From contig NZ_ATUF01000004.1 in assembly GCF_000420065.1 (NCBI RefSeq), positions 124,001-188,000 on the forward strand: 64,000 bases of DNA, in the 5' to 3' direction. Shown here piece after piece: positions 1 through 64,000 of this stretch (positions within the stretch are counted from its first letter, which is position 1; every line of letters begins with the position of its first letter). This DNA is from Varibaculum cambriense DSM 15806. Lineage in GTDB: Bacteria; Actinomycetota; Actinomycetes; Actinomycetales; Actinomycetaceae. The notes beneath the pieces were generated by a model that was not told the origin of the DNA, searched no databases, and saw only the letters and a list, made by a program, of their open reading frames with translations. Position numbers and translations under genes: made by a program.

Positions 1-1
1 G

Positions 2-1063
2 CCTAAAGAAATCTACGACTTCCTAAATCACTATGTTATTGGGCAAGACCACGCCAAACGGGCGCTGTCGGTTGCAGTCTATAACCATTACAAGCGAGTG
101 CAGGCTAAAGAACGAGGACAAAACATCGACATGTCCTTGACCAAGTCGAATATTTTGCTGCTCGGTCCCACCGGTTGCGGCAAAACTCATTTGGCGCGCT
201 CCTTGGCCAAGCTACTTAACGTCCCGTTTGCCATCGTAGATGCTACCGCGTTAACCGAAGCCGGATACGTGGGGGAGGACGTTGAGAATATCCTGCTGAA
301 GTTAATTAATGCCGCTGATGGCGACATAAAACGCGCCGAACGCGGGATAATTTATATAGACGAGATCGATAAGATTTCCCGCAAAGCAGAGAATGCCTCG
401 ATTACCCGGGATGTCTCGGGGGAAGGTGTGCAGCAGGCGCTGCTAAAAATTATTGAGGGAACCGTGGCTTCGGTACCTCCGCAAGGCGGACGTAAACACC
501 CTCATCAGGACTATCTAGAGATTGATACTAACTCGATCCTCTTTATAGCTGCCGGCGCTTTTGCTGGCATAGATGAGATTGTGAAGTCGCGGCTAGGACA
601 ACATTCCACCGGTTTCGGTTCTTCTTTAAAGTCTTCTGCTGAACACGGTGACCTTTATGCACAGGTAACCGCGGATGATTTGCATCGTTTTGGCCTGATC
701 CCAGAGTTTATTGGGCGTTTGCCAGTCTTAACTTCGGTAAAGGAACTCACCGAATCCGATCTGGTGCGGGTATTGGTGGAGCCGGAAAATTCCTTGGTTG
801 CCCAGTATTGCTCCCTATTTGAATTGGATGGAATTGATTTACATTTCACCGATGGAGCCATCCACGCAATTGCGCGGATGGCCAGGGAACGGGGCACTGG
901 AGCGAGGGCGCTTTCTTCCATTATGGAGGCGGTACTAAAAGAGACTATGTTCGAGGTTCCCTCGCAACCGGATGTACGTTCCGTGACAATCACGGAAGAG
1001 GTAGTGCAGCAGGGCGCTAAACCTACTTTGCTAGAGACGGTTCCGCGCTCTAAGACGGCCTAG
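2..1063 (+). CDS. clpX: ATP-dependent Clp protease ATP-binding subunit ClpX (5' truncated)
   Basis: ClpX is the AAA+ unfoldase that feeds substrates to ClpP in the cytoplasm. The reading frame is open from base 2, so the gene starts before the window; 353 residues are visible and the N-terminal zinc-binding domain is missing from view. The visible part opens with the family's conserved [19 protein letters not shown] stretch. Walker A GPTGCGKT is at about residues 55-62, the GYVG pore loop at 88-91, Walker B IIYIDE at 116-121, the RKH pore loop near 164, and the sensor-2 GARAL motif near the C-terminus. The Met codon at base 98 is internal and not the start. A structured 134-bp gap follows before the chorismate mutase gene. 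Confidence 0.97.
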
Positions 1064-1068
1064 AATCT

Positions 1069-1099
1069 GTTACCCATCTCCGTTCGGGTAACTGGAGAT
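1069..1099 (+). other. Interleaved inverted repeats after clpX
   Basis: GTTACCC (1069-1075) can pair with GGGTAAC (1086-1092), while ATCTCC (1076-1081) can pair with GGAGAT (1094-1099). The two stems interleave, so they are either alternatives or a tight pseudoknot. It starts 6 bp after the clpX stop. No T-tract follows. Possible 3' end or processing element of the clpX transcript. Confidence 0.45.
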
Positions 1100-1105
1100 C
1101 ACTAT

Positions 1106-1151
1106 GCTAACTTAACTAATGCTTGCGGAGAGCGATATTAGTTAAGTTAGC
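1106..1151. repeat. Perfect 15-bp inverted repeat between clpX and chorismate mutase
   Basis: GCTAACTTAACTAAT (1106-1120) is exactly repeated in inverted form at 1137-1151, with a 16-base spacer that can add GCT/AGC pairs. The stem is AT-rich and lacks a T-run, so it is an untypical intrinsic terminator. It could be the clpX terminator or a binding site for a dimeric regulator of the downstream gene. Confidence 0.6.
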
Positions 1152-1185
1152 GTGGACAGGTTGGCCGCGCTGGCGTGCTCTCCTT

Positions 1186-1191
1186 TATCCT
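1186..1191 (+). promoter_or_regulatory. -10 element of a probable leaderless promoter for chorismate mutase
   Basis: TATCCT lies six bases before the ATG at 1198, and no Shine-Dalgarno sequence is visible. This fits the TANNNT-N6/7-ATG pattern of actinobacterial leaderless transcripts. No good -35 is seen. Confidence 0.45.
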
Positions 1192-1197
1192 TAGGCC

Positions 1198-1518
1198 ATG
1201 GATACTAAGCAGGAAGATTCCACCCCTAAGATCCCGCCCGAATTGGCGCAGGCACGCGCCACTATCGATAATATCGATGCCGCTTTGATTCATATTTTGG
1301 CCGAGCGTTTTAAATGTACTCAAAAGGTCGGCTATCTTAAAGCCCGCCTGGGACTTAATCCGGAGGATAAAGGACGGGAACAACGGCAGGTAGCAAGACT
1401 GCGAGCTTTAGCTGAAGAAGCAGGCTTAGATCCGGTGTTTGCCGAAAAATTCTTAAACTTTATCGTGCAGGAAGTTATTCGCCACCATATCGATATTGCC
1501 GAGCAACAGCGCAGCTAG
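1198..1518 (+). CDS. Chorismate mutase, AroQ class
   Basis: A 106-residue, almost all-helical protein of the AroQ fold, which converts chorismate to prephenate for phenylalanine and tyrosine synthesis in the cytoplasm. The N-terminal helix carries ARATIDNIDAALIHILAERF, followed by TQKVGYLKA, then D-x-x-REQ and the C-terminal FLNFIVQEVIRHH helix, all characteristic of stand-alone actinobacterial mutases. There is no prephenate dehydratase or ACT domain. The ATG at 1198 has no visible ribosome site but a -10 hexamer sits just upstream, suggesting leaderless translation. It converges on the acyl-CoA ligase gene with a 52-bp gap. Assignment is by recalled family motifs. Confidence 0.88.
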   Translation: MDTKQEDSTPKIPPELAQARATIDNIDAALIHILAERFKCTQKVGYLKARLGLNPEDKGREQRQVARLRALAEEAGLDPVFAEKFLNFIVQEVIRHHIDIAEQQRS

Positions 1519-1550
1519 CCCCACAGAGGATAAACCTAAGGAGGGCAGGG

Positions 1551-1576
1551 GATTAGCTGGTTGCTATGCGCTAATC
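1551..1576. terminator. Possible bidirectional terminator hairpin
   Basis: GATTAGC (1551-1557) and GCTAATC (1570-1576) form a 7-bp stem with a 12-base loop in the convergent gap between the chorismate mutase stop and the acyl-CoA ligase stop; the right arm overlaps the latter stop codon. No T-run, so only moderately convincing. Confidence 0.35.
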
Positions 1577-3457
1577 GTCTTGCAGGGGACCACCGTAGAT
1601 CGCGTTAATTTCGTTTTCAAATCGCTTTAGCACCACGGAACGTTTTACCTTTAGCGAAGGAGTCATCATACCGTTCTCCAAAGAAAAATCAGTGGTTAAT
1701 ACCCGGATCTTGCGGATAGATTCGGCGCGAGAAACCTTTTGGTTAGTGCGTGCTACTGCCCGCTCTAGAGCCTTTAAAACTGCGGGGTGGCGAGCAGCGT
1801 CAGAAATATCCATCGGTGGCAAGTTGTGGTTGCGCAGCCAGCCCGGAAGCATTTCCGCATCCAAGGTAACTAGGGCAGCAATGAAGGGGCGCCGATCTCC
1901 CACCGCGACCACATTCGAGATTAGCGGGTGTCCGCGCAGGCCATCTTCCAATATTTCTGGAGAGACATTTTTGCCCCCGGCGGTCACAATAATTTCTTTC
2001 ATTCGACCGGTGATATATACGAAACCCTCATCATCAATCCAGCCTTTATCTTCGCTATGTAACCATCCGTCTTCGGTATAAAGCTCGGCGGTTTCTTTCT
2101 CTAAATTGAGGTAGCCAGGAGACATAGCGTCACCTTTGAACAGTACTTCGCCCTCGTCAGAGATACGTACTGCGATCCCGGGAACTGGTTGTCCTACCGA
2201 GCCGATCTTGGCGCGGGTCGGTACATTCACGGTAGCCGGTCCTAGCGTCTCGGTCAGGCCGTAGCCTTCACAAACCGTGACCCCAATACCGCGGAAGAAA
2301 TGCCCTAAGCGTACCGATAGGGGACCGCCCCCAGAAATAATATATTTTGCATTCCCACCCAAAAGATTAGTCAGGCGCGATAACACCAGTTGATAAAATA
2401 CCTGTCGACGAATTTTCAGCGCCCGGGAAGGTCCCTCGGGGGCATCTAGAGCCTTGGAATAGTCAATAGCAGATTTAGCGGCCATCCGGAACAACCGTAG
2501 CTTGATTCCGTTTCCTGCTGAGGCGTCGGCCGCGTTATAAATTTTTTCCAGAACCCGTGGCACTGCCAGCAGATAGGAGGGCTTAAAAGATGCTAGATCT
2601 GCCAGTAGATTCTTGGTGTCGGGTACTAGCCCTAGCACGCCGGGACCGAGTAACGCTCCCCAGGAAACTAGACGCGCGAGCGCATGGGCTACCGGCAAGA
2701 AAAGTAGACAGCGCGTGGTTTTCTGCATCCCGATCTCCGCCAAATAATCTAAAAGATTCGGTAGCAAGGCCGTGGCGTTACGTTGAGTAATAAGCGTCCC
2801 TTTAGGACGCCCGGTGGTTCCGGAAGTATAAATAATGGTGGCAATAGTATCGCCGGTAATCTGGGCGTTATAGGAGTCGATGACTGCCGGAGCAATTTGT
2901 CGTCCCGCCTCAATAATGGTCAGTAAATCCCCGGCAGCCAGTGAATATATGCGGCATTTACGATCCGCCCGCGCGGCTACCGCCTGGATTAATTCTTGAG
3001 AGGACTGGTTCGAGGCAATTGCATAACGAATATCGGAGTCCTGTAAAATCCATTCGATTTGTGCGGCGGAGTCAGTTTCGTAAATGGGAACCGTAACAAT
3101 CCCGATTGCCAGCGCGGCCATATCGATCAGGGTCCACTCATAGGAAGTAGGGCCGTGTAACGCTAAGCGGTCTCCTGGTTTTAGGCCAATACCAAGTAAG
3201 CCGCGAGAGACTGAACTGATCTCGTCCCAGAACTCGCCGGCAGAAACCTTGCGCCACTGTTCCCCGAGCAGGCTCTTTTGCTCGATAACTGTTTGGTTAG
3301 GATCCTCGGTGACGCGGCGGCGAAACAGCGACACGATATTGTCGTGTTCGGAGCGAATCTTGGTCGCCGGCATCGAGAACTGAGTCAAGGTACCGGGAGT
3401 TTTCCCAGCTACTGCTACGGTTCCTGGCGGGAAAGTTATGCCCTTGTCTGTGTCCAC
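1571..3457 (-). CDS. Long-chain fatty-acid-CoA ligase (AMP-forming), FadD15-like
   Basis: An ANL-superfamily enzyme of 628 residues that should activate long-chain fatty acids with ATP and CoA. The P-loop motif YTSGTTGRPKG is at about residues 210-220, the EGYGLTET adenine motif lies in the middle, and the C-terminal GRMKEIIVTAGGKNVSPE hinge carries the catalytic lysine region. The A8 region reads HSEDKG where relatives, including the paralogue at 13027, have KTGDIA; the Asp is kept. I chose GTG at 3457 because AAGGAG sits six bases upstream; an in-frame GTG at 3484 lacks any ribosome site. It is followed at 19 bp by nothing co-directional upstream except valS, which ends just beyond 3504, so the two may be co-transcribed. 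Confidence 0.9.
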   Translation of the reverse strand: MDTDKGITFPPGTVAVAGKTPGTLTQFSMPATKIRSEHDNIVSLFRRRVTEDPNQTVIEQKSLLGEQWRKVSAGEFWDEISSVSRGLLGIGLKPGDRLALHGPTSYEWTLIDMAALAIGIVTVPIYETDSAAQIEWILQDSDIRYAIASNQSSQELIQAVAARADRKCRIYSLAAGDLLTIIEAGRQIAPAVIDSYNAQITGDTIATIIYTSGTTGRPKGTLITQRNATALLPNLLDYLAEIGMQKTTRCLLFLPVAHALARLVSWGALLGPGVLGLVPDTKNLLADLASFKPSYLLAVPRVLEKIYNAADASAGNGIKLRLFRMAAKSAIDYSKALDAPEGPSRALKIRRQVFYQLVLSRLTNLLGGNAKYIISGGGPLSVRLGHFFRGIGVTVCEGYGLTETLGPATVNVPTRAKIGSVGQPVPGIAVRISDEGEVLFKGDAMSPGYLNLEKETAELYTEDGWLHSEDKGWIDDEGFVYITGRMKEIIVTAGGKNVSPEILEDGLRGHPLISNVVAVGDRRPFIAALVTLDAEMLPGWLRNHNLPPMDISDAARHPAVLKALERAVARTNQKVSRAESIRKIRVLTTDFSLENGMMTPSLKVKRSVVLKRFENEINAIYGGPLQDD

Positions 3458-3503
3458 TTGTTTCTCCTTAAACCAGTTAATCACGACTTTAGCCTACCCT
3501 AAG

Positions 3504-6191
3504 TTACTTCCGTACTTTCTTCGGGGGAGGGGTGCCCAACACCGCATCTTCCGTGGTAACCTGCAGGTCGGATCCATTGTTTACCTGGACTTTAACCGTC
3601 CCCGTTAACGAGGCTGCAGCATCTAAATCAGCTCGTACCGCCGACAGATTTTCTGCGGACCACTCATCGGCGTAAACAATGGTTACCTGATCAAACGGGG
3701 TGCGCTGGCCAACTTTAGCTTCTGACTTTACCTTCCGAAGTACGCTCAGCGTGTCGCCGGCCAGTTTTAGTAGTTGCGCATCTCCTGCGGCAGCTTGCAG
3801 GGCGGGAGTAACCTGCGGCCAAGGTGCGGTGTGCACAGAGCCGCTGCGGTACCAGGACCATACTTCCTCGGCAGCATAGGGTAAAAATGGTGCCAGCAGG
3901 CGGGTTACGTTATCGACCACAATTGCCAGGGCTGTCCGCGCCGAATCCTGCACCTCGCTGTCCCAGCTCCCAGCGAAGTTGTGAGCCCGATCTTTAACTA
4001 GCTCTAGATAGTTGTCACAAAAATCCCAGAAGAATGATTCAGTTTGCTCTAAGGCCCGAGTATGGTCGTAGCGTTCAAAGGCTTCGGTAGCAGTGATAAT
4101 CACCTCGTTCAGTCGGGCAAGCACCGCTTTATCTAGGGGAGTAGTTACCTTTGCGGGGTCAAGACACAGACCCGCGTCCTCGGTCATCGAAAGCGCAAAT
4201 TTGGAGGCGTTGAGCAGTTTCATAGCCAGGCGCCGCCCGATTTTCATTTGCGCTTCCTCAAACGCAGTATCGGTACCCAGGCGAGCGGCAGCTGCCCAAT
4301 AGCGCACCGAGTCTGAGCCGTGTTTTTCTAGCAGCCCCATGGGGGTAACTACATTGCCTTTAGACTTCGACATCTTCTTGCGATCCGGGTCCAGAATCCA
4401 GCCCGAAATTGCGGCGTTCTTGAATGGTAGGGCGCCGAACTCCAGGTGCGCGCGCACTACGGTAGAGAACAGCCAGGTGCGGATAATGTCTTGACCCTGG
4501 GGACGCACATCCATGGGGTAAACCCGCTTAAAGAGGTCTTCATCGCGCAGCCAGCCGCCCGCAATTTGGGGGGTGAGCGAAGAGGTCGCCCAAGTATCCA
4601 AAATATCTACTTCGGCGGCAAACCCGCCGGCTTTCCCGCGTTGCTCCGCGGTAAATCCGGCGGGAACATCGCTGGTGGGATCAATCGGTAAGGATTCTTC
4701 CGCGGGCATCAGTACCTGGTCATAACTAACCTCACCATTCTGGTCAATGCGATACCAAAGCGGAATCGGTACCCCAAAGAAGCGCTGGCGAGAAACCAAC
4801 CAGTCGTTATGCAGGCCATGTACCCAGTTGGAGTAGCGTACCTTCATAAAATCGGGATGGAACTTTAGCTCCTCACCCCGCGCTAGTAGCTCACTATTAA
4901 GGTTGTCGCGGTGTCCGCTAAGAGTGTAGTCGCTGCCACCATTGCGGATATACCATTGCCGGGACATTACGATCTCTAGAGGACGGTCACCTTTTTCAAA
5001 GAAATTGGTTTGCCGCATAGTTTTTTGCGGTTCTCCCTGCAGCTCTCCGCTCTCTTTGAGGGCATCCACTACGATTTGTCGGGCAGAGAAAGTAGTCTTC
5101 CCGCGAATCGCATCCATTAGTTCTTTACCAGTTGGATCGGTAATCCAATCAGTGGGCTCGTGGGTGATCCGGCCATCTTTTGCCAAAATCACTCGGGTAG
5201 GTAGTTCTAGGTCTCGCCACCATTGAACGTCGGTGACATCACCGAAAGTACAGCACATGGCGATGCCGGCGCCCTTATCCATTTCGGCTGCCGGATGCGC
5301 CAGTACCGGAACCTCTACGTTAAAGCCGGGACTGGTTACCGTTTTGCCAAATAAATGCTGGTAACGCTGGTCATCCGGGTGTGCCACCAAGCAGCAGCAA
5401 GCCGCCAGTAACTCTGGACGAGTGGTTTCAATTATTACGTCTTCTCCGCCTGCCAGGTGGAAAGCCAGCGCATGATAGAAGCCGGGGTAGTCGCGTGCTT
5501 CTAGTTCGGCTTGTGCTACCGCGGTTTGGAAAGTTACGTCCCATAGTCCGGGAGCTGCCGCTTGATAGGCTTCCCCGCGCTTAAGGTTCCGCAAGAATGC
5601 CGCCTGCGCCACCTTTTGGGAATCCTTAGAAATGGTTTGGTACTGATGCTTCCAATCCACGCTCAGCCCCAGACGCCGCCAGAGCGCCTCAAAGGACTTC
5701 TCGTCCTCTTTAGTTAGCTCTTCACAAAGTTCAATAAAGTTTTTACGAGAAATCGGCACCTGATCTCGGGCTTTCACCGATTTGGAATCCCCGTGATGAG
5801 GGGGCTCAAAATTCGGGTCATAGGGCAAGGTGGGATCACAACGCACCCCGTAATAGTTTTGGGCGCGTCGCTCGGTAGGCAAGCCATTATCGTCCCAGCC
5901 CATGGGGTAAAACACCTTTTTGCCCCGCATGCGCTGGTACCGGGCGAGGCAATCGGTGTGGGTATAGGAAAACACGTGTCCTACGTGCAAAGATCCAGAG
6001 GCCGTAGGTGGGGGAGTGTCGATGGAGAACACTTCAGAGCGTTGCGCTTCGCGGTCAAACGCATAGACCTGCTGCTCTTCCCAGGCCTGCCCCCAACGCT
6101 CTTCGAGGCCATCTACGCTTACTCGCTGAGGTACCTGGGGGGCGGGTAAGTTTAGATCGGTTAAATCCCGGTGATCGTGGGGATTACTCAT
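3504..6191 (-). CDS. valS: Valine--tRNA ligase
   Basis: Class Ia synthetase of 895 residues that charges tRNA-Val. The HIGH-type signature HVGH is at residues 69-72 within PPPTASGSLHVGHVFSYTHTD, and KMSKSKGN is near residue 607. The segment MGWDDNGLPTERRAQNYYG and the W-rich catalytic region match the second ValS type that actinobacteria share with archaea and Rickettsia, rather than the E. coli type. There is no clear long C-terminal coiled-coil arm. The ATG at 6191 is preceded by AGGAGA with a six-base spacer. Its 3' end lies 46 bp from the start of the acyl-CoA ligase gene. No T-box is visible in the 254-bp upstream gap. Confidence 0.97.
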   Translation of the reverse strand: MSNPHDHRDLTDLNLPAPQVPQRVSVDGLEERWGQAWEEQQVYAFDREAQRSEVFSIDTPPPTASGSLHVGHVFSYTHTDCLARYQRMRGKKVFYPMGWDDNGLPTERRAQNYYGVRCDPTLPYDPNFEPPHHGDSKSVKARDQVPISRKNFIELCEELTKEDEKSFEALWRRLGLSVDWKHQYQTISKDSQKVAQAAFLRNLKRGEAYQAAAPGLWDVTFQTAVAQAELEARDYPGFYHALAFHLAGGEDVIIETTRPELLAACCCLVAHPDDQRYQHLFGKTVTSPGFNVEVPVLAHPAAEMDKGAGIAMCCTFGDVTDVQWWRDLELPTRVILAKDGRITHEPTDWITDPTGKELMDAIRGKTTFSARQIVVDALKESGELQGEPQKTMRQTNFFEKGDRPLEIVMSRQWYIRNGGSDYTLSGHRDNLNSELLARGEELKFHPDFMKVRYSNWVHGLHNDWLVSRQRFFGVPIPLWYRIDQNGEVSYDQVLMPAEESLPIDPTSDVPAGFTAEQRGKAGGFAAEVDILDTWATSSLTPQIAGGWLRDEDLFKRVYPMDVRPQGQDIIRTWLFSTVVRAHLEFGALPFKNAAISGWILDPDRKKMSKSKGNVVTPMGLLEKHGSDSVRYWAAAARLGTDTAFEEAQMKIGRRLAMKLLNASKFALSMTEDAGLCLDPAKVTTPLDKAVLARLNEVIITATEAFERYDHTRALEQTESFFWDFCDNYLELVKDRAHNFAGSWDSEVQDSARTALAIVVDNVTRLLAPFLPYAAEEVWSWYRSGSVHTAPWPQVTPALQAAAGDAQLLKLAGDTLSVLRKVKSEAKVGQRTPFDQVTIVYADEWSAENLSAVRADLDAAASLTGTVKVQVNNGSDLQVTTEDAVLGTPPPKKVRK

Positions 6192-6368
6192 CGGCCATCT
6201 CCTATTTCAATATTTCTCTGTTTACCGGCTCTGCCACCTCTCTAGGCGCAGAAACTAGTGTTTACATACCCTACTAAACTACTCGGTTTCGCAGGCCAAC
6301 CCCAAAATGTTTCGGACGTCCTCGACCTCGTAACATAACTATAATGACTGGTAAAAGCCAAGAGCCTG

Positions 6369-6416
6369 CCACCTAGAAACCTGAATCAAGCTCAGGAAAT
6401 CTGGGTGACAGGCTCC
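6369..6416 (-). terminator. Hairpin downstream of the 6446-8455 gene pair
   Basis: GAGCCTGCCACC and GGGTGACAGGCTC form an outer stem with one mismatch, and CCTGA/TCAGG form an inner stem. On the minus strand the structure is followed by CTTGGCTTTT, so it is a plausible terminator for the membrane-protein operon just before the valS promoter region. The remaining 6192-6368 gap shows no other recognised element. Confidence 0.5.
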
Positions 6417-6445
6417 GCTTATGCGTCACAGTCAGAATTTAATGA

Positions 6446-7405
6446 TTATTCTTTGATTTTTCCTCCGTTTTCGCGAGCAATCTGCTGGTTATAGGGAGTA
6501 TTCCAATAAACTTCTTGGGTAAAGGGATTGCGCCTGGTGGAGCGTACTTTATAAATGTGATACCCGAACACTGCCACATTGGCCACTAGGGCGGCTGCCG
6601 AAAGTAGCAGCATCGCCGTGGGGTTGTGGGCGCTGCGGTGGGCAAACAGGGAATCTTGCATAAAGTGCGGGAAGGTTAGCACTATTGCCGACCAGAAGGT
6701 CAAAGTATAAGCCCGGTATTGAATCCAGGCTCCTTTCCCAAAGGCCAGGAAAGCCGGAATGGTGCAGGAGGCTAACAAGGCTACCCCCGAATACCAGGCA
6801 CGGTCAGCTAAGCAGTTATAGACGTAGGCAACATTCCACAGATCATAGGCAATAATCCAGCCGATAGTCAGATCGCCCCAAATAATCTGTTTGTTCTTGC
6901 CTCTGGATACGTAGATTCCCATCCAGCCCGAAATCATTAGGAAATTTAGGATTCCCGCGATTCCGTTCATAATGTTCCACGGACCGCCCCAGGTAACCAT
7001 GCCTTGTGAGGGATCCACCCCGTGGATTCCGTAGCACTGAAAATCCCGAATCACGGCCTCGATAATGTTTATCGCCAAAATAAAAGGCGGGATACACAAG
7101 TACCAGCGTTTATCACGCAACTTCGGGAAATACTGCAAGGCGACCAGGGATAATGATCCAATCAACGCCGAGTATTGTTTCACGATCGGGAACCAACCGT
7201 CCGAGTTGGTTCCGGCACGCGAGTAGGGCCACCAGAAAATTGTCAGCGCCACCGGGATCACGATGAATACCGCAATCGCCACCCATTTATAGCGGATCGC
7301 TAGCCAGGCCATTACCGCCAGACCCGCGATGACCACCAGTAGCATTAGGTAGTCATACCACTGACCAAGCTCAAAAAAGAATAAAGTCGGATAGTCCGGT
7401 GTCAT
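6446..7405 (-). CDS. Multi-pass membrane protein, paralogue of 8673-10019 (DUF5692-like)
   Basis: A 319-residue protein with about nine hydrophobic segments. I recall this type of sequence under the label DUF5692, but could not check it. Recognisable blocks are DGWFPIVKQYSALIG, INIIEAVIRDFQCYG, GGPWNIMNGIAGILN, GWIIAYDLWNVAYVYN and CTIPAF, rich in Trp, Asn and Asp within membrane segments, which suggests a functional site inside the membrane rather than a simple anchor. The ATG at 7405 is three bases after the stop of the SRPBCC gene, so translation is probably coupled. Function is unknown; transport or an intramembrane enzyme acting on a lipid-like substrate are both possible. Confidence 0.8.
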   Translation of the reverse strand: MTPDYPTLFFFELGQWYDYLMLLVVIAGLAVMAWLAIRYKWVAIAVFIVIPVALTIFWWPYSRAGTNSDGWFPIVKQYSALIGSLSLVALQYFPKLRDKRWYLCIPPFILAINIIEAVIRDFQCYGIHGVDPSQGMVTWGGPWNIMNGIAGILNFLMISGWMGIYVSRGKNKQIIWGDLTIGWIIAYDLWNVAYVYNCLADRAWYSGVALLASCTIPAFLAFGKGAWIQYRAYTLTFWSAIVLTFPHFMQDSLFAHRSAHNPTAMLLLSAAALVANVAVFGYHIYKVRSTRRNPFTQEVYWNTPYNQQIARENGGKIKE

Positions 7406-7408
7406 CAG

Positions 7409-8455
7409 TTATTTCGCCGCCTTCTTGCCCCAGCCGGGCAGATAGGTTTTCTCTTTCTTTTGGCGGATCTGTTCCTCCCAAGAGAACTCCGGTTCTTCCC
7501 AATCGGTGAAATAGTCGCTATCGACTACTTCAGCCCAGGGGGAGTTGGCGGAGGTAGGTGGCCAAGCGGGGTTGTCGGTTACTGGAGGACGTACCTCATT
7601 TACTGCTGGGTCTTGCCGGCCGTAGCGCAGCCACTGGTTATGGGTCTCTTCGTAAAGCTCGGTGCCATCCCAACGTCCTGCGGGAGTATCGTACCCGAAC
7701 AGCTTGCCCCCTAGTACTGCCCGCTTAATCCGGCCTTGCCATTGCGGTTTCTTGCGGAACTCGGCAACCCGCTTTACATAGAGGTTCTGCAGGTGCGCCA
7801 TGCACCCTCCGATTAGTTCAATATTGATCCAGTTAATCGCAGCCGCAAACTTGGTATCGGGTTCAAATCCAATCCTCCAGTGGTTGATTAACCGGCAGCG
7901 GTCGCCCTGGAGGGGGATTAGGTAAAAACACCAGGCCGCCGCGTAGTGCTTCATCCCGGGGTAACGGAAAGCGAATGATCCGGGTGCCCGCGGCGGGTGT
8001 TTGGTATCGACCCATTGGGAAAGATACTTACCGGGAACTACGTCCGCCCATTCCATGGACATACCGGTGAAGTCAAACGCCGCGATATCGCCGGGTTTTA
8101 AGGCATCTGGCCCTTGCCACTGTTCTTGAATTTCGTAGGAATTAAAGAAAGGTAGCCGGGCAAAGGTGCGTTCTAGGAACTCTGAAGAATAGGATCCGGC
8201 TTTGTCGCAACCTAACTGTTTTAGGTGCCGGTACACCGCATAGGCGGGAGCATCAATATTGATGGCATAGGTTGAGGAGCGACCATTGGAGTAGCAGCGG
8301 TCAATTAAGTCATCGGAAGGATAGTGCCACTCATTTTCTTCTTTGGTAGCGTTGCCCGAAAACTGACTGAAGCCGAACATTCCGCCGAGGGCGACGCTGC
8401 CCCCTAAAGCTCCCAGGCGCAAAACCTTTTTTATACGGCCAGATTTACTAGACAT
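7409..8455 (-). CDS. SRPBCC-fold protein with N-terminal membrane anchor
   Basis: A 348-residue protein. The basic start SSKSGRIKKVLRL leads into a hydrophobic stretch (about residues 13-30), either a signal sequence or an anchor. The body resembles the polyketide-cyclase-like SRPBCC fold: GSYSSEFLERTF near the N-terminal part, then EIQEQWQGPDALKPGDI, and a strand-rich core ending in a long C-terminal helix. SRPBCC domains bind hydrophobic ligands such as lipids, sterols or polyketides. I chose ATG 8455 because GGAG lies eight bases upstream; an in-frame ATG at 8506 has no ribosome site and would put 17 polar residues before the anchor. It is the first gene of a two-gene operon with the 6446-7405 membrane protein. 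Confidence 0.75.
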   Translation of the reverse strand: MSSKSGRIKKVLRLGALGGSVALGGMFGFSQFSGNATKEENEWHYPSDDLIDRCYSNGRSSTYAINIDAPAYAVYRHLKQLGCDKAGSYSSEFLERTFARLPFFNSYEIQEQWQGPDALKPGDIAAFDFTGMSMEWADVVPGKYLSQWVDTKHPPRAPGSFAFRYPGMKHYAAAWCFYLIPLQGDRCRLINHWRIGFEPDTKFAAAINWINIELIGGCMAHLQNLYVKRVAEFRKKPQWQGRIKRAVLGGKLFGYDTPAGRWDGTELYEETHNQWLRYGRQDPAVNEVRPPVTDNPAWPPTSANSPWAEVVDSDYFTDWEEPEFSWEEQIRQKKEKTYLPGWGKKAAK

Positions 8456-8510
8456 ATAGATTCTCCGTAGTTGAATATTTTGGGTATTTTTTAAAACAGG
8501 TAACATCGTT

Positions 8511-8527
8511 GTTAACCCTGCGTTAAC
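8511..8527. promoter_or_regulatory. Tandem GTTAAC sites in divergent promoter region
   Basis: GTTAAC occurs at 8511-8516 and again at 8522-8527. Each copy is palindromic, and they are spaced 11 bp, one helical turn. They sit in the 217-bp gap between divergent genes, just upstream of the SRPBCC gene, where an operator would be expected. The regulator is unknown and no regulator gene is adjacent. Confidence 0.4.
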
Positions 8528-8672
8528 ATTTAACCTATCATTATCTGTCGGATTGTAAGGTCTTTTGGATAGGTATTTTATGGTGACGCATCCGCAGGTG
8601 GTGTCATTTTAAAAGTTAATAAGTAAGGTCAAAGTAATCGGGCAGCGTGGCCTGGTTAAAAAAGGAATTCTG

Positions 8673-10019
8673 ATGGGATTTTTATGGGAAGTAGGCCCGG
8701 TATGGGTCTACCTTTTTTGGATATTAATTTTTGTTCTGCAAATGCTAGTGGCCGAAATGCATCGCCGTTGGACTTGGACTGCCTTTGCCCTTTGGACAGT
8801 CGGCGGAGTTTTGCTGATTCCCTATGTCATCATCCACGGGGTTCCTATGGTGGGGTGGTTTCCCTTCGGAAAATTTATTATTATGCTCGCCACGGCTACT
8901 ATGACGGCATTTCTGCTGCACTGGGGTAAACGCAATCCTCTAAAAGCTCGCCGTTATGCGATTTGGTTTGGGGTTGCCCTCTGGATCGGGCTGGCAGTAA
9001 ACATCATGGAAGCCAATATTCGCGACCTCACCATCTATTTTGAAGCTGACACCTACCGCGCCTGTGCCACCAACTTCCAATGCCTAATGGATATCGATTC
9101 CGCCCGTTCAATTTCGATGATTGAGGGACTACCGGAAACTCGCGGAATCACCGCAGCTAGTGGTTCTGTCGCTTGGTATCAAGCTGCCGCCGAGGCTTTT
9201 CAGACCAGCGGAGTAGGAATCGACCCCGCCACTGGGTTCCGCACCATCGGTGGCTATTGGAACCTACTCTCGGCCGCCGCCGGGGTGCTAAACATTATTA
9301 CTATTACCGGACTGGGAAAAATTTTTGTTTCTTCGGCAAAGAAAGGAAAGGTACAGGGCTTGATTTGGGCGGATATGGCCTGGCCTTGGATTATTGCCTA
9401 CGATCTGTGGAATCATTCTTTCCTGTACAACTCGCTTGCCGACTATACCTGGTACTGCACTCTGGCGTTACTGCTAGCTTGTACGGTACCTGCCTTCACC
9501 TGGGCAAAAGGGCAATGGATCTGGTTCCGTTGTTTCACTTTGATGTTCTGGATTGCGGCCAACAATATCCTCCCGGAACTGCTAGTGCGCCCCTCCATTA
9601 TGACTAACTACGCCACTATGAACCCAGTGGCCAATGTCGTGTGTGCCTGGTTAGCTTTGCTATCCAATGTGGCGCTGTTTGTTTATTGGCTTTACAAGAT
9701 GAAGAAACATCACCGTAATCCCTGGACAAACTGCCTCTTCTTTGAGTTGGGGGCGTTTAGAAAAGTTGTAAAGCTCTATGCAGATGACAAAGACAAGTAC
9801 TTCCTAACTGACTTCATTCCCGAAACTCCCGCCCAGCTGGGTTTGGAACCGGAATCTCCAAAGCCACCAGTAGACGGATATATCGGGTGGATGCCTTGGT
9901 GGAAGGAAGATAAACGGTATCCGAAACTGCGCACTCCGCTTTCAGTCGATCCCAAACTGGTCGAGAAAGGGATCAAGTCTGATCCGAGTTGGGATGTTAC
10001 CAAAGGAAAGGAAGTCTAA
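8673..10019 (+). CDS. Large multi-pass membrane protein, paralogue of 6446-7405 (DUF5692-like)
   Basis: A 448-residue membrane protein that shares with the 319-residue neighbour the blocks VGWFPFGKF, VNIMEANIRD, YWNLLSAAAGVLN, WIIAYDLWNHSFLYNSLAD and CTVPAFTWAKGQWIWFR. It differs by an insertion of roughly 60 residues with several Cys (region CATNFQCLMD) after the NIMEANIRD block, and by a soluble C-terminal tail of about 90 residues rich in Pro and charged residues. The ATG at 8673 follows AAGGA by six bases. It is divergent from the SRPBCC gene. Function is not known to me; the shared motifs and paired arrangement imply that both membrane proteins work on the same kind of substrate. Confidence 0.8.
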   Translation: MGFLWEVGPVWVYLFWILIFVLQMLVAEMHRRWTWTAFALWTVGGVLLIPYVIIHGVPMVGWFPFGKFIIMLATATMTAFLLHWGKRNPLKARRYAIWFGVALWIGLAVNIMEANIRDLTIYFEADTYRACATNFQCLMDIDSARSISMIEGLPETRGITAASGSVAWYQAAAEAFQTSGVGIDPATGFRTIGGYWNLLSAAAGVLNIITITGLGKIFVSSAKKGKVQGLIWADMAWPWIIAYDLWNHSFLYNSLADYTWYCTLALLLACTVPAFTWAKGQWIWFRCFTLMFWIAANNILPELLVRPSIMTNYATMNPVANVVCAWLALLSNVALFVYWLYKMKKHHRNPWTNCLFFELGAFRKVVKLYADDKDKYFLTDFIPETPAQLGLEPESPKPPVDGYIGWMPWWKEDKRYPKLRTPLSVDPKLVEKGIKSDPSWDVTKGKEV

Positions 10020-10041
10020 CTGCCTGTAAAAATGCAAAATA

Positions 10042-10053
10042 GAACGTTTGTTC
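10042..10053. promoter_or_regulatory. LexA (SOS) box upstream of uvrA
   Basis: GAACGTTTGTTC matches the actinobacterial/Bacillus LexA operator core GAAC-N4-GTTC exactly, with a further G after the right arm. It ends 13 bases before the uvrA start codon, as expected for a LexA-repressed nucleotide-excision-repair gene. Confidence 0.85.
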
Positions 10054-10066
10054 GTAGGATAGGAAC

Positions 10067-12901
10067 GTGGATGAAAAACTGGTAGTTAAAGGGGCACGGG
10101 AACATAACCTGCGTAACGTGGGTATTGAGATTCCTCGCGATCAGATGGTGGTGTTTACCGGGCTGTCCGGTTCGGGGAAGTCTTCACTGGCTTTCGATAC
10201 CATTTTCGCGGAAGGACAACGCCGCTATGTAGAGTCTCTGTCCTCTTATGCTCGCCAGTTCTTGGGGCGCCTGGATAAGCCAGATGTGGATTTTATTGCC
10301 GGGCTTTCTCCGGCGGTTTCTATCGACCAAAAATCTACCTCCCGGAATCCGCGTTCTACCGTCGGTACGATTACCGAGGTCTACGACTACTTACGTTTAC
10401 TTTATGCCCGCGCCGGGCAGGCTTACTGCCCGGAATGCGGGGAAAAAATCCAGGCGCAAACCGCGCAACAGATCGTGGATCGGCTGCTAACCCTGCCGGA
10501 AAAAACCCGGTTTCAGATTTTGGCTCCGGTGGTGCGCGGCCGTAAAGGCGAATATAGCGAACTGTTTGCGGACCTGGTGTCCCAGGGGTTCTCGGCGGCA
10601 GTGGTCGACGGGGAAACCGTGCGTCTTACTCAGCCACCTAAGCTGGAACGCAAAATCAAACACGATATTTTTGTGCGCGTCGATCGCCTAGTTATGAAAG
10701 AGGGGGTACGCACCCGACTTTCTGACTCGATTGAGACCGCCCTGAAACTAGCAGACGGACTAGTAGTGGTGGATTTTGTGGATCGAGATGTTTCTGATCC
10801 TCAGCGGTCGCGGCGTTTTTCTGAAAATCGCGCCTGCCCCAATGATCACCCCCTACAGCTGGAGGAAATTGAGCCACGTACATTTTCCTTCAATGCTCCC
10901 TATGGGGCTTGTCCAGATTGCTCCGGCCTGGGATCGCATCTAGAGGTTGATCCGGAACTGGTGGTTCCCAACCCGGAACTTTCTATCGCCGAGGGCGCGA
11001 TTCGCCCCTGGTCCACCAAAAATAAATATCTAATGCACATGGTCGCGGGGCTAGGGGAGGAACTGGGATTCGATCTGGATACTCCCTTCCGCGAGCTATC
11101 GGCCGCCGAAAAGAAAGCTCTGTTACGAGGGCGCGACTATCGGGTGAAAGTAAAGTTCCGGAATCGTTGGGGAAGAATGCGCACCTATTCTTCTGGATTC
11201 GAGGGAGCGATCCCTTGGATTATGCGCAAGCGCGAAGAAACCGAGTCCGAAGTAATGCGCGCCCGCTACGAAGGCTATATGCGCCAGGTGCCTTGTTCTA
11301 CCTGTCACGGTGCCCGTCTAAAACCGGAAGTTTTGGCGGTAAAAATCGGGAAACTAAATATCGCAGAGCTAACAAAACTTTCAATCGCTGCCAGTGGTAA
11401 ATATCTAGCGGAAGTGGAACTTACCGGACCGGCCAAGAAAATCGCGGAACCTATTCTGAAAGAAGTGCAGGTACGCTTGCAATTCTTACAAGATGTGGGT
11501 CTGGGCTATTTAACCCTAGCGCGGGGAGCAGCCACGCTTTCCGGGGGAGAAGCCCAGCGGATTCGCCTGGCCACCCAGATCGGGTCGGGGCTGGTCGGAG
11601 TACTTTATGTGCTCGATGAGCCTTCGATTGGGTTGCATCAACGTGATAATCATAAGCTGATCGAAACCCTCAAGAAGCTACGCGATCTCGGGAATACGCT
11701 GCTGGTGGTGGAGCATGACGAGGACACTATTCGCGCTAGCGACTGGATAGTTGATATCGGGCCGGAAGCCGGAGAACACGGGGGAGAAGTCCTCTATTCG
11801 GGTCCAGTACCGGGGATCGCGGATTGTAAGCGCTCCCTCACGGGGCAATATTTATCGGGGAAAAAGCAAATCGCAATCCCCGAAAAACGACGCCAGATCG
11901 AAAAAGAGCGACAACTAAAAATTATTGGGGCGCGCGAAAACAATCTCAAGAATATAGATGTTTCGATTCCTCTAGGTAAGTTAGTGCTGGTAACCGGGGT
12001 GTCGGGGTCGGGTAAATCCACCCTGATTAACCAGGTAATGTACCAGGCGCTAGCCGCGAAGCTGCAGCGAAAAAGAGTGGTTCCCGGGCGCCATAAAGAG
12101 ATTGCAGGCATCGAGCATCTGGACAAGGTGGTGCACGTAGATCAAAGCCCGATTGGGCGTAATCCTCGCTCCAACCCGGCTACCTATACCGGGGTGTGGG
12201 ATGCTGTCCGCGCCCTCTTTGCGCAAACCCCGGAAGCACAGCTACGCGGATATGGACCCGGGCGTTTCTCCTTCAATGTGAAAGGAGGACGCTGCGAGTC
12301 TTGTAAAGGGGACGGCACCCTCAAGATTGAGATGAACTTCCTGCCGGACGTGTATGTGCCCTGTGAGGTGTGTGGGGGTGCGCGCTATAACCAGGAAACC
12401 TTAGAGATTAAATATCGAGGCAAATCGGTAGCTGAGGTGCTCGATATGCCAATCAGTGAAGCGGCAGAATTCTTCGCTCCCATAAATAAAATCTCGCGCC
12501 ATCTGAATACCTTAGTAGAAGTGGGACTAGGATACCTGCGGCTAGGTCAAAGCGCCACCACCCTATCCGGTGGGGAAGCCCAACGGGTCAAACTGGCCAG
12601 TGAACTGCAGAGACGGTCCAATGGGCGCACCATTTATGTACTCGATGAACCCACCACCGGGCTGCACCTGGAAGATATCCGTAAATTAATGCTGGTGTTG
12701 CAGTCCTTGGTTGACAAGGGCAACTCGGTAATCGTGATCGAGCATAATCTGGATGTGATCAAGTGCGCCGATTGGGTGATTGATTTAGGTCCCGAGGGCG
12801 GAGACGGCGGAGGCAGGCTAGTGGCTCAAGGTACTCCGGAGCAAGTAGCAAAAGTCAAAGCTTCCTACACCGGACAGTACCTGCGCGCAATGTTGAAGTG
12901 A
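10067..12901 (+). CDS. uvrA: Excinuclease ABC subunit UvrA
   Basis: UvrA recognises bulky DNA lesions and loads UvrB in nucleotide excision repair. This is a full-length 944-residue protein with two ABC ATPase modules: Walker [10 protein letters not shown] near residue 33 and GVSGSGKST near 645, and two LSGGEAQR signatures. Zinc-finger cysteines are seen in CPECGEK, CPNDHP and [15 protein letters not shown] and CESCKG with CEVCGGARY. The start is GTG at 10067, with AGGAT six bases before it. A LexA box lies immediately upstream, so SOS induction is expected. No other uvr gene is adjacent. Confidence 0.98.
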
Positions 12902-13026
12902 GGTTCTCTTAAAGAAAGAGAGCAATGAGACAAGTAATGCCGAAGCTGAAAGAATAACGGCTCATGTCTTTTCCGCTGTGCTAATCTACGGGAAAGAGAA
13001 ACCTATTTTGAATTGGAGATTCGCCA

Positions 13027-14844
13027 ATGGGAGCTCCCCTTATCGATCTATTGCAATTCACTTCGGTGTCTGCAGCAGTCCTTGATCGTGCGCGCAGGCG
13101 TCCGCGGCAAATAGCGGTCGAACGTCCTTCAGTATTGGGTGCAGCTTGGGAGAAAATCTCGGCAGCTTCTCTGGGAGACGCGATCCGGGCAGCCGGTTTA
13201 GGGTGGATCGGACTGGGACTCGAACCGGGAGATGCGGTTTCTATTTTAGGATCCACCTCTTACGAGTGGATGGTTATGGATCTGGGGGCGCAAGCAGCGG
13301 GGCTGGTAACGGTACCTATCTACGAAACTGATTCCTACGAACAGGTGAAGTGGATTACGCAAAAAGCCCAGGTAAAGGCGGTTATTACCGATTCTACGGT
13401 ACAAGCCAATATGATCCGTCAGCTAGATAAAGAACCGGAACTCGCCGGGCAAATCTCGGTGGTTTTTTCTCTAGATGACTCTGGTTTTACCCGACTGCTA
13501 GAACACGGACGCGCTATTTCCCCCGCGGAACTTGATGAACGCTTAGTACAAATAAAACTTGATGACCTGTGCACTATTGTTTTTACTTCCGGGACTACCG
13601 GGCGTCCCAAAGGGGTGGAAATTACCCACGCAAACTTTTTGCGTCCCTTAAACGCGGTAATCGAACGGCGCAGTTGGAACGACTGGATTTACAACCCGGG
13701 GGCGCGGGTTATTTATTTTCTGCCAGTAGCCCACGTACTCGCGCGTTTCTTGGGATACCAGCAGCTGGTAGGACACGGTACCGCCGCATTTTTGCCCAAC
13801 CCGAAAACCATTGTGCAAGATATGCAGACCTTTAAACCGAACGCGCTGCTAGTGGTACCGCGGGTGCTGGAAAAAATTTATAACGCTGCTGATGCTACTG
13901 CTGGTTCTGGGATTAAACTGCGGATTTTCCGGATGGCAGCCCGCACCGCCGAGCAGTGGGCGCGCCTGAAAGAATCGGGCGAAGAAATTTCTTTCGGACA
14001 AAAAGTCAAGATTCGCATGGCTCGACGGCTAGTCCTAAATAAGATTCGCAAACTGATGGGCGGTAACCTGCAGGGTATCGTATCTGGGGGAGCCCCTATG
14101 GCCGAGCGGCTCGGCCGGTTCTTTATCGGGTGCGGAATCGAAGTCTTGCAAGGATATGGCGCTACCGAAACTAGTGGACCTCTGACTATGTCTGACCGGA
14201 TCGGAAATAAAACCGGATATGTGGGGCAACCGTTGCTGTGTAATGAAGTGCGTCTGGGTGAGGGCGGCGAGCTGCAGGCACGCGGAGGCTCGATTATGCG
14301 CGGCTATCACGGGGAAGAGCAACTTACCCGGGAAGCCTTTACCGAGGATGGGTGGCTAAAAACCGGGGATATCGCGCAGATCGATCCGGATGGAAACGTT
14401 AAAATTACCGGACGCGCTAAGGAAATCATTGTGACTGCCGGGGGGAAAAACGTGGCCCCCGAGGTTTTAGAAGAACGCCTGAAGGGGCATCCCCTCATCT
14501 CGCAGGTGATGGTGGTGGGGGACAATAAACCGTTCGTAGCGGCCTTAGTCACTCTCGATAAAGAAATGTTGCCCACCTGGCTGAAAAATCACGGCATCGC
14601 GCAAATGGATGTTACCCGCGCCGCCCGTGATCCGCGGGTATTGGAGGCCTTACAGCGGGCAGTCCAGCGCACCAACCGGGCAGTATCTCGGGCAGAATCT
14701 ATCCGTAAAATCAAAGTACTTACCACCGAGTGGACTACTGAAAATGGGATGCTGACCCCGTCACTAAAGATTAAACGTAATCGGATTCGGGATGCCTATG
14801 GGGAGCAAATCGAGGATCTCTACGCCAAGACAGACAAGAAATAA
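13027..14844 (+). CDS. Long-chain fatty-acid-CoA ligase (AMP-forming), second copy
   Basis: A 605-residue ANL-superfamily acyl-CoA synthetase, paralogous to the one at 1571-3457 along its whole length. It has FTSGTTGRPKG at about residues 186-196, the QGYGATETSG motif, the canonical DGWLKTGDIA motif and GRAKEIIVTAGGKNVAPE. Both copies end with the same block (RTN-x-x-VSRAESIRKI, ENGM-x-TPSLK-x-KR). The ATG at 13027 has GGAG eight bases upstream. It probably activates fatty acids for phospholipid synthesis or exchange; substrate chain length cannot be read from the sequence. The gene lies alone between uvrA and rnpB. Confidence 0.9.
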   Translation: MGAPLIDLLQFTSVSAAVLDRARRRPRQIAVERPSVLGAAWEKISAASLGDAIRAAGLGWIGLGLEPGDAVSILGSTSYEWMVMDLGAQAAGLVTVPIYETDSYEQVKWITQKAQVKAVITDSTVQANMIRQLDKEPELAGQISVVFSLDDSGFTRLLEHGRAISPAELDERLVQIKLDDLCTIVFTSGTTGRPKGVEITHANFLRPLNAVIERRSWNDWIYNPGARVIYFLPVAHVLARFLGYQQLVGHGTAAFLPNPKTIVQDMQTFKPNALLVVPRVLEKIYNAADATAGSGIKLRIFRMAARTAEQWARLKESGEEISFGQKVKIRMARRLVLNKIRKLMGGNLQGIVSGGAPMAERLGRFFIGCGIEVLQGYGATETSGPLTMSDRIGNKTGYVGQPLLCNEVRLGEGGELQARGGSIMRGYHGEEQLTREAFTEDGWLKTGDIAQIDPDGNVKITGRAKEIIVTAGGKNVAPEVLEERLKGHPLISQVMVVGDNKPFVAALVTLDKEMLPTWLKNHGIAQMDVTRAARDPRVLEALQRAVQRTNRAVSRAESIRKIKVLTTEWTTENGMLTPSLKIKRNRIRDAYGEQIEDLYAKTDKK

Positions 14845-14897
14845 TTCCGATGCTCTTTTACGCCCTGTCCCCGGGGTATCGATCGAAAGTTTCGGGA

Positions 14898-15248
14898 GAT
14901 CAGCCGGCCTATAAGCCGGGTTCTGTACTGGCTATGCCAGCGGCGACCATCTATCTACGACGTACATTACCGCACGCCTTTAGCAACCTACCCGCAAGTT
15001 AAAGGCGGACCACCGAACTTGCTGCTTGGTCTTGCTCCGGATGGGGTTTACCTAGCTGGTCAAGTCACCTTGACCACTGGTGGTCTCTTACACCGCCTTT
15101 TCACCCTTACCAACGCTAGCGCGTGGCGGTTTGTTTTCTGCGGCACTAGCCCGCGGGTCGCCCCGGGTGGCTGTTAGCCATCATCCTGTCCTGTGGAGCC
15201 CGGACTTTCCTCGACTATCGCTAGCCGCGGCCGCCCGGCCGACTGATC
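14898..15248 (-). ncRNA. rnpB: RNase P RNA (bacterial type A-like)
   Basis: The catalytic RNA of RNase P, about 351 nt on the minus strand. Its 5' end GATCAGTCGGCC pairs with the 3' end GGCCGGCTGATC to give P1. The hallmark segment GAGGAAAGTCCGGGCTCC follows the 5' end, and the complement of GGGTTCTGTAC with the adjacent ACAGAACCCGGCTTA lies near the 3' end, as in nearly all bacterial P RNAs. A -10/-35 pair lies just upstream. Ends are set by P1 pairing and could be off by a few bases. Confidence 0.95.
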
Positions 15249-15255
15249 CGGGTCA

Positions 15256-15284
15256 ATAATACCCAAAACCGCCCTCTGGTCGAA
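15256..15284 (-). promoter_or_regulatory. Promoter of rnpB
   Basis: On the minus strand TTCGAC (15284-15279) and TATTAT (15261-15256) are separated by 17 bp, and the -10 ends 7 bp before the first paired base of the RNase P RNA. Confidence 0.65.
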
Positions 15285-15347
15285 AGCAAAGCGCGATTGT
15301 ATGAATCCGCAATGATAAATAGCAGTAACCGATTTTTCTAGGGTTGC

Positions 15348-15353
15348 TAGACT
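15348..15353 (+). promoter_or_regulatory. -10 element of a probable leaderless promoter
   Basis: TAGACT lies seven bases before the ATG at 15361. GGGAG is present but only two bases from the start codon, too close to act as a ribosome site, so initiation on a leaderless mRNA is more likely. Confidence 0.5.
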
Positions 15354-15360
15354 GGGAGAC

Positions 15361-15984
15361 ATGGTTGCCTATATAGATATTCACCCAGTTAATCCGCAAG
15401 CGCGGTTAATCACTAAAGCTGCTGACATTATTCGAGATGGGGGAGTGATCGCTTACCCTACTGATTCGGGATATGCCCTGGGCTGTAAACTCGGGAACAA
15501 AGCGGGGCTAGAGCGGATCCAAAATATCCGCAAGCTACCTAAAACCCATAACTTTACCCTCATCTGTCATGACTTTAAGCAGCTGGGGAAGCTGGTAATT
15601 GTAGACAATTCGGCGTTTAAGCTAATAAATCGGCTTACTCCCGGGCCTTTTACCTTCATTATGAAGGGTGACAAAGCGGTACCGCGGATCATGGTCAACC
15701 CCAAGAAAAAGACCGTAGGGGCACGGATTCCCAATCACCTAACCACCTTGGCGCTGGTAGAAGAATTGGGGGAGCCCCTGATGTCCTCCACTTTAATTTT
15801 GCCGGATAAAGAGGTACCAGAAGCTAACGGTTGGGAAATCCGCGACGAAATTGGTTACCTGCTAGATGCGGTAATTGAAGGGCCGGTAGAAGAAGCTCGT
15901 CCTACCACGGTTATTGATCTAACCGGAGAAGTTCCCGAGGTGGTTCGCCAGGGTGCCGGTGATCTTTCGGACGTAATGCTCTAG
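15361..15984 (+). CDS. YciO-family protein (Sua5/YrdC/YciO superfamily)
   Basis: A 207-residue YrdC-fold protein. It carries [12 protein letters not shown] near the N-terminus and [16 protein letters not shown], which matches YciO (LDKSHNFTL in E. coli) rather than the K-x-R-P signature of true threonylcarbamoyl-AMP synthases TsaC/Sua5. YciO proteins have a related but poorly defined activity, so t6A synthesis should not be assumed; the cell probably has a separate TsaC. The stop codon overlaps the GTG start of rarA by one base, so the two are co-translated. The start was chosen from the leaderless -10 element. Confidence 0.82.
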
Positions 15985-17336
15985 TGGATCTTTTCCAGCA
16001 GGCCGCGCTCAACGAACAGGGGATACCCGCGTTCTCCGACACCGCACCTTTGGCGGTGCGGATGCGTCCACTCAATATTGACGAGGTAGTCGGGCAAGCA
16101 CATTTGCTGGAGCCGGGATCTCCCCTAAGGCGACTTTTAGAACCTCAGGGCAGCGCGGGCGCGGTTAACTCTATTATTTTTTGGGGTCCGCCGGGAACTG
16201 GGAAAACCACCCTGGCCTATCTGGTAGCCACCGTCTCGCAGCGAAGCTTCGTTGAGGTCAGCGCGGTTTCTGCTGGAGTCAAAGAAGTACGAGCAGTTAT
16301 CAAGGAGGCGCGCGGGCAGCTACGCGCTACCGGGAAACAAACCGTACTTTTTGTGGACGAGGTGCATCGCTTCTCTAAGTCCCAGCAAGACGCCCTCCTG
16401 CCAGCAGTCGAAAACTCTTGGGTAATTTTGGTGGCGGCCACTACCGAGAACCCTTCCTTCTCAGTAGTATCTCCGTTGCTATCGCGCTCTTTGCTCCTTA
16501 CTTTGAACCCGCTAACTAAGCAGGACGTGAAAGAAGTGCTGCGGCGCGCCCTCACCGATGAACGCGGGCTGAAAGGGAAGGTAACAGCCAACGAGGACGC
16601 CCTAACTCGCCTTGCGGATTTAGGGGGAGCCGATGGACGCAAAGCGCTTACTTTATTAGAGGCCGCCGCCGAGGGGGCGCTCTCTGCGGGACGCAGCGCC
16701 CTGACCACTGAAGATATTGCCCGCGCTGCCGATACCGCAATAGTGAAATATGATCGCGATGATCACTATGACGTGATTAGTGCTTTTATTAAGTCTATGC
16801 GCGGCTCCGATGTGGATGCCACCTTGCATTATTTGGCGCGCATGATTGAAGGGGGAGAGGACCCCCGATTCATTGCGCGCCGGATCATGATTTGTGCCAG
16901 CGAAGATGTGGGGATGGCTGACCCGCATGCGTTACAAATTGCGGTGTCTGCCGCGCAGGCAGTCCAGATGATTGGAATGCCCGAGGGGCGGATTATTTTG
17001 GCCGAGGCTGCGGTGACAGTAGCTACCGCCCCGAAATCTAATGCGTCCTATATGGCAATCGAAGCCGCAATCAAAGATGTCCGCGCCGGAAAAAGTGACC
17101 CGGTACCTACCCATCTGCGTGATTCTCATTACCCTGGAGCTAAGAAGCTGGGAGTATCCGGATATAAATACGCGCATGATTATCCGCACCATATTGTGAA
17201 ACAAACTTATCTACCTGCATCTTTAGTTGGTACTCGCTATTATTACCCGACCGATAACGGCTACGAAGATTTGGTTTCTAAACGCTTACACACCATCCGG
17301 GGCATTTTGGCCAATGGCGATGGTGAACCAAAATAA
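15984..17336 (+). CDS. rarA: Replication-associated recombination protein RarA (MgsA)
   Basis: A 450-residue AAA+ ATPase of the RarA/MgsA/WRNIP1 family that acts at stalled replication forks. It begins with the SSB-facing LFQQAAL segment, then [17 protein letters not shown], Walker [10 protein letters not shown] at about residues 71-79, Walker [21 protein letters not shown], sensor-1 AATTENPSF, and the C-terminal tetramerisation region with [15 protein letters not shown] and PDAALYWLARM-like sequence. The start is GTG, overlapping the preceding stop codon. Length and motif order are normal. Confidence 0.96.
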
Positions 17337-17350
17337 GCTAGTCTAAAACA

Positions 17351-17410
17351 GTTGCCTACCGGCAACCCTGGGGTCTTAGCCCGCGTGGTGACCCCACCGG
17401 CATGACCGGT
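17351..17410 (+). promoter_or_regulatory. Structured leader of rpsD
   Basis: Three consecutive hairpins can form before the S4 gene: GTTGCC/GGCAAC (17351-17366), TGGGGTC/GACCCCA (17369-17396) and ACCGG/CCGGT (17396-17410). S4 is known to regulate its own operon in other bacteria by binding leader RNA, so this may be an autoregulatory leader. No known Rfam pattern was recognised by eye. Confidence 0.4.
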
Positions 17411-17448
17411 GAAATGCAAATTGAAGAACACATACAGGAGAAAACTAA

Positions 17449-18072
17449 ATGGGAAATAAGCGTTCGCGCAAACAGGTTCGTCTATCTCGTGCTTTGGGAA
17501 TCGCGTTAACCCCCAAGGCGCAGCGTTACTTTGACCGCCGCCCCTATGGGCCCGGCGAACATGGGCGGGCTCGGCGTCGTAGCGAATCTGACTACGCTAT
17601 CCGTTTGAAGGAAAAGCAGCGTCTGCGTGCCCAATACAATATCCGCGAGGCTCAGATGCATCGCCTATTCGAAGAGGCGCGGCGGATTAAAGGTATGACC
17701 GGTGACAACCTGATTATGCTGCTGGAGTCGCGTCTAGATGCCCTGGTATTGCGCTCTGGCTTTGCTCGCTCTATGCCGCAGGCTCGCCAGACGGTAGTTC
17801 ACCGTCACGTCCTGGTTGATGGCAAACCGGTTGATCGTCCCTCTTATCGGGTAAAGCCGGGTCAAGTTATTCAGATTTGCCCTAAGTCCCAGACCAAAGA
17901 TCCCTTTATTGTGGCAGCTGCGGGCTCTCACCGCGATGTACTCCCGGATGTGCCCCCCTATCTGGATGTGAATCTGGAACAGCTGCAGGCAACTTATCTG
18001 CGTTTGCCTGAGCGCGATGAAATCCCGGTAGTGTGCGATCTGCAGATGGTGGTTGAGCACTACTCACGCTAA
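17449..18072 (+). CDS. rpsD: 30S ribosomal protein S4
   Basis: S4 is a primary 16S rRNA-binding protein of the small subunit. The 207-residue protein begins with NKRSRKQVRLSRALGIALTPKA and has the S4 RNA-binding domain (SRLDALVLRSGFARSMPQARQ) at about residues 95-115. The N-terminal region lacks the Cys-zinc motif, i.e. it is the zinc-free form. It is a lone gene, not part of an alpha operon, as is usual in many actinobacteria. GGAG lies nine bases before the ATG. A structured leader precedes it and a strong hairpin follows. Confidence 0.97.
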   Translation: MGNKRSRKQVRLSRALGIALTPKAQRYFDRRPYGPGEHGRARRRSESDYAIRLKEKQRLRAQYNIREAQMHRLFEEARRIKGMTGDNLIMLLESRLDALVLRSGFARSMPQARQTVVHRHVLVDGKPVDRPSYRVKPGQVIQICPKSQTKDPFIVAAAGSHRDVLPDVPPYLDVNLEQLQATYLRLPERDEIPVVCDLQMVVEHYSR

Positions 18073-18088
18073 TCAAATATTCTTGTTA

Positions 18089-18122
18089 CTTGATGCCTCC
18101 CGATTTTTCGGGGGGCATCAAG
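18089..18122 (+). terminator. Terminator hairpin of rpsD
   Basis: CTTGATGCCTCCCGA and TCGGGGGGCATCAAG form a 15-bp stem with one G-T pair around a TTTT loop, 17 bp after the rpsD stop. It has no downstream T-run but is very stable. Confidence 0.75.
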
Positions 18123-18201
18123 CATATTCGGCTTGGTTCTGGACTTTGCGCTCGGTAGGGTAAATTAGCTACATACAAGCATTCTTTAGGAAGGAATAAC
18201 A

Positions 18202-18555
18202 ATGAGCGTGGGTGAGATTGCTTCATTAATCGCCGCTATAGCTTTTTTGCTATTAGTAATGTTCCTCGCGATACCGCTATGGAAATTGGGTAAAGTCTTT
18301 GATCAGTTGCAAGGATCAATTGAACAGGTAGCCGCCGACACCGGAGATACTGTTAAGGAAGTTTCCCAAACGGTTCGAGATGCCAATGCCCAGCTGGTGC
18401 GAGTCGATGCGGTTACCACTTCCGCTGCGCAAGTCGCGCAAGATATCTCTGCGGTTTCTACCTTGGTGTCTTCCACCTTCGCCGGTCCTTTAATTAAACT
18501 CTCAGCCTTCTCTTATGCGGCTCGTAAAATGTTTAACCGGAAAGGGCAAGACTGA
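18202..18555 (+). CDS. DUF948-family membrane protein
   Basis: A 117-residue protein with one N-terminal transmembrane segment (about residues 5-28) followed by a long predicted helical region with regular Gln/Val/Ala/Asp spacing (EQVAADTGDTVKEVSQTVRDANAQL), the pattern of the DUF948 family. Such proteins are regularly found just upstream of alaS in actinobacteria; their function is unknown. AGGAAGGA lies seven or so bases before the ATG. It overlaps the start of the next small gene as ATGA, so the two are translationally coupled and probably interact. Confidence 0.85.
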   Translation: MSVGEIASLIAAIAFLLLVMFLAIPLWKLGKVFDQLQGSIEQVAADTGDTVKEVSQTVRDANAQLVRVDAVTTSAAQVAQDISAVSTLVSSTFAGPLIKLSAFSYAARKMFNRKGQD

Positions 18556-18731
18556 TGAAAAAACTGGTCAAACTAGGGATCGCGATAGCGGTTGTGGGGG
18601 TTGTTGCCTACTCGATTCCTCCAGTACGTGAGCAGATCCAGGCTGCCGGTACCGCTTTTCGAAAAGATTTCGAAATTCGAGAAAGGCAGTTGCGGGCGGC
18701 GCTAATGCCCGAAACCACTCCTTTAAGTTAG
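18555..18731 (+). CDS. Small single-pass membrane protein (58 aa)
   Basis: A 58-residue reading frame starting in the ATGA overlap with the DUF948 gene. It begins MKKLVKLGIAIAVVGVVAYS, a basic start and one transmembrane helix, followed by a charged amphipathic stretch (REQIQAAGTAFRKDFEIRERQLRAAL). Position, coupling and composition make it a real gene, matching the short partner often seen between DUF948 genes and alaS in actinobacteria. Function unknown; an envelope role with the DUF948 protein is inferred only from coupling. Confidence 0.8.
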   Translation: MKKLVKLGIAIAVVGVVAYSIPPVREQIQAAGTAFRKDFEIRERQLRAALMPETTPLS

Positions 18732-18746
18732 TTAAGCGTATTCACC

Positions 18747-18765
18747 TAGGAGGTCGCTCCTCCTA
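18747..18765 (+). other. Hairpin in the alaS upstream region
   Basis: TAGGAGG (18747-18753) and CCTCCTA (18759-18765) form a perfect 7-bp stem with a 5-base loop; TTAGTTA (18728-18734) and TAACTAA (18764-18770) can extend or compete with it. The AGGAGG in the stem is not followed by a start codon at ribosome-site distance. It may end the small-gene transcript or affect alaS expression. Confidence 0.4.
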
Positions 18766-18784
18766 ACTAAGATTTAGAGGCATA

Positions 18785-21466
18785 ATGCAAACTTCTGAGA
18801 TTCGTACCCGTTGGCTCGACTATTTCGCGAAGCAGGGACACCACCTAGCACCTTCCGTTCCCTTGGTTTCTCCGGATAAGTCGATTCTGTTTACCATTGC
18901 GGGAATGGTGCCGTTCATCCCCTATATTGTCGGTACTGAGCCGGCACCCTGGCCGCGAGTAGCCAGCGTGCAAAAATGCATCCGCACCAACGATATTGAC
19001 GAAGTTGGTAAAACCACTCGGCATGGCACTTTCTTCCAGATGTGTGGAAACTTTAGTTTCGGCGACTATTTTAAGCAGGGTGCCTCCAAGATGGCCTGGG
19101 ATCTGCTCACCGGCTCCGTTAAAGAGGGTAAATACGGCCTGGATGGAGACAAACTCTGGGTAACCATTTGGGAGCAAGATGCCGAGGCCGAGGACGTGTG
19201 GCTAAACCAGATCGGCCTCGATCCGATGCATCTGCAAAAACTGCCGCGAGAAGAAATCTTTTGGGATACCGGGCAGCCCGGACCGGCTGGGCCTTGCGCT
19301 GAAATCCACTTTGATCGCGGTAGCGCTTACGGCCCGGAGGGAGGACCGGAAGTAGATACCGGCGGAGACCGCTACCTGGAACTGTGGAACCTGGTATTCG
19401 ACCAATACCTACGGGGAGAAGGCCTGGGCAAAGACTATCCGCTGCTCGGAGAGCTGGATAAAAAGTGTATTGATACCGGACTAGGACTGGAGCGGCTGGC
19501 GTTCTTGCTACAGGGCAAGGACAATATGTACGAAATTGACCAGGTGTTCCCGGTAATTGAAAAAGCCCAGGAACTTTCGGGCAAGCACTACACCCAGGGT
19601 AAAACTTCGAAAGACCCCAATGATATTCGGATGCGGGTAGTTGCTGACCATGTACGCAGCGCCCTAATGCTGATTGGGGACGGGGTGCGTCCCGGCAATG
19701 ATGGGCGCGGATACGTCTTGCGCCGTCTGATTCGCCGGGTAGTACGCGCCATGCGACTGCTGGGAGTAACCAAGCCGGTGTTCCCGGATCTGCTCCCAGT
19801 TTCCAAACAGGTGATGGCCGCTTCCTATCCGGAGCTGGACAAGGATTGGCAAACCATTTCTACGGTGGCCTATGAAGAAGAGGACGCCTTTAGACGCACT
19901 CTCGAATCGGGAACCTTGATTTTTGACCAGGCTGTTACCCGCCTTAAGCAACGTCACGAAAGCCAGCTATCGGGTAAAGATGCCTTCGCCTTGCATGACA
20001 CCTACGGTTTTCCGATTGATCTGACTATTGAGATGGCCGAGGAACACGGTATCCAGGTTGATCGAGAGAAGTTCGCTCAGCTGATGCAGGAGCAAAAGAA
20101 CCGTGCCCGCAAAGATGCCCGGGCTAAAAAGACTGGGCACGTGGATGCGCGCATCTATCATGAACTGGAAGCGGAACTCGGTCACGAAGTCGAGTTCGTG
20201 GGCTATACCGAAGACAGCTGCAATGCCAAAGTAATTGGACTGCTAGCTGATGGCCAGGCAGTACCGGCCGTTTCTAAGGGAAGCAATGTCGAAATCGTCT
20301 TAGATGCCACTCCGTTTTATGCGGAAATGGGCGGACAGCTCGCTGATCACGGAGTAATTCGCTCCTTCCAGGGCGCTAAGTTTAAGGTCGAAGATGTACA
20401 GAGTCCGGTTGCCGGTCTGCGAGTACATCGCGGAACCCTGGAGCAGGGGCAGCTGACCGTGGGCGACGAGGTGGTGGCCGCAATCGATACTGCACGCAGG
20501 AAAGCTATTGCCCGCGCCCATACCGCTACCCATATGTTGCATAAAGCCCTGCAAGAAAACCTGGGGGCGCAGGCTACCCAGGCCGGCTCAGAAAACAATG
20601 AGAACCGCTTGCGTTTCGATTTCCACCACACCCGCGCTTTGAGTGGGGAACAAATGACGTCGATTGCAGATCGGATTAATGACCGCTTGCGGGATAACCT
20701 GGAAGTGAACACTGAGGTTATGCCGATTGAAGAGGCCAAAAAGTCTGGTGCTACCGCCCTGTTTGGAGAAAAATATGGCTCTCTGGTGCGGGTAGTCGAT
20801 ATTGGTGATGGCTGGGATCGCGAATTCTGCGGCGGAACCCATATGCCCAGTACTGGATACCTGGGACAAGTGGTGTTGATGGGAGAAAACTCCATTGGTT
20901 CCGGAGTACGCCGGATCGAAGCTCTGGTAGCCGACGAAGCTAATCAATTCCAAGCTAAAGAACACGCCCTGGTTTCGCAGATAGCTTCCATTATGGGAAC
21001 TAAACCGGAAGAAATTCCGGCTCGGATTGATGATGCTTTGATGCGCTTGAAACAGGCCCAAAAGAAGCTGGCAAAATTGCAAGAAGAATCGCTCTTATCT
21101 CGAGTAGGGGTAATCGCTGCCTCCGCGAAAGAAATTCATGGAGCCCGGGTGATTACTTTTAACGCGGGAGAAGTCTCTGCGGACTCGCTTCGCGCCCTTG
21201 CCCAGTCTCTCAGGCAGCGGCTCGAAGATACTTGCGCAGTGATTAGCATCGGCGGTATCGCTAAAGAGCGTCCGCTGGTGATCGTAGCCACTACGCAGCA
21301 AGCCCGCGACGGGGGACTCAAAGCTGGTGACCTAGTTAAAGTAGCTGCCCAAACTATGGGAGGGGGCGGAGGAGGCCGACCCGACCTAGCACAGGGGGGC
21401 GGTAAAGACGCAGGTAAGTTGGCTGAGGCTCTGCAGGCGATCGAACGAGAGATTGCAAATAGCTGA
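18785..21466 (+). CDS. alaS: Alanine--tRNA ligase
   Basis: Class II synthetase of 893 residues that charges tRNA-Ala. Class II motifs are seen in the N-terminal catalytic domain (NFSFGDYFK; RFLQ-type GRGYVLRRLIRRVVRAMRLLG; GLGLERL). The editing domain has HTATHMLHKAL (HxxxH) and the downstream CGGTHMPSTG with the C-x-x-x-H zinc ligands. A C-Ala domain with the glycine-rich GGGGGGRPDLAQGGGKD tail completes the protein. Standard order alaS-ruvX-mltG-aroE follows. The stop codon shares a base with the ruvX start (TGATG). Confidence 0.98.
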   Translation: MQTSEIRTRWLDYFAKQGHHLAPSVPLVSPDKSILFTIAGMVPFIPYIVGTEPAPWPRVASVQKCIRTNDIDEVGKTTRHGTFFQMCGNFSFGDYFKQGASKMAWDLLTGSVKEGKYGLDGDKLWVTIWEQDAEAEDVWLNQIGLDPMHLQKLPREEIFWDTGQPGPAGPCAEIHFDRGSAYGPEGGPEVDTGGDRYLELWNLVFDQYLRGEGLGKDYPLLGELDKKCIDTGLGLERLAFLLQGKDNMYEIDQVFPVIEKAQELSGKHYTQGKTSKDPNDIRMRVVADHVRSALMLIGDGVRPGNDGRGYVLRRLIRRVVRAMRLLGVTKPVFPDLLPVSKQVMAASYPELDKDWQTISTVAYEEEDAFRRTLESGTLIFDQAVTRLKQRHESQLSGKDAFALHDTYGFPIDLTIEMAEEHGIQVDREKFAQLMQEQKNRARKDARAKKTGHVDARIYHELEAELGHEVEFVGYTEDSCNAKVIGLLADGQAVPAVSKGSNVEIVLDATPFYAEMGGQLADHGVIRSFQGAKFKVEDVQSPVAGLRVHRGTLEQGQLTVGDEVVAAIDTARRKAIARAHTATHMLHKALQENLGAQATQAGSENNENRLRFDFHHTRALSGEQMTSIADRINDRLRDNLEVNTEVMPIEEAKKSGATALFGEKYGSLVRVVDIGDGWDREFCGGTHMPSTGYLGQVVLMGENSIGSGVRRIEALVADEANQFQAKEHALVSQIASIMGTKPEEIPARIDDALMRLKQAQKKLAKLQEESLLSRVGVIAASAKEIHGARVITFNAGEVSADSLRALAQSLRQRLEDTCAVISIGGIAKERPLVIVATTQQARDGGLKAGDLVKVAAQTMGGGGGGRPDLAQGGGKDAGKLAEALQAIEREIANS

Positions 21467-21942
21467 TGCGCACTGGCGTCAGATTCGCGATAGATCTGGG
21501 TACTAGACGAATCGGGGTGGCTCGCTCTGATGCGGCAGGTATCTTGGCATTACCGGTGGAAACGGTTTACCGTGAGGGCGGGCAAGAAATGTTTCGCATC
21601 ACGGAATTGGTAGCCGAGTATAATGCCAAGGAAATCATCATCGGCCTGCCCCGTTTACTCAGTGGAAAAGAAGGAAAAAACGCTGCTGATGTGCGCTCTT
21701 GGGGTGCCGAGTTGGAACAGCTGTTACCTACTTGTAACATAAGACTTGTAGATGAGCGTCTTACCTCGGTAAGTGCCCATCAACAATTGCGCTCTGCCGG
21801 ACTCGGTGGGCGTGAGCACAAAAGCGTCGTAGACCAGCAGGCGGCAGTGTTAATCCTGGAGCAGGCGCTAGAAATAGAACGGCGAACCGGGAGAGCCCCG
21901 GGATTGCCACTGGGTAACGGATCTGAAAGCGAGGGGGCCTGA
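21466..21942 (+). CDS. ruvX: Holliday junction resolvase-like protein YqgF (RuvX)
   Basis: An RNase H-like fold protein of 158 residues. The opening FAIDLGTRRIGVARSD carries the first catalytic Asp, IIIGLPRLLSGKEG the second conserved strand, LVDERLTSVSA the Glu, and the C-terminal DQQAAVLILEQAL the last Asp. Proteins of this family take part in 16S rRNA 5'-end maturation or in Holliday junction resolution. It overlaps alaS by one base and mltG by one base (both TGATG), so it is in the middle of a tight operon. Confidence 0.93.
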   Translation: MRTGVRFAIDLGTRRIGVARSDAAGILALPVETVYREGGQEMFRITELVAEYNAKEIIIGLPRLLSGKEGKNAADVRSWGAELEQLLPTCNIRLVDERLTSVSAHQQLRSAGLGGREHKSVVDQQAAVLILEQALEIERRTGRAPGLPLGNGSESEGA

Positions 21943-23198
21943 TGAGCCGGGAAGAAGAAACTATCCCGCCTAAGCGGCATTTTCCATCCCGCCGCGCCGA
22001 TAAACCAAACGGTACGGACGCATCGCAAAATCAAGATTCCGCTAACCTTGACAGCTATTGGGAAGGGGAGTCGACAGAGCCTGCCCATCCGCACATGGCG
22101 GTTACGGGACGGAGCGCCCGGCGTAAAGCTCGCCGTAAAAAACGCACTATTGCCGTAGTGGTAATCCTGGTAGTCGTCGGTTTAATTACTGGAGCCTCAG
22201 TTATTGCGGCTAGAGAACTCGGGGGAATCAGCGGAATAATTTCTGGGGGCGAAGACTTCGAAGGTAAAGGTACCGGGGAAGTAATTATCGAGATCCCGGA
22301 AGGAGCCTCGGGTAAAGCCATCGGCGCGATCCTGGAAAAAGAAGGAGTAATCGCAGACGCGGACGTCTTTGCCGATATTTTCAAGAAAAATTCTTTGGCC
22401 CAAGGGGTGCAGGCTGGACGGTTTAGACTGCACAAACGGATGTCTTCCCGGGAAGCTTTGGCGATGCTGTTAGATCCGGCCTCAAAAGCAGAAATTAAGG
22501 TAACTATTCCCCCCGGTTTTACCGTTAAGCAAATTAAGACCCGCCTGGAAGAAACGGCCGGTTTCAGTAATGATCAGGTGGCTGAGGCCTTTGCTGATCC
22601 CGCCGATTACGGTATTCCCGGGCAAAGTGAAGAGTCTTTCGAAGGATGGCTAGCTCCCGATACCTATACGGTTTCCACTAAAATGACCGCGAAAGATCTG
22701 GTAAAAACCATGGTGGATACCCAGATTAAGCGCTTAGATGAGGCCGGAGTGGCTCCTGAGCAGCGAGCTGGCGTCCTCATCAAGGCTTCTATCTTAGAAA
22801 AAGAAGTAAATCTTGATAAGTATTACGCCCAGGTAGCCAGGGTTATAGAGAATCGGCTCCAAGATAATCCGGATACCCACGGATTCTTGCAAATGGATTC
22901 TACGGTGGTTTACGGGCTCGGCCGCTCGGGAGGGATTCCCAATAGTGAGGATCTAAAACAAGATACTCCTTATAACACCTATAAACATAAGGGACTGCCC
23001 CCAACTGCCATCGGGACGGTCGGGCAAAAGGCACTGCAAGCGGCGGTGAAACCGGCGGAAGGAAAATGGCTCTACTTCACTACGGTGAACCTGGACAGTG
23101 GGGAAACTAAGTTCTCCCTCACCTTGGATGAGCAGAAAAAGAATGTGGAAGAACTAAAGCAGTGGTGTCAGCAAAACCAGGGCAAATGCAAACGCTAG
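21942..23198 (+). CDS. mltG: Endolytic murein transglycosylase MltG (YceG family)
   Basis: MltG cleaves nascent peptidoglycan glycan strands next to the division and elongation machinery. The 418-residue protein has a cytoplasmic N-terminal region of about 65 residues with a basic RSARRKARRKKR stop, one transmembrane helix (about 67-90), a LysM-like segment (VIIEIPEGASGKAIGAILEK), and the YceG catalytic domain with the KASILEKEV motif holding the catalytic Glu and the later YNTYKHKGLPPTAIG block. It overlaps ruvX by one base, and its 3' end overlaps the probable aroE start by 13 bases. Confidence 0.95.
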   Translation: MSREEETIPPKRHFPSRRADKPNGTDASQNQDSANLDSYWEGESTEPAHPHMAVTGRSARRKARRKKRTIAVVVILVVVGLITGASVIAARELGGISGIISGGEDFEGKGTGEVIIEIPEGASGKAIGAILEKEGVIADADVFADIFKKNSLAQGVQAGRFRLHKRMSSREALAMLLDPASKAEIKVTIPPGFTVKQIKTRLEETAGFSNDQVAEAFADPADYGIPGQSEESFEGWLAPDTYTVSTKMTAKDLVKTMVDTQIKRLDEAGVAPEQRAGVLIKASILEKEVNLDKYYAQVARVIENRLQDNPDTHGFLQMDSTVVYGLGRSGGIPNSEDLKQDTPYNTYKHKGLPPTAIGTVGQKALQAAVKPAEGKWLYFTTVNLDSGETKFSLTLDEQKKNVEELKQWCQQNQGKCKR

Positions 23199-24019
23199 CC
23201 CCCTGGGCAGCGGTAATCGGATCACCGATTCAGCATTCGCTGTCTCCTTTTCTCCACCAGGCAGCTTATCGGGATCTTGGACTAAATATTGACTACCGCC
23301 GGATAGAGATTACCAAGGAAACGATAGGCTCCTTTTTGGCCAGCTGGCCAGAGGGACTGGTGGGGTTGTCGGTAACTATGCCCTTAAAACAGGTGATTAT
23401 TCCCCTGCTGTCCCAGGTCGATGGGCTAGCAAAAGCCGTGGGAGCAGTCAATACCGTGGTGCCCTTCCCGGGAGGAATTACCGCGGGATTTAACACTGAT
23501 GTTTATGGGCTGGTGACAGCCATTAAAGAAGCAAAAGGCCGCGAGTTTAGCCCCGAAAGAGCAGTCATAGTAGGATCGGGAGCTACTGCGTCCTCGGCGC
23601 TAGCAGCTTTAGGGGAACTTCAGGCCGGTCAGATTAATCTGCTGGCCCGCCGAGTATCGGGGGCAGGTAACGCGGTGCAGGCGGCGACCCGGCTGGGAAT
23701 CGATCCTGGATATATGCCCCTAGCGGCTGGAGAAAAAGCCCGAGAAACCCTACAAGCAGCAGACTTGATTATTTCCACCGTTCCCCGCGCAGTCTTGGAT
23801 GATTTCTATCAAACTATTTCCTTTAACCCTGAACAGACCGTATTAGATATTGTTTATGACCCCTGGCCGAGCGAATTGGTTAAACAAGCTAGCCGCAGCG
23901 GCGCCACCATCATCTCCGGTAAAGTCATGCTGCTACATCAGGCCTTGATGCAAGTGAAACTCTTTACCTCCCGCACTCCCAACCTAGAAGCTATGCGAAC
24001 AGCTCTTAAGGAGGCATAA
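23186..24019 (+). CDS. aroE: Shikimate dehydrogenase
   Basis: Converts 3-dehydroshikimate to shikimate with NADPH. The 277-residue form starts at ATG 23186 inside the mltG 3' end; GTG codons at 23162 and 23165 are alternatives. AVIGSPIQHSLSPFLHQAAY is the substrate-binding block, the catalytic Lys is in SVTMPLKQ (about residue 68) and the Asp in GFNTDVYG. The nucleotide-binding loop reads VGSGATASSA. It is followed by an A24 peptidase gene and aroC, the usual actinobacterial order. Start choice is the weakest part of this call. Confidence 0.92.
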   Translation: MQTLAPWAAVIGSPIQHSLSPFLHQAAYRDLGLNIDYRRIEITKETIGSFLASWPEGLVGLSVTMPLKQVIIPLLSQVDGLAKAVGAVNTVVPFPGGITAGFNTDVYGLVTAIKEAKGREFSPERAVIVGSGATASSALAALGELQAGQINLLARRVSGAGNAVQAATRLGIDPGYMPLAAGEKARETLQAADLIISTVPRAVLDDFYQTISFNPEQTVLDIVYDPWPSELVKQASRSGATIISGKVMLLHQALMQVKLFTSRTPNLEAMRTALKEA

Positions 24020-24023
24020 CGGC

Positions 24024-24674
24024 ATGAAAATGCAACTGTTAGTCCTAGTTATCGCGCTAATATTCGCAGGAATTGGCAATTTGGTATATGGGCTGCCTAA
24101 GGTGGAAAAATATTTTCGCCTGTCTGGGAAAGCCAGAGGGGGCTGGAACCAGCCCTGGGTAATTGGCATAGTATCGGCACTGGCAGTGCTGGTAGCAGTA
24201 ATCTGGCGTTTCGGGTCGATCAATTTGCTGCTACTGTTCCCGCTCTTCACCCTGGGGACAGTGCTTACCGTTATTGATGCCGGCACCCACCGGCTACCGC
24301 GCTCGATGACGGCAACTTTCTTGACCTTGGTGGTAGTGGCGGTAGTCCTGGCTGGTTTCATTACCGGCCAATGGGTTAAACCGGCATATGCGCTAATCGT
24401 AGCGATCGGGAGCTTCATCTTACTGCTCCCGGGCACTTTTGTTCGCCACGGTATCGGAGCGGGGGATTTGCGGTTAGTTCCACTTTTAATGGCATTGGCT
24501 ACCTGCTCTTCTTGGCATTGCCTATTGGCTATGGGGATACTCTCCGTAGCAGGTAGCGGCCTATGGGCGCTTTACCTGGTGATAGCGAAAAAAGCCAGCG
24601 GTTCCACCCGCTTAGCTTTCGGTCCCTGGTTGTTAGCAGCCACCTATATCGCTCTGCTGGTGGTTCCCCGCTAG
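24024..24674 (+). CDS. Prepilin peptidase-like A24-family membrane protein
   Basis: A 216-residue membrane protein with about six or seven hydrophobic segments. The two aspartates of A24 peptidases are present: TVIDAGTHRLPR at about residue 90 and GAGDLRLVPLL at about residue 150. It lacks the N-terminal cytoplasmic methylase domain with paired CxxC motifs found in classical PilD, so it is the short peptidase-only form. AAGGAGG is nine bases before the ATG. No pilin or Tad genes are in view; in actinobacteria this gene commonly sits between aroE and aroC, and its substrate is probably encoded elsewhere. Confidence 0.82.
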   Translation: MKMQLLVLVIALIFAGIGNLVYGLPKVEKYFRLSGKARGGWNQPWVIGIVSALAVLVAVIWRFGSINLLLLFPLFTLGTVLTVIDAGTHRLPRSMTATFLTLVVVAVVLAGFITGQWVKPAYALIVAIGSFILLLPGTFVRHGIGAGDLRLVPLLMALATCSSWHCLLAMGILSVAGSGLWALYLVIAKKASGSTRLAFGPWLLAATYIALLVVPR

Positions 24675-24763
24675 GAAAAATCTGTTGCTGCTGGCAGGGA
24701 GTTTAGCTTTCCTAGAAGTGGATAGCTAAAACGCCAAACATGGTTCCATGAAACAATGAAGCC

Positions 24764-25975
24764 ATGTTGAGATGGATGAGCGCCGGTGAATCACACGGAC
24801 CCGCCCTGGTGGGAATTCTCGAAGGAATGCCCGCGGGAGTAGCAATCACCACCGCTAAAGTCGGAGAATATTTAGCTAGTCGGCGCGCCGGTTACGGCCG
24901 GGGAGCCCGCCAAAAGTTTGAGCAGGATCGCGCCCATTTGGTAGGCGGAGTAATCAGAGGTAAGACTACCGGAGCCCCTATAGCGCTGCTGATAGAGAAT
25001 AGCGAATGGCCAAAATGGGAAACGGTGATGAGCCCTGATCCGGTAGATCCGCAGGCGCTAAAGGTTGATGCTGGCAAAGGTGACCAGCGGGAAGTCGCTC
25101 GCAACAAACCGTTAACTCGTCCTCGCCCCGGACATGCCGATCTGGCGGGCATGCTGGCTTACGATCTGGAGGAGGCCCGACCGGTACTAGAGCGGGCGAG
25201 CGCCCGCGAAACTGCGATGCGAGTCGGCTTGGGGGCGTTTGCCCAAGAGTTCTTAAAACAAGCCGGGGGGATTGAACTAATCTCTTATGTCACTCAAATC
25301 GGGCAGGCTTCCCTAGCGGATAGTCACCCGATTCCGGCATTATGCGAGCAGGAAAAACTGGCCGAAAACCCGGTACGGTGTCCGGATAAGAAAGTCAGTG
25401 AGCAAATGATCGCTCAGATCGATGCCGCCAAGAAAAATGGTGACACTATCGGGGGCAGTGTCGAGGTAGCCGCCTATGGGGTACCGATAGGTCTGGGCAG
25501 CCACGTGAGCGCAGATCGGCGGTTAGATACCCGACTAGCGGCAGCGCTAATGTCGATTCCGGCGGTGAAAACCGTAAAAGTTGGGGATGGAACCCAGCCG
25601 TATCTGCCGGGGTCGGCCGCTCACGACGAAATTGTCCGGGCAGATAACGGAGAAATAACTCGCGCCTCTAACCATGCCGGTGGGATCGAAGGCGGCATGT
25701 CGAATGGGCAGCCACTTCGGGTCAGCTGCGCCTTCAAACCGATCTCTACCGTGCCGCGTGCTTTGCGCAGTATCGATCTGGCTAACGGGGAAGAAAGTCG
25801 GGCGATTCATCAGCGTTCCGATACCTGCGCGGTAGTCCCCGGTGCGGTAATTGCCCAGGCACAGGTGGCTTTAGTGCTTGCAGATGCTTTGCTAGAGCAT
25901 GTAGGCGGATATTCCCTGGCGCAGGTGCGCGAAAATCTGCAGGCATACCAAAAACGCGTGGAGGCGAGGCTATGA
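24764..25975 (+). CDS. aroC: Chorismate synthase
   Basis: Converts EPSP to chorismate using reduced FMN, the last step of the shikimate pathway. The protein is 403 residues. Characteristic stretches are the start MLRWMSAGESHGPALVGILEG, RPRPGHADLAGMLAYD, ASARETAMRVGLGAF, and the C-terminal RALRSIDLANGEESRAIHQRSD, with the FMN-binding HQRSD motif. Its 3' end overlaps aroKB by four bases. The upstream 89-bp gap has TTTAGCT/AGCTAAA inverted repeats but no clear ribosome site or promoter. Confidence 0.97.
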   Translation: MLRWMSAGESHGPALVGILEGMPAGVAITTAKVGEYLASRRAGYGRGARQKFEQDRAHLVGGVIRGKTTGAPIALLIENSEWPKWETVMSPDPVDPQALKVDAGKGDQREVARNKPLTRPRPGHADLAGMLAYDLEEARPVLERASARETAMRVGLGAFAQEFLKQAGGIELISYVTQIGQASLADSHPIPALCEQEKLAENPVRCPDKKVSEQMIAQIDAAKKNGDTIGGSVEVAAYGVPIGLGSHVSADRRLDTRLAAALMSIPAVKTVKVGDGTQPYLPGSAAHDEIVRADNGEITRASNHAGGIEGGMSNGQPLRVSCAFKPISTVPRALRSIDLANGEESRAIHQRSDTCAVVPGAVIAQAQVALVLADALLEHVGGYSLAQVRENLQAYQKRVEARL

Positions 25976-27666
25976 CTAGCCAAAAACAAATAATTTTTAT
26001 TGGTTTGCCCGGCAGCGGTAAAACCTCGGTAGGAAGGCTAGTAGCCGCCCGTTTAGGGTGTTCCTTCCGGGACGCTGATCAGGTGCTTAGCCAACAGGCA
26101 GGAATGTCGATCCCCGAGATTTTTGCCACTCGCGGTGAGGACGGCTTTAGAGACTTAGAAGTTAAAACTATTGCGGAACTGCTCGCTGGCGACACTGCAG
26201 TCATCGCCCTCGGCGGCGGCGCGCTCACCCGGGAGGAAACCCGCTTAGCGCTAACCGGTAAAGATGTTGTTTTCCTCGACGTTTCACTTCCCCAGGCGGA
26301 GGCGCGCGTGGGGAAAGCTGCTAACCGCCCCCTTTTAGCGCACTCTGACAATCTCAACGCCAAGCTAGCGCAATTAGCGGCAGCGCGTCGTGACAGCTAT
26401 CTGGCGGCGGCTACCCTAATTGTTCCGGCAGACGGTAGTCTTAGCGAAGTTTCTTCGGCAGTAATGCGGGGTTTAGGCAGAAAAAAGGCACTCCCGGTAC
26501 GCCGTTATAACTTGGGATCTTTGGCTACTTTACCGGAGCAAAATGGGGAGAAAACTCGGGTGATTCCGGTGACTTCCGGTGCGGGATACCAGGTCAGTGT
26601 GGGGCAGGGTACAGCAGTAAGGGTTAGCCAGATGCTGCAAGAACGCCCGCGGAAAGTATTCCTAATCTCTCCGCCGCCACTTTCAGGCGCCGCCCGTAAC
26701 TTGGCGACTGCCCTCACCCAATCGGGACAAGTAGTAAAACTGTTCGAGCATCCCGACGGGGAAGGAGCCAAAAATATCCGCATTGTGGAGGATGCCTGGC
26801 GCTGCCTGGGAGAAAACCATTTTTCTCGCGAGGACGCGGTGGTGGCGCTAGGAGGCGGGGCTACTACCGATATGGCTGGCTTCGTAGCCGCTACTTGGCT
26901 ACGGGGAATCGAAGTGATCAACCTGCCAACGTCGCTATTGGCGATGGTAGATGCGGCAGTCGGGGGTAAGACCGGCATCAACACTTCCCTGGGGAAGAAT
27001 CTGGTGGGATCGTTTTACCCACCGAGCGCTGTTATGTGTGACCTCGATTATTTGTCTACTTTACCGCCGCGACAGCTGCACGCCGGCTTGGCGGAGGTCA
27101 TTAAATGTGGTTTTATTGCGGACCCAAAAATATTACAGTTACTGAACGGACAGAGTCCCGAAAATCTGCTGGGATCTCCTGCCGTTCTGGAAGAAGTGAT
27201 TAGCCGCGCGATCAATGTCAAGGCCGGGGTGGTTAGCCAGGATTTACGCGAAGGGGGGATGCGGGAGTGTCTCAACTATGGACATACCCTCGCCCACGCG
27301 ATAGAAAAAGCCAGTTCCTACCAGGTGCTACATGGGGAGGCCGTGGCGATAGGAATGGTTTTTGCGGCCCAGGTTGCGAGGGAAATGGATCTGCTCCCGG
27401 CCTCGCAAATGGAAAGTCAACGCCGCCAGATTGCGGCGCTAGGGTTGCCGATTGCTTGCCCACAATACTCTTTCGAGCAATTGGTGAAAATTATGGCTTC
27501 GGACAAGAAAGTTCGCGGGGGAGTAATCCGCATGGTGCTTACCACCAGTAACGGACAGATTCAGGTCACCCCAATCGCCGATTACCAGCTATTAGAGCGC
27601 GCTTTTAATGCCATAAACACTGCGGTTACCGGTACAGATTATCCCCGCTGTCAGGGGCAGGAGTAG
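25972..27666 (+). CDS. aroKB: Fused shikimate kinase / 3-dehydroquinate synthase
   Basis: A two-domain fusion of 564 residues carrying two non-consecutive steps of the shikimate pathway. Residues 1-175 are a complete shikimate kinase: Walker A GLPGSGKTS, FRDADQ (Asp pair), FRDLE, LGGGAL and the NRPLL lid arginine. Residues about 190-560 are dehydroquinate synthase: VALGGGATTDMAGF, LPTSLLAMVDAAVGGKTGIN, AEVIKCG (metal Glu), YGHTLAHAIE and HGEAVAIGM (metal His residues). In most relatives these are two adjacent genes, aroK then aroB. It overlaps aroC by four bases and is followed after four bases by a second kinase gene. Confidence 0.95.
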   Translation: MTSQKQIIFIGLPGSGKTSVGRLVAARLGCSFRDADQVLSQQAGMSIPEIFATRGEDGFRDLEVKTIAELLAGDTAVIALGGGALTREETRLALTGKDVVFLDVSLPQAEARVGKAANRPLLAHSDNLNAKLAQLAAARRDSYLAAATLIVPADGSLSEVSSAVMRGLGRKKALPVRRYNLGSLATLPEQNGEKTRVIPVTSGAGYQVSVGQGTAVRVSQMLQERPRKVFLISPPPLSGAARNLATALTQSGQVVKLFEHPDGEGAKNIRIVEDAWRCLGENHFSREDAVVALGGGATTDMAGFVAATWLRGIEVINLPTSLLAMVDAAVGGKTGINTSLGKNLVGSFYPPSAVMCDLDYLSTLPPRQLHAGLAEVIKCGFIADPKILQLLNGQSPENLLGSPAVLEEVISRAINVKAGVVSQDLREGGMRECLNYGHTLAHAIEKASSYQVLHGEAVAIGMVFAAQVAREMDLLPASQMESQRRQIAALGLPIACPQYSFEQLVKIMASDKKVRGGVIRMVLTTSNGQIQVTPIADYQLLERAFNAINTAVTGTDYPRCQGQE

Positions 27667-27670
27667 CCGC

Positions 27671-28210
27671 ATGAACAAGATAGTTTTCTTAATTGGGCTG
27701 CCCGGAAGCGGTAAATCTACTATTGGGGCGGCGCTAGCAAAAGAATTGGGGTGGAAGTTGGTGGCTACCGATCGTGAGGTAGCCGCCAAATTACAGGTCG
27801 CGGCGGATAGTGCGCTGCTAACGGTAGGAGAGGAACGCTATCGTGAGGCAGAAAGGGAAGTTTTACGCGACCTCTTGCGAGATCTTCCCCGCGAAAATAC
27901 CCTTGTTGATTGTGGCTCCGGCGCCTTAGACAACCCGCAAACTTTAAGCGAACTGCAAGGCCTTCCCGGTGTGGAAGTGTTAGAACTGGTGATTGACTTG
28001 TCGACTATGGCTGATCGTGCCGGACTGAACCGTCCTCGCTCCCTGGGGTTGGGAATGCCTCGAGCCTGGCTGCGGCAAATGGGACAGCAGCGACGCCAGC
28101 GGTGGCAGGTACTCGATCCCCTAACAGTGGAAGTTTCAGATTTACCTAAAGCCGAAGCCGTGCAGAAAGTGGCAGAGGCCTTGGGGTTGGGGGATAAAAG
28201 TACCGGTTAG
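27671..28210 (+). CDS. Divergent second shikimate kinase-like protein
   Basis: A 179-residue P-loop kinase of the shikimate/gluconate kinase type, with Walker A GLPGSGKST at residues 9-17 and NRPRSLGLG as lid arginine. Compared with the kinase domain of the upstream fusion the acceptor-binding positions have changed: the Asp pair reads TDREV, the FRD-x-E position reads YREAE, and the GGG loop reads CGSGAL. It may phosphorylate a different acceptor or be a relaxed copy. It starts four bases after aroKB with no intervening promoter, so it is co-expressed with the shikimate genes. Confidence 0.75.
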   Translation: MNKIVFLIGLPGSGKSTIGAALAKELGWKLVATDREVAAKLQVAADSALLTVGEERYREAEREVLRDLLRDLPRENTLVDCGSGALDNPQTLSELQGLPGVEVLELVIDLSTMADRAGLNRPRSLGLGMPRAWLRQMGQQRRQRWQVLDPLTVEVSDLPKAEAVQKVAEALGLGDKSTG

Positions 28211-28281
28211 GCGCAATATTTTCCACCGCCGCATGATTAAAGTAAAGTAGAGACGATTGATTTTTACTTGGGGGTATTAAG

Positions 28282-28845
28282 TTGGCGACAACAAATGATT
28301 TGAAAAACGGTCTGGTACTAAAGCTTGACAACCAGTTGTGGCAGGTTGTGGAGTTCCAGCATGTAAAACCGGGGAAAGGCCCGGCTTTCGTGCGTACCAA
28401 GATCAAGAATGTTTTAAGTGGTAAAACCGTTGATCGTACCTTTAATGCCGGGGTAAAAGTAGAGACCGCGACAGTTGATCGCCGGGATATGACCTACCTG
28501 TACCAAGATGGTGCTGATTTCGTGTTCATGGATGACGACACCTATGAGCAAGTTATGATCACCGCAGAAATCGTAGGCGACGCCAAGAACTTCCTGATCG
28601 AAAACCAACGCGCGGTAGTGGCTTTCCACGATGATCAAGTACTGTTCCTGGAGCTGCCGGCCTCGGTGATTATGCAGATTACCCATACGGAGCCGTGGCT
28701 ACAGGGCAACCGTTCTTCGGCGGGAACCAAGCCGGCGACGGTAGAAACCGGGTATGAGGTTCAGGTTCCGCTGTTTGTGGAAGAGGGCGAGAAGATTAAG
28801 GTTGATACCCGCTCTGGTGATTACATCTCTCGGGTTAAGGAATAA
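28282..28845 (+). CDS. efp: Elongation factor P
   Basis: EF-P relieves ribosome stalling at polyproline stretches. The 187-residue protein has the KOW/OB/OB layout of the family. The tip of the first domain reads [10 protein letters not shown], i.e. the PGKGP loop that is characteristic of actinobacterial EF-P working without lysine modification, so no EpmA-type partner is needed. The start is TTG at 28282, eight bases after GGGGG; the N-terminus [17 protein letters not shown] matches the family. It is followed closely by nusB. Confidence 0.97.
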
Positions 28846-28851
28846 CCGGCA

Positions 28852-29301
28852 GTGGCAAAAAATCGGCTTTCGCGACGTACTAAAGCACGTCGACGGGCGG
28901 TTGATACCCTTTATGAGGCTAATCTGAAAGGTCTAGATCAAGACCCGGAGGATTTGCGGGAGCTGGTGGTGCAGCGGCAACACTTGACTACCGCGCAAAC
29001 CACCTTGCCTGATTATGCAGCCGAAATTGCTGAGGGCGTGGCAGAGCATCTTTTCGATATCGACATGACCCTCAGCCAGTATTCCCGGGCTTGGGCGCTA
29101 GATCGCATGCCCAAGCCGGATCTGGCGATTTTACGCTGCGGCGTGTGGGAGATTCTTTACAATGACGATGTTCCCTGGAAAATTGCGGTTGACGAAGCGG
29201 TAGGTACCGCCCGAGCAATTTCCACTCCGGAATCTCCAGACTTTATTAACGGAGTGCTAGACGCCATTGGGCGCTCCACTGATAATAATTCAAGTGAGTA
29301 G
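28852..29301 (+). CDS. nusB: Transcription antitermination factor NusB
   Basis: NusB binds boxA RNA with S10 and promotes antitermination of rRNA operons. The 149-residue, all-helical protein starts with a basic segment SRRTKARRRAVDTLYEAN and carries LDRMPKPDLAILRCGVWEIL and the conserved C-terminal SPDFINGVLDAI. GTG start six bases after the efp stop. The standard order efp-nusB is kept; pyrC follows after 71 bp, where pyrR and pyrB would usually stand. Confidence 0.96.
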   Translation: MAKNRLSRRTKARRRAVDTLYEANLKGLDQDPEDLRELVVQRQHLTTAQTTLPDYAAEIAEGVAEHLFDIDMTLSQYSRAWALDRMPKPDLAILRCGVWEILYNDDVPWKIAVDEAVGTARAISTPESPDFINGVLDAIGRSTDNNSSE

Positions 29302-29372
29302 TAGCCCGCAGGCATAAAACCGGCGCTTGCGTCCTCGCCCGCCCGGCTGCACTCAGAAGTTAGGAGGCAGCC

Positions 29373-30671
29373 ATGAGCGCAATAGTTTTTCGCGGTGCAA
29401 ATATCTTGGGAGAAGAGCGCGCCGATATCTTGGTGGAGGGCGAAGAAATCCGCCAGGTCGGCTCGGAGATAGCTATAGAGCCCGGCTCGGGGGTTAGGGA
29501 AGTTGATGCCCGGGGTTTGGTGGCTCTGCCGGGACTGGTGGATCTGCATACGCATTTGCGTGAACCAGGTGGGTGTGACGCGGAAACCGTGGACACGGGG
29601 ACTGCAGCGGCCGCAAAAGGCGGATATACCTGTGTTTTCGCCATGGCAAACACTACTCCTACCCAAGATTGCCCGCAGGTCGTGGAACAAGTTCTCGATT
29701 TAGGGCGCGAGGCCGGCCGGGTAGACGTCTATCCAGTGGGGGCTGTTACTAAAAACCTGGCGGGCAAAGAGCTATCTGATCTACGGGGTATGCATCAGTC
29801 GCGGGCAGCGGTAAACGTGTTTAGTGACGATGGAAAATGTGTTTTTGACCCGCTGCTGATGCGTGAAGCCCTAGAGATTGTCCGCGATTTTGACGGAGTT
29901 ATCGCCCAACATTCCCAAGAGCCGCGCCTGACTCAAGACTCACAAATGAATGAGTCCTATTTGGCGGAAGAACTGGGGCTAAAAGGCTGGCCGACGGTCG
30001 CGGAAGAAATGATCATTGCCCGCGATATATTGCTGTCTCTCTATCTGGATGTCCGAGTTCACGTCTGCCATCTTTCTAGCGCCACCGCGGTGGAGCTGGT
30101 GCGTTGGGGTAAATCTCAAGGTGCTCGCATAAGTGCCGAGGCCACCCCGCATCATCTGTTCCTCACCCAGGAAGAAGTGAGAGGACGGGATCCGCTATTT
30201 AAAGTAAATCCGCCGCTACGCTCGCAAAAAGACGTGGAGGCAGTGCAGGCAGGATTAGCGGACGGCACCATTGACCTGGTGGGCACGGATCATGCTCCCC
30301 ATCCGCGCCGGCTCAAAGACTGTGATTTTGAATGCGGCGCGTTTGGGATGATCGGGCTGGAAACTGCCCTCGCAGTGGTGGCTACCACCATGGTGCAGAG
30401 CGGCAGAATGACTTGGCGCGACCTGGCACGAGTCATGTCGGTTACCCCGGCGAAAATTGGGAAAGCTAAAGATCAGGGAGAGGATATCGCGGCCGGCTCC
30501 GCGGCAAATCTTTGCTTTATATCTGCCGATACTGCTTGGCAGGTTCACCGCGAGACCCAAGTTTCTCGTTCCGATAACACTCCTTTTGTGGGCAAGGAAC
30601 TTCTAGGGCAGGTGCGCCACACTTGTTATCGGGGAAAACCAACAGTTTTAGCTGGACAGCTACAGTTTTAA
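29373..30671 (+). CDS. pyrC: Dihydroorotase, class I
   Basis: Closes carbamoyl-aspartate to dihydroorotate in pyrimidine synthesis. The 432-residue amidohydrolase has the metal-binding DLHTHLREPGG near residue 60, HSQEPRL, VHVCHLSS and the late GTDHAPH motif, giving a full set of metal ligands. TTAGGAGG is nine bases before the ATG. It is followed directly by pyrF at nine bases; the usual neighbours pyrB, carA and carB are absent from this operon. Confidence 0.95.
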   Translation: MSAIVFRGANILGEERADILVEGEEIRQVGSEIAIEPGSGVREVDARGLVALPGLVDLHTHLREPGGCDAETVDTGTAAAAKGGYTCVFAMANTTPTQDCPQVVEQVLDLGREAGRVDVYPVGAVTKNLAGKELSDLRGMHQSRAAVNVFSDDGKCVFDPLLMREALEIVRDFDGVIAQHSQEPRLTQDSQMNESYLAEELGLKGWPTVAEEMIIARDILLSLYLDVRVHVCHLSSATAVELVRWGKSQGARISAEATPHHLFLTQEEVRGRDPLFKVNPPLRSQKDVEAVQAGLADGTIDLVGTDHAPHPRRLKDCDFECGAFGMIGLETALAVVATTMVQSGRMTWRDLARVMSVTPAKIGKAKDQGEDIAAGSAANLCFISADTAWQVHRETQVSRSDNTPFVGKELLGQVRHTCYRGKPTVLAGQLQF

Positions 30672-30680
30672 GGAGAAAAT

Positions 30681-31535
30681 ATGCGTCGGTATGGGTTACG
30701 TTTAGCGCAAGCTATGGAGCAGCTAGGCAATGTTTGTGTAGGTATCGATCCTCACTCCTCGCAGCTGGCTGCTTGGGGATTAGATGACAATCTTCAGGGT
30801 CTGCGCACCTTTTCCTTAACTTTGGTGGAGGCGATGGCTGGGCAGGTACCGGTAGTAAAGCCCCAATCGGCATTCTTTGAGCGTTTCGGCTCTCGCGGTA
30901 TCCAGGTGCTGGAGGAAGTGCTAGCGGCTTGTCGTGAGGCGGGGCTGCTCACCATTTTGGATGTTAAACGCGGAGATATTGGCTCCACAATGGCCGGTTA
31001 CGCGCAGGCGTATTTGAGCGCAGATTCCCCGCTGGCAGCAGATGCGATTACGCTCTCTCCTTACCTGGGATATGGTTCGCTGGCGCCGGCTCTGGAGTTA
31101 GCACAGGCCAATGGAAAAGGAATCTACGTATTAGCACTGACTTCAAATCCGGAAGGATTCCAGGTACAGCATGCCCAAAGCATTAATGGTAAAAGCGTGG
31201 CAGCTGACATAATTTCGCAGGCTGAACAGACAAATAAAGCCGGTAGTGATCAAGGTCATATTGGGGATGTGGGTTTGGTCGTGGGTGCTACCACCGGAAA
31301 TGCGGCAAAAGATCTAGGAATAGATTTTTCAGTATTTTCGGGGTCGGTTTTGTCGCCGGGAATCGGCGCTCAAGGGGCTACACCAGCGGATATACAAAAT
31401 ATCTTCGGGAAAAGCTCCTTCCGGGTGCTGGCATCAACTTCGCGAGGCATATCTTCTGCTGGCCCGAAAGTATCCTCTTTGCAGGCGGCCGCAAGGCAAA
31501 TAACTGAGCAAATGAGTGATATTTTTCGCAACTGA
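30681..31535 (+). CDS. pyrF: Orotidine 5'-phosphate decarboxylase, type 2
   Basis: Produces UMP from OMP. The 284-residue protein belongs to the longer type 2 group (as in Mycobacterium): CVGIDPHSSQL near the N-terminus, VKPQSAFFERFG, and the catalytic DVKRGDIGSTM motif near residue 95 with the Lys and Asp residues. A long C-terminal phosphate-binding half follows. AAGGAG is six bases before the ATG. It is the last visible pyr gene and is followed by a 99-bp gap before mihF. Confidence 0.95.
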   Translation: MRRYGLRLAQAMEQLGNVCVGIDPHSSQLAAWGLDDNLQGLRTFSLTLVEAMAGQVPVVKPQSAFFERFGSRGIQVLEEVLAACREAGLLTILDVKRGDIGSTMAGYAQAYLSADSPLAADAITLSPYLGYGSLAPALELAQANGKGIYVLALTSNPEGFQVQHAQSINGKSVAADIISQAEQTNKAGSDQGHIGDVGLVVGATTGNAAKDLGIDFSVFSGSVLSPGIGAQGATPADIQNIFGKSSFRVLASTSRGISSAGPKVSSLQAAARQITEQMSDIFRN

Positions 31536-31634
31536 ACTGGCAAAACTTAATAAATAGTTTGGCTTAAATGGGAAAAAACAACTAGTGTTTTTCGTGTTGT
31601 TATCCCGTAAATCTAGATGAAGAGGTTATACAAA

Positions 31635-31946
31635 ATGGCACTTCCTTCTTTGACTCCCGAACAGCGCGCACAGGCTCTGGAAAAAGCCGCTCAAGCTCGC
31701 AAGGCTCGCGCTGAAACTAAGGCGAAGCTGAAGAACCGGGAACTGACCCTATCTGAAGTAATCAAGAATGCTCAGGATGATCCTTACTTGGGCAAGATGA
31801 AGGTTCAGGCTCTGCTAGAGGCTCTGCCGCGAGTAGGCGCCACCACTGCTGCTGCGGTGATGGAGGAGATTGGCATCGCCAAGTCTCGTCGTATTCGTGG
31901 TCTAGGTGAGCACCAGCGCGCTGAGCTGGTTCGTCGCTTCGGCTAG
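31635..31946 (+). CDS. mihF: Integration host factor-like nucleoid protein mIHF
   Basis: An actinobacterial nucleoid protein and cofactor for DNA compaction and integration, unrelated in fold to E. coli IHF. The 103-residue form starts MALPSLTPEQRAQALEKAA, the family's standard N-terminus, so I prefer ATG 31635 over the in-frame ATG at 31617; AGAGG lies nine bases before it. The helix-two-turn-helix DNA-binding core is LLEALPRVGATTAAAVMEEIGIAKSRRIRGLG. It lies between pyrF and gmk as in most actinobacteria. A strong terminator follows. Confidence 0.95.
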   Translation: MALPSLTPEQRAQALEKAAQARKARAETKAKLKNRELTLSEVIKNAQDDPYLGKMKVQALLEALPRVGATTAAAVMEEIGIAKSRRIRGLGEHQRAELVRRFG

Positions 31947-31965
31947 TAAACTCACTAACTTATTG

Positions 31966-32005
31966 CAGTATGGGACCCAAGAATTGGGTCCCATACTGTT
32001 ATTTT
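31966..32005 (+). terminator. Intrinsic terminator of mihF
   Basis: CAGTATGGGACCCAA (31966-31980) is perfectly inverted at 31984-31998 around a GAA loop, and is followed by TTATTTT. This is a classical rho-independent terminator 20 bp after the mihF stop, separating it from gmk. Confidence 0.9.
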
Positions 32006-32035
32006 CAGGAAAACTTTGGAGTGAAAAGTTAGCCC

Positions 32036-32587
32036 ATGTCTCGCCTTTATGTGTTGGTCGGCCCTTCGGGGGTAGGTAAAGGAACTGTCGTTAAGGCTTT
32101 GCGTAAAGCCCACCCTCAGGTAAATGTAGCGGTCTCTGCTACTACGCGTTCGCCTCGTCCAGGTGAACGGGACGGGGTCGACTATCACTTTTTAACTGAA
32201 TCCCAGTTCGATGAACTGGTGAACCGTGATGGCTTCGTAGAGTGGGCGTTAGTGCACGGCCAAGCACGCTATGGGACTTTACGCTCTGAAATCGCAAAGT
32301 ATCTTGCTCGCGACGAGGACGTGATTCTAGAGATCGATCTCGCGGGGGCACGGCAGGTGCGCCATACTAACCCCGATGCCTGCTTTATATTCTTACAAGC
32401 ACCCAGTCAGCAGATCTTGCAAGAGCGTTTGCGGGGAAGAGGTACCGAAGGGGAAGCCGAGGTAGCGCGCCGCTTGCAAACCGCCAAAATTGAGATGGCC
32501 GCGGCAGGAGAATTTGAGCACATTGTGATCAACAATCACCCTGATCAGGCAGCGAGCGAACTAGCAGCTCTAATGGGAATAGCGTAA
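32036..32587 (+). CDS. gmk: Guanylate kinase
   Basis: Phosphorylates GMP to GDP. The 183-residue protein has the P-loop GPSGVGKGT at about residues 9-17, SATTRSPRPGERDGVDYHF (GMP-binding), DLAGARQV and the RLRGRGTE lid. The ATG at 32036 has no close ribosome site (GGAG is 14 bases away). It lies downstream of the mihF terminator, so it should have its own promoter. Next gene is rpoZ. Confidence 0.96.
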   Translation: MSRLYVLVGPSGVGKGTVVKALRKAHPQVNVAVSATTRSPRPGERDGVDYHFLTESQFDELVNRDGFVEWALVHGQARYGTLRSEIAKYLARDEDVILEIDLAGARQVRHTNPDACFIFLQAPSQQILQERLRGRGTEGEAEVARRLQTAKIEMAAAGEFEHIVINNHPDQAASELAALMGIA

Positions 32588-32603
32588 GATTCTTCCTGAA
32601 GAG

Positions 32604-32618
32604 GTGGCATTGTGCCAC
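32604..32618 (+). other. Small hairpin in rpoZ leader
   Basis: GTGGCA (32604-32609) and TGCCAC (32613-32618) form a perfect 6-bp stem with a 3-base loop in the 55-bp gmk-rpoZ gap. Possibly mRNA processing or translational tuning; no T-run. Confidence 0.3.
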
Positions 32619-32642
32619 GGAGAATAGAAATGAGAGGACAAT

Positions 32643-32918
32643 ATGTCGGGTACCGTTGCTAACCCGGAGGGGATCACCAACCCCCCAATAGATGATCTAT
32701 TGGAAAAGGTAGAGTCCAAATATGCCCTAGTGGTCTATGCGGCCAAACGGGCACGGCAGATCAACACTTATAATTTGGAGATCGCGGAAGGAATGTTTTC
32801 CACCCCCGGTCCGCTGATTGACTCTGACCCTGAAGACAAAGCTCTGGGTATTGCTTTGCGCGAGATTGATCAGGGAGTATTGAATCTGAAAGAGCATGAC
32901 GATTCTTCCCAGGACTAA
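32643..32918 (+). CDS. rpoZ: DNA-directed RNA polymerase subunit omega
   Basis: The omega subunit helps assemble RNA polymerase by binding beta-prime. The protein is 91 residues. It contains PPIDDLLEKVESKYALVVYAAKRARQIN, the family's core, and a C-terminal acidic tail. GAGAGGA is four to five bases before the ATG. It stands in the conserved order gmk-rpoZ-coaBC. Confidence 0.95.
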   Translation: MSGTVANPEGITNPPIDDLLEKVESKYALVVYAAKRARQINTYNLEIAEGMFSTPGPLIDSDPEDKALGIALREIDQGVLNLKEHDDSSQD

Positions 32919-32925
32919 CTGAAGT

Positions 32926-34137
32926 ATGTCCCAGCGCCGCCAAATTATTGTCGGGGTGGGGGCGGGAATCGCCGCCTATAAAGCCACTCATGTGGTGCGA
33001 GCATTAGTTAAAGCCAACTTTGACGTCTGGGTGATTCCCACTCCGGCCTCGTTGAAAATGATCGGGGAGATTACCTGGCAGGCAATCTCCGGTAATCCGG
33101 TATATACGCAGGTAGATGCCCCCTCTAGTGGGGTAGGGCATATAGAACTCGCCCGAGAGGCCAGTGCCATCGTGGTGGTTCCCGCAACTGCTGATCTATT
33201 GGCACGGGTCGCCCATGGCATTGCTAATGATATGCTCACCAACGTGATATTGGCGGCTGACTGTCCGCTACTGGTGGCGCCGGCGATGCACACCAACATG
33301 TGGGAAAATCCGGCGACCAGGAAAAATGTACAAACCTTGCAAGCTAGGGGAGTGCGCTTTATCGGTCCGGTAGCAGGCGCATTATCTAGCGGCGATCAAG
33401 GGCTAGGGCGACTGGCAGCAGAAGAAGATATCTACGCCGAAGTAATCACAGCTTTATCCGCTGGAGATTGGCAGGGGCAAAAGGTAATGGTCAGCGCGGG
33501 AGGTACCCGCGAGGCCTTAGATCCCGTACGTTTTCTGGGGAATCGTTCCTCCGGACGCTTCGGAGTGGAGATTGCCCGGCAATTTGCTTGGCAAGGAGCG
33601 CAGGTAACCCTGTTGGCAGCGAATATTGAGTCAGCGCTTCTGGAATCTTTGCCTGCCGGAGTAGAAATTGTTGCTACTCCCAGCGCCGGGCAGATGCACC
33701 AGACGGCATTGGAATATTTCCCCCAAATGCAGGTGGCTGTGATGGCGGCCGCGGTTGCCGACTATCAACCAGTAGACTTTCAAAGCGAAAAGATCAAGAA
33801 AATTCCTAATCAAAGGGAGTTTTCTTTAAGGCTGCGCCCCACCGCTGATATTTTGGCGGATTTGGCCAGCAAGAAACGTCCCGGTCAGCTAGTAGCCGGA
33901 TTCGCGGCGGAAACTGGCAGCTGGGAAAGAGTGTTGCAGTTAGGCAAAGAAAAAGCGCTCCGCAAAGGTGCCGATATTATTTTTATTAACCAGGTGGGCG
34001 CCGAAACCGGATTCGGAGATATCGCTACCAAGGTATGCGCAGTAAACAGCGAGGGTAGTAAAATTGGGCAGTTTTCGGGAACTAAACCCCAGGTGGCTCC
34101 CCAGCTAGTTACGCTGGTACGCCAGCAGCTGCAGTGA
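32926..34137 (+). CDS. coaBC: Bifunctional phosphopantothenoylcysteine decarboxylase / synthetase
   Basis: Makes 4'-phosphopantetheine for coenzyme A. In the 403-residue protein the N-terminal CoaC flavoprotein half has VGVGAGIAAYKATHVVRAL, the PAMHTNMWENPAT motif (catalytic Asn/Met region) at about residues 118-130; the C-terminal CoaB half has MVSAGGTREALDPVRFLGNRSSG and AAVADY. Seven bases separate it from rpoZ. Its stop overlaps the GTG start of priA by a few bases. Confidence 0.96.
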   Translation: MSQRRQIIVGVGAGIAAYKATHVVRALVKANFDVWVIPTPASLKMIGEITWQAISGNPVYTQVDAPSSGVGHIELAREASAIVVVPATADLLARVAHGIANDMLTNVILAADCPLLVAPAMHTNMWENPATRKNVQTLQARGVRFIGPVAGALSSGDQGLGRLAAEEDIYAEVITALSAGDWQGQKVMVSAGGTREALDPVRFLGNRSSGRFGVEIARQFAWQGAQVTLLAANIESALLESLPAGVEIVATPSAGQMHQTALEYFPQMQVAVMAAAVADYQPVDFQSEKIKKIPNQREFSLRLRPTADILADLASKKRPGQLVAGFAAETGSWERVLQLGKEKALRKGADIIFINQVGAETGFGDIATKVCAVNSEGSKIGQFSGTKPQVAPQLVTLVRQQLQ

Positions 34138-36212
34138 CTGACATTATGCCGCGATGGAGCGGCACGGATCCGCTCGCCGTTATTAGATCCCGGGTGCAGA
34201 AAGAAGCCCCGGCAGGAACCCAGCAGGAACTAATGGCCGCCCCTAAACAGCCTCACGGCAAATGGGAAAATAAAGATCCGATTGCCCGCGTAATTCCCGA
34301 TGTTTCCGTTTTTCATCTCGCGAATGGTCTCGATTACACGGTCCCTGCCCGCCTGATAGGAAAAGTACAGTCCGGATCCCTAGTGAGCGTAAAAATCGCC
34401 GGCAAACTGGTACACGGATGGGTACGAGATCTTCGCGAGGCAGAACCCACCCGGCAGCGTTTACGACCAATCAGCCGCGTCCTCAGTCCCCATGCTTTGG
34501 TATCGGAGAACAGTTTTACGTTAACAGAGCAGGTAGCTCGACGTTATGCGGGGAATTTTTCCGCCGTTTTACACCAGGCGATTCCTCCGCGTCGCGCCAA
34601 TATTGAAAAAAGCTTCTTTGAGTCTTTTTCCCCTGATTCCTCAGTAACCCCAGCAGCAAAGCTAGGGGAATGTTCGTGGGAAGCAGGCGCTGCTGATCCG
34701 CTAATTGCTTCTTATCCCGCCGGGAAAGGCCTTCTAGACTCCTTAGCACAAGCGCACGCTAGCCGCGTGGTCTGGCAATCGCTTCCCGAAGCTGACCTGC
34801 CCGCTCCCTTCAGTCAGATTTCCCAGTTGATCTCCTCTTCGCTTAGTACTAGCGGCTCAGTGCTATGCCTTTTTCCCACCAGTAAGTTAGCGAAGGATTT
34901 TGCTGCTTACTGGAGTGAGCACGCTCCGGACGGGGCGCCCTCGGCCTTGGAATATCACTCTGAGCTGGGGGCGAATGCCCGCTACCGTACCTTCTTGGAG
35001 TGTCGTTTTAACCATCCGCGGCTGGTGATAGGAACTCGTTCCGCGATTTTTGCTCCCTTGGAAAAATTGTCGCTGCTGCTGATTTGGGACGAGGCGGCCG
35101 AAACCTATCAGGAAAAAACCGCACCCTATTGGCATACTCGGCAAGTAGCAATGCTGCGCAGTCGGGCCGAAAAAGCTTCCTTAATCTTGGGAAGTTTTTC
35201 GCGTTCTCCCCAAGCGCAAGCATTAATCATGTCCACCTGGGCGCGCGAACTAGCTCCCGAAAAGCAGCAAATGCCGCTGCCTAAAGTTTTTACCCCCGAA
35301 TACGAAAATCGCGACGACCCTTCCCTAGGACAAAGCGGACTATCTTCTACCGCCCTGCAATTTTTGCGAAGGGGACTAAGTAACGGTCCGGTATTAATCC
35401 AGGCTCCCCGCAAGGGCGGGCGTGGCGGTCTAAGCTGCGCCAGTTGCTTAGCGCCGGTGCGTTGTCCCCAGTGTCTAGGACACGTCGAGCAGCTGCGCGG
35501 AAAGTTTATTTGCCATAATTGCGGTCATCATTTTCAGTTTTCTTGCCCGCGTTGTGGAGGTAAAACCACCCGCGCTAGCGTGCGCGGACATCAACAAATC
35601 GGAACCGAACTGGCGGCCGCGTTCCCGCGAGTGCCCGTGTTTAACTGCGACGCAGATAATTCTTTGCCCCTTATTAGTGCAAAACCAGCTCTCATCGTGG
35701 CAACTGCGGAACAGGAACCGGCAGCTAGTGGGGGATACGCTGCGGCTCTAATACTCGATGCGGGGATGCTGCTGAGCCTAGATCGGATTTGGGCAGCTGA
35801 AGAAGCGCTGCGCCGTTGGGCAAATACGGCTGCTAAAGTTACCCCGGGCGGGCAGGTGATGCTCACCGGTGATCCTGGGCAGCGCCTAGCCGACACTTTT
35901 AAACAGCGAACCTTTAGTGACTGGGCGAGCCAGGAGTTAGCCGAGCGAGCGGAAGTAGGGATCCCACCCACCGCCGCCTTAGCGGTTATTCGCGGCCACG
36001 AAGACACTTTGCGCCGCTTCCTTGCCGAATCTAGTTTCCCCGACGCCCAGGTGATCGGTCCGGTTAGGGAGGGGGAGCACTTCCACCTGCTAGTACGTTC
36101 CCGCTTGGACCTAGGTGAGCAGCTACGCAATGAATTGCGCCGCTTGCAAGGGGTGGCTTCTCGAAAAAAGTGGGGTCAGATTCAGGTACAGGTGGATCCC
36201 CAAGATCTTTAA
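34134..36212 (+). CDS. priA: Primosomal protein N' PriA, helicase-inactive actinobacterial form
   Basis: PriA-type protein of 692 residues for replication restart. The eight-cysteine zinc module is intact at about residues 433-475 (CASCL, CPQCLGH, CHNCGHH, CPRCGGK). The ATPase motifs are not: the Walker A region, expected as G-x-TGSGKT, reads SVLCLFPTSKLAKDF, and the DEEH box reads WDEAAET. Loss of helicase motifs is a known trait of actinobacterial PriA, which is likely a structural loader. Start is GTG overlapping coaBC by four bases; an ATG four codons later is possible. Confidence 0.9.
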   Translation: MTDIMPRWSGTDPLAVIRSRVQKEAPAGTQQELMAAPKQPHGKWENKDPIARVIPDVSVFHLANGLDYTVPARLIGKVQSGSLVSVKIAGKLVHGWVRDLREAEPTRQRLRPISRVLSPHALVSENSFTLTEQVARRYAGNFSAVLHQAIPPRRANIEKSFFESFSPDSSVTPAAKLGECSWEAGAADPLIASYPAGKGLLDSLAQAHASRVVWQSLPEADLPAPFSQISQLISSSLSTSGSVLCLFPTSKLAKDFAAYWSEHAPDGAPSALEYHSELGANARYRTFLECRFNHPRLVIGTRSAIFAPLEKLSLLLIWDEAAETYQEKTAPYWHTRQVAMLRSRAEKASLILGSFSRSPQAQALIMSTWARELAPEKQQMPLPKVFTPEYENRDDPSLGQSGLSSTALQFLRRGLSNGPVLIQAPRKGGRGGLSCASCLAPVRCPQCLGHVEQLRGKFICHNCGHHFQFSCPRCGGKTTRASVRGHQQIGTELAAAFPRVPVFNCDADNSLPLISAKPALIVATAEQEPAASGGYAAALILDAGMLLSLDRIWAAEEALRRWANTAAKVTPGGQVMLTGDPGQRLADTFKQRTFSDWASQELAERAEVGIPPTAALAVIRGHEDTLRRFLAESSFPDAQVIGPVREGEHFHLLVRSRLDLGEQLRNELRRLQGVASRKKWGQIQVQVDPQDL

Positions 36213-36241
36213 TGTTTCCTAAGATAGCGGCACTTAACTGA

Positions 36242-36247
36242 TAAGAT
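36242..36247 (+). promoter_or_regulatory. -10 element of a probable leaderless promoter for fmt
   Basis: TAAGAT is seven bases before the fmt ATG at 36255, with no ribosome site between. It fits the leaderless pattern seen at several other genes in this window. Confidence 0.5.
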
Positions 36248-36254
36248 TTCCTCT

Positions 36255-37208
36255 ATGCGTGTCTTATTTGCCGGTACTCCCGACTCGGCGGTACCTGTCC
36301 TGAAATATCTGCTCGAATCGGAGCATGAAGTAGTCGGGGTGCTTACCCGCCGCCCTGCTCGTTCTGGTAGAGGTCGCAAACTTACTCCCTCTCCGGTGGC
36401 ACAGGTAGCTGAGAATGCCGGCTTGCCGGTTTTTACCCCTACTACTTTAAAGGATGCCAGTCAGCGTCCTGATTTTGCAGCTTTAGACGCCGAGGTGGCA
36501 GTGGTAGTCGCCTACGGATTGCTGATCCCGAAAGATTTGTTAGAAGTGTTCCCGCACGGCTGGATTAACCTGCACTATTCGCTATTGCCTAAATGGCGGG
36601 GAGCTTCTCCGGTGCAGCATTCGCGCATCGCCGGGGAAGAAATTACCGGAGTCAGTATTTTTCGGATCGACGAAGGAATGGATACTGGCCCTATTTTCGC
36701 GGTTGATCCCATCCGGGTAGCGCCGCAAACCACGGCAGATTTATTGCTACAACGCCTAACGGAAACCGGAATCAGGTTGCTGCCCCATGTCTTGACGGCA
36801 TTGGAGACGCGAAATGCTAAAGCTCACCCGCAAACCAGCGAAGGCGCTAGCTATGCGCCCCTGCTCACTAAGGCAGATGCCCAAATACCTTGGGCAAAAG
36901 AAGCCCACCAGGTAGCCGATATGATTTGTGGTTTTACCTCGGAGCCGGGTGCCTGGACCGAGCTGCCGGATGGTAAACGGATCAGTATCTATCCCGTGAT
37001 CGAGATGAAAGAACACGATACCCTGCAGCCTGGTCAGGTGCGGGTTACTAAACACCAAGTTACCGTAGGCACTGGCAGTAACGATGTGAAACTAACCTTT
37101 GTCACCCCGGCTGGCAAAAAAGAGATGGCCGCCGATGCCTGGGGGCGGGGACAACGATATGGAGAAGACTTTTTCTTTAGTCTCCCCGGAGAAAGTGAGC
37201 AAAACTAG
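36255..37208 (+). CDS. fmt: Methionyl-tRNA formyltransferase
   Basis: Formylates Met-tRNAi with 10-formyl-THF to start translation. The 317-residue protein has FAGTPDSAVPVLKYLL at the start, the formyltransferase core INLHYSLLPKWRGASPVQ (catalytic Asn and His) near residues 101-118, and GMDTGPIF with the Asp. The C-terminal OB-like domain is complete. Its TAG stop overlaps the GTG start of rsmB by one base, so fmt-rsmB are co-translated. Probably transcribed from its own leaderless promoter. Confidence 0.96.
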   Translation: MRVLFAGTPDSAVPVLKYLLESEHEVVGVLTRRPARSGRGRKLTPSPVAQVAENAGLPVFTPTTLKDASQRPDFAALDAEVAVVVAYGLLIPKDLLEVFPHGWINLHYSLLPKWRGASPVQHSRIAGEEITGVSIFRIDEGMDTGPIFAVDPIRVAPQTTADLLLQRLTETGIRLLPHVLTALETRNAKAHPQTSEGASYAPLLTKADAQIPWAKEAHQVADMICGFTSEPGAWTELPDGKRISIYPVIEMKEHDTLQPGQVRVTKHQVTVGTGSNDVKLTFVTPAGKKEMAADAWGRGQRYGEDFFFSLPGESEQN

Positions 37209-38722
37209 TGCGGTCGGATCGTCCCTCAAAAAAATATTCCGCCGGTAACTCACCCCGGGAGAACCGGAGCAGAAAACGGAGAGAAAATCGTTCGCAACAG
37301 CAGGAATGGCGTCCCCAAACCGATCGGGTACGCACCCTGGTTTTCCAGGTACTCCTGGCAGTAGAGACCAAAGACGCTTATGCGAACCTGCTGCTACCAC
37401 CCAGGCTTACCCGCGCCCATATCGCCGGACGCGATGCTGGTTTCGCTACCGAGCTCACCTACGGCACGCTGAGGAGCCAAGGCTACTACGACTGGATAAT
37501 CGATGAGTGCTCTACCCGCCCGGTAGCTGCCTTGGAAAAAGAAGTACTGATTATTTTGCGGATGGGCTTGCATCAACTGTTAAATATGCGAGTTGCCACC
37601 CACGCCGCGGTCAGCGAATCGGTAAATCTCACGAAACAGGAAGCCAACGAGGGAGCCGCGGGGCTGGTAAATGGGGTTTTACGTCAAGCGGTGCGCCTGG
37701 CAGACAGCGGGGAACTAGCTTCCCAGCTTTCCGCCCTCAGTAAATCCCGCCGCCTGGCAATTGAATATTCTCATCCCGCTTGGATTATCGCCGCCTACCG
37801 CGCAGCTTTAAGTGAACAAGCAAAACTGGGTGCCCAGATTCCCAGTGACGATGATTCTCTGGCGGCTTTACTGGCAGAAAATAACCGCGCGCCCTATATC
37901 AACCTGGTAGCGCGACCCGGCTTGGCGGATCGGGAAGAACTTGCCGATGCCGTCGAAGATATGGGACAAGATGTTGCCTATTCGACGCTGAGTCCTTGGG
38001 GTTTGATTGTGTCTGGAGGCGACCCCGCCAATCTGGAAGCGGTCGCTAGCGCGCGCGCAGGAGTAGAAGACCAAGGATCGCAACTGGTCGCCGGAATCGC
38101 AGCTACCTATCCCTTAGCAGGATCGGACCAGAAGTGGCTAGATTTATGTGCCGGTCCCGGGGGGAAAGCAGCGTTAATGGCTGCTTTAGGAAGGCAGCGC
38201 GGCGCCCAGCTTATCGCTAATGAGGTCAGCCCCCATCGGGCGAAATTGGTGGAAGATTCGGTAAAAGCCCTCGATAATGTGCAAGTAGTGTGTAAGGACG
38301 GTACCCAGTTTCCAGGCGTTGAGCGCGGATACGACCGGGTATTAGTGGATGCGCCGTGTACCGGCTTGGGAGCATTGCGCCGTCACCCCGAGTCCCGTTA
38401 CCGTGCCCGTAATGAAACTATTCCTGATATCACTGATTTACAGGCGCGTTTGTTAGATCGGGCGCTAGAGGTTTGCCGCCCCGGAGGCCTGGTTATATAC
38501 GCCACTTGTTCACCGCACCCGGCAGAAACAACCTTCCTAGTAGAGCGGGTATTAAAACAACGCGGGGACGGGCAACTAAAGGAACTCACCCCCGTCTGCA
38601 ACCAGCTAATAGATGCCGAAGCCTGGCCTGGGGGTCTGGGCTGTGCCGATAAATACTTACAACTGTGGCCGCATGTTCATGCCAGTGACGCTATGTTTGC
38701 GGTAGTGATCAGTAAAAACTAG
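37208..38722 (+). CDS. rsmB: 16S rRNA (cytosine-967-C5)-methyltransferase RsmB
   Basis: SAM-dependent methyltransferase of 504 residues. After a very basic N-terminal extension of about 40 residues comes a NusB-like RNA-binding domain ([33 protein letters not shown]) and then the Rossmann domain with [18 protein letters not shown]. Both catalytic cysteines are present, in [16 protein letters not shown] and [14 protein letters not shown] start overlapping the fmt stop. Followed by rpe after 14 bp. Confidence 0.94.
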
Positions 38723-38736
38723 AAAGGAAACTAATC

Positions 38737-39396
38737 GTGGGCGTAACTATTTCTCCTTCTATTCTTAACTGCGACATCGCTAATCTAGCTAGCGAAATTG
38801 AGAAGATAAAAAATGCAGATTACGCGCATGTGGATGTGATGGATAATCATTTTGTTCCCAATCTTTCCTGGGGGCTGCCGGTGGTGGAAGCAGTAATCCG
38901 TCAAAATATTTTACCGGTAGACGCTCATTTGATGATTGAGGACGCAGACCGGTGGGCTCCTACCTATGCAGAGGCCGGGTGTGCCTCGGTTACATTCCAT
39001 GCTGAGGCAGCGGCGGCGCCGATTCGTCTGGCACGCGAGATTCACCGTCAAGGAGCGAAGGTGGGAATGGCACTGCGCCCGGCCACCGACATCACTCCCT
39101 ATATCGATATTCTCCCGGAAATCGATATGTTGCTGGTAATGACGGTGGAACCAGGGTTTGGAGGCCAGTCATTCTTAGAGTCCATGATGGCGAAAGTTCG
39201 CCGCACCCGTAAGGCTATTTCTGCTGCTAACCTGCAAGTATCGGTGCAAGTGGATGGGGGAATCACCCGTGAAACTATTAGCGTAGCTGCCGAGGCCGGC
39301 GCAGATGTATTCGTCGCGGGTTCAGCGGTTTATAAAGCTGAGGATGCCTACGCGGAGGTAGCGGAACTGCGGCGTATCGCCCAGTCCCACTGCTAA
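38737..39396 (+). CDS. rpe: Ribulose-phosphate 3-epimerase
   Basis: Interconverts ribulose-5-P and xylulose-5-P in the pentose phosphate pathway. A 219-residue TIM barrel with [33 protein letters not shown] (metal His and Asp), [22 protein letters not shown] and VQVDGGIT. The start is GTG, with AAAGGA seven bases upstream. The housekeeping copy; it complements the transketolase and isomerase in the accessory operon at 56-58 kb. Confidence 0.97.
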
Positions 39397-39524
39397 TAAT
39401 CACCGGATTTTCTGCAGCAGCAGCCGGCGTCCTCGTAAATATTCTGCCTATGCCCCAGGCGGCAGGTTCCTACTAACCGATTCCTGCCAACTGGAGCCGG
39501 AAGGCAAGATTTTTCAAAACCCAC

Positions 39525-39530
39525 TAACCT
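39525..39530 (+). promoter_or_regulatory. -10 element of a probable leaderless his promoter
   Basis: TAACCT is seven bases before the hisE ATG at 39538, without a ribosome site. The 141-bp gap also holds GGCAGG/CCTGCC repeats but no His-rich leader peptide was seen. Confidence 0.5.
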
Positions 39531-39537
39531 TAAAGCT

Positions 39538-39801
39538 ATGAAGAGTTTTGAAGAGTTATTTACGGAGTTGCAGGAAAAAGCAACCACCCGTCCTCAGGGG
39601 TCTGGCACCGTGAAAGAGCTAGACGCCGGGGTACACGCTATCGGGAAGAAAATCGTAGAAGAGGCGGCCGAAACTTGGATGGCCGCCGAATACGAAAGCC
39701 AGGACGATTTTTGTTTAGAGATCTCCCAGCTGCTTTATCACGCTCAAGTGATGATGATCGCTAAAGGGGTTAGTCTCGAAGACGTCTACCGCAAACTGTA
39801 A
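39538..39801 (+). CDS. hisE: Phosphoribosyl-ATP diphosphatase
   Basis: Second step of histidine synthesis. The 87-residue, all-helical MazG-like protein has [21 protein letters not shown], the metal-binding [14 protein letters not shown] motif (about residues 40-53) and [12 protein letters not shown]. Nine bases separate it from hisG, with which it forms the usual actinobacterial two-gene his unit. Confidence 0.96.
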
Positions 39802-39809
39802 GGAAACAA

Positions 39810-40655
39810 ATGTTAAGAATAGCTGTTCCCAATAAAGGTGGTCTTTCAGATCCGGCCATCAGACTTCTTTCCGAAGCTGGATACCGTACCCGGCGCCGGG
39901 GTCGAGAGCTCCATATCACCGATCAAAGCAACCAGGTCGAAATATTTTTTCTCCGTCCGCGCGATATTGCCCAATACGTAGGTGCCGGTTTTATCCAAGC
40001 CGGGATTACCGGACGTGACCTGCTAGCAGATTCGGGAGTCAAAGCCGAAGAAGTACTAGCATTAGGATTTGGTTCCTCTACTTTCCGTTTTGCGGCGCCC
40101 CAAGACACCATGAGCTCGGTTCAGGATCTAAAGGGTAAACGCATTGCCACTTCTTTTGACCGGATTGTGCAAGACTATTTAGCTTCACAGCAGGTCAAAG
40201 CCGATACGGTACACCTAGATGGGGCCGTCGAGTCTTCTGTTCGCCTCGGGGTAGCGGACGCAATCGCGGATGTAGTAGAAACCGGTAACACCCTGCGGGC
40301 AGCCGGGCTGGAAGTATTTGGCGAACCTTTGATGCAATCAGAGGCGGTATTAATCGCTAATCCGCAGGCTACCGGAAGCGCGGGTCTGCAAGTTCTTCAG
40401 CAGCGCCTCCAGGGGGTGCTCAATGCTCGCAACTATGTGTTGGTGGACTACAACGTTCACCGAGATCTGTTGGATAAAGCCGTCAATTACACTCCCGGAA
40501 TTTCTTCCCCCACCATATCTTCCCTACAAGATAGCCACTGGCTAGCGGTGCGGGCACTGTGTAAACGCTCCGAAGTTCACGCGGTGGTTGATCAGCTCCA
40601 CGCCCTGGGCGCAGAAGGAATTCTGGTTACCCAGCTACTATCGGCTCGGATCTAG
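39810..40655 (+). CDS. hisG: ATP phosphoribosyltransferase, long form
   Basis: First and regulated enzyme of histidine synthesis. The 281-residue length indicates the long form with a C-terminal ACT-like histidine-binding domain (about residues 210-281), so no HisZ is needed. The N-terminal part has RIAVPNKGGLSDPAIRLLSEAGY and the DAIADVVETGNTLRAAGLE phosphoribosyl-binding motif. AAGGAAAC precedes the ATG. It converges on the DUF3866 gene with an 86-bp gap that holds nothing clear. Confidence 0.96.
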   Translation: MLRIAVPNKGGLSDPAIRLLSEAGYRTRRRGRELHITDQSNQVEIFFLRPRDIAQYVGAGFIQAGITGRDLLADSGVKAEEVLALGFGSSTFRFAAPQDTMSSVQDLKGKRIATSFDRIVQDYLASQQVKADTVHLDGAVESSVRLGVADAIADVVETGNTLRAAGLEVFGEPLMQSEAVLIANPQATGSAGLQVLQQRLQGVLNARNYVLVDYNVHRDLLDKAVNYTPGISSPTISSLQDSHWLAVRALCKRSEVHAVVDQLHALGAEGILVTQLLSARI

Positions 40656-40741
40656 CTGGAGCCGCGCCGCGGGGATGGACTACTCTTAACTGGTACTTTG
40701 TTACCTTGGGTTTTCCCGAAGGATTCCCCTGAAACTTTAGG

Positions 40742-41872
40742 CTAGGCAAGCTGCGCGGCGAGGCGTCCGGCTGCGGCAGCAGCTAGGAAGGGAGCCGCAT
40801 CTTCCTCCAGGCCTCGTCGCATTGTCGACAGTTTCACCGGGCAGTTACTTAAGACCTGATAGAGTCCGGCGGTTGGACATTTCTGCACCCGGTGCCGGGA
40901 ACTAATCAGTGCCAGTTGGGAGTCCACCAATTTAGTGAATTCACTGTTTAGGAGAGGTTTTTGCCCTTCGCCTTCGTAGGTGAACTCCGGTAGTGCCACG
41001 GTAAGGGGTATGGGCGTAAAGTCGGACAGAATTCGCAAACTATGATGCGAGATTCCCTGGTGGCGCGGCCGGGGATCAGCTGCTGACATCCGCAGGGCAC
41101 AAATAGCTTTTCCCCCTCCTGCAGCCGCCTGGGTCAGGAACGCAGAAAGATCAAAACCGGAGTAACCGTAGGGGGTGCCGCTACCGGCATTCCCTGGGCC
41201 TTGTCCCACAATCGCGATATCGGCTACTAACACCTGCCGGGCTGCCAATAGCGCCGAAAAAGTATTGATCGCTTCCAGATCACCCCCAAATGCCTGGCCA
41301 GCGGTGATCACCGCCGATAGCCAGCCATTTTCGCGCAGTGAGGTAATGTTACGGGAGAAAAATGCCGGGAGCGCCCCGCCCTCGGTGTACACATAAACGA
41401 TTTTCGCTGCCGGATTTTCTGCCCTGACCCCGGCGATCACTGCGGGAAGCTGGGAATGCAAATCAATCCCTACTACCGGCATTCCCTGCAGGTTTTCCGC
41501 CTGCCGCATCTGCTGGTGATAAGGCGATTCTTGTTCCTCAACCGCGGAAACCATGTACTGGCTAGGGGTATAACGCGCCTTCATAATGTGACCTTCATTA
41601 GCAGGCAATACGTCTTCCGGTAGACGGTCACAAAGTGCGGTTACCAGTGCGAACCCGCCGGTTCCTAAGTTCTTCTGTAGGGGAGAACAATCGCAGCGTA
41701 CCGTGTCTCCCGCTTTAACTTCCCCGTTTAAGGCCGGATAGTTTAAGGCCCGGAGAGTATGCCCGGTTAAAAACTGTTGCGCTCCACTAGGATGAGCGCA
41801 AATCTTGAGCGTGAGTTCTTGCGTGGCTTTAAAGTTGCGGACAGCTGCCACCTGTCCTTCCCGTAACATCAT
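40742..41872 (-). CDS. DUF3866 family protein
   Basis: A 376-residue actinobacterial protein of unknown function. It shows the family's N-terminal sequence MLREGQVAAVRNFKATQELTLK with small beta-rich domain (ALNYPALNGEVKAGDTVRC, LGTGGFALV), then VGIDLHSQLPAVIAGVRAENP and a central part with GQGPGNAGSGTPYGYSG. No catalytic motif or signal peptide is recognised. The first ATG at 41872 is seven bases after TAGAAT, indicating a leaderless transcript. It is divergent, by 64 bp, from the small membrane protein gene and helY. Confidence 0.85.
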   Translation of the reverse strand: MMLREGQVAAVRNFKATQELTLKICAHPSGAQQFLTGHTLRALNYPALNGEVKAGDTVRCDCSPLQKNLGTGGFALVTALCDRLPEDVLPANEGHIMKARYTPSQYMVSAVEEQESPYHQQMRQAENLQGMPVVGIDLHSQLPAVIAGVRAENPAAKIVYVYTEGGALPAFFSRNITSLRENGWLSAVITAGQAFGGDLEAINTFSALLAARQVLVADIAIVGQGPGNAGSGTPYGYSGFDLSAFLTQAAAGGGKAICALRMSAADPRPRHQGISHHSLRILSDFTPIPLTVALPEFTYEGEGQKPLLNSEFTKLVDSQLALISSRHRVQKCPTAGLYQVLSNCPVKLSTMRRGLEEDAAPFLAAAAAGRLAAQLA

Positions 41873-41879
41873 GTTTTAT

Positions 41880-41885
41880 ATTCTA
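41880..41885 (-). promoter_or_regulatory. -10 element of a leaderless promoter for the DUF3866 gene
   Basis: On the minus strand TAGAAT is followed by a seven-base spacer and the ATG at 41872. No ribosome site is present. Confidence 0.55.
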
Positions 41886-41901
41886 GTGGTCTTTGTCGGA
41901 G

Positions 41902-41930
41902 TGACCGCCAGCGTCGGAAACAGGTAGGCT
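41902..41930 (+). promoter_or_regulatory. Promoter of the 41937 membrane protein-helY-lnt-ppm operon
   Basis: TGACCG (41902-41907) and TAGGCT (41925-41930) are separated by 17 bp; the -10 is six bases before the ATG at 41937, making the transcript leaderless. Confidence 0.55.
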
Positions 41931-41936
41931 TAGGGT

Positions 41937-42263
41937 ATGCATGGGTTTTTAGTAGCGCTGTGGACGCTGGGGATTCTCGCGGCAATAATTTGTCCGATCG
42001 TCATGTTTATCTGGCTATTCCGCAAAGCCAATGCCACTTTAAATGTTTTCGGGGAACAAGTTCAGCAGGTAAGTTCCCCGCTAGAGAACTTGCAAGAGGC
42101 CGCGGAGCTTCCGGCACTCCGCCCGGCCGGAGCCAGCGGAGATCCCCAAGTATTAGCGCAGGCGCGCGCAGTGCGCGCGGAAATAGCGGCCACTCGGCGT
42201 GCTCGTCGCTACGCCCGTCTAGCAGCAGCCAAAGCTCGCTGGGAGAAATTGGGGCTGGTGTAG
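41937..42263 (+). CDS. Small single-pass membrane protein
   Basis: A 108-residue protein with one N-terminal transmembrane segment (about residues 4-28, LWTLGILAAIICPIVMFIWLF) and a cytoplasmic, Arg/Ala-rich helical tail ending ARRYARLAAAKARWEKLGLV. Its stop codon is followed immediately by the GTG of the helY gene. I do not recognise a named family. Position before HelY is typical of actinobacteria. It is expressed from a leaderless promoter and probably heads the operon. Confidence 0.75.
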   Translation: MHGFLVALWTLGILAAIICPIVMFIWLFRKANATLNVFGEQVQQVSSPLENLQEAAELPALRPAGASGDPQVLAQARAVRAEIAATRRARRYARLAAAKARWEKLGLV

Positions 42264-45062
42264 GTGCCGCGTAGGCGTAAACGAAAAAAACCTGCTCCTC
42301 CAGGTGCGGGAGACTGGGATTCTCTTAGCGCGGCTGAAAAGTTAGCCACTTTCAAACGTACCCAGATAAAGGGAGAAGCTGCTAGTTTCGCTGCCCGTTT
42401 TGATTTTCCCTTTGATGATTTCCAAGTTCGTGCCCTTCGCGCCCTCGAGAGTAATAAATCTGTACTGGTGGCTGCCCCTACCGGTTCCGGTAAAACCTTA
42501 GTGGGGGAGTTCTCCCTGTTCTTGGCGTTAAAACGCGGGGTGAGAGCTTTTTATACCACCCCGATCAAGGCGCTTTCTAATCAAAAATTTAGGGATTTTT
42601 CTGCCACCTACGGCAGTGAAAATGTGGGACTACTGACCGGAGATATCTCCGTTAACCCCTCAGCTCCTCTGGTGGTGATGACCACTGAAGTACTACGCAA
42701 TATGCTCTACCGCGAAGATGGGCGCCTGGATGATTTAGGGTTTGTGGTTCTCGATGAGGTGCATTATCTTGCTGACCGTTATCGCGGGCCAGTGTGGGAA
42801 GAAGTCATTTTGCATCTGGGCGCGCAAGTGAAAGTAATCGCCTTGTCGGCCACGGTGTCGAATGCTGAAGAGTTTGGACAGTGGCTACGCCAAGTGCGCG
42901 GGGATGTCGAAATTGTGGTTTCGGAGAAACGTCCAGTACCGCTTTACCAGCATATGCTGGTAGGAGGGCGACTTTTCGACCTGGAAGTGAAGTCTTCTGG
43001 TGGCAAAACCAAACTTAACCCGGCGTTGCTGGCAGTGACCCGTCGCTCTCTAGGGGAGTCCCGCCGCGGCCAACATACCTCATTGCCCGCAGCAGTTGGG
43101 GAGTTAAACACCAGAGGTCTACTGCCAGCGATCATCTTTATTTTTTCTCGCGCCCGCTGCCAAGAAGGACAAAAACAGCTGGTAGCAGCGGGAATAGATC
43201 TAACTAGTCCCGCGGAGAAACGCCAAATCTCTAAGCGGCTGGAGGAAATCAGTGAAAATATTCCTCCCGGTGATGTCCTCGCCTTGGGATTGGATACCCT
43301 TTTCGAGGGACTGAGGCGAGGAATCGCGGTGCACCATGCGGGCCTACTTCCGGTACTTAAAGAAGCAGTAGAGAAGATGTTCGCTGCCGGACTACTGAAA
43401 GTGGTGCTGGCTACCGAAACTTTGGCGCTGGGAATCAATATGCCGGCGCGTTCAGTGGTGATCGAATCCCTTCGCAAATGGGATGGCCATGAATTCGTAA
43501 TGCTCTCGGCCGGGCAATATACCCAGCTTACCGGGAGAGCCGGCAGGCGCGGGATCGATACTTTGGGGCACGGGATCGTAATATTTCGTCCCGGCATGGA
43601 ACCAGCTACGGTCGCCGCACTCGCCTCAAAACGTACCTACCCGCTGAAATCAGCTTTCAGTCCCACCTACAATATGGCGGTTAACCTGCTGGAGCAAGGA
43701 ACCTTGGAAGGGACTCGGGATGTTTTGCGACGCTCTTTTGCACAATTCCAGGCAGACCGGGCAGTAGTGGGAAAAGCACAGCAGGCAGCCGAAAAGCAAC
43801 GGGAAGCCGATGAAATTGTTGCGGGAAAGTCCTTGGAATGCTCCTATGGGGATATATACGAATACGTAAGGATTAAGAGCGAGCTTGAGGCTCGCGATGC
43901 CCGCCACGCTCAGCTGCTCGCTCGCGAGCAGGCGCGGCGCCGCTGGGAACTATTTAGTTCCCTAAAACGCGGGGATGTATTGGCTTATAAAGATGGTCGC
44001 CGCCCGCGGCACGGGATTGTGATGAAAAAATCGGGGACCCGTACCGGGGAAACCACTTTGACAGTACTGGCTGATAACGCCAAGCTACGTGAGTTTTCCA
44101 GTAATGGCTTTGTTGGCGGATTAGCCCTGGTGGGGCAGATGTGGGTGAAAGATTACTCGGAACGTAAACCGCGCGACCGCCAACGCCTCGCGTCCAAGCT
44201 CCGCACCGCGGTGCGAGAGGGGATATTTACCGATCCGGAGCCTGCTAAACCTAGTGAGGAAGAGGCGGCTACCCCCGCAAAGACAGCAGTATCAAGTCTG
44301 AAAAGTTCCTCTCCGGTACCGGAAATTAATGGCCGGGAGCTAGCAGAACTGAGCGAACTGGAACTGAGCGAGCTGCTGGCGCGCCACCCCGCGGCCAGTT
44401 GTCCCCAGTTAGATAGCCATCTTAAGAAGGCCTCCCGGTGGGCGCGTCTAGAACGGCAGGCTGCCCGCTTGCGACGCCAAGTCGATGTTTCGGAGGGAGC
44501 GCTGGTTGATACCTTTGACCGGGTAGTTAGCGTCCTAAGCGAGTTGGGGTATCTAGATCCGCAGGGACAAGTGACCGAATCTGGGGCGGTGCTGTGCCGA
44601 ATATATAGCGAATATGATCTACTCCTGGCGCAATGCGCCCTAAAAAATATTTTTGCGGGGCTTAATCCGGCGCAACTAGCGGCAGCCTGTTCGGCTGCTA
44701 GTTATGAGGCGCGGCGGGAAGAAGCAGGAGCTCCGGTACCAGCGGCCTTGAAATCGGTGGTTAATCAGATCGAAGAGTTGGCGGCGGATTTGCGCCAGGT
44801 GCAAACCGAACTGCAAGCCCCTCAGCTGCCGCAATCGTCCTCGGCGCTGGTGGCAGCGACTTACGCCTGGGCTCAGGGCAAACCACTGTCGGTGGCCTTA
44901 GAGGCCGCCCCTATCGAGGCCGGGGATTTTGTGCGCGCGATGAAACAGCTGCTAGATGTGCTACGGCAGCTGGAAATGGTGGGCAGTGTGGAAACCTCGG
45001 CTACCGCCCGTAAAGCTCAAAAGTTGATTTTGCGCGGAGTGGTGGCATGGTCAGATATTTAA
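42264..45062 (+). CDS. helY: DEAD/DEAH-box RNA helicase HelY-type (Ski2/Mtr4-like)
   Basis: A 932-residue superfamily 2 helicase of the Ski2-like group common in actinobacteria, probably acting in RNA processing or decay. After a basic N-terminus come FDFPFDDFQVRALRAL, Walker A APTGSGKT at about residues 71-78, the DEVHYL box, SATVSNAEEFG and the motif VI region QLTGRAGRRGID. The C-terminal third has an Mtr4-like arch and DSHCT region. Start is GTG directly after the preceding stop. Its 3' end overlaps lnt by 16 bases. Confidence 0.92.
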   Translation: MPRRRKRKKPAPPGAGDWDSLSAAEKLATFKRTQIKGEAASFAARFDFPFDDFQVRALRALESNKSVLVAAPTGSGKTLVGEFSLFLALKRGVRAFYTTPIKALSNQKFRDFSATYGSENVGLLTGDISVNPSAPLVVMTTEVLRNMLYREDGRLDDLGFVVLDEVHYLADRYRGPVWEEVILHLGAQVKVIALSATVSNAEEFGQWLRQVRGDVEIVVSEKRPVPLYQHMLVGGRLFDLEVKSSGGKTKLNPALLAVTRRSLGESRRGQHTSLPAAVGELNTRGLLPAIIFIFSRARCQEGQKQLVAAGIDLTSPAEKRQISKRLEEISENIPPGDVLALGLDTLFEGLRRGIAVHHAGLLPVLKEAVEKMFAAGLLKVVLATETLALGINMPARSVVIESLRKWDGHEFVMLSAGQYTQLTGRAGRRGIDTLGHGIVIFRPGMEPATVAALASKRTYPLKSAFSPTYNMAVNLLEQGTLEGTRDVLRRSFAQFQADRAVVGKAQQAAEKQREADEIVAGKSLECSYGDIYEYVRIKSELEARDARHAQLLAREQARRRWELFSSLKRGDVLAYKDGRRPRHGIVMKKSGTRTGETTLTVLADNAKLREFSSNGFVGGLALVGQMWVKDYSERKPRDRQRLASKLRTAVREGIFTDPEPAKPSEEEAATPAKTAVSSLKSSSPVPEINGRELAELSELELSELLARHPAASCPQLDSHLKKASRWARLERQAARLRRQVDVSEGALVDTFDRVVSVLSELGYLDPQGQVTESGAVLCRIYSEYDLLLAQCALKNIFAGLNPAQLAAACSAASYEARREEAGAPVPAALKSVVNQIEELAADLRQVQTELQAPQLPQSSSALVAATYAWAQGKPLSVALEAAPIEAGDFVRAMKQLLDVLRQLEMVGSVETSATARKAQKLILRGVVAWSDI

Positions 45063-46639
45063 TAAATGGTTTTTGGGCGCTTCTGGCTGCCATAGCCATT
45101 GCAGCAGGTATGCTCTTGGCTTTCCCTTCGGCCTGGGGATCCCATTGGCTAGGCGCCTGGTTAGCTCTCGGACTATGGCTATTAATTCTGCGCCGGGCGC
45201 GCCGCAGATACGCCCTAGTGATCTCTAGTCTGGCTTCTTTGCTATTTTTCTTGGTGTTATTCCGCTGGGTGGCGATCTCACTTACCTTTGCTACACCCTG
45301 GATTGCGCTGGCTCTTTTTGAAACTCTATTTCCCACCCTGTGGGCGGTATTAGTTCTGGCTACCCGTAAACTGACCAGCCCGCTATGGACTTTTTGGACG
45401 GCCTTTTCTTTTGCCGGTATTGAAGCTTGGCGAGCATGCTTTCCCTGGACGGGAATGCCCTGGGGGATGCTAGGATTTTCGCAGGTAGATAGCCCTATGA
45501 AGGGATGGATTCCACTCCTGGGCGAAAACGGGATGGCCTTCCTTATGGTGGGGATAGTGGCGGCGCTAGTTAGCGTGAATTGGAAAATCTCGATGCCCAA
45601 TCTGGCTGTTGCCGGTCTGGCGCTGGTGCTAATCATTTTTTCGGGGGTGGGTTTGCCTTCTCTACCCAACTCGCAAGATTCTCCCCGGATAAAGGTGGCG
45701 GCCATGCAAGGGGGCGTCTCTTGGCCGATTGGCCCTACCTATGCGCATCCCGGCACCATCTTGTCTGGACATATGGCGCGAGCGCGAGCCAGTGATTTGC
45801 ACGGCACCCAAGTGGTTTTATGGGGGGAACAGGCGGCAGATATCGATCTGCGCTCTGATGCTCAGTGGGCGGAGGAACTACGCTCCTGGCAGGAAAATCT
45901 GCGGATTCCCATTATCTTTGGCACCTTAGTTTATGAGGAAAAAACCACCTCTAACCGGGTAGTAAAACTGGAGGACGGCAAATTTTCGCAGATCTATACC
46001 AAGCGGGAACCGGTGCCTTTTGGGGAGTTCCTCCCAGCTCGCCCCCTGATCTCTAAGCTTTTCCCCGAACAGGTAAAAATGCTGCCGCGCGATATGGTAC
46101 CGGGAAAGTCTCCGGGAGTTACTCCCATTGGTGATGCGCAAGTGGGGGCAAACATCTGTTTCGAAGTGGCGGTTGATGCGCTGGTGCGCGATACGGTGCA
46201 TGCGGGCGCGAATCTACTTTATTTCCCCACTAATAATTCTTCTTTTGGCTACTCCTACCAGTCCCGGCAACAGCTCCAGATTGCCCGCTTCCGCGCCCTA
46301 GAATATGATCGTTCATCTGTGCAGGTCGCAGTGGGGGGAGTGAGCGCTCTGATCAATCCGGAAGGTCAGGTAGTATCCCAATCCGGGCTTTTCCGGGCAG
46401 ATACTTTAAAAGCGGCGCTGCCTTTGCGGGATACTCTCACCTGGCAGGCACGTATTGGGGCCGCGGTGAACAGCATTTTCCGTTTCGGAATTCTAATTGG
46501 GCTGGCATTGGTGGGAGCAGCCCTGATTTTCTTAAAAATACAAAAACGCAGCTTTCAAGGCGCTAAGTTTTCCCCTGGAAGAGGACGCAAAATAGCGGTG
46601 AATAAGAGCAGAGCAGAGGAAACAGAAAAAACTTTTTGA
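45047..46639 (+). CDS. lnt: Apolipoprotein N-acyltransferase
   Basis: Attaches the third acyl chain to lipoproteins in the membrane. The 530-residue protein has about six N-terminal transmembrane helices and then a carbon-nitrogen-hydrolase domain. The catalytic triad is visible as Glu in LWGEQAADID, Lys in YTKREPVPFGEFLP and Cys in GANICFEV. A further helix lies near residue 480. In mycobacteria Lnt and Ppm form one polypeptide; here they are separate, adjacent genes, with ppm 17 bp downstream. The start overlaps helY. Confidence 0.94.
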   Translation: MVRYLINGFWALLAAIAIAAGMLLAFPSAWGSHWLGAWLALGLWLLILRRARRRYALVISSLASLLFFLVLFRWVAISLTFATPWIALALFETLFPTLWAVLVLATRKLTSPLWTFWTAFSFAGIEAWRACFPWTGMPWGMLGFSQVDSPMKGWIPLLGENGMAFLMVGIVAALVSVNWKISMPNLAVAGLALVLIIFSGVGLPSLPNSQDSPRIKVAAMQGGVSWPIGPTYAHPGTILSGHMARARASDLHGTQVVLWGEQAADIDLRSDAQWAEELRSWQENLRIPIIFGTLVYEEKTTSNRVVKLEDGKFSQIYTKREPVPFGEFLPARPLISKLFPEQVKMLPRDMVPGKSPGVTPIGDAQVGANICFEVAVDALVRDTVHAGANLLYFPTNNSSFGYSYQSRQQLQIARFRALEYDRSSVQVAVGGVSALINPEGQVVSQSGLFRADTLKAALPLRDTLTWQARIGAAVNSIFRFGILIGLALVGAALIFLKIQKRSFQGAKFSPGRGRKIAVNKSRAEETEKTF

Positions 46640-46655
46640 AAGGACCAGAAAAGAA

Positions 46656-47393
46656 ATGACAGATACCGTAATCGCGATTCCTACCTACAACGAATTAGAA
46701 ACTCTGCCCCGGCAGGTGGCAAAACTACGTCGCGAAATTCCGCAAGCGGACCTGGTGATTGTGGACGATAATTCTCCCGACGGCACCGGGCAGCTGGCGG
46801 AGGAGCTAGCAAGTAAAGATAGGGGAGTGAAGGTACTGCACCGGAGGGAAAAAGCCGGGTTAGGCCCGGCATATTTGGAGGCTTTCTCTTGGGCACATGA
46901 GGCTGGATACTCCTGGGTAGTGCAGATGGATGCAGATGGTTCTCATCGGGTACGCGACCTGAAAAAACTGCTAGCCCGCCGGTTGTGCCCGAGTGAGCCG
47001 GATCTGGTGATTGGTTCGCGTTGGATAAGAGGAGGTCGCCTCCAGGGTTGGTCAAAGTTACGGGAGGCGCTTTCGCGAGCCGGTAATGCCTATATTGGGG
47101 CACTATTGCGTCTGGGGATCAGGGATGCAACCGCCGGTTTTCGGGTTTATCGGCTAGATTTTCTTAGTCGTCTGGGACTAGAGGATCTAGATTCCCGCGG
47201 GTATTGCTTCCAAATAGATATGACCCGACGGGCAGTAAAAGCCGGAGGAAATATTGTGGAAGTACCCATCACTTTCCAAGAACGCGCGGCCGGAGCCTCC
47301 AAAATGTCTAGCGCTATTATCTTGGAAGCCCTGGCAAAAGTGACCCGTTGGGGACTAGCTGACCTATTTAAGGCGCCAGCTGCGCGCAGCTAA
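46656..47393 (+). CDS. ppm: Polyprenol monophosphomannose synthase
   Basis: A GT2-family glycosyltransferase of 245 residues that makes the polyprenyl-phosphomannose donor used for lipoglycan and protein mannosylation. Motifs are VIAIPTYNELETLP, IVDDNSPDGTGQLAEEL, the metal-binding QMDADGSH at about residues 90-97, and SRWIRGGRLQGWS. It has no transmembrane helix, so it works with membrane partners encoded elsewhere. AAAGGA lies before the ATG; directly follows lnt, consistent with the lipoprotein/mannose pathway pairing. Confidence 0.94.
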   Translation: MTDTVIAIPTYNELETLPRQVAKLRREIPQADLVIVDDNSPDGTGQLAEELASKDRGVKVLHRREKAGLGPAYLEAFSWAHEAGYSWVVQMDADGSHRVRDLKKLLARRLCPSEPDLVIGSRWIRGGRLQGWSKLREALSRAGNAYIGALLRLGIRDATAGFRVYRLDFLSRLGLEDLDSRGYCFQIDMTRRAVKAGGNIVEVPITFQERAAGASKMSSAIILEALAKVTRWGLADLFKAPAARS

Positions 47394-47434
47394 CGCCTAG
47401 GAAGCAACCCCAGCAGGGAATTGATATTCTAGAT

Positions 47435-47453
47435 ACCCGCCCCAGGTGCGGGT
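47435..47453. terminator. Bidirectional terminator between ppm and rbpA
   Basis: ACCCGC (47435-47440) and GCGGGT (47448-47453) form a 6-bp GC-rich stem with a 7-base loop, with TTTG after it on the plus strand, between the convergent ppm and rbpA genes. Confidence 0.5.
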
Positions 47454-47492
47454 TTGCAGCACCGCATAGTTTAGTTAAAGCAGGGGATTTGA

Positions 47493-47855
47493 CTAGCGGT
47501 AATGCACCCCGTCCATTAGTGCCCCTGAATGCAGGACTTCCAGCTGTTCTTTTAGCAGTTGCTGCAGTTCTTCTTCACTGCGACGCTCCATGAGCATATC
47601 CCAGTGGGTACGCTGCGGACGTAAAGGCTTAGAATCTTCTTCTTCTGCGGGTTCTTCGTATTGCAGTTCACCGGTTTCCCCGCATTTGCATTCCCATTCG
47701 GCGGGCGCGGCGACCTCGGCGGCAAAAGTCATGTGGAAACGGTGACCATTAGGGCAAATGTAGAGGCTTTCGCGGCGTTCTGCGAATACTACGCCGTCCT
47801 CTGTTTCTAGGCTTTTTGACCCGATACTCGTTCCGCGTAGTGCCCGCTCTGCCAT
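47493..47855 (-). CDS. rbpA: RNA polymerase-binding protein RbpA
   Basis: RbpA stabilises the RNA polymerase-sigma holoenzyme and open complex in actinobacteria. The 120-residue protein has the start MAERALRGTSIGSKSLETEDGV, the core domain with its zinc ligands (CPNGH and CKCGE), then a linker with basic residues and the sigma-interacting domain THWDMLMERRSEEELQQLLKEQL. GAGAGG is six bases before the ATG. It has its own promoter region to the right, immediately next to the end of the sugar operon. Confidence 0.96.
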   Translation of the reverse strand: MAERALRGTSIGSKSLETEDGVVFAERRESLYICPNGHRFHMTFAAEVAAPAEWECKCGETGELQYEEPAEEEDSKPLRPQRTHWDMLMERRSEEELQQLLKEQLEVLHSGALMDGVHYR

Positions 47856-47925
47856 AGTTAACCTCTCTTTGCTGCCTGTGCTCGCTACCCAGCTAATACC
47901 GCCCTATTCTAACAGCTCAGCCGAT

Positions 47926-47955
47926 GGGCAAAAAAGCTAGCATGCTCTTTTGCCC
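47926..47955 (-). terminator. Terminator at the end of the sugar/polyol operon
   Basis: On the minus strand GGGCAAAAGAGC and GCTTTTTTGCCC form a hairpin with a T-rich 3' arm, 17 bp after the AraD-type gene. It separates the operon from rbpA, which reads in the same direction. Confidence 0.7.
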
Positions 47956-47971
47956 ACCGGCGAAACTAAAA

Positions 47972-48682
47972 CTATTTAACGGGAGGCTGACCGTAGACGT
48001 TTTGGTAACGCTCGTACAACGAATCGATATGACGCGATTCAATCGGACATAGCTCACCCAGAGACCGGGCAATCGCTACTGTCTTGGCTACTTCTTCTAC
48101 CATGACTGCAGCCTTGACTGCAGCTTTAGCATCCTTACCAATAGTGAACGGCCCGTGGTTGGCCATTAAAACTGCGGGAGAGCGGGAATCTTTCAAGGTT
48201 TCAACAATCCCGCGTCCGATGGAATCATCCCCGATGATCGCGAAGGGACCGACCGGGACTTCCCCGCCGAACTCGTCACCCATCATGGTTAGCACACAGG
48301 GAACCGGCTGCTGCACGGCAGCAAATGCCGTAGCGTAGGGGGAGTGGGTATGAACCACGCCCCCTACTTCATTCATATGCCGATAAACATAGGCGTGAGC
48401 CGCAGTATCTGAAGAAGGCTGCAGCTCCCCGGAGGTGTCATCATCCAGCTTGTTACCCTCTAGATCGCAGACCACCATGGTAGCGGCCGATAGCTCATCG
48501 TAACGTACCCCCGAAGGTTTGATTACGAATAAATCGGCGCCCTCCACCCGCTGCGAAACATTCCCAGCAGTCCAAACCACCAGGTCATTGGCGGGCAGTT
48601 CCGCGTGTAAAGCGGCAACTACTTCGCGGGTAGCTGCTACCTGCTGACGAATCTCCGCGGGTAGTTCATTTACGTGAGGCAT
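47972..48682 (-). CDS. araD: L-ribulose-5-phosphate 4-epimerase-type aldolase/epimerase (AraD-like)
   Basis: A class II aldolase/epimerase family protein of 236 residues. Metal ligands are visible in GGVVHTHSPYATAF (His-x-His) and LMANHGPFTIG; the C-terminal YERYQNVYGQ is typical of AraD. It should interconvert L-ribulose-5-P and D-xylulose-5-P. AAGGAG is six bases before the ATG. Last gene of the operon, directly after the AraB-type kinase, and its product would feed the transketolase at the start of the operon. AraD-like folds also act on other ketose phosphates, so the exact substrate is inferred. Confidence 0.85.
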   Translation of the reverse strand: MPHVNELPAEIRQQVAATREVVAALHAELPANDLVVWTAGNVSQRVEGADLFVIKPSGVRYDELSAATMVVCDLEGNKLDDDTSGELQPSSDTAAHAYVYRHMNEVGGVVHTHSPYATAFAAVQQPVPCVLTMMGDEFGGEVPVGPFAIIGDDSIGRGIVETLKDSRSPAVLMANHGPFTIGKDAKAAVKAAVMVEEVAKTVAIARSLGELCPIESRHIDSLYERYQNVYGQPPVK

Positions 48683-48692
48683 ATTTTCTCCT

Positions 48693-50357
48693 TTAGTTTC
48701 CGCGGTGTACCTGCGCTCTAATCGCTTTCAAGTTGCGCATCACTTTAGTGCCGCCCCGGCCGAAGAAGTCATGCATTTCTTTAAAGGCGGCATAGAGTTC
48801 ACGATAGGCTTCCACATTTTCAGGGATCGGCTCGTAGGCATGGGAAATCTTCTTACCCATGGCCGCGGAAGCCGCAAAAATATCTGGGTATTGTCCATCG
48901 GCAACCGCCGCGAATACCGCGGAGCCCAAGGCGCCCGCTTGGTCAGTGGCAGAAATGGAAATCGGCAGTCCGGTAATATCCGCGTACATCTGCATGTACA
49001 ACTTATTCTTTAGGAGCCCTCCGGCTACTACGATCTCGTTAATATCGACCCCGTGTTCGATGAAGTTGTCGATAATGACCTTCGCCCCGAAAATAGTGGA
49101 TTCCAGCAGGGCGCGATACATTTCCTCGGGAGTAGTGGTGAGGGTCATCCCTAGCATCATTCCCGACAGGCGCGCATCGGCCAGAATGGAACGGTTTCCG
49201 TTCCACCAATCCAAAGCTAAGAGGCCGTGTTCCCCGATTCTTTGTTCCGCGGCTTTTTCAGTAAGCAGGTCATGGATATTAATGCCCCGTTTCTGGGCTT
49301 CCTCGCGGTAGCTGGCGGGTACACACTGGGTGGTAAACCAAGAGAAAATATCTCCCACCGCGGTTTGACCAGCCTCAAAGCCCCACTCACCATCCACGAT
49401 ACCGCCATCGACTACCCCGAAAGTTCCCGGTACATCCGCGTAATCATGGGCAGAAACCACGAAACAAGTAGAGGTACCAGCAATTGCGGTTAACACCCCG
49501 TTTTCGGTAGCTCCCACGCCGGCCGCATGCACATGCGCATCAATATTGCCGGAGCAGACGGTGATCCCCGCTTTTAGTCCCATTAGAGAGGCAGCCTTTT
49601 CGGTAAGCTCTCCGACTTTGGAGCCCAATGGCGCGATCGGTGCCGACATTTTTTGCTCGAAGACCTCGCCGAATCCGGGAGCTAGCGCCTCCAAGTATGC
49701 TTTATCGGGGTACTTTCCATCCTGGTACATCCGCTTATACCCACTGGCTCCAGCAGTTTGAGTGTGCACCCCGGTCATTTTCCAGGTTAGCCAATCCATG
49801 ATATCGGTAATTACTTCGGCTGCCTGGTATACCTCGGGGGCTTTCTCATACAGTTCCAGCATCTTGGGTAGTGCCAGTTCGGAAGAAAGCACCCCGCCAT
49901 AGCGGCCAAGCCAGGGTTCGTTGCGCTCTTTTGCCAGCGCTACGATCCGGTCTGCCTGGTCTTGGCCGCCGTGGTGTTTCCACAGCTTAATATAGGCGTG
50001 CGGGTTGTTTTTAAACTCTTCCTTTTCGCAAAGCGGGGCGCCTTCCTCATCGGTAACGACCAGGGAAGCGGAGGTAGTGTCTAGACCGATAGCCACCACG
50101 TCCTTAGGATCAACCCCAGATTCCTTGACTGCCCGCGGAACCGCACTGGCCAGCACCGCAATATAATCAGCTGGCACCTCCAGGGCGAACTCGGGAGGTA
50201 GCGCCTGTCCATCGCCCGCGGTGAGAGTCTTATCCATAACTCCGTGGGCGTACTCGGTGACGGCGGAAGCTAATACCTCGCCATCACTTACCCGCACCAC
50301 TACCGCGCGTCCGGACAGGGTACCGAAATCTATTCCGATTACATATTTATTTTCCAT
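48693..50357 (-). CDS. araB: Ribulokinase (AraB-type FGGY kinase)
   Basis: An FGGY kinase of 554 residues, the longer AraB type. It starts ENKYVIGIDFGTLSGRAVVVRVSDGE, with the AraB-specific GTLSGRA; AIAGTSTCF carries the ATP-binding region and VAGGLLKNKLYMQMYADI the second phosphate motif. The start was set at ATG 50357, six bases after GGAG, instead of the in-frame ATG at 50369. It phosphorylates ribulose (L- or D-) with ATP. It pairs with araD downstream, but no arabinose isomerase gene (araA) is in the operon. Confidence 0.85.
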   Translation of the reverse strand: MENKYVIGIDFGTLSGRAVVVRVSDGEVLASAVTEYAHGVMDKTLTAGDGQALPPEFALEVPADYIAVLASAVPRAVKESGVDPKDVVAIGLDTTSASLVVTDEEGAPLCEKEEFKNNPHAYIKLWKHHGGQDQADRIVALAKERNEPWLGRYGGVLSSELALPKMLELYEKAPEVYQAAEVITDIMDWLTWKMTGVHTQTAGASGYKRMYQDGKYPDKAYLEALAPGFGEVFEQKMSAPIAPLGSKVGELTEKAASLMGLKAGITVCSGNIDAHVHAAGVGATENGVLTAIAGTSTCFVVSAHDYADVPGTFGVVDGGIVDGEWGFEAGQTAVGDIFSWFTTQCVPASYREEAQKRGINIHDLLTEKAAEQRIGEHGLLALDWWNGNRSILADARLSGMMLGMTLTTTPEEMYRALLESTIFGAKVIIDNFIEHGVDINEIVVAGGLLKNKLYMQMYADITGLPISISATDQAGALGSAVFAAVADGQYPDIFAASAAMGKKISHAYEPIPENVEAYRELYAAFKEMHDFFGRGGTKVMRNLKAIRAQVHRGN

Positions 50358-50418
50358 TGCAGGCTCCATTGCTTTGCGATTTTCGAAGAGTCTTGATACT
50401 TGACAACTAACTATTTAA

Positions 50419-51780
50419 CTAGTTAGCGTGCCGATGTTTCCCCCAGAATCCTTCCGGGCTAAACAAACGATCGATTACCTCGTCAAGAGCGTTGAGATCC
50501 ATCAGAATATCCAACACCGTGTAGCGCGAACGAATCATCTGCGCCTGGCGGTGGGTCTTGCGGAAACGATCCCAATCGATCTTGATCATTTCGGGGTGAT
50601 AGGGCGCACCGGCTTTACGCAAGTTTTCTTGCGCTTCCTCCGGTGAGATCAGCTGCTTAGAACAGATTTCTTTGATCTCGCTCCATTTTTCTTTCAGCAG
50701 TTCTAAGCGCTTACGAAGTTCTTCCCCTTCTAAGTGCTTGTTAAGGGAGTGTTTCTTCGCTTCACCCTGGATACTGGGAATGATTAGTTGTTCTACCTTG
50801 GCTAAGACCTCGGCTTCGCTGGGGGCATTGGCTACTACTTCGTCAATATCCAGGTTGGGAATATCCATCGCCAAGAACTCTTCCCAAATCGCCAGAGAGG
50901 CTACGGTGCCGACTCCGACTTTGAAGCCGTGAGACAGCGGCGGCTCCCAGTCGAGGCCGTGTCCTTCCATTTCCCAGGTGTGGGAGAACTGGTGACCAGC
51001 CCCCGAGGCGGGGCGAGACGATGACAGGGCCTGCATGGCGAGCCCGGACATAATATTGCCTTCGGCTAACCCTTCGATGGCATCCCGATCACCCTTGGCA
51101 GCACCTTCCGGATCGGATAGGGCCCCCCGCAAGGGTCCTTGCACCAAGGACCAGGTGTAGTCATCTACAGCTTCCACGCCGAGGCGATCGGCCAGCAGCC
51201 AGTCGGCTCCGGCGGGGATCTTTTCAATCAGATCCCCGTAACCGGTAGCGGTCAGGCGCTGGGGGGCCGCGGCGATTACATCTAGATCAGCCACCAACCC
51301 CGCAGGAGCTGGGCACTCGCGAGTAATCTTGAAACCGTCTTTGGTGATGGAGGCGCCAAATGCCGCGTAGCCATCTACCGAGGCCGCGGTGCAGACATTC
51401 ATATACTGACGTCCCAGTTCTCCACTGGCCAGTTTACACAGGTCATTTAGGGTTCCGGAGGCAATGGAACAGATCACGGTGTCATCGAGATCTTGTAGTA
51501 TTTCCCGAACTTTAATTACATTCTCGTAACCGGCATACAAAGTAGGTTTACCGGGGAAAACGTAGGGGTCGTGCATCGGCACCCCTGCCGCTTTGAGGGA
51601 GTCTACTACTCCCTTTCCGGCTGCGCCAAAGGTGTTCTCATCCGCTACTACCAGGGCTGTTTTCCCGGGAAAGAGGCGGGCGAACAGCGGGCCGGTTTCC
51701 TTTAGTACCCCAACGCCGAACTCGATATCTTTAGTGTCGCTAGCAGTCTCTAGTGCGGTTGCGATCAATTCGTTTGTCAT
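50419..51780 (-). CDS. sn-glycerol-1-phosphate dehydrogenase-like protein (AraM/EgsA family)
   Basis: An iron/nickel-containing dehydrogenase-family protein of 453 residues. The NAD-binding part has SIASGTLNDLCKLAS; CTAASVDGYAAFGASI and TGYGDLIEKIPAG are the G1PDH-type blocks, and metal-binding His residues lie in GAGHQFSHTWEMEGH and LSHGFKVGVG. Bacillus subtilis AraM (EgsA), encoded in its ara operon, makes sn-glycerol-1-phosphate from DHAP. This protein is about 60 residues longer owing to a C-terminal helical extension. In this operon it could act on a sugar-derived ketose phosphate instead. The weak ribosome site is GAAAGAAG. Confidence 0.8.
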   Translation of the reverse strand: MTNELIATALETASDTKDIEFGVGVLKETGPLFARLFPGKTALVVADENTFGAAGKGVVDSLKAAGVPMHDPYVFPGKPTLYAGYENVIKVREILQDLDDTVICSIASGTLNDLCKLASGELGRQYMNVCTAASVDGYAAFGASITKDGFKITRECPAPAGLVADLDVIAAAPQRLTATGYGDLIEKIPAGADWLLADRLGVEAVDDYTWSLVQGPLRGALSDPEGAAKGDRDAIEGLAEGNIMSGLAMQALSSSRPASGAGHQFSHTWEMEGHGLDWEPPLSHGFKVGVGTVASLAIWEEFLAMDIPNLDIDEVVANAPSEAEVLAKVEQLIIPSIQGEAKKHSLNKHLEGEELRKRLELLKEKWSEIKEICSKQLISPEEAQENLRKAGAPYHPEMIKIDWDRFRKTHRQAQMIRSRYTVLDILMDLNALDEVIDRLFSPEGFWGKHRHAN

Positions 51781-51807
51781 TGATACTTCTTTCTTTATTT
51801 TTTTGGA

Positions 51808-53379
51808 TTATTCACCGGCGGCCACATGGTCAACTACCTCATGGGTCAGCTCTTGCATCGCCGGGTAGCTTTCCATGTATTTTTGCAGGTAGAATTGGTA
51901 TTCTTCGTGGGTTTTCGGATTGGGTTCAATCCGCTCGGTCTCGTGCACCATATTGGCGGCAGCCTCTTGGATATTGGCATATTGCCCAGATCCCACGGCC
52001 GCTAAAATACAGGTACCGAGCACGACCGCGTCGCCAACTTCGGTCTTTACCAGCGGCTTTCCGGAAACATCGGCGTGCATCTGCATCCACAGCGGCGACT
52101 TGGTGGCACCACCACACACGGTTACCTGGTCAAACTTAAATCCGGCATCTTCCATCTTCTTAAAGTTGAAGGCAGTACCAAAGGCCACTGCCTCCATAAT
52201 CGCATGGTAAACATGTAGCGGAGTATGCGAAAGCGACAGCCCCCACATGATTCCCCGGGCTTTGGAGTCGGTATAGGGAGTACGGTTACCCTGGAAGTAC
52301 TCGTTAATAATTAGCCCGTCTGAGCCCGGTGCGATTTCAGCGCATTTACGATCCAAAATCTCGTAGGGGTTAACTCCCACGGTTTCGGCACTCCTTACCA
52401 GGTGCTCACAAAAACCTTCTTTAAACCATTTCAAAACAGAACCGGAAGATACTAGTGAGCCTTCCAAAGTGTATTGACCAGGAAGAACTCCGTCAGTGTA
52501 GGAGCCCATAAAGCCGTTACCATAAACGGGCTTATCGGACTGTCCTGCAATAACGTGAGATGATCCGGTAGTTAGGGATACTCGTCCCGGCTGTACGGCG
52601 CCCAAGCCGATCTGTCCTGCCCAAGCATCAGCGCAGCCCTGAGCTACCGGAGTACCCGGTAGCAACCCTAGTTCTTGCGCTACCGATGGCAATAGTCCGC
52701 CGAGAGGGACCCCCAGGTCTTCTACCCGTTCCGGCATCTTTTCAAAAGCATCGCCGGCCCCGATTGCCTCGTAGTATTCTACCGGCCACCCGCCATAGTC
52801 GCGGTTATAGTTCATCCGCATAGAAGCGGAGTTAATGTTAATTGTCCATTCGCCGGTTAGACGATAGGTGAGCCAGTCGGGAGCATCTACAATCCGGTAG
52901 GCCTCTTTAAAGATTTCGGGCTCATTTTCTTGTAGCCAGGCCACCTTGAAGGGATACCATTCCGCGGTCGGGGGAGTGGTCTTACCTCCGTTATATAGGC
53001 GCGCCCAGTGATCCATATCCATTACCCGTTCCATCTGTTTGGTGGCACGCACATCCATCCACATAATGGCGCGGCGGATTTCTTTACCTTCCTTGTTGAT
53101 GGGGACCACAGTCATGGTGGTGGCATCATAGCTAATACCCGCAATATGACGGGCGGGAATGCCGGTTTGGTCTAGCACTTTGCGAACCGAAGCTACCAGG
53201 GCTTCCCACCAGTCGGAGGGATCCTGTTCTGCCCATCCTGGATGGGGATGATAGGTGGGGTATCCGGTGGCGGCAAAGCCAATCGGGGTGCCCCGCAAAT
53301 CAAAAATCGCGGCTCGGCACGATTCGGTGCCGTAGTCGATTCCCAGTAGGTAGGGACCTTCATAACCCGGTGCTACCAT
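51808..53379 (-). CDS. FGGY-family carbohydrate kinase, substrate unassigned
   Basis: A second FGGY kinase of 523 residues. It has LLGIDYGTESCRAAIFDLRGTP, QDPSDWWEALVASV, and SLTTGSSHV with TVCGGATKSPLWMQMHADVSG as ATP/phosphate motifs. It is not a close copy of the AraB-type kinase downstream and resembles the ribulokinase/xylulokinase/tetritol kinase part of the family; I cannot assign the acceptor. I chose ATG 53379, seven bases after AAGGAG, rather than the in-frame ATG at 53412. Two different FGGY kinases in one operon suggest two substrates or a branched pathway. Confidence 0.85.
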   Translation of the reverse strand: MVAPGYEGPYLLGIDYGTESCRAAIFDLRGTPIGFAATGYPTYHPHPGWAEQDPSDWWEALVASVRKVLDQTGIPARHIAGISYDATTMTVVPINKEGKEIRRAIMWMDVRATKQMERVMDMDHWARLYNGGKTTPPTAEWYPFKVAWLQENEPEIFKEAYRIVDAPDWLTYRLTGEWTININSASMRMNYNRDYGGWPVEYYEAIGAGDAFEKMPERVEDLGVPLGGLLPSVAQELGLLPGTPVAQGCADAWAGQIGLGAVQPGRVSLTTGSSHVIAGQSDKPVYGNGFMGSYTDGVLPGQYTLEGSLVSSGSVLKWFKEGFCEHLVRSAETVGVNPYEILDRKCAEIAPGSDGLIINEYFQGNRTPYTDSKARGIMWGLSLSHTPLHVYHAIMEAVAFGTAFNFKKMEDAGFKFDQVTVCGGATKSPLWMQMHADVSGKPLVKTEVGDAVVLGTCILAAVGSGQYANIQEAAANMVHETERIEPNPKTHEEYQFYLQKYMESYPAMQELTHEVVDHVAAGE

Positions 53380-53494
53380 TTGTTCTCTCCTTAAACTTTG
53401 CGCCGGCATCATTGTCGGCGACTTTTGCGCGCAGCGGTGAGCGCATTTTTCTGGTTTTTAGGGTACTAAGCCTTTTTTTATTTAGTTATCGTCT

Positions 53495-54355
53495 TTAGTC
53501 GTCCTCTGCGGTCCAACCGTTTTCTTCCCACACCGCGGCAGGAATCAAGCGGTCAACGCGATCCAGTATGAAGTCGGGTTGATGTTCTTTCGGTAGCGCC
53601 AGTGCCTCTTCCATTGTGGAGTCTCCGGTAAGCGGCATCGCCGAAAACATCCCGGTTTTCTTGGCCATCTCGATATCGGTGTAAAGGCGATCGCCCACCA
53701 TCATGCAGTGGCGGGGATTAACATCAAGGCCTTCAATGGCCACCTCTAGCATCACCGGTTCTGGTTTACCGGTAATAACCTGGCACTTGGTTTGAGTACA
53801 GGCTTCGATCGCGGCAATAATGGCGGCACAATCTGGTTCGCCGCGCCCGCCCGGGAAGGGGCAGTAGCGGTCAGGGTTAGTAGCCACCAAAATGGCCCGT
53901 TTATGGAACCAGATGGCGTCAAACGCTATCTGCAGCTTGCGATAGTCAAAGGTGCGGTCGTAGGACGCGATCACAATATCGATTTTTTCGGGATCATCAC
54001 TGATTTTGATGCCCGCATCATGCAGAGCATCAATCAAAGGCTGCTCCGCAATCGGGAAGACGGTTTTGTCAGCGTGGTGATCTTTTAGCCAACGGGTCAT
54101 CGTGACCACCGTGTTGGCAATATCTTCTAGGGGAGTGGGAATATCCATTCCTTCTAGTTTGTCTACATAAAGATGGGGGTCTTTGGTGGGATTATTCGAC
54201 AGGAAACGCACCGGAATCTCGCGACGCCGCAGTTCCTCGATTAGTCTTTTCGCCCCGGGTAATAGGTGGTCTCCCAGATAAATGGTGCCATCCATATCGA
54301 AGATATAGGCATCATAAAACTCGGTGGGGAACTTTAAACCATTTCCTGTTTGCAT
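53495..54355 (-). CDS. HAD-IIA phosphatase (AraL/NagD-like)
   Basis: A HAD-superfamily subclass IIA phosphatase of 286 residues. The four motifs are present: DAYIFDMDGTIYLGD (nucleophile Asp) at about residues 14-28, RFLSNNPTKDP, TGKPEPVM (Lys) and MVGDRLYTDIEMAKKTG. The cap between motifs II and III is of the C2 type. The Bacillus AraL protein is a promiscuous sugar phosphatase of this class encoded beside araM, as here. It may detoxify excess sugar phosphate or form a pathway step. Start ATG 54355 follows GAGAGG by seven bases; the in-frame ATG at 54412 lies in a hairpin and lacks a ribosome site. Confidence 0.88.
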   Translation of the reverse strand: MQTGNGLKFPTEFYDAYIFDMDGTIYLGDHLLPGAKRLIEELRRREIPVRFLSNNPTKDPHLYVDKLEGMDIPTPLEDIANTVVTMTRWLKDHHADKTVFPIAEQPLIDALHDAGIKISDDPEKIDIVIASYDRTFDYRKLQIAFDAIWFHKRAILVATNPDRYCPFPGGRGEPDCAAIIAAIEACTQTKCQVITGKPEPVMLEVAIEGLDVNPRHCMMVGDRLYTDIEMAKKTGMFSAMPLTGDSTMEEALALPKEHQPDFILDRVDRLIPAAVWEENGWTAEDD

Positions 54356-54382
54356 CTGTTTTCCTCTCCAGCAGTTTTTGAG

Positions 54383-54418
54383 GTTGGGGTGGAAAGCAAC
54401 TTCGCTTTCCACCCCAAC
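54383..54418 (-). other. Perfect 15-bp intra-operon hairpin
   Basis: GTTGGGGTGGAAAGC (54383-54397) is exactly inverted at 54404-54418 with a 6-base loop. It lies between the membrane protein stop and the HAD phosphatase ribosome site. On the transcript it resembles a terminator stem but the downstream sequence is CTCAAAAAC, not a T-run; an attenuating or mRNA-stabilising role is likely. Confidence 0.75.
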
Positions 54419-54430
54419 GCTTAGTTATTT

Positions 54431-55447
54431 TCAGACCATTGCTGCCATTACCAGTAATCCCAAACCGCGCACGATGGTGTGGGAAATCCAAATAGATGAG
54501 GCGGGCGGGTCAATATGCGTATCGCCGCGGGCATACATCAACCTTTGAGCGAATTCGGCCAGACCCGCGGCCATCAATCCAAATACCACGGCGGCCAGCA
54601 GTGCCAAAAGCAGGCTGTTTCCTAAAATTGGGAACCAAACCATGGCTGCTAGACCAGCGGTAATCGTAATGTGGTGCGTCACCGGAATCTTGAAGCCGAG
54701 AATCAGCATCAAAATGGTGATAGCAGAAATACCGAAGGGCAGAGTCTGGGCATTAGCCAGCAATACCTTTTCGGTTTCGGGACTCACATGCGGAAGCAAG
54801 TAGGCGACGGTTAAGGTCAGCCCCCCGGACAATACCGAAGCGGCCACCCCGATAGTTATCCACTGGGAAGGCTTCTCCTGCCAGCGCAGCCAGCATTCCT
54901 TATCGGTAAGCTGGGAAGTCCAGTTAAAGATCCCGCTCTTACCGAAGACTAGCCGGACTACTAGGGAAGACAACAAAACCGTTAATGCTACGGTGTCGGT
55001 GTTGTGACCAAACCAAGGAATCAAGCGGATACAGCGTTCTACCAGGTAGCCACCCAAGCCGAAAGCAGCACCGATCCAGAGCATGGTCGGATTACCAAAA
55101 CCGGCGGGCGAGGTATCAATATCCTTACCCTTCTTATCTCCTAATAGCCCCAGTTTTCCGGCGTAGGCATGAGCAGCTACTGCACCTGCGAAGCAAATGT
55201 GGGGACCGAATACCGGTCCGAACGCCATATAGTTAAGGACAACATCGCTTCCCGTGGTGGCAGCTACCGCAAAGCCTAGGAACACGGAGAAACCGGTCAT
55301 TACGAAGGCCCAGTTACCACCGATTCCGGCCCCGATCATTCCCCCGCCAATGGCACAGATTGCCCAAAACAGCGAGAATCCAGCTGAGGGGCCAAAGGAG
55401 TTAACAAAGTCGCTCGCTTGCGCCGCCATTTGTATTGTTTCGATCAT
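54431..55447 (-). CDS. Multi-pass membrane protein, candidate sugar or polyol transporter
   Basis: A 338-residue integral membrane protein with about nine to ten hydrophobic segments. I do not recognise its family. Conserved-looking features are glycine-rich helices near the N-terminus, FGPVFGPHICFAGAVAAHAYAG, TDTVALTVLLSSLVVRLVFGK and a short C-terminal polar block DTHIDPPASSIWISHTIVRG before a last helix. The start is ATG 55447, nine bases after AAAGG. It lies between rpiB and the HAD phosphatase; as no ABC, PTS, MFS or SSS transporter is in the operon, it is the obvious candidate for substrate uptake. That role is inferred from context only. Confidence 0.75.
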   Translation of the reverse strand: MIETIQMAAQASDFVNSFGPSAGFSLFWAICAIGGGMIGAGIGGNWAFVMTGFSVFLGFAVAATTGSDVVLNYMAFGPVFGPHICFAGAVAAHAYAGKLGLLGDKKGKDIDTSPAGFGNPTMLWIGAAFGLGGYLVERCIRLIPWFGHNTDTVALTVLLSSLVVRLVFGKSGIFNWTSQLTDKECWLRWQEKPSQWITIGVAASVLSGGLTLTVAYLLPHVSPETEKVLLANAQTLPFGISAITILMLILGFKIPVTHHITITAGLAAMVWFPILGNSLLLALLAAVVFGLMAAGLAEFAQRLMYARGDTHIDPPASSIWISHTIVRGLGLLVMAAMV

Positions 55448-55548
55448 GTCTTTTTTACCTTTATTCAGATAGGGTTTGGCAAAAATTGCCAAGCTTCAAA
55501 TATCCCAAACTTGGCCCTTTCCGAGCCGAGAAGTTAGGGGAGTGGTAG

Positions 55549-56040
55549 CTAACTGCAGCTACCGGGAGTGGTTTCTCCATCGGTCTGCGGTACTTCGTAG
55601 TCGCAGATTTCCTGGACTTTCCGTGCCGAGTTAGACTGCGGGTCGAACTCGTAACCTAGCCATTCTTTAACTAAGCGCCGCGCGAGTTCGATGCCAATCA
55701 CGCGCTGTCCCATAGTTAAAACCTGTCCGTTATTGGACTTAATCAGGCGTTCCACACTGAAGGAGTCATGTCCCACGCTAGCGCGAATACCGGGAACCTT
55801 ATTGGCGACAATCGCCATCCCAATTCCGGTACCACACAGCAGCAAGGCACGATCTACTTCTCCGGCAGCAACCATGCGCGCACCTTTGATACCCACATGG
55901 GGGTAGTCAACGTCCTCGCCGGCTTTAAGCCCAATGTCAATTACTTTTTCTACGCGCTCGTCTGCCTCTAAATCTTTTTTGATTATTTCTTTATAGTCGA
56001 CAGCGGCTGAATCTGCTCCGATTACTATTCGAAGTCCCAT
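55549..56040 (-). CDS. rpiB: RpiB/LacAB-family sugar-phosphate isomerase
   Basis: An isomerase of 163 residues. LLLCGTGIGMAIVANKVPGIRASVGHDSFSVERLIKSNNGQVLTMGQRVIG spans the active-site Cys, the substrate-binding loop and the His; here it is quoted as separate motifs CGTGIGMAIVANKVPG, HDSFSVE and VLTMGQRVIG. It converts ribose-5-P and ribulose-5-P, but relatives act on allose-6-P or tetrulose phosphates, so the substrate in this operon is open. GAGGAGG is six bases before the ATG. It lies between transketolase and the membrane protein. Confidence 0.85.
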   Translation of the reverse strand: MGLRIVIGADSAAVDYKEIIKKDLEADERVEKVIDIGLKAGEDVDYPHVGIKGARMVAAGEVDRALLLCGTGIGMAIVANKVPGIRASVGHDSFSVERLIKSNNGQVLTMGQRVIGIELARRLVKEWLGYEFDPQSNSARKVQEICDYEVPQTDGETTPGSCS

Positions 56041-56054
56041 TATTTTCCTCCTCT

Positions 56055-56074
56055 GGTCATCAGCATTGATGACC
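56055..56074. repeat. Inverted repeat in front of rpiB
   Basis: GGTCATCA (56055-56062) and TGATGACC (56067-56074) form a perfect 8-bp inverted repeat with a 4-base spacer, just upstream of the rpiB ribosome site in the 91-bp gap after the transketolase gene. It is either an operator or an mRNA hairpin. Confidence 0.5.
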
Positions 56075-56131
56075 TAAATTCTTTCTATACCACTTAGGGA
56101 TATTCTCCCTACCAGTTCTGTAAACCTGCAC

Positions 56132-58231
56132 TTATGAGCGCACGCGCTCCAACGAGCGTTTCGCAGCAGCAACCACGTGATCACTATCTAGTCCGTAATG
56201 GGCAAATAGCTCACCGGCCGCCCCCGGTAACCCAAAATCATCCAAGCCGATACTTTCTCCGTTGTCACCGACTAGGTCGCGCCAGGGATCAACTAAACCA
56301 GCTTCAATCGAGACTCGGGCTTTTACCGCTGCCGGCAGTACCTGCTCGCGGTAGTCAGCGTCTTGAGCTTTAAACCATTCCATACAGGGAACCGATACTA
56401 CGCGGGCAGCAATGGATTCTTTTGCCAAAGTTTCGCGCGCCTGTAAAGCGTATTGCACCTCGGATCCGGAGGCCATTAGGATTACGTCCGGCTGCCCTGC
56501 GGTATCGGCCAATACATAGGCGCCCTTTTCTACATTCTTGGCGCTAGCCAGAGCCTGCGCTCCCGCACCTTCCATGTCTTCGCGCTCTACGATCGGTAAA
56601 CCTTGCCGAGTTAATATCAAACCGGCCGGCCCGTGTTGACGCAGAATCGCCAGCCAGGAGGCGGCGGTTTCATTGGCATCCATAGGCCGCACAATCGCCA
56701 GGTTGGGGATTGCTCTATAGGACGTCAGATGCTCCACCGGCTGGTGGGTAGGTCCATCTTCCCCAACACCAATCGAATCATGAGTCCAAACATAAGTTAC
56801 GGGGATATCCATCAGGGCAGCTAAACGGACTGCGCCCCGCATGTAGTCACTAAATACAAAGAAGGTTCCCCCGAACACGCGGGTAAGGCCATCCAGGGCA
56901 ATCCCGTTCATAATTCCGCCCATACCGTGTTCGCGCACCCCAAAGTGCAGCACCCGACCGAAGGGGTTACCTTTCCACATGTCGGTTTGCGCCGATTCGG
57001 GGATAAAACTGGGTGCATCGGCAATCGTAGTGTTATTTGAACCTGCGAGGTCTGCGGATCCGCCCCAGTATTCCGGCATTACTGCGCCGATTGCGGAAAT
57101 AACTTTCCCAGAGGCCGCGCGAGTCGCAAGGGATTCTCCGGCAGTAAATACCGGAAGCGCATCCTCGATACCCTCGGGAAGTTTGCCAGCAAGAATCCGC
57201 TCTAGCAGGTCAGTCTTATCCGGATTAGCCTGCTTCCAGGCGTCAAAGCGAGCATCCCAATCAGCATGAGCTTCCTGAGCACGCGCAGCGGCATTCTCCC
57301 GGGAGTGTTTTACGGCTGCTTCATCAACATCGAACGTTTTCTCCGGGTCAGCGCCCAGAACTTTCTTGAATTCCTTAAGTTCTGCTTCACCCAGTTTCGC
57401 GCCATGGATCGCCCCGGTGTTCTGCTTATTAGGCGAAGGCCAACCAATAATCGTGCGCAAGGCAATGATGGAAGGCCGATGCTTTTCGGCTTTAGCCGCA
57501 TTTATTGCTTGGTCAAGCGCATTTACGTCCTCTTCGTATTTACCGTTCTCTGCCAGCCAATCAACGCGCTGGGTGTGCCAGCCATAAGATTCATAGCGCT
57601 TTAACACATCTTCTTGGAAAGACACATTGGTGTCGTCCTCAATAGAGATATGGTTATCGTCCCAGATCACTATGAGGTTGCCCAGATCTTGGACTCCGGC
57701 CAGCGAGGAAGCTTCACCAGAGATTCCTTCCTGTAGGCAGCCATCGCCTGCGATTACGTAAACATTATGGTCAAAGGGGCTTTCACCCACGGGAGTGTCC
57801 GCATCTAACATGCCGTGCGCCCGCCGGGAGGCCATCGCAAAGCCGACCGCGACCGCAAAGCCGGATCCCAGCGGTCCGGTGGTTACTTCTACACCCTTAG
57901 TATGTCCGTACTCGGGGTGACCAGGAGTATAGGAACCAAAGGTACGGAACTTCTTTAGATCGTCAAGTTCCATATTTTGCCCTGCCAGATACAACTGAAT
58001 GTATTGCAAGAGCGAAGCATGTCCAGCAGAGAGGACGAAGCGGTCGCGTCCTAACCAATCTGAATCTTGCGGATCAAAACGCAGGTGCCGCTGGTAAAGC
58101 AAATATGCCGCCGCAGCTAGGGAAATCGGGGTTCCCGGGTGTCCGCTTCCGGCTTTTTCTACCGCATCGGCGGCTAGGAGCTTCGCCGTTTTAACTGCGC
58201 GTTGATCGAGTTCATTCCATTCAGTGCTCAT
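56132..58231 (-). CDS. tkt: Transketolase
   Basis: A thiamine-diphosphate enzyme of 699 residues that links pentose and triose/hexose phosphates. AVEKAGSGHPGTPISLAAAAY, TGPLGSGFAVAVGFA, the ThDP motif with VIAGDGCLQEGISGEA and the Pyr-domain GVREHGMGGIMNG are all present. I chose ATG 58231 because GGAAGGG lies before it; in-frame ATGs at 58249 and nearby lack a site. It is the first gene of the operon and handles the pentose phosphates formed by AraD and RpiB. It may be an accessory copy; I cannot see whether another one exists. Confidence 0.94.
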   Translation of the reverse strand: MSTEWNELDQRAVKTAKLLAADAVEKAGSGHPGTPISLAAAAYLLYQRHLRFDPQDSDWLGRDRFVLSAGHASLLQYIQLYLAGQNMELDDLKKFRTFGSYTPGHPEYGHTKGVEVTTGPLGSGFAVAVGFAMASRRAHGMLDADTPVGESPFDHNVYVIAGDGCLQEGISGEASSLAGVQDLGNLIVIWDDNHISIEDDTNVSFQEDVLKRYESYGWHTQRVDWLAENGKYEEDVNALDQAINAAKAEKHRPSIIALRTIIGWPSPNKQNTGAIHGAKLGEAELKEFKKVLGADPEKTFDVDEAAVKHSRENAAARAQEAHADWDARFDAWKQANPDKTDLLERILAGKLPEGIEDALPVFTAGESLATRAASGKVISAIGAVMPEYWGGSADLAGSNNTTIADAPSFIPESAQTDMWKGNPFGRVLHFGVREHGMGGIMNGIALDGLTRVFGGTFFVFSDYMRGAVRLAALMDIPVTYVWTHDSIGVGEDGPTHQPVEHLTSYRAIPNLAIVRPMDANETAASWLAILRQHGPAGLILTRQGLPIVEREDMEGAGAQALASAKNVEKGAYVLADTAGQPDVILMASGSEVQYALQARETLAKESIAARVVSVPCMEWFKAQDADYREQVLPAAVKARVSIEAGLVDPWRDLVGDNGESIGLDDFGLPGAAGELFAHYGLDSDHVVAAAKRSLERVRS

Positions 58232-58319
58232 ATTTTTCCCTTCCATCATTGGATTTACTGGGTATTTACTCTGCTCTTGATGTTAACAGTTGGCCTGCAT
58301 AAAAATCGGACAAAGAGCG

Positions 58320-58340
58320 TTTTGCTAACAAAAGTGCAAA
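58320..58340. promoter_or_regulatory. TTTGC/GCAAA inverted repeat in tkt promoter region
   Basis: TTTGC and GCAAA are separated by about 10 bases, about 90-110 bp upstream of the transketolase start, in a position suited to an operator or catabolite-control site. Weak on its own. Confidence 0.3.
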
Positions 58341-58412
58341 TTGACAGCCGGTAACCCTAATTTTCGAGGGCAGTCACACGCGCAGGCACGCTCACCACAA
58401 GAGGAGTTATTT

Positions 58413-58447
58413 CCAGGAAATCAGGATCGGACCTGCTGATTTCCTGG
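58413..58447. repeat. Perfect 12-bp inverted repeat between tkt and the permease gene
   Basis: CCAGGAAATCAG (58413-58424) and CTGATTTCCTGG (58436-58447) with an 11-base spacer. It lies in the 450-bp divergent intergenic region (58232-58681). It could be a regulator binding site or an RNA hairpin on either strand. Confidence 0.65.
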
Positions 58448-58528
58448 CGCAGATAATCAGCAGGCGGTATTTGTAAGCGGCTATCAAGTTGAGATATGCG
58501 CCCACAAACACTTTCGAACCTCGATCCG

Positions 58529-58542
58529 ATAATGTACATTAT
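58529..58542. promoter_or_regulatory. Palindrome ATAATGTACATTAT, operator candidate
   Basis: A perfect 14-bp palindrome in the region between divergent tkt and the permease gene. On the minus strand it follows TTGACA directly, so it may overlap a -35 element. The binding protein is unknown and no regulator gene is adjacent. Confidence 0.55.
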
Positions 58543-58547
58543 GTCAA

Positions 58548-58560
58548 CTAAACGGTTTAG
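58548..58560. promoter_or_regulatory. Palindrome CTAAACGGTTTAG, possible LacI-type operator
   Basis: An odd 13-bp palindrome with a central G, six bases after the 58529-58542 palindrome and about 120 bp before the permease start. Sites with AAAC/GTTT arms and a central CG are common for LacI-family repressors. Assignment is inference. Confidence 0.45.
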
Positions 58561-58681
58561 GCGATTCCACTGTTATCTACTCCCACATACCCCCCTCCTG
58601 CCGTTTTGAGTTCTAGGTTGGCAAGCGCTTGAATTAGCTGTGGAAGTATTTCCGGTATTAGCACAAAGGAGAATATCCACG

Positions 58682-60676
58682 ATGGCAGCTGATGAGCCGC
58701 TAAATCCACCACTGAAAGCTCTAGGTGATTCCCTAGAAGCCGAAATTAAAGATAGAAAAACTAAAAAACATCCGGTTGACCAAGTACCTTCGGCTCCTCG
58801 GACGCTATTGCTCTCCGTGCAGCACGTTTTAGCGTTTTACGCAGGCGCGGTGGTTGTTCCCCTGGTAGTTGCGGGCGGACTTAAACTAGATCCCACTACC
58901 ACGGTGCACCTGATTAACGCTGACTTGTTTACCTGTGGACTTGCTACCTTGATTCAGTCGATTGGTTTTTGGCGTATCGGGGTGCGCCTGCCGATTATTC
59001 AAGGCGTCACCACCATGGCGATTTCTCCGATGATTGCGATCGGTCTCGCCGTTAATCAAGAGGGCGGCGTGGGAGTTCTTCCCACCATTTACGGAGCGGT
59101 CATTGTAGCCGGGCTATTCACCTTCTTCGCGGCTCCAATTTTTGCCAAATTAATTCGTTTCTTCCCCCCGCTAGTTATCGGGATCGTACTAACCACTATG
59201 GGTACCACTTTGCTGGGCGTATCTGCCGCTGACGTGATTGGACGCGTTGATGAACAGGTACCGCCGATGCCGATAACCCTGCGCTCTTTGGCCTATGGCC
59301 TGGGAACTTTAGCGCTAATCGTCCTCATCCAACGCTTCTTTAAAGGCTTTATGGGCACCCTGGCCGTGCTAGCGGGCCTAGTGATTGGTACCGGAGTGGC
59401 GGTCGCGCTCGGCGACGCCTCCTTTAGCGAGGTAGGCAAATCTTCCTGGGTAGCGGTCACTACCCCGTTCTATTTTGGCTGGCCGCAGTTCTCTTTAACT
59501 GCCTGTATCTCTATGATCGTGGTCATGCTGCTGACCATGGTAGAAACTACTGGCGATGTCTTTGCCACCGGTGAAATCGTGGGCAAACGTATCGGAAAGA
59601 AAGAGATCACCGCGGCTTTGCGTGCCGATGGCCTCTCCACTACTTTAGGGGGAATTTTGAACTCTTTCCCCTACACCTGTTTCGCGCAAAATATTGGTTT
59701 GGTGCGGCTAACTAAAGTTCATTCTCGCTGGGTAGTGGCTTGTGCCGGTGGAATTATGATCATTTTGGGAGTTATTCCCAAGGCGGGCGCGATTGTAGCT
59801 TCGATCCCCGCCCCGGTGCTGGGCGGAGCCTCCATGGCTTTGTTTGCCAACCTAACCTTGGTGGGGATTCAAACCCTCTCTCGTGTTGACCTCTCGGATA
59901 CCCGCAACGGGATTATTCTGACTACCTCGATCGCCCTGGCGATGCTAGTTTCCTTCAAACCGGCAATCGCCGATACCTTCCCCGCTTGGGCACGGATTTT
60001 CTTTGCCTCCGGGGTAACTCTCGGCTCGATTACCGCGATTTTGCTCAACCTGTTGTTCTTCCACGTCGGGCCGCGAGCCAAGGGCGAGGACGTAGCGCTA
60101 GGTGCTACCGGCAAACGCCGCTCATTGCGGGCAGTTAACAAAATGAGCGAAGAAGAGTTTGTAAACACCTTCTCTCGCTTATTCAATGGGGTAACTTGGC
60201 CGCTACAGGCAGCAGCGGAGATGCGTCCCTTCCAGGATGTAGGCGAACTTAAAGAAGCGCTGCAAGACGCGGTGATGGTAGCGGGTAAAGACGCTCAGGA
60301 TCAGCTGATTGCTGCCTATCCGGATGTAACCGCGATGTTGACCGCCAGCGAAAGCGAAGCCAAAGCAATTTCGCAGGATGTGGGTTCTTTGGCCTTGGGT
60401 CAACTCACCGAAGAACAAAAAGCTCAGCTGCACACTTTGGAAAGTTCCTACCATGAAAAGTTCAATTTGCCGCTAGTGGCACTACTGTCGCGGATGGATA
60501 GCGTGGACGAAATCATTAAAGACGGCCTGCACCGGCTAGAGAATTCGCCGCGACATGAACGGGTAGTCGCTCTAGGACAGGTGGTAGAAGTTGCCAATGA
60601 TCGTTTAGAGATCATGATGGCGGATGCCAACCCCATCCGTTCGGCTTGGAGCCGCAAGTTCGAGCAGCTCGACTAA
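58682..60676 (+). CDS. NCS2 purine permease fused to a degenerate OHCU-decarboxylase-like domain
   Basis: A 664-residue fusion. Residues about 45-480 form the transporter with 14 helices of the NCS2 (nucleobase-ascorbate) family; the signature QNIGLVRLTKVHSR is closer to xanthine/urate members than to UraA. Residues 488-664 (60143-60673) match the fold pattern of OHCU decarboxylase, the last urate-degradation enzyme: EEFVNTFSRLFNGVTW, EMRPF, SSYHEKFNLPL and DGLHRLENS with the final helix. The catalytic His expected in AHPDL reads AYPDV, and the catalytic Glu of the EQ motif reads SQD, so activity is doubtful. ATG 58682 has AAAGGAG ten bases before it. Convergent with the AGCS gene. Confidence 0.75.
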   Translation: MAADEPLNPPLKALGDSLEAEIKDRKTKKHPVDQVPSAPRTLLLSVQHVLAFYAGAVVVPLVVAGGLKLDPTTTVHLINADLFTCGLATLIQSIGFWRIGVRLPIIQGVTTMAISPMIAIGLAVNQEGGVGVLPTIYGAVIVAGLFTFFAAPIFAKLIRFFPPLVIGIVLTTMGTTLLGVSAADVIGRVDEQVPPMPITLRSLAYGLGTLALIVLIQRFFKGFMGTLAVLAGLVIGTGVAVALGDASFSEVGKSSWVAVTTPFYFGWPQFSLTACISMIVVMLLTMVETTGDVFATGEIVGKRIGKKEITAALRADGLSTTLGGILNSFPYTCFAQNIGLVRLTKVHSRWVVACAGGIMIILGVIPKAGAIVASIPAPVLGGASMALFANLTLVGIQTLSRVDLSDTRNGIILTTSIALAMLVSFKPAIADTFPAWARIFFASGVTLGSITAILLNLLFFHVGPRAKGEDVALGATGKRRSLRAVNKMSEEEFVNTFSRLFNGVTWPLQAAAEMRPFQDVGELKEALQDAVMVAGKDAQDQLIAAYPDVTAMLTASESEAKAISQDVGSLALGQLTEEQKAQLHTLESSYHEKFNLPLVALLSRMDSVDEIIKDGLHRLENSPRHERVVALGQVVEVANDRLEIMMADANPIRSAWSRKFEQLD

Positions 60677-60691
60677 GCGGGCAGAAAATAG

Positions 60692-62257
60692 TTATTTAAC
60701 CGTGCCTGCCGGGGAACTAGCAGTATCCCAAGCGGGATCGAACCCACCGGGGGTTGTCCAAACCCGGGTGGGGAGCTCCCCCGGCAGGTATTGGTTATCT
60801 TTCGAACAGAAGATCGGCCCTGCCGGATCGTTAGTCTTCATTTGCGCCCGGTAGTCGCGCAGGGCACCCACTGCCCACTTCCCCAAGAATATTAGGGCTA
60901 CCAAGTTAACCAGCGCCATTAGGGCGGTCGCCCAGTCAGCAATCGACCACACTGATTTCAAAGGCAGAATCGCCCCAATCGCCGTAGACGCTATTACTAG
61001 CAATTTCAAGGGTAAAGCGGAGCGGTCTACACCCACAATAAACTTGTAATTGGTTTCTGCGTAGGTGTAGTTCCCCAGGATGGTGGAATAACCGAAACAA
61101 ACCATCATTACCATCACGAACACAAATACCACCGTTTGCGTGGTGTTATTGGATCCCAAAGAGGTAACGATCGAATCCATGGTTAGCACTGCCCCATCGA
61201 CATGGTTTTGCTTATCCCAGAAGGGCGCTGACATCAAAATAATAAAGGCGGTAGAGGTGCACACCAGCATGGTGTCAACGAAAACTCCAAGTGCTTGAAT
61301 CATTCCCTGGGTGGCGGGGTGGCGCACAGTGGCAATAGCAGCCGCGTTCGGAGCCGAGCCCATACCGGCCTCGTTAGTAAACAAGCCGCGTTTAGTACCG
61401 GTAGTAATCGCCGCAATGAACGCTCCCCCGGCTCCCGCAACTGCCGGCGGCAGATAGGTGTTTGACTGTCCGAATGCTCCCAGGAAGATTTCCCGGAAAA
61501 CAAAAGGAATCCGCTCGTAGTTGAGGATAATCACCAAGATCCCCATGCCTACATAAAGCAGCGCCATCGCCGGAGCCAGGTATTCCGAGAATTCAGCAAT
61601 TTTGCGTACCCCGCCCACTACTAGCGGCAAGGTTAAAAGCACTAGGATCAAGGCAGTTGCCCAAACTGGGAACCCTAAATATTCTGAGTTGGCTAGCTGA
61701 GAAATCGAGTTCGCCTGGATCATTTCGAAGCTAAATCCGTAGGCAAAGATTAGTAGCACCGCAAAGACAACCCCCCAGGTACGCGAGCCCAGGCCGCGTT
61801 GAATATAAAAGGCGGGACCGCCCCGGAAGGTGCCGTCTCCGTTACGAACTTTAAATAGCTGCGCCAAGGTAGCTTCGACAAAAGCAGTGGCCATACCGAC
61901 TAGTGCCACTATCCACATCCAAAAAACCGAGCCGGGGCCGCCGGCAACTACCGCCAGTGCTACCCCGGTAATCGAGCCCGTACCTACCCTGTCGGCCAGC
62001 CCGATCGCAAACGCTTGGAAGGAAGAAATTCCCCCTTCGGACCCACCGCGAGAACGAGTAATTACTTTCAGCATGTGGGTAAACATGCTCAGCTGCATGC
62101 CTTTGGTGCGGATGGTTAACCAGATGCCTACCCCCAGCAGGGTAAGCATCAACAGCCACACCACCGAATTGTTATAGGCAGTATCGAGGAGGCCGGAAAT
62201 TGTCTCATTCCACTGTTCAAACGCAGTTAGAGATTCTTTAGAGGCCGACATCGGCAT
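60692..62257 (-). CDS. AGCS-family sodium:amino-acid (alanine/glycine) symporter
   Basis: A 521-residue integral membrane protein with about ten to eleven helices of the alanine-or-glycine:cation symporter family. Family blocks are FAIGLADRVGTGSITGVALA with the following AGGPGSVFWMW, LAQLFKVRNGDGTFRGGPAFY, GSAPNAAAIATVRHPATQGM and the helical C-terminal part. AAGGAG is six bases before the ATG at 62257. A minus-strand TATATT at 62342-62337 is a possible -10. It ends 15 bp from the convergent permease gene. Confidence 0.93.
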   Translation of the reverse strand: MPMSASKESLTAFEQWNETISGLLDTAYNNSVVWLLMLTLLGVGIWLTIRTKGMQLSMFTHMLKVITRSRGGSEGGISSFQAFAIGLADRVGTGSITGVALAVVAGGPGSVFWMWIVALVGMATAFVEATLAQLFKVRNGDGTFRGGPAFYIQRGLGSRTWGVVFAVLLIFAYGFSFEMIQANSISQLANSEYLGFPVWATALILVLLTLPLVVGGVRKIAEFSEYLAPAMALLYVGMGILVIILNYERIPFVFREIFLGAFGQSNTYLPPAVAGAGGAFIAAITTGTKRGLFTNEAGMGSAPNAAAIATVRHPATQGMIQALGVFVDTMLVCTSTAFIILMSAPFWDKQNHVDGAVLTMDSIVTSLGSNNTTQTVVFVFVMVMMVCFGYSTILGNYTYAETNYKFIVGVDRSALPLKLLVIASTAIGAILPLKSVWSIADWATALMALVNLVALIFLGKWAVGALRDYRAQMKTNDPAGPIFCSKDNQYLPGELPTRVWTTPGGFDPAWDTASSPAGTVK

Positions 62258-62336
62258 AGCTTACTCCTTCATGATGGGGCGGATTAGCGCCTAGCTTTGA
62301 CTAGGTACGGGGAAGAGACTTCCCGAAACCTGTTTA

Positions 62337-62342
62337 AATATA
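62337..62342 (-). promoter_or_regulatory. Possible -10 element of the AGCS symporter gene
   Basis: TATATT on the minus strand, 80 bases before the start codon, with a weak TTTTAA 17 bp upstream. No riboswitch was recognised in the leader. Confidence 0.35.
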
Positions 62343-62411
62343 CTCGCCCTAGCGGGTAGTTAAAAAATTGGTATATTCCTTAAATTTCCCGAAAAAGCCT
62401 CGACCTAAGGG

Positions 62412-63488
62412 TTAAGCCGGCACCGCCCAAAGGTGAGTGGGCAGCGCCTTAACTGCCACTCGATCCCCCACAATGAATGGTTCATCCCCGCTTTGCCGGC
62501 GACTGGCAAGTACCCCAAACTCGGTTTCTATCTGCAAAAGGTAGGTATCTCCCTCGAAAAAAGATCCCACTACTTGTCCCACATCCCCTTGGATGGAATC
62601 TTTCTTTCGCTCTGGCGGGAGGCTACTAATCTCAACCGAATAGGGCGAGCCAAGCGCCACTATTTTCCGGGTCTGCCCATGGGCGGTGGCTAAGCTATCG
62701 GCAGCGGGAACCTCTAGAGACTGCCCAAAAGCGGTGAACTGGGCACTAACTTGCCCAAATCGGTCAGTATTAATCAGCGCGGTAGTGCTAACTTGGGTGG
62801 TGGCTCCCAGGTAGAGGGCAGTTTGTAGGTCTGCCGGATGGGATACCAGATCTTGCGGGTAATCGTCCTGAATAATTTTTCCCTCGCGCAGCAAGATAAT
62901 CCGGTCGGCAATAGCATAGGCTTCCGGCAGGTCATGGGTAACATACAAAGATGCGGCCCCAATCCGCCGGTGGATCCGAAGAATTTCTCCGCGCAGCCGC
63001 AGGCGCGAATAGGGGTCGACATGGGCTAGCGGCTCATCAAAAAGCAGCCAGCGAGGTCGCCGCAGCAGCGCTCGCGCTAAAGCTACCATTTGCCGCTGCC
63101 CGGTAGATAGTGAACCCGGATATTGGCGCGCAAGCGAACTTAAACCCAGATCAGTTAGGGTTACCTGCAGGTCTTCCGCATTCCCCCCGGCTAAGGCCAC
63201 ATTTTCCTGTACAGTCAGATGGGGAAACAGACCATCCCTATCGGCTACCAGCGCGCTGGCACGGGCGCCGGGAGAAAACTCAGATACGTCCTCGTCCCCA
63301 CAAAAGATCTTGCCGCTACTGGGCTGTAGTCCCGCAATGGCGCGTAATAAAGTAGTTTTTCCCGCTCCCGAAGGTCCGATAATCACCACCAGTTCCCCGG
63401 GGTCAACGCTAAAGGAGACCGGGCCGAGCACCCAGTGGGCAGAACGCCAAACCTGGAGGTCTTGTACGGTTAGCGCGGACGGTTCCAT
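62412..63488 (-). CDS. ABC transporter ATP-binding protein (iron/thiamine/polyamine importer type)
   Basis: A 358-residue importer ATPase. Walker A GPSGAGKTT at about residues 35-43, signature LSTGQRQMVALARAL, Walker B WLLFDEPL and the VTHD switch His are all present. The C-terminal 120 residues form an OB/TOBE-like domain (GDVGQVVGSFFEGDTYLLQIE), as in FbpC or PotA. Substrate cannot be told from the ATPase. It starts 19 bases inside the end of the upstream permease gene, so the two are coupled; the AGCS gene lies 154 bp downstream. Confidence 0.93.
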   Translation of the reverse strand: MEPSALTVQDLQVWRSAHWVLGPVSFSVDPGELVVIIGPSGAGKTTLLRAIAGLQPSSGKIFCGDEDVSEFSPGARASALVADRDGLFPHLTVQENVALAGGNAEDLQVTLTDLGLSSLARQYPGSLSTGQRQMVALARALLRRPRWLLFDEPLAHVDPYSRLRLRGEILRIHRRIGAASLYVTHDLPEAYAIADRIILLREGKIIQDDYPQDLVSHPADLQTALYLGATTQVSTTALINTDRFGQVSAQFTAFGQSLEVPAADSLATAHGQTRKIVALGSPYSVEISSLPPERKKDSIQGDVGQVVGSFFEGDTYLLQIETEFGVLASRRQSGDEPFIVGDRVAVKALPTHLWAVPA

Positions 63489-64000
63489 TTTCCCTCCTCC
63501 TTCGGTACCAGGATAAATAGCAAAATAGAGACGATTAATACCGCAAGTGCTAGTCCGAAAGCTGGTGCATAGTTCGCTTCATCAACCATGGCAAACATTT
63601 GCGGCACCACTACCGGAGTATCGGGAGCTGCCACCCACATCAGCGGTGCCGATAAGGTGGTGGAGATCGCGACTACGGTGGCGAGGGTCAAACTAAAATA
63701 GCGTCTAACCGCAGGAAGCAGTATTTTCAGGGCCGCTTCTACCCTACCGACACCTAAAACTTTTACCGCCTCAAATTCGGCGTGACCGCTGGCTCTAAAA
63801 CGCGCCGCCAAAAAATAGGTAACTGGCATGCCAATTAGGAGGAAGGAACATAGAGATAAAAATCCTCCACTGGAACAAGGCCAGGGCAAGCCCTGTTGAC
63901 GCGAAAGCATCCAGCCAGCACCAATGGCGGCTCCGGGCAGAGACAAGATCACGATAAACAAGGCTTCCACGCCCAAATTTCGTCTTTTTTCTCCGGCCCC
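63470..64000 (-). CDS. ABC transporter permease (5' truncated by window end)
   Basis: The frame is open to the last base of the window, so 176 residues of the C-terminal half of a binding-protein-dependent permease are visible. It has about five helices and the EAA loop EAVKVLGVGRVEAALKILLP that docks on the ATPase. The sequence LPGAAIGAGWML with a later VPQMFAMVDEANYAPAF recalls the second half of ThiP/FbpB-type two-domain permeases. The gene overlaps the ATPase gene by 19 bases. The binding protein would lie beyond the window. Confidence 0.9.
   Translation of the reverse strand, partial: GAGEKRRNLGVEALFIVILSLPGAAIGAGWMLSRQQGLPWPCSSGGFLSLCSFLLIGMPVTYFLAARFRASGHAEFEAVKVLGVGRVEAALKILLPAVRRYFSLTLATVVAISTTLSAPLMWVAAPDTPVVVPQMFAMVDEANYAPAFGLALAVLIVSILLFILVPKEEGKWNRPR

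Follow-up and report, generated by a model that had tools for sequence, protein, structure and literature searches.

A conserved three-gene locus of Varibaculum cambriense pairs two DUF5692 membrane proteins with an SRPBCC protein: a candidate membrane-bound fatty acid double-bond isomerase

Bacteria convert linoleic acid to conjugated isomers that affect host lipid signaling, and, to our knowledge, the moving of double bonds in polyunsaturated fatty acids is an activity long known from membranes for which a gene is wanting. Here we describe a locus in a 64,000-nucleotide stretch of the Varibaculum cambriense DSM 15806 genome (the window) that encodes two paralogous proteins of Pfam family DUF5692 and a relative of the SRPBCC superfamily. 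The three genes form a conserved set with a genomic link to the characterized linoleate isomerase PAI. We propose, with a probability of about 0.5, that the locus specifies a membrane-bound enzyme of the linoleate isomerase type, which would shift double bonds in polyunsaturated fatty acids; this activity is suggested by the genomic associations of the locus.

Results

Organization of the locus

The features of the locus are given below, numbered from the first nucleotide of the window.

6446-7405, minus strand: SHORT, the small DUF5692 protein (ORF of 319 aa; PF18948, 399.3 bits; polar intramembrane core and nine predicted helices, each 15-29 residues long)
7409-8506, minus strand: SRPBCC protein (ORF of 365 aa; likely start at 8455, giving 348 aa; a single N-terminal membrane helix)
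8673-10019, plus strand: LONG, the large DUF5692 paralogue (ORF of 448 aa; PF18948, 200.1 bits; insertion and C-terminal tail)
8456-8672, no strand: intergenic region separating the divergently oriented SRPBCC and LONG genes
7043-7069, minus strand: block NIIEAVIRD (N113-D121) of SHORT, in the fourth long helix
6833-6859, minus strand: block WIIAYDLWN (W183-N191) of SHORT, in the sixth long helix
6749-6766, minus strand: block CTIPAF (C214-F219) of SHORT
9042-9173, plus strand: insertion of LONG, about residues 124-167, with conserved C131 and C137

The SHORT and SRPBCC ORFs, both on the minus strand, are separated by a 3-base gap (7406-7408) and diverge from LONG, in agreement with the layout described in the initial annotation. 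Translation of the SRPBCC protein probably starts at 8455, internal to its ORF, at the point where the ORFs of the five orthologues from the same genus begin. Promoter signals over positions 6150-10120 were not above chance (5 found against a mean of 4.4 in shuffled sequences), and a terminator search at the locus returned nothing beyond the chance level.

SHORT and LONG are DUF5692 membrane proteins with a conserved polar core

The initial annotation had described the two membrane proteins as paralogues with common blocks and had given them only an uncharacterized DUF label. The profile search supplied the family: both match PF18948 (DUF5692), SHORT with an E-value of 1.4e-119 and LONG with 6.1e-59, their bit scores standing against a curated cut-off of 27 bits. 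In LONG the first block reads NIMEANIRD and the third CTVPAF, and WIIAYDLWN is identical in the two proteins. Because both proteins match PF18948, these similarities reflect homology rather than chance, and the blocks recur in distant relatives. No relatives of SHORT were found on viral contigs.

The AF2 model of SHORT (pLDDT 89.1, pTM 0.88) is confident and contains nine helices of 15-29 residues, as expected of an integral membrane protein; by hydropathy alone, SHORT has 6 clear segments and LONG has 8. A Foldseek comparison of the DUF5692 model with the PDB had as its best match a cytochrome bd-II oxidase chain (E 0.029, TM 0.19), and the best VIA-align score (Z 8.3) was to a 7-helix receptor, in a range stated to be common for helical bundles. 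Since neither search gave a convincing match, we do not describe the fold as rhodopsin-like or GPCR-like. A likeness to cytochrome bd oxidase subunit II, seen below the Pfam cut-off (E 0.094) and at Foldseek rank 1, was also judged too weak. Apart from these weak cytochrome bd matches, the Pfam search recognized no cofactor-binding domain in DUF5692, and none of the three locus proteins matched the FAD amine-oxidase family to which PAI belongs.

In all four DUF5692 classes compared, the SHORT residues N113, D121, N144, N154, D178, Y187, D188, W190, N191, Y196, N197, Y205, T215, R231, T234, and N276 are the commonest at their positions, at fractions of at least 0.90. The earlier suggestion that the polar residues inside the helices look like an active site is supported. 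The Bifidobacterium class has different residues at positions E116 and R120 (SHORT numbering); residue fractions for its 21 rows are minimum values because wrong-frame translations are included (at least one, B_L154; the 0.90 values suggest two). The comparison left out sequences with stops, with coverage below 80%, or (any class) with identity below 55%, and retained 63 SHORT, 60 LONG, and 60 SRPBCC sequences from 67 loci. Alignment A3 holds 36 of 40 sequences chosen from 80 loci, three being removed for an in-frame stop and one for a length not a multiple of three.

The initial annotation had also pointed to a cysteine-containing insertion in LONG. A C-x5-7-C pair (C131 and C137 here) is present in this insertion in 60/60 orthologues compared, and its charges suggest an extracytoplasmic location.

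The middle gene encodes a probable SRPBCC protein

By profile and fold comparison, the middle-gene protein appears to belong to the SRPBCC/Bet v1-like (helix-grip) superfamily, which upholds its earlier description as a membrane-anchored SRPBCC protein; one membrane helix is predicted. The window protein itself had no Pfam match and did not reach the cut-off of PF10604 (Polyketide_cyc2; 27.4 bits). In the same profile search of 13 SRPBCC orthologues, Polyketide_cyc2 was detected below threshold in three (best E 0.025) and DUF4851 also in three (best E 0.012). A profile of the wider SRPBCC family (A5) matched BexL (4xrw) with an E-value of 9.5e-4. The structure model is poor (pLDDT 46.5); the best 50 Foldseek matches to its core are of the SRPBCC/Bet v1/START kind by description, with TM-scores of at most 0.27 over the query. 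The 24 matches at E <= 0.001, to be read with the poor model and low TM-scores in mind, comprise aromatase/cyclases, norcoclaurine synthase, and PYL receptors, plus a handful without a name for which we assume the same helix-grip fold. From the distribution of charges, the SRPBCC domain is predicted to lie outside the cell. The conserved C-terminal tail of the protein is partly common to the relative that adjoins PAI at locus L245.

The trio is conserved within Actinomycetaceae, and DUF5692 is far more widespread

Among 213 Actinomycetaceae genomes, LONG adjoins the SRPBCC gene at 67/67 other loci, and all three genes are present at 65 of them. Two loci are decayed, one with SHORT and LONG broken (L198) and one with the SRPBCC gene and LONG partial (L205, still counted among the 65); at a further locus (L209) SHORT lies ~5.5 kb off, beyond the stretch examined. 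The 61 SRPBCC-bearing genomes, counted by hand at E < 1e-60 and including one partial gene (G307), all fall within the 87 of the 213 that carry DUF5692. Outside the family, a sample of 393 further genomes of the class yielded no SRPBCC gene of this type (E <= 1e-20).

DUF5692 itself occurs in several bacterial phyla and regularly stands singly among other neighbors; more distant SRPBCC relatives are also found without DUF5692. The expectation in the initial annotation that the three genes travel as a set is thus borne out for the trio-type SRPBCC gene and fails for the DUF5692 family at large, whose members regularly stand singly among other neighbors, one half of what the annotation had named as telling against it.

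No further gene cluster recurs beside the trio across genera, the neighbors having been clustered but not annotated; no separate conserved enzyme partner is therefore evident there. Two acyl-CoA synthetase genes lie near the locus within the genus, and such genes also occur near one single DUF5692 locus (L038); they were not counted as partners because they are absent from the remaining trio loci. An early neighborhood clustering, with crude ORF calling, placed only 57 of 80 loci in the DUF5692 cluster, and the counts reported here rest on tblastn.

Relatives of the locus genes adjoin linoleate isomerase and isoprene reductase genes

At 3/3 actinobacterial PAI loci found, the gene immediately upstream of PAI or its relative is itself a relative of the SRPBCC gene. 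Two of these (G328 and G377) come from 213 genomes at E <= 1e-30 and one (G867), whose PAI is identical to 2b9w, from 198 genomes at E <= 1e-40. Of these three loci, two have one gene of the pair interrupted. Another FAD protein adjoins a third distant SRPBCC relative (L246), and weaker relatives occur elsewhere. PAI relatives also precede DUF5692 in the same orientation, 230-540 bases ahead of the matched start, at 6 of 80 named loci, which are all six Paenibacillaceae loci among the 80. Because PAI and DUF5692 occur together there, DUF5692 could in that family act at another step or serve as a transporter. No PAI was found at E <= 1e-30 in the genome of the window or in any of the 61 SRPBCC-bearing genomes, which is weak evidence for the proposal because PAI is rare (2/213); a class sample gave 0/394 at E <= 1e-50, an empty answer that alone shows nothing. 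The accessible part of a review describes PAI as a soluble, intracellular enzyme (PMC12254105), so a hand-over from the SRPBCC protein to PAI fits poorly with an SRPBCC domain predicted outside the cell.

Isoprene is a conjugated diene. Genes for HypB, an isoprene-reductase-like protein, and HypA lie beside DUF5692 in 4 of the 80 named loci and also on a Subdoligranulum plasmid. Across 106 DUF5692 loci searched, the isoprene-reductase-like protein was detected at four, with none at the 14 trio loci among them. In the accessible part of PMC10134865, DUF5692 has a co-occurrence of 0.4 among the neighbors of 988 isoprene reductase homologues, and oleate hydratase neighbors are given for some Acetobacterium. 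No other paper found names DUF5692, and the accessible part of this one makes no tie to fatty acids. No paper combining linoleate isomerase terms with SRPBCC was found among the matches listed.

DUF5692 is carried by genomes that we take to be those of Bifidobacterium breve, B. pseudocatenulatum, and B. dentium; those that we take to be B. adolescentis, B. angulatum, B. bifidum, B. catenulatum, and B. animalis gave no DUF5692 match over the cut-off. The abstract of PMC4939342 assigns CLA production to B. breve and B. pseudocatenulatum, with most species non-producers, and does not name B. dentium as a producer. A Results sentence of that paper conflicts with its abstract in listing nearly all species as producers, and the abstract version is followed here. 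Production by B. dentium is cited from other work in the accessible parts of two reviews (PMC12254105, PMC13365329). B. catenulatum is grouped with B. pseudocatenulatum as high in the screen of PMC4939342, and B. animalis Bb12 is listed as a producer in PMC12254105. These two reports run against the fit, the genomes taken for both species having no DUF5692 match over the cut-off.

Discussion

We infer the substrate, reaction, complex, topology, and benefit of the trio along the following lines. The two DUF5692 paralogues would form a membrane-embedded catalytic unit, to which the membrane-anchored SRPBCC protein would present a free fatty acid bound in its hydrophobic pocket. Conserved intrahelical Asp, Asn, Tyr, and Arg residues may then shift a proton between carbons of a 1,4-diene to give a conjugated diene, the isomerization proceeding without a redox cofactor. 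The likely benefit would be detoxification of host linoleic acid. We know of no two-paralogue isomerase of such a kind.

The observations that speak for an isomerase are the PAI links, both through SRPBCC relatives and through DUF5692 in Paenibacillaceae, together with the conservation of the trio, the Hyp and isoprene-reductase neighbors, the Bifidobacterium carriers, and the polar core. Those that speak against it are the joint presence of PAI and DUF5692 in Paenibacillaceae, the poor fit of an outward SRPBCC domain with a soluble intracellular PAI, the interrupted genes at PAI loci, the FAD neighbor at L246 and the weaker SRPBCC relatives elsewhere, the Bifidobacterium mismatches, and the changes at E116 and R120.

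The same neighbors (PAI; HypA/HypB with the isoprene-reductase-like protein) are all consistent with a device for uptake or flipping of unsaturated fatty acids, in which the SRPBCC protein would catch the acid outside and hand it to the DUF5692 pair, with isomerases, hydratases, and reductases acting later in the cytoplasm. The predicted outward position of the SRPBCC domain and the nearby acyl-CoA synthetase genes in the genus would suit such a role. Nevertheless, the core holds many polar residues under strong conservation, no extra gene cluster recurs among the clustered, unannotated neighbors of the trio, and no transporter family or fold was matched, although a missing fold match shows little; we consider transport unlikely. 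DUF5692 might instead perform another step on unsaturated fatty acids, such as one-bond cis/trans isomerization, hydration, or the supply of reducing power to a conjugated-diene reductase. The HypB, isoprene-reductase-like, and HypA gene groups suggest a hydrogenation pathway, the presence of both DUF5692 and PAI in Paenibacillaceae would suit a step other than that of PAI, and oleate hydratase neighbors are reported for some Acetobacterium (PMC10134865, accessible part). The rarity of the isoprene-reductase-like protein at DUF5692 loci, its absence from the trio loci searched, and the lack of a recognized cofactor-binding domain make such a step rather improbable.

Two further explanations carry little weight. 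Drug or fatty acid resistance genes are often accompanied by TetR-type regulators, and a TetR-type match lies within 700 bp at 62 of 92 single DUF5692 loci (a lower bound, as five queries were used), as might be expected if the proteins sensed or defended against membrane-active lipids without performing chemistry on them. The same five queries gave no match at 14 trio loci, and the link to PAI also argues against a stress device, which we regard as very unlikely. Because SRPBCC domains bind many hydrophobic ligands, including isoprenoids, sterols, and polyketides, and the isoprene-reductase link could mean isoprenoids, the substrate might be some compound other than a fatty acid. This is hard to reconcile with linoleate isomerase family neighbors in two lineages and with the lack of a recurrent cluster among the unannotated neighbors of the trio, and we give it scarcely any credence. 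The initial annotation had proposed a lipid, sterol, or polyketide-like ligand; the lipid part stands, narrowed by genomic association to unsaturated fatty acids, and there was no sign of the others among neighbors that are mostly unannotated.

Returning to the isomerase proposal, a broader claim, whose chances we put somewhat short of even, is that DUF5692 represents the gene family so far missing for membrane-bound linoleate isomerases, spread across several phyla. The three-part Actinomycetaceae version would then be a two-paralogue heteromer fed by a surface-anchored SRPBCC protein whose family also partners the unrelated soluble PAI. If the isomerase proposal is true, it gives a function to a Pfam family present in several phyla. 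A concrete gene family, and a partner whose relative adjoins the characterized C. acnes enzyme, make it possible to test the question directly, by expression and knock-out.

Comparison with known systems

The membrane-bound linoleate isomerases (EC 5.2.1.5) of Butyrivibrio fibrisolvens and Lactobacillus reuteri, which form c9,t11-CLA, and that of Clostridium sporogenes, known by a cited title, appear in the accessible part of PMC12254105; they resemble DUF5692 in being membrane-bound. Deletion of bbi, the gene for the B. breve linoleic acid isomerase BBI, abolishes CLA formation (92.25% to 0%) according to the accessible part of PMC11812354. The genome taken for B. breve has a DUF5692 gene. 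IsrA clade 9 oxidoreductases, isoprene reductase homologues with HypA/HypB, have DUF5692 as a frequent neighbor (PMC10134865, accessible part); they are redox enzymes and are absent from the 14 trio loci searched. The likeness to the SRPBCC superfamily (BexL, PF10604) consists of the A5 profile match and the fold matches of a poor model, whereas the locus protein lies below the Pfam curated cut-off and differs by an added membrane helix and a C-terminal tail that is long and conserved. A relative of the SRPBCC gene directly precedes the gene for PAI of Cutibacterium (Propionibacterium) acnes (2b9w), and PAI relatives precede DUF5692 in Paenibacillaceae. PAI, a soluble flavoprotein, belongs to the amine-oxidase family, whereas DUF5692 is integral to the membrane and has no match to a family of that kind; the two are likely alike in the kind of reaction.

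Gene calls and conservation of the locus

The three ORFs were found in the window where the initial annotation had placed them. The 3-base gap between SHORT (the small DUF5692 protein) and the SRPBCC gene, the sequence blocks common to SHORT and LONG (the large paralogue), and the divergent orientation of LONG with its Cys-containing insertion were all borne out. Both SHORT and LONG matched PF18948 (DUF5692) in a profile search, in line with the initial reading of an uncharacterised DUF family. Profile searches of Pfam and NCBIfam gave no match for the SRPBCC ORF itself. Its orthologue ORFs in the same genus (n = 5) begin at codon 18 of the window ORF (position 8455). Repeated GTTAAC-like words, seen by eye at window 8505-8540 in the divergent intergenic region, are possibly a regulator site. 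Two paralogous genes flank the locus beyond valS and uvrA, and their placement here is conserved only within the genus:

1571-3484, minus strand, acyl-CoA synthetase-type (AMP-binding) gene
13027-14844, plus strand, acyl-CoA synthetase-type (AMP-binding) gene

The genome of the window and its relatives, 59 in all, include 21 with DUF5692. SHORT, SRPBCC, and LONG occurred together in all of the first 14 trio loci fetched, and among the clustered, unannotated neighbors at these loci no other gene cluster recurred across genera. In a family of 213 genomes, taken for Actinomycetaceae, the 61 genomes with SRPBCC matches at E < 1e-60 (hand count) all fall within the 87 that carry DUF5692. The co-occurrence of the three genes as a set, raised earlier, was evident at the 67 SRPBCC loci of this search (window excluded): LONG adjoins the SRPBCC gene in 67 of 67 and all three are together in 65, the exceptions being L198 (SHORT broken) and L209 (SHORT ∼5.5 kb away). 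LONG divergent from SRPBCC-SHORT was the commonest order (48 loci; other orders 14, 2, and 1). Outside the family, a sample of 393 genomes of the class yielded no SRPBCC match (E ≤ 1e-20). The trio is a real, conserved system; a search of open papers, which most subscription papers lie outside, found no description of it as such.

L198 and L205 are decayed trio loci, in each of which two set members are broken or partial together. G375, which also has the trio elsewhere, packs four DUF5692 copies into ∼4 kb; three are almost complete and the fourth is partial:

L249 (G375:C2:1968000-1982000), 4817-8940, minus strand, DUF5692 tandem array

Restriction to a set held for the SRPBCC gene of this type but not for DUF5692, which is far more widespread. 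Relatives were found in at least 555 of 592 candidate stretches of a public genome set. The best 80 of these loci, many from metagenome bins, come from, among others, Actinobacteria, Paenibacillus, Listeria, Vagococcus, lactobacilli, clostridia, Anaerolineae, spirochaetes, and Bacteroidetes. An SRPBCC relative lies near DUF5692 in 2 of 91 non-trio loci (L093 and L109). In a tree holding one wrong-frame row and some long branches, the 20 LONG rows form one fully supported group, and the SHORT, single-copy, and Bifidobacterium forms cluster with less firm resolution. At L190 (CP117684.1, the 592-kb Latilactobacillus curvatus plasmid p1_CACC879) DUF5692 adjoins a TetR-type regulator match. Three human-gut records filed as Bacteriophage sp. 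with DUF5692 relatives (MT837410.1, MT835472.1, and MT837070.1) may be misfiled bacterial DNA.

Association with fatty acid isomerases

In G328 and G377, distant SRPBCC relatives (∼30-32% identity) lie directly upstream of relatives of PAI, the polyunsaturated fatty acid isomerase. The G328 PAI matched PDB 2b9w, the Cutibacterium acnes linoleate isomerase, at E 3.7e-141, and the G328 SRPBCC relative has part of the distinctive C-terminal tail in common with the trio protein. Among the 213 family genomes only G328 and G377 have PAI (E ≤ 1e-30). In the family of a Propionibacteriaceae record, 1 of 198 genomes has PAI (E ≤ 1e-40), identical to 2b9w. The SRPBCC homologue directly upstream of C. 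acnes PAI is 56-58% identical to that of G328 and 32% identical to the window protein (E 1e-29):

L264:6845-8003, plus strand, SRPBCC gene upstream of C. acnes PAI, frame interrupted in that assembly

An upstream SRPBCC gene is therefore present at 3 of 3 PAI loci found in the two families. The pair seems prone to decay, SRPBCC being interrupted in L264 and PAI in G377 (L247). PMC13365329 gives t10,c12-CLA, a conjugated product, as that of PAI. There are counter-cases, however: weaker SRPBCC relatives (L250-L259) lie at places without PAI or DUF5692 matches, and a third distant relative (G329) is beside a different FAD protein, possibly a further enzyme partner of the SRPBCC family:

L246:5409-7426, minus strand, SRPBCC relative overlapping a different FAD-dependent oxidoreductase ORF

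PAI relatives also lie upstream of DUF5692 in 6 of 6 Paenibacillaceae loci among the best 80; that of L089 matched 2b9w at E 2.9e-56, and the other five are 59-70% identical to the L089 protein. HypB, an isoprene-reductase-like protein, and HypA are beside DUF5692 in 4 of the 80 named loci and on one Subdoligranulum plasmid. A DUF5692 neighbor frequency of 0.4 across 988 such homologues is listed, without interpretation at that point, in PMC10134865. By association, the three links (SRPBCC-PAI, PAI-DUF5692 in Paenibacillaceae, and the HypB/HypA groups) point to polyunsaturated fatty acids.

Structure and proposed mechanism

The SHORT model, a confident one (38 sequences; pLDDT 89.1, pTM 0.88), has nine helices of 15-29 residues, and two structure comparisons found no solved fold clearly matching it. 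The charge distribution suggests that the N-terminus, the LONG insertion, and the SRPBCC domain are outside. The SRPBCC protein model was poor (three sequences; pLDDT 46.5). Even so, fold comparison aligned its core with structures of the SRPBCC/Bet v1 type (E 1e-4 to 1e-3), though TM-scores were low, and a family profile matched BexL at E 9.5e-4.

The families, the set, and the links are observed, and we infer all of the chemistry. Most likely, the SRPBCC domain would take up free polyunsaturated fatty acid and hand it to a SHORT/LONG unit, whose acid-base residues would relocate a double bond by transferring a proton via the bis-allylic carbon; the conjugated product would pass to the membrane or medium. 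The main rival explanation is that the SHORT/LONG pair transports the fatty acid and other proteins modify it. Intrahelical polar residues are common to SHORT, LONG, and the single-copy and Bifidobacterium forms, and Glu-116 and Arg-120 are replaced in the Bifidobacterium form.

Comparison with bifidobacteria

Within the family that includes G054, 47 of 189 genomes carry DUF5692 above the cut-off; the G054 phosphoketolase matched 3ai7, a Bifidobacterium enzyme, over 825 residues (1892.5 bits). DUF5692 is present in G086 and G132, which we take to be B. breve and B. pseudocatenulatum, and in G099, probably B. dentium. No match was found in G072, G077, or G082 (taken for B. adolescentis, B. angulatum, and B. 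bifidum), and G090 and G078 (taken for B. catenulatum and B. animalis) gave short matches only, all below cut-off. A published screen, which by its abstract covered 128 strains of 31 species, identified B. breve and B. pseudocatenulatum as species with CLA producers; its authors argue against the MCRA hydratase (PMC4939342). Deletion of bbi, the published B. breve linoleic acid isomerase gene, is reported to abolish CLA formation (PMC11812354). DUF5692 presence and CLA production show partial mismatches for B. dentium, B. catenulatum, and B. animalis. With isomerization by SHORT/LONG as the preferred reading, the trio would be a variant form of an already known activity and brings a testable hypothesis to a long-standing question.
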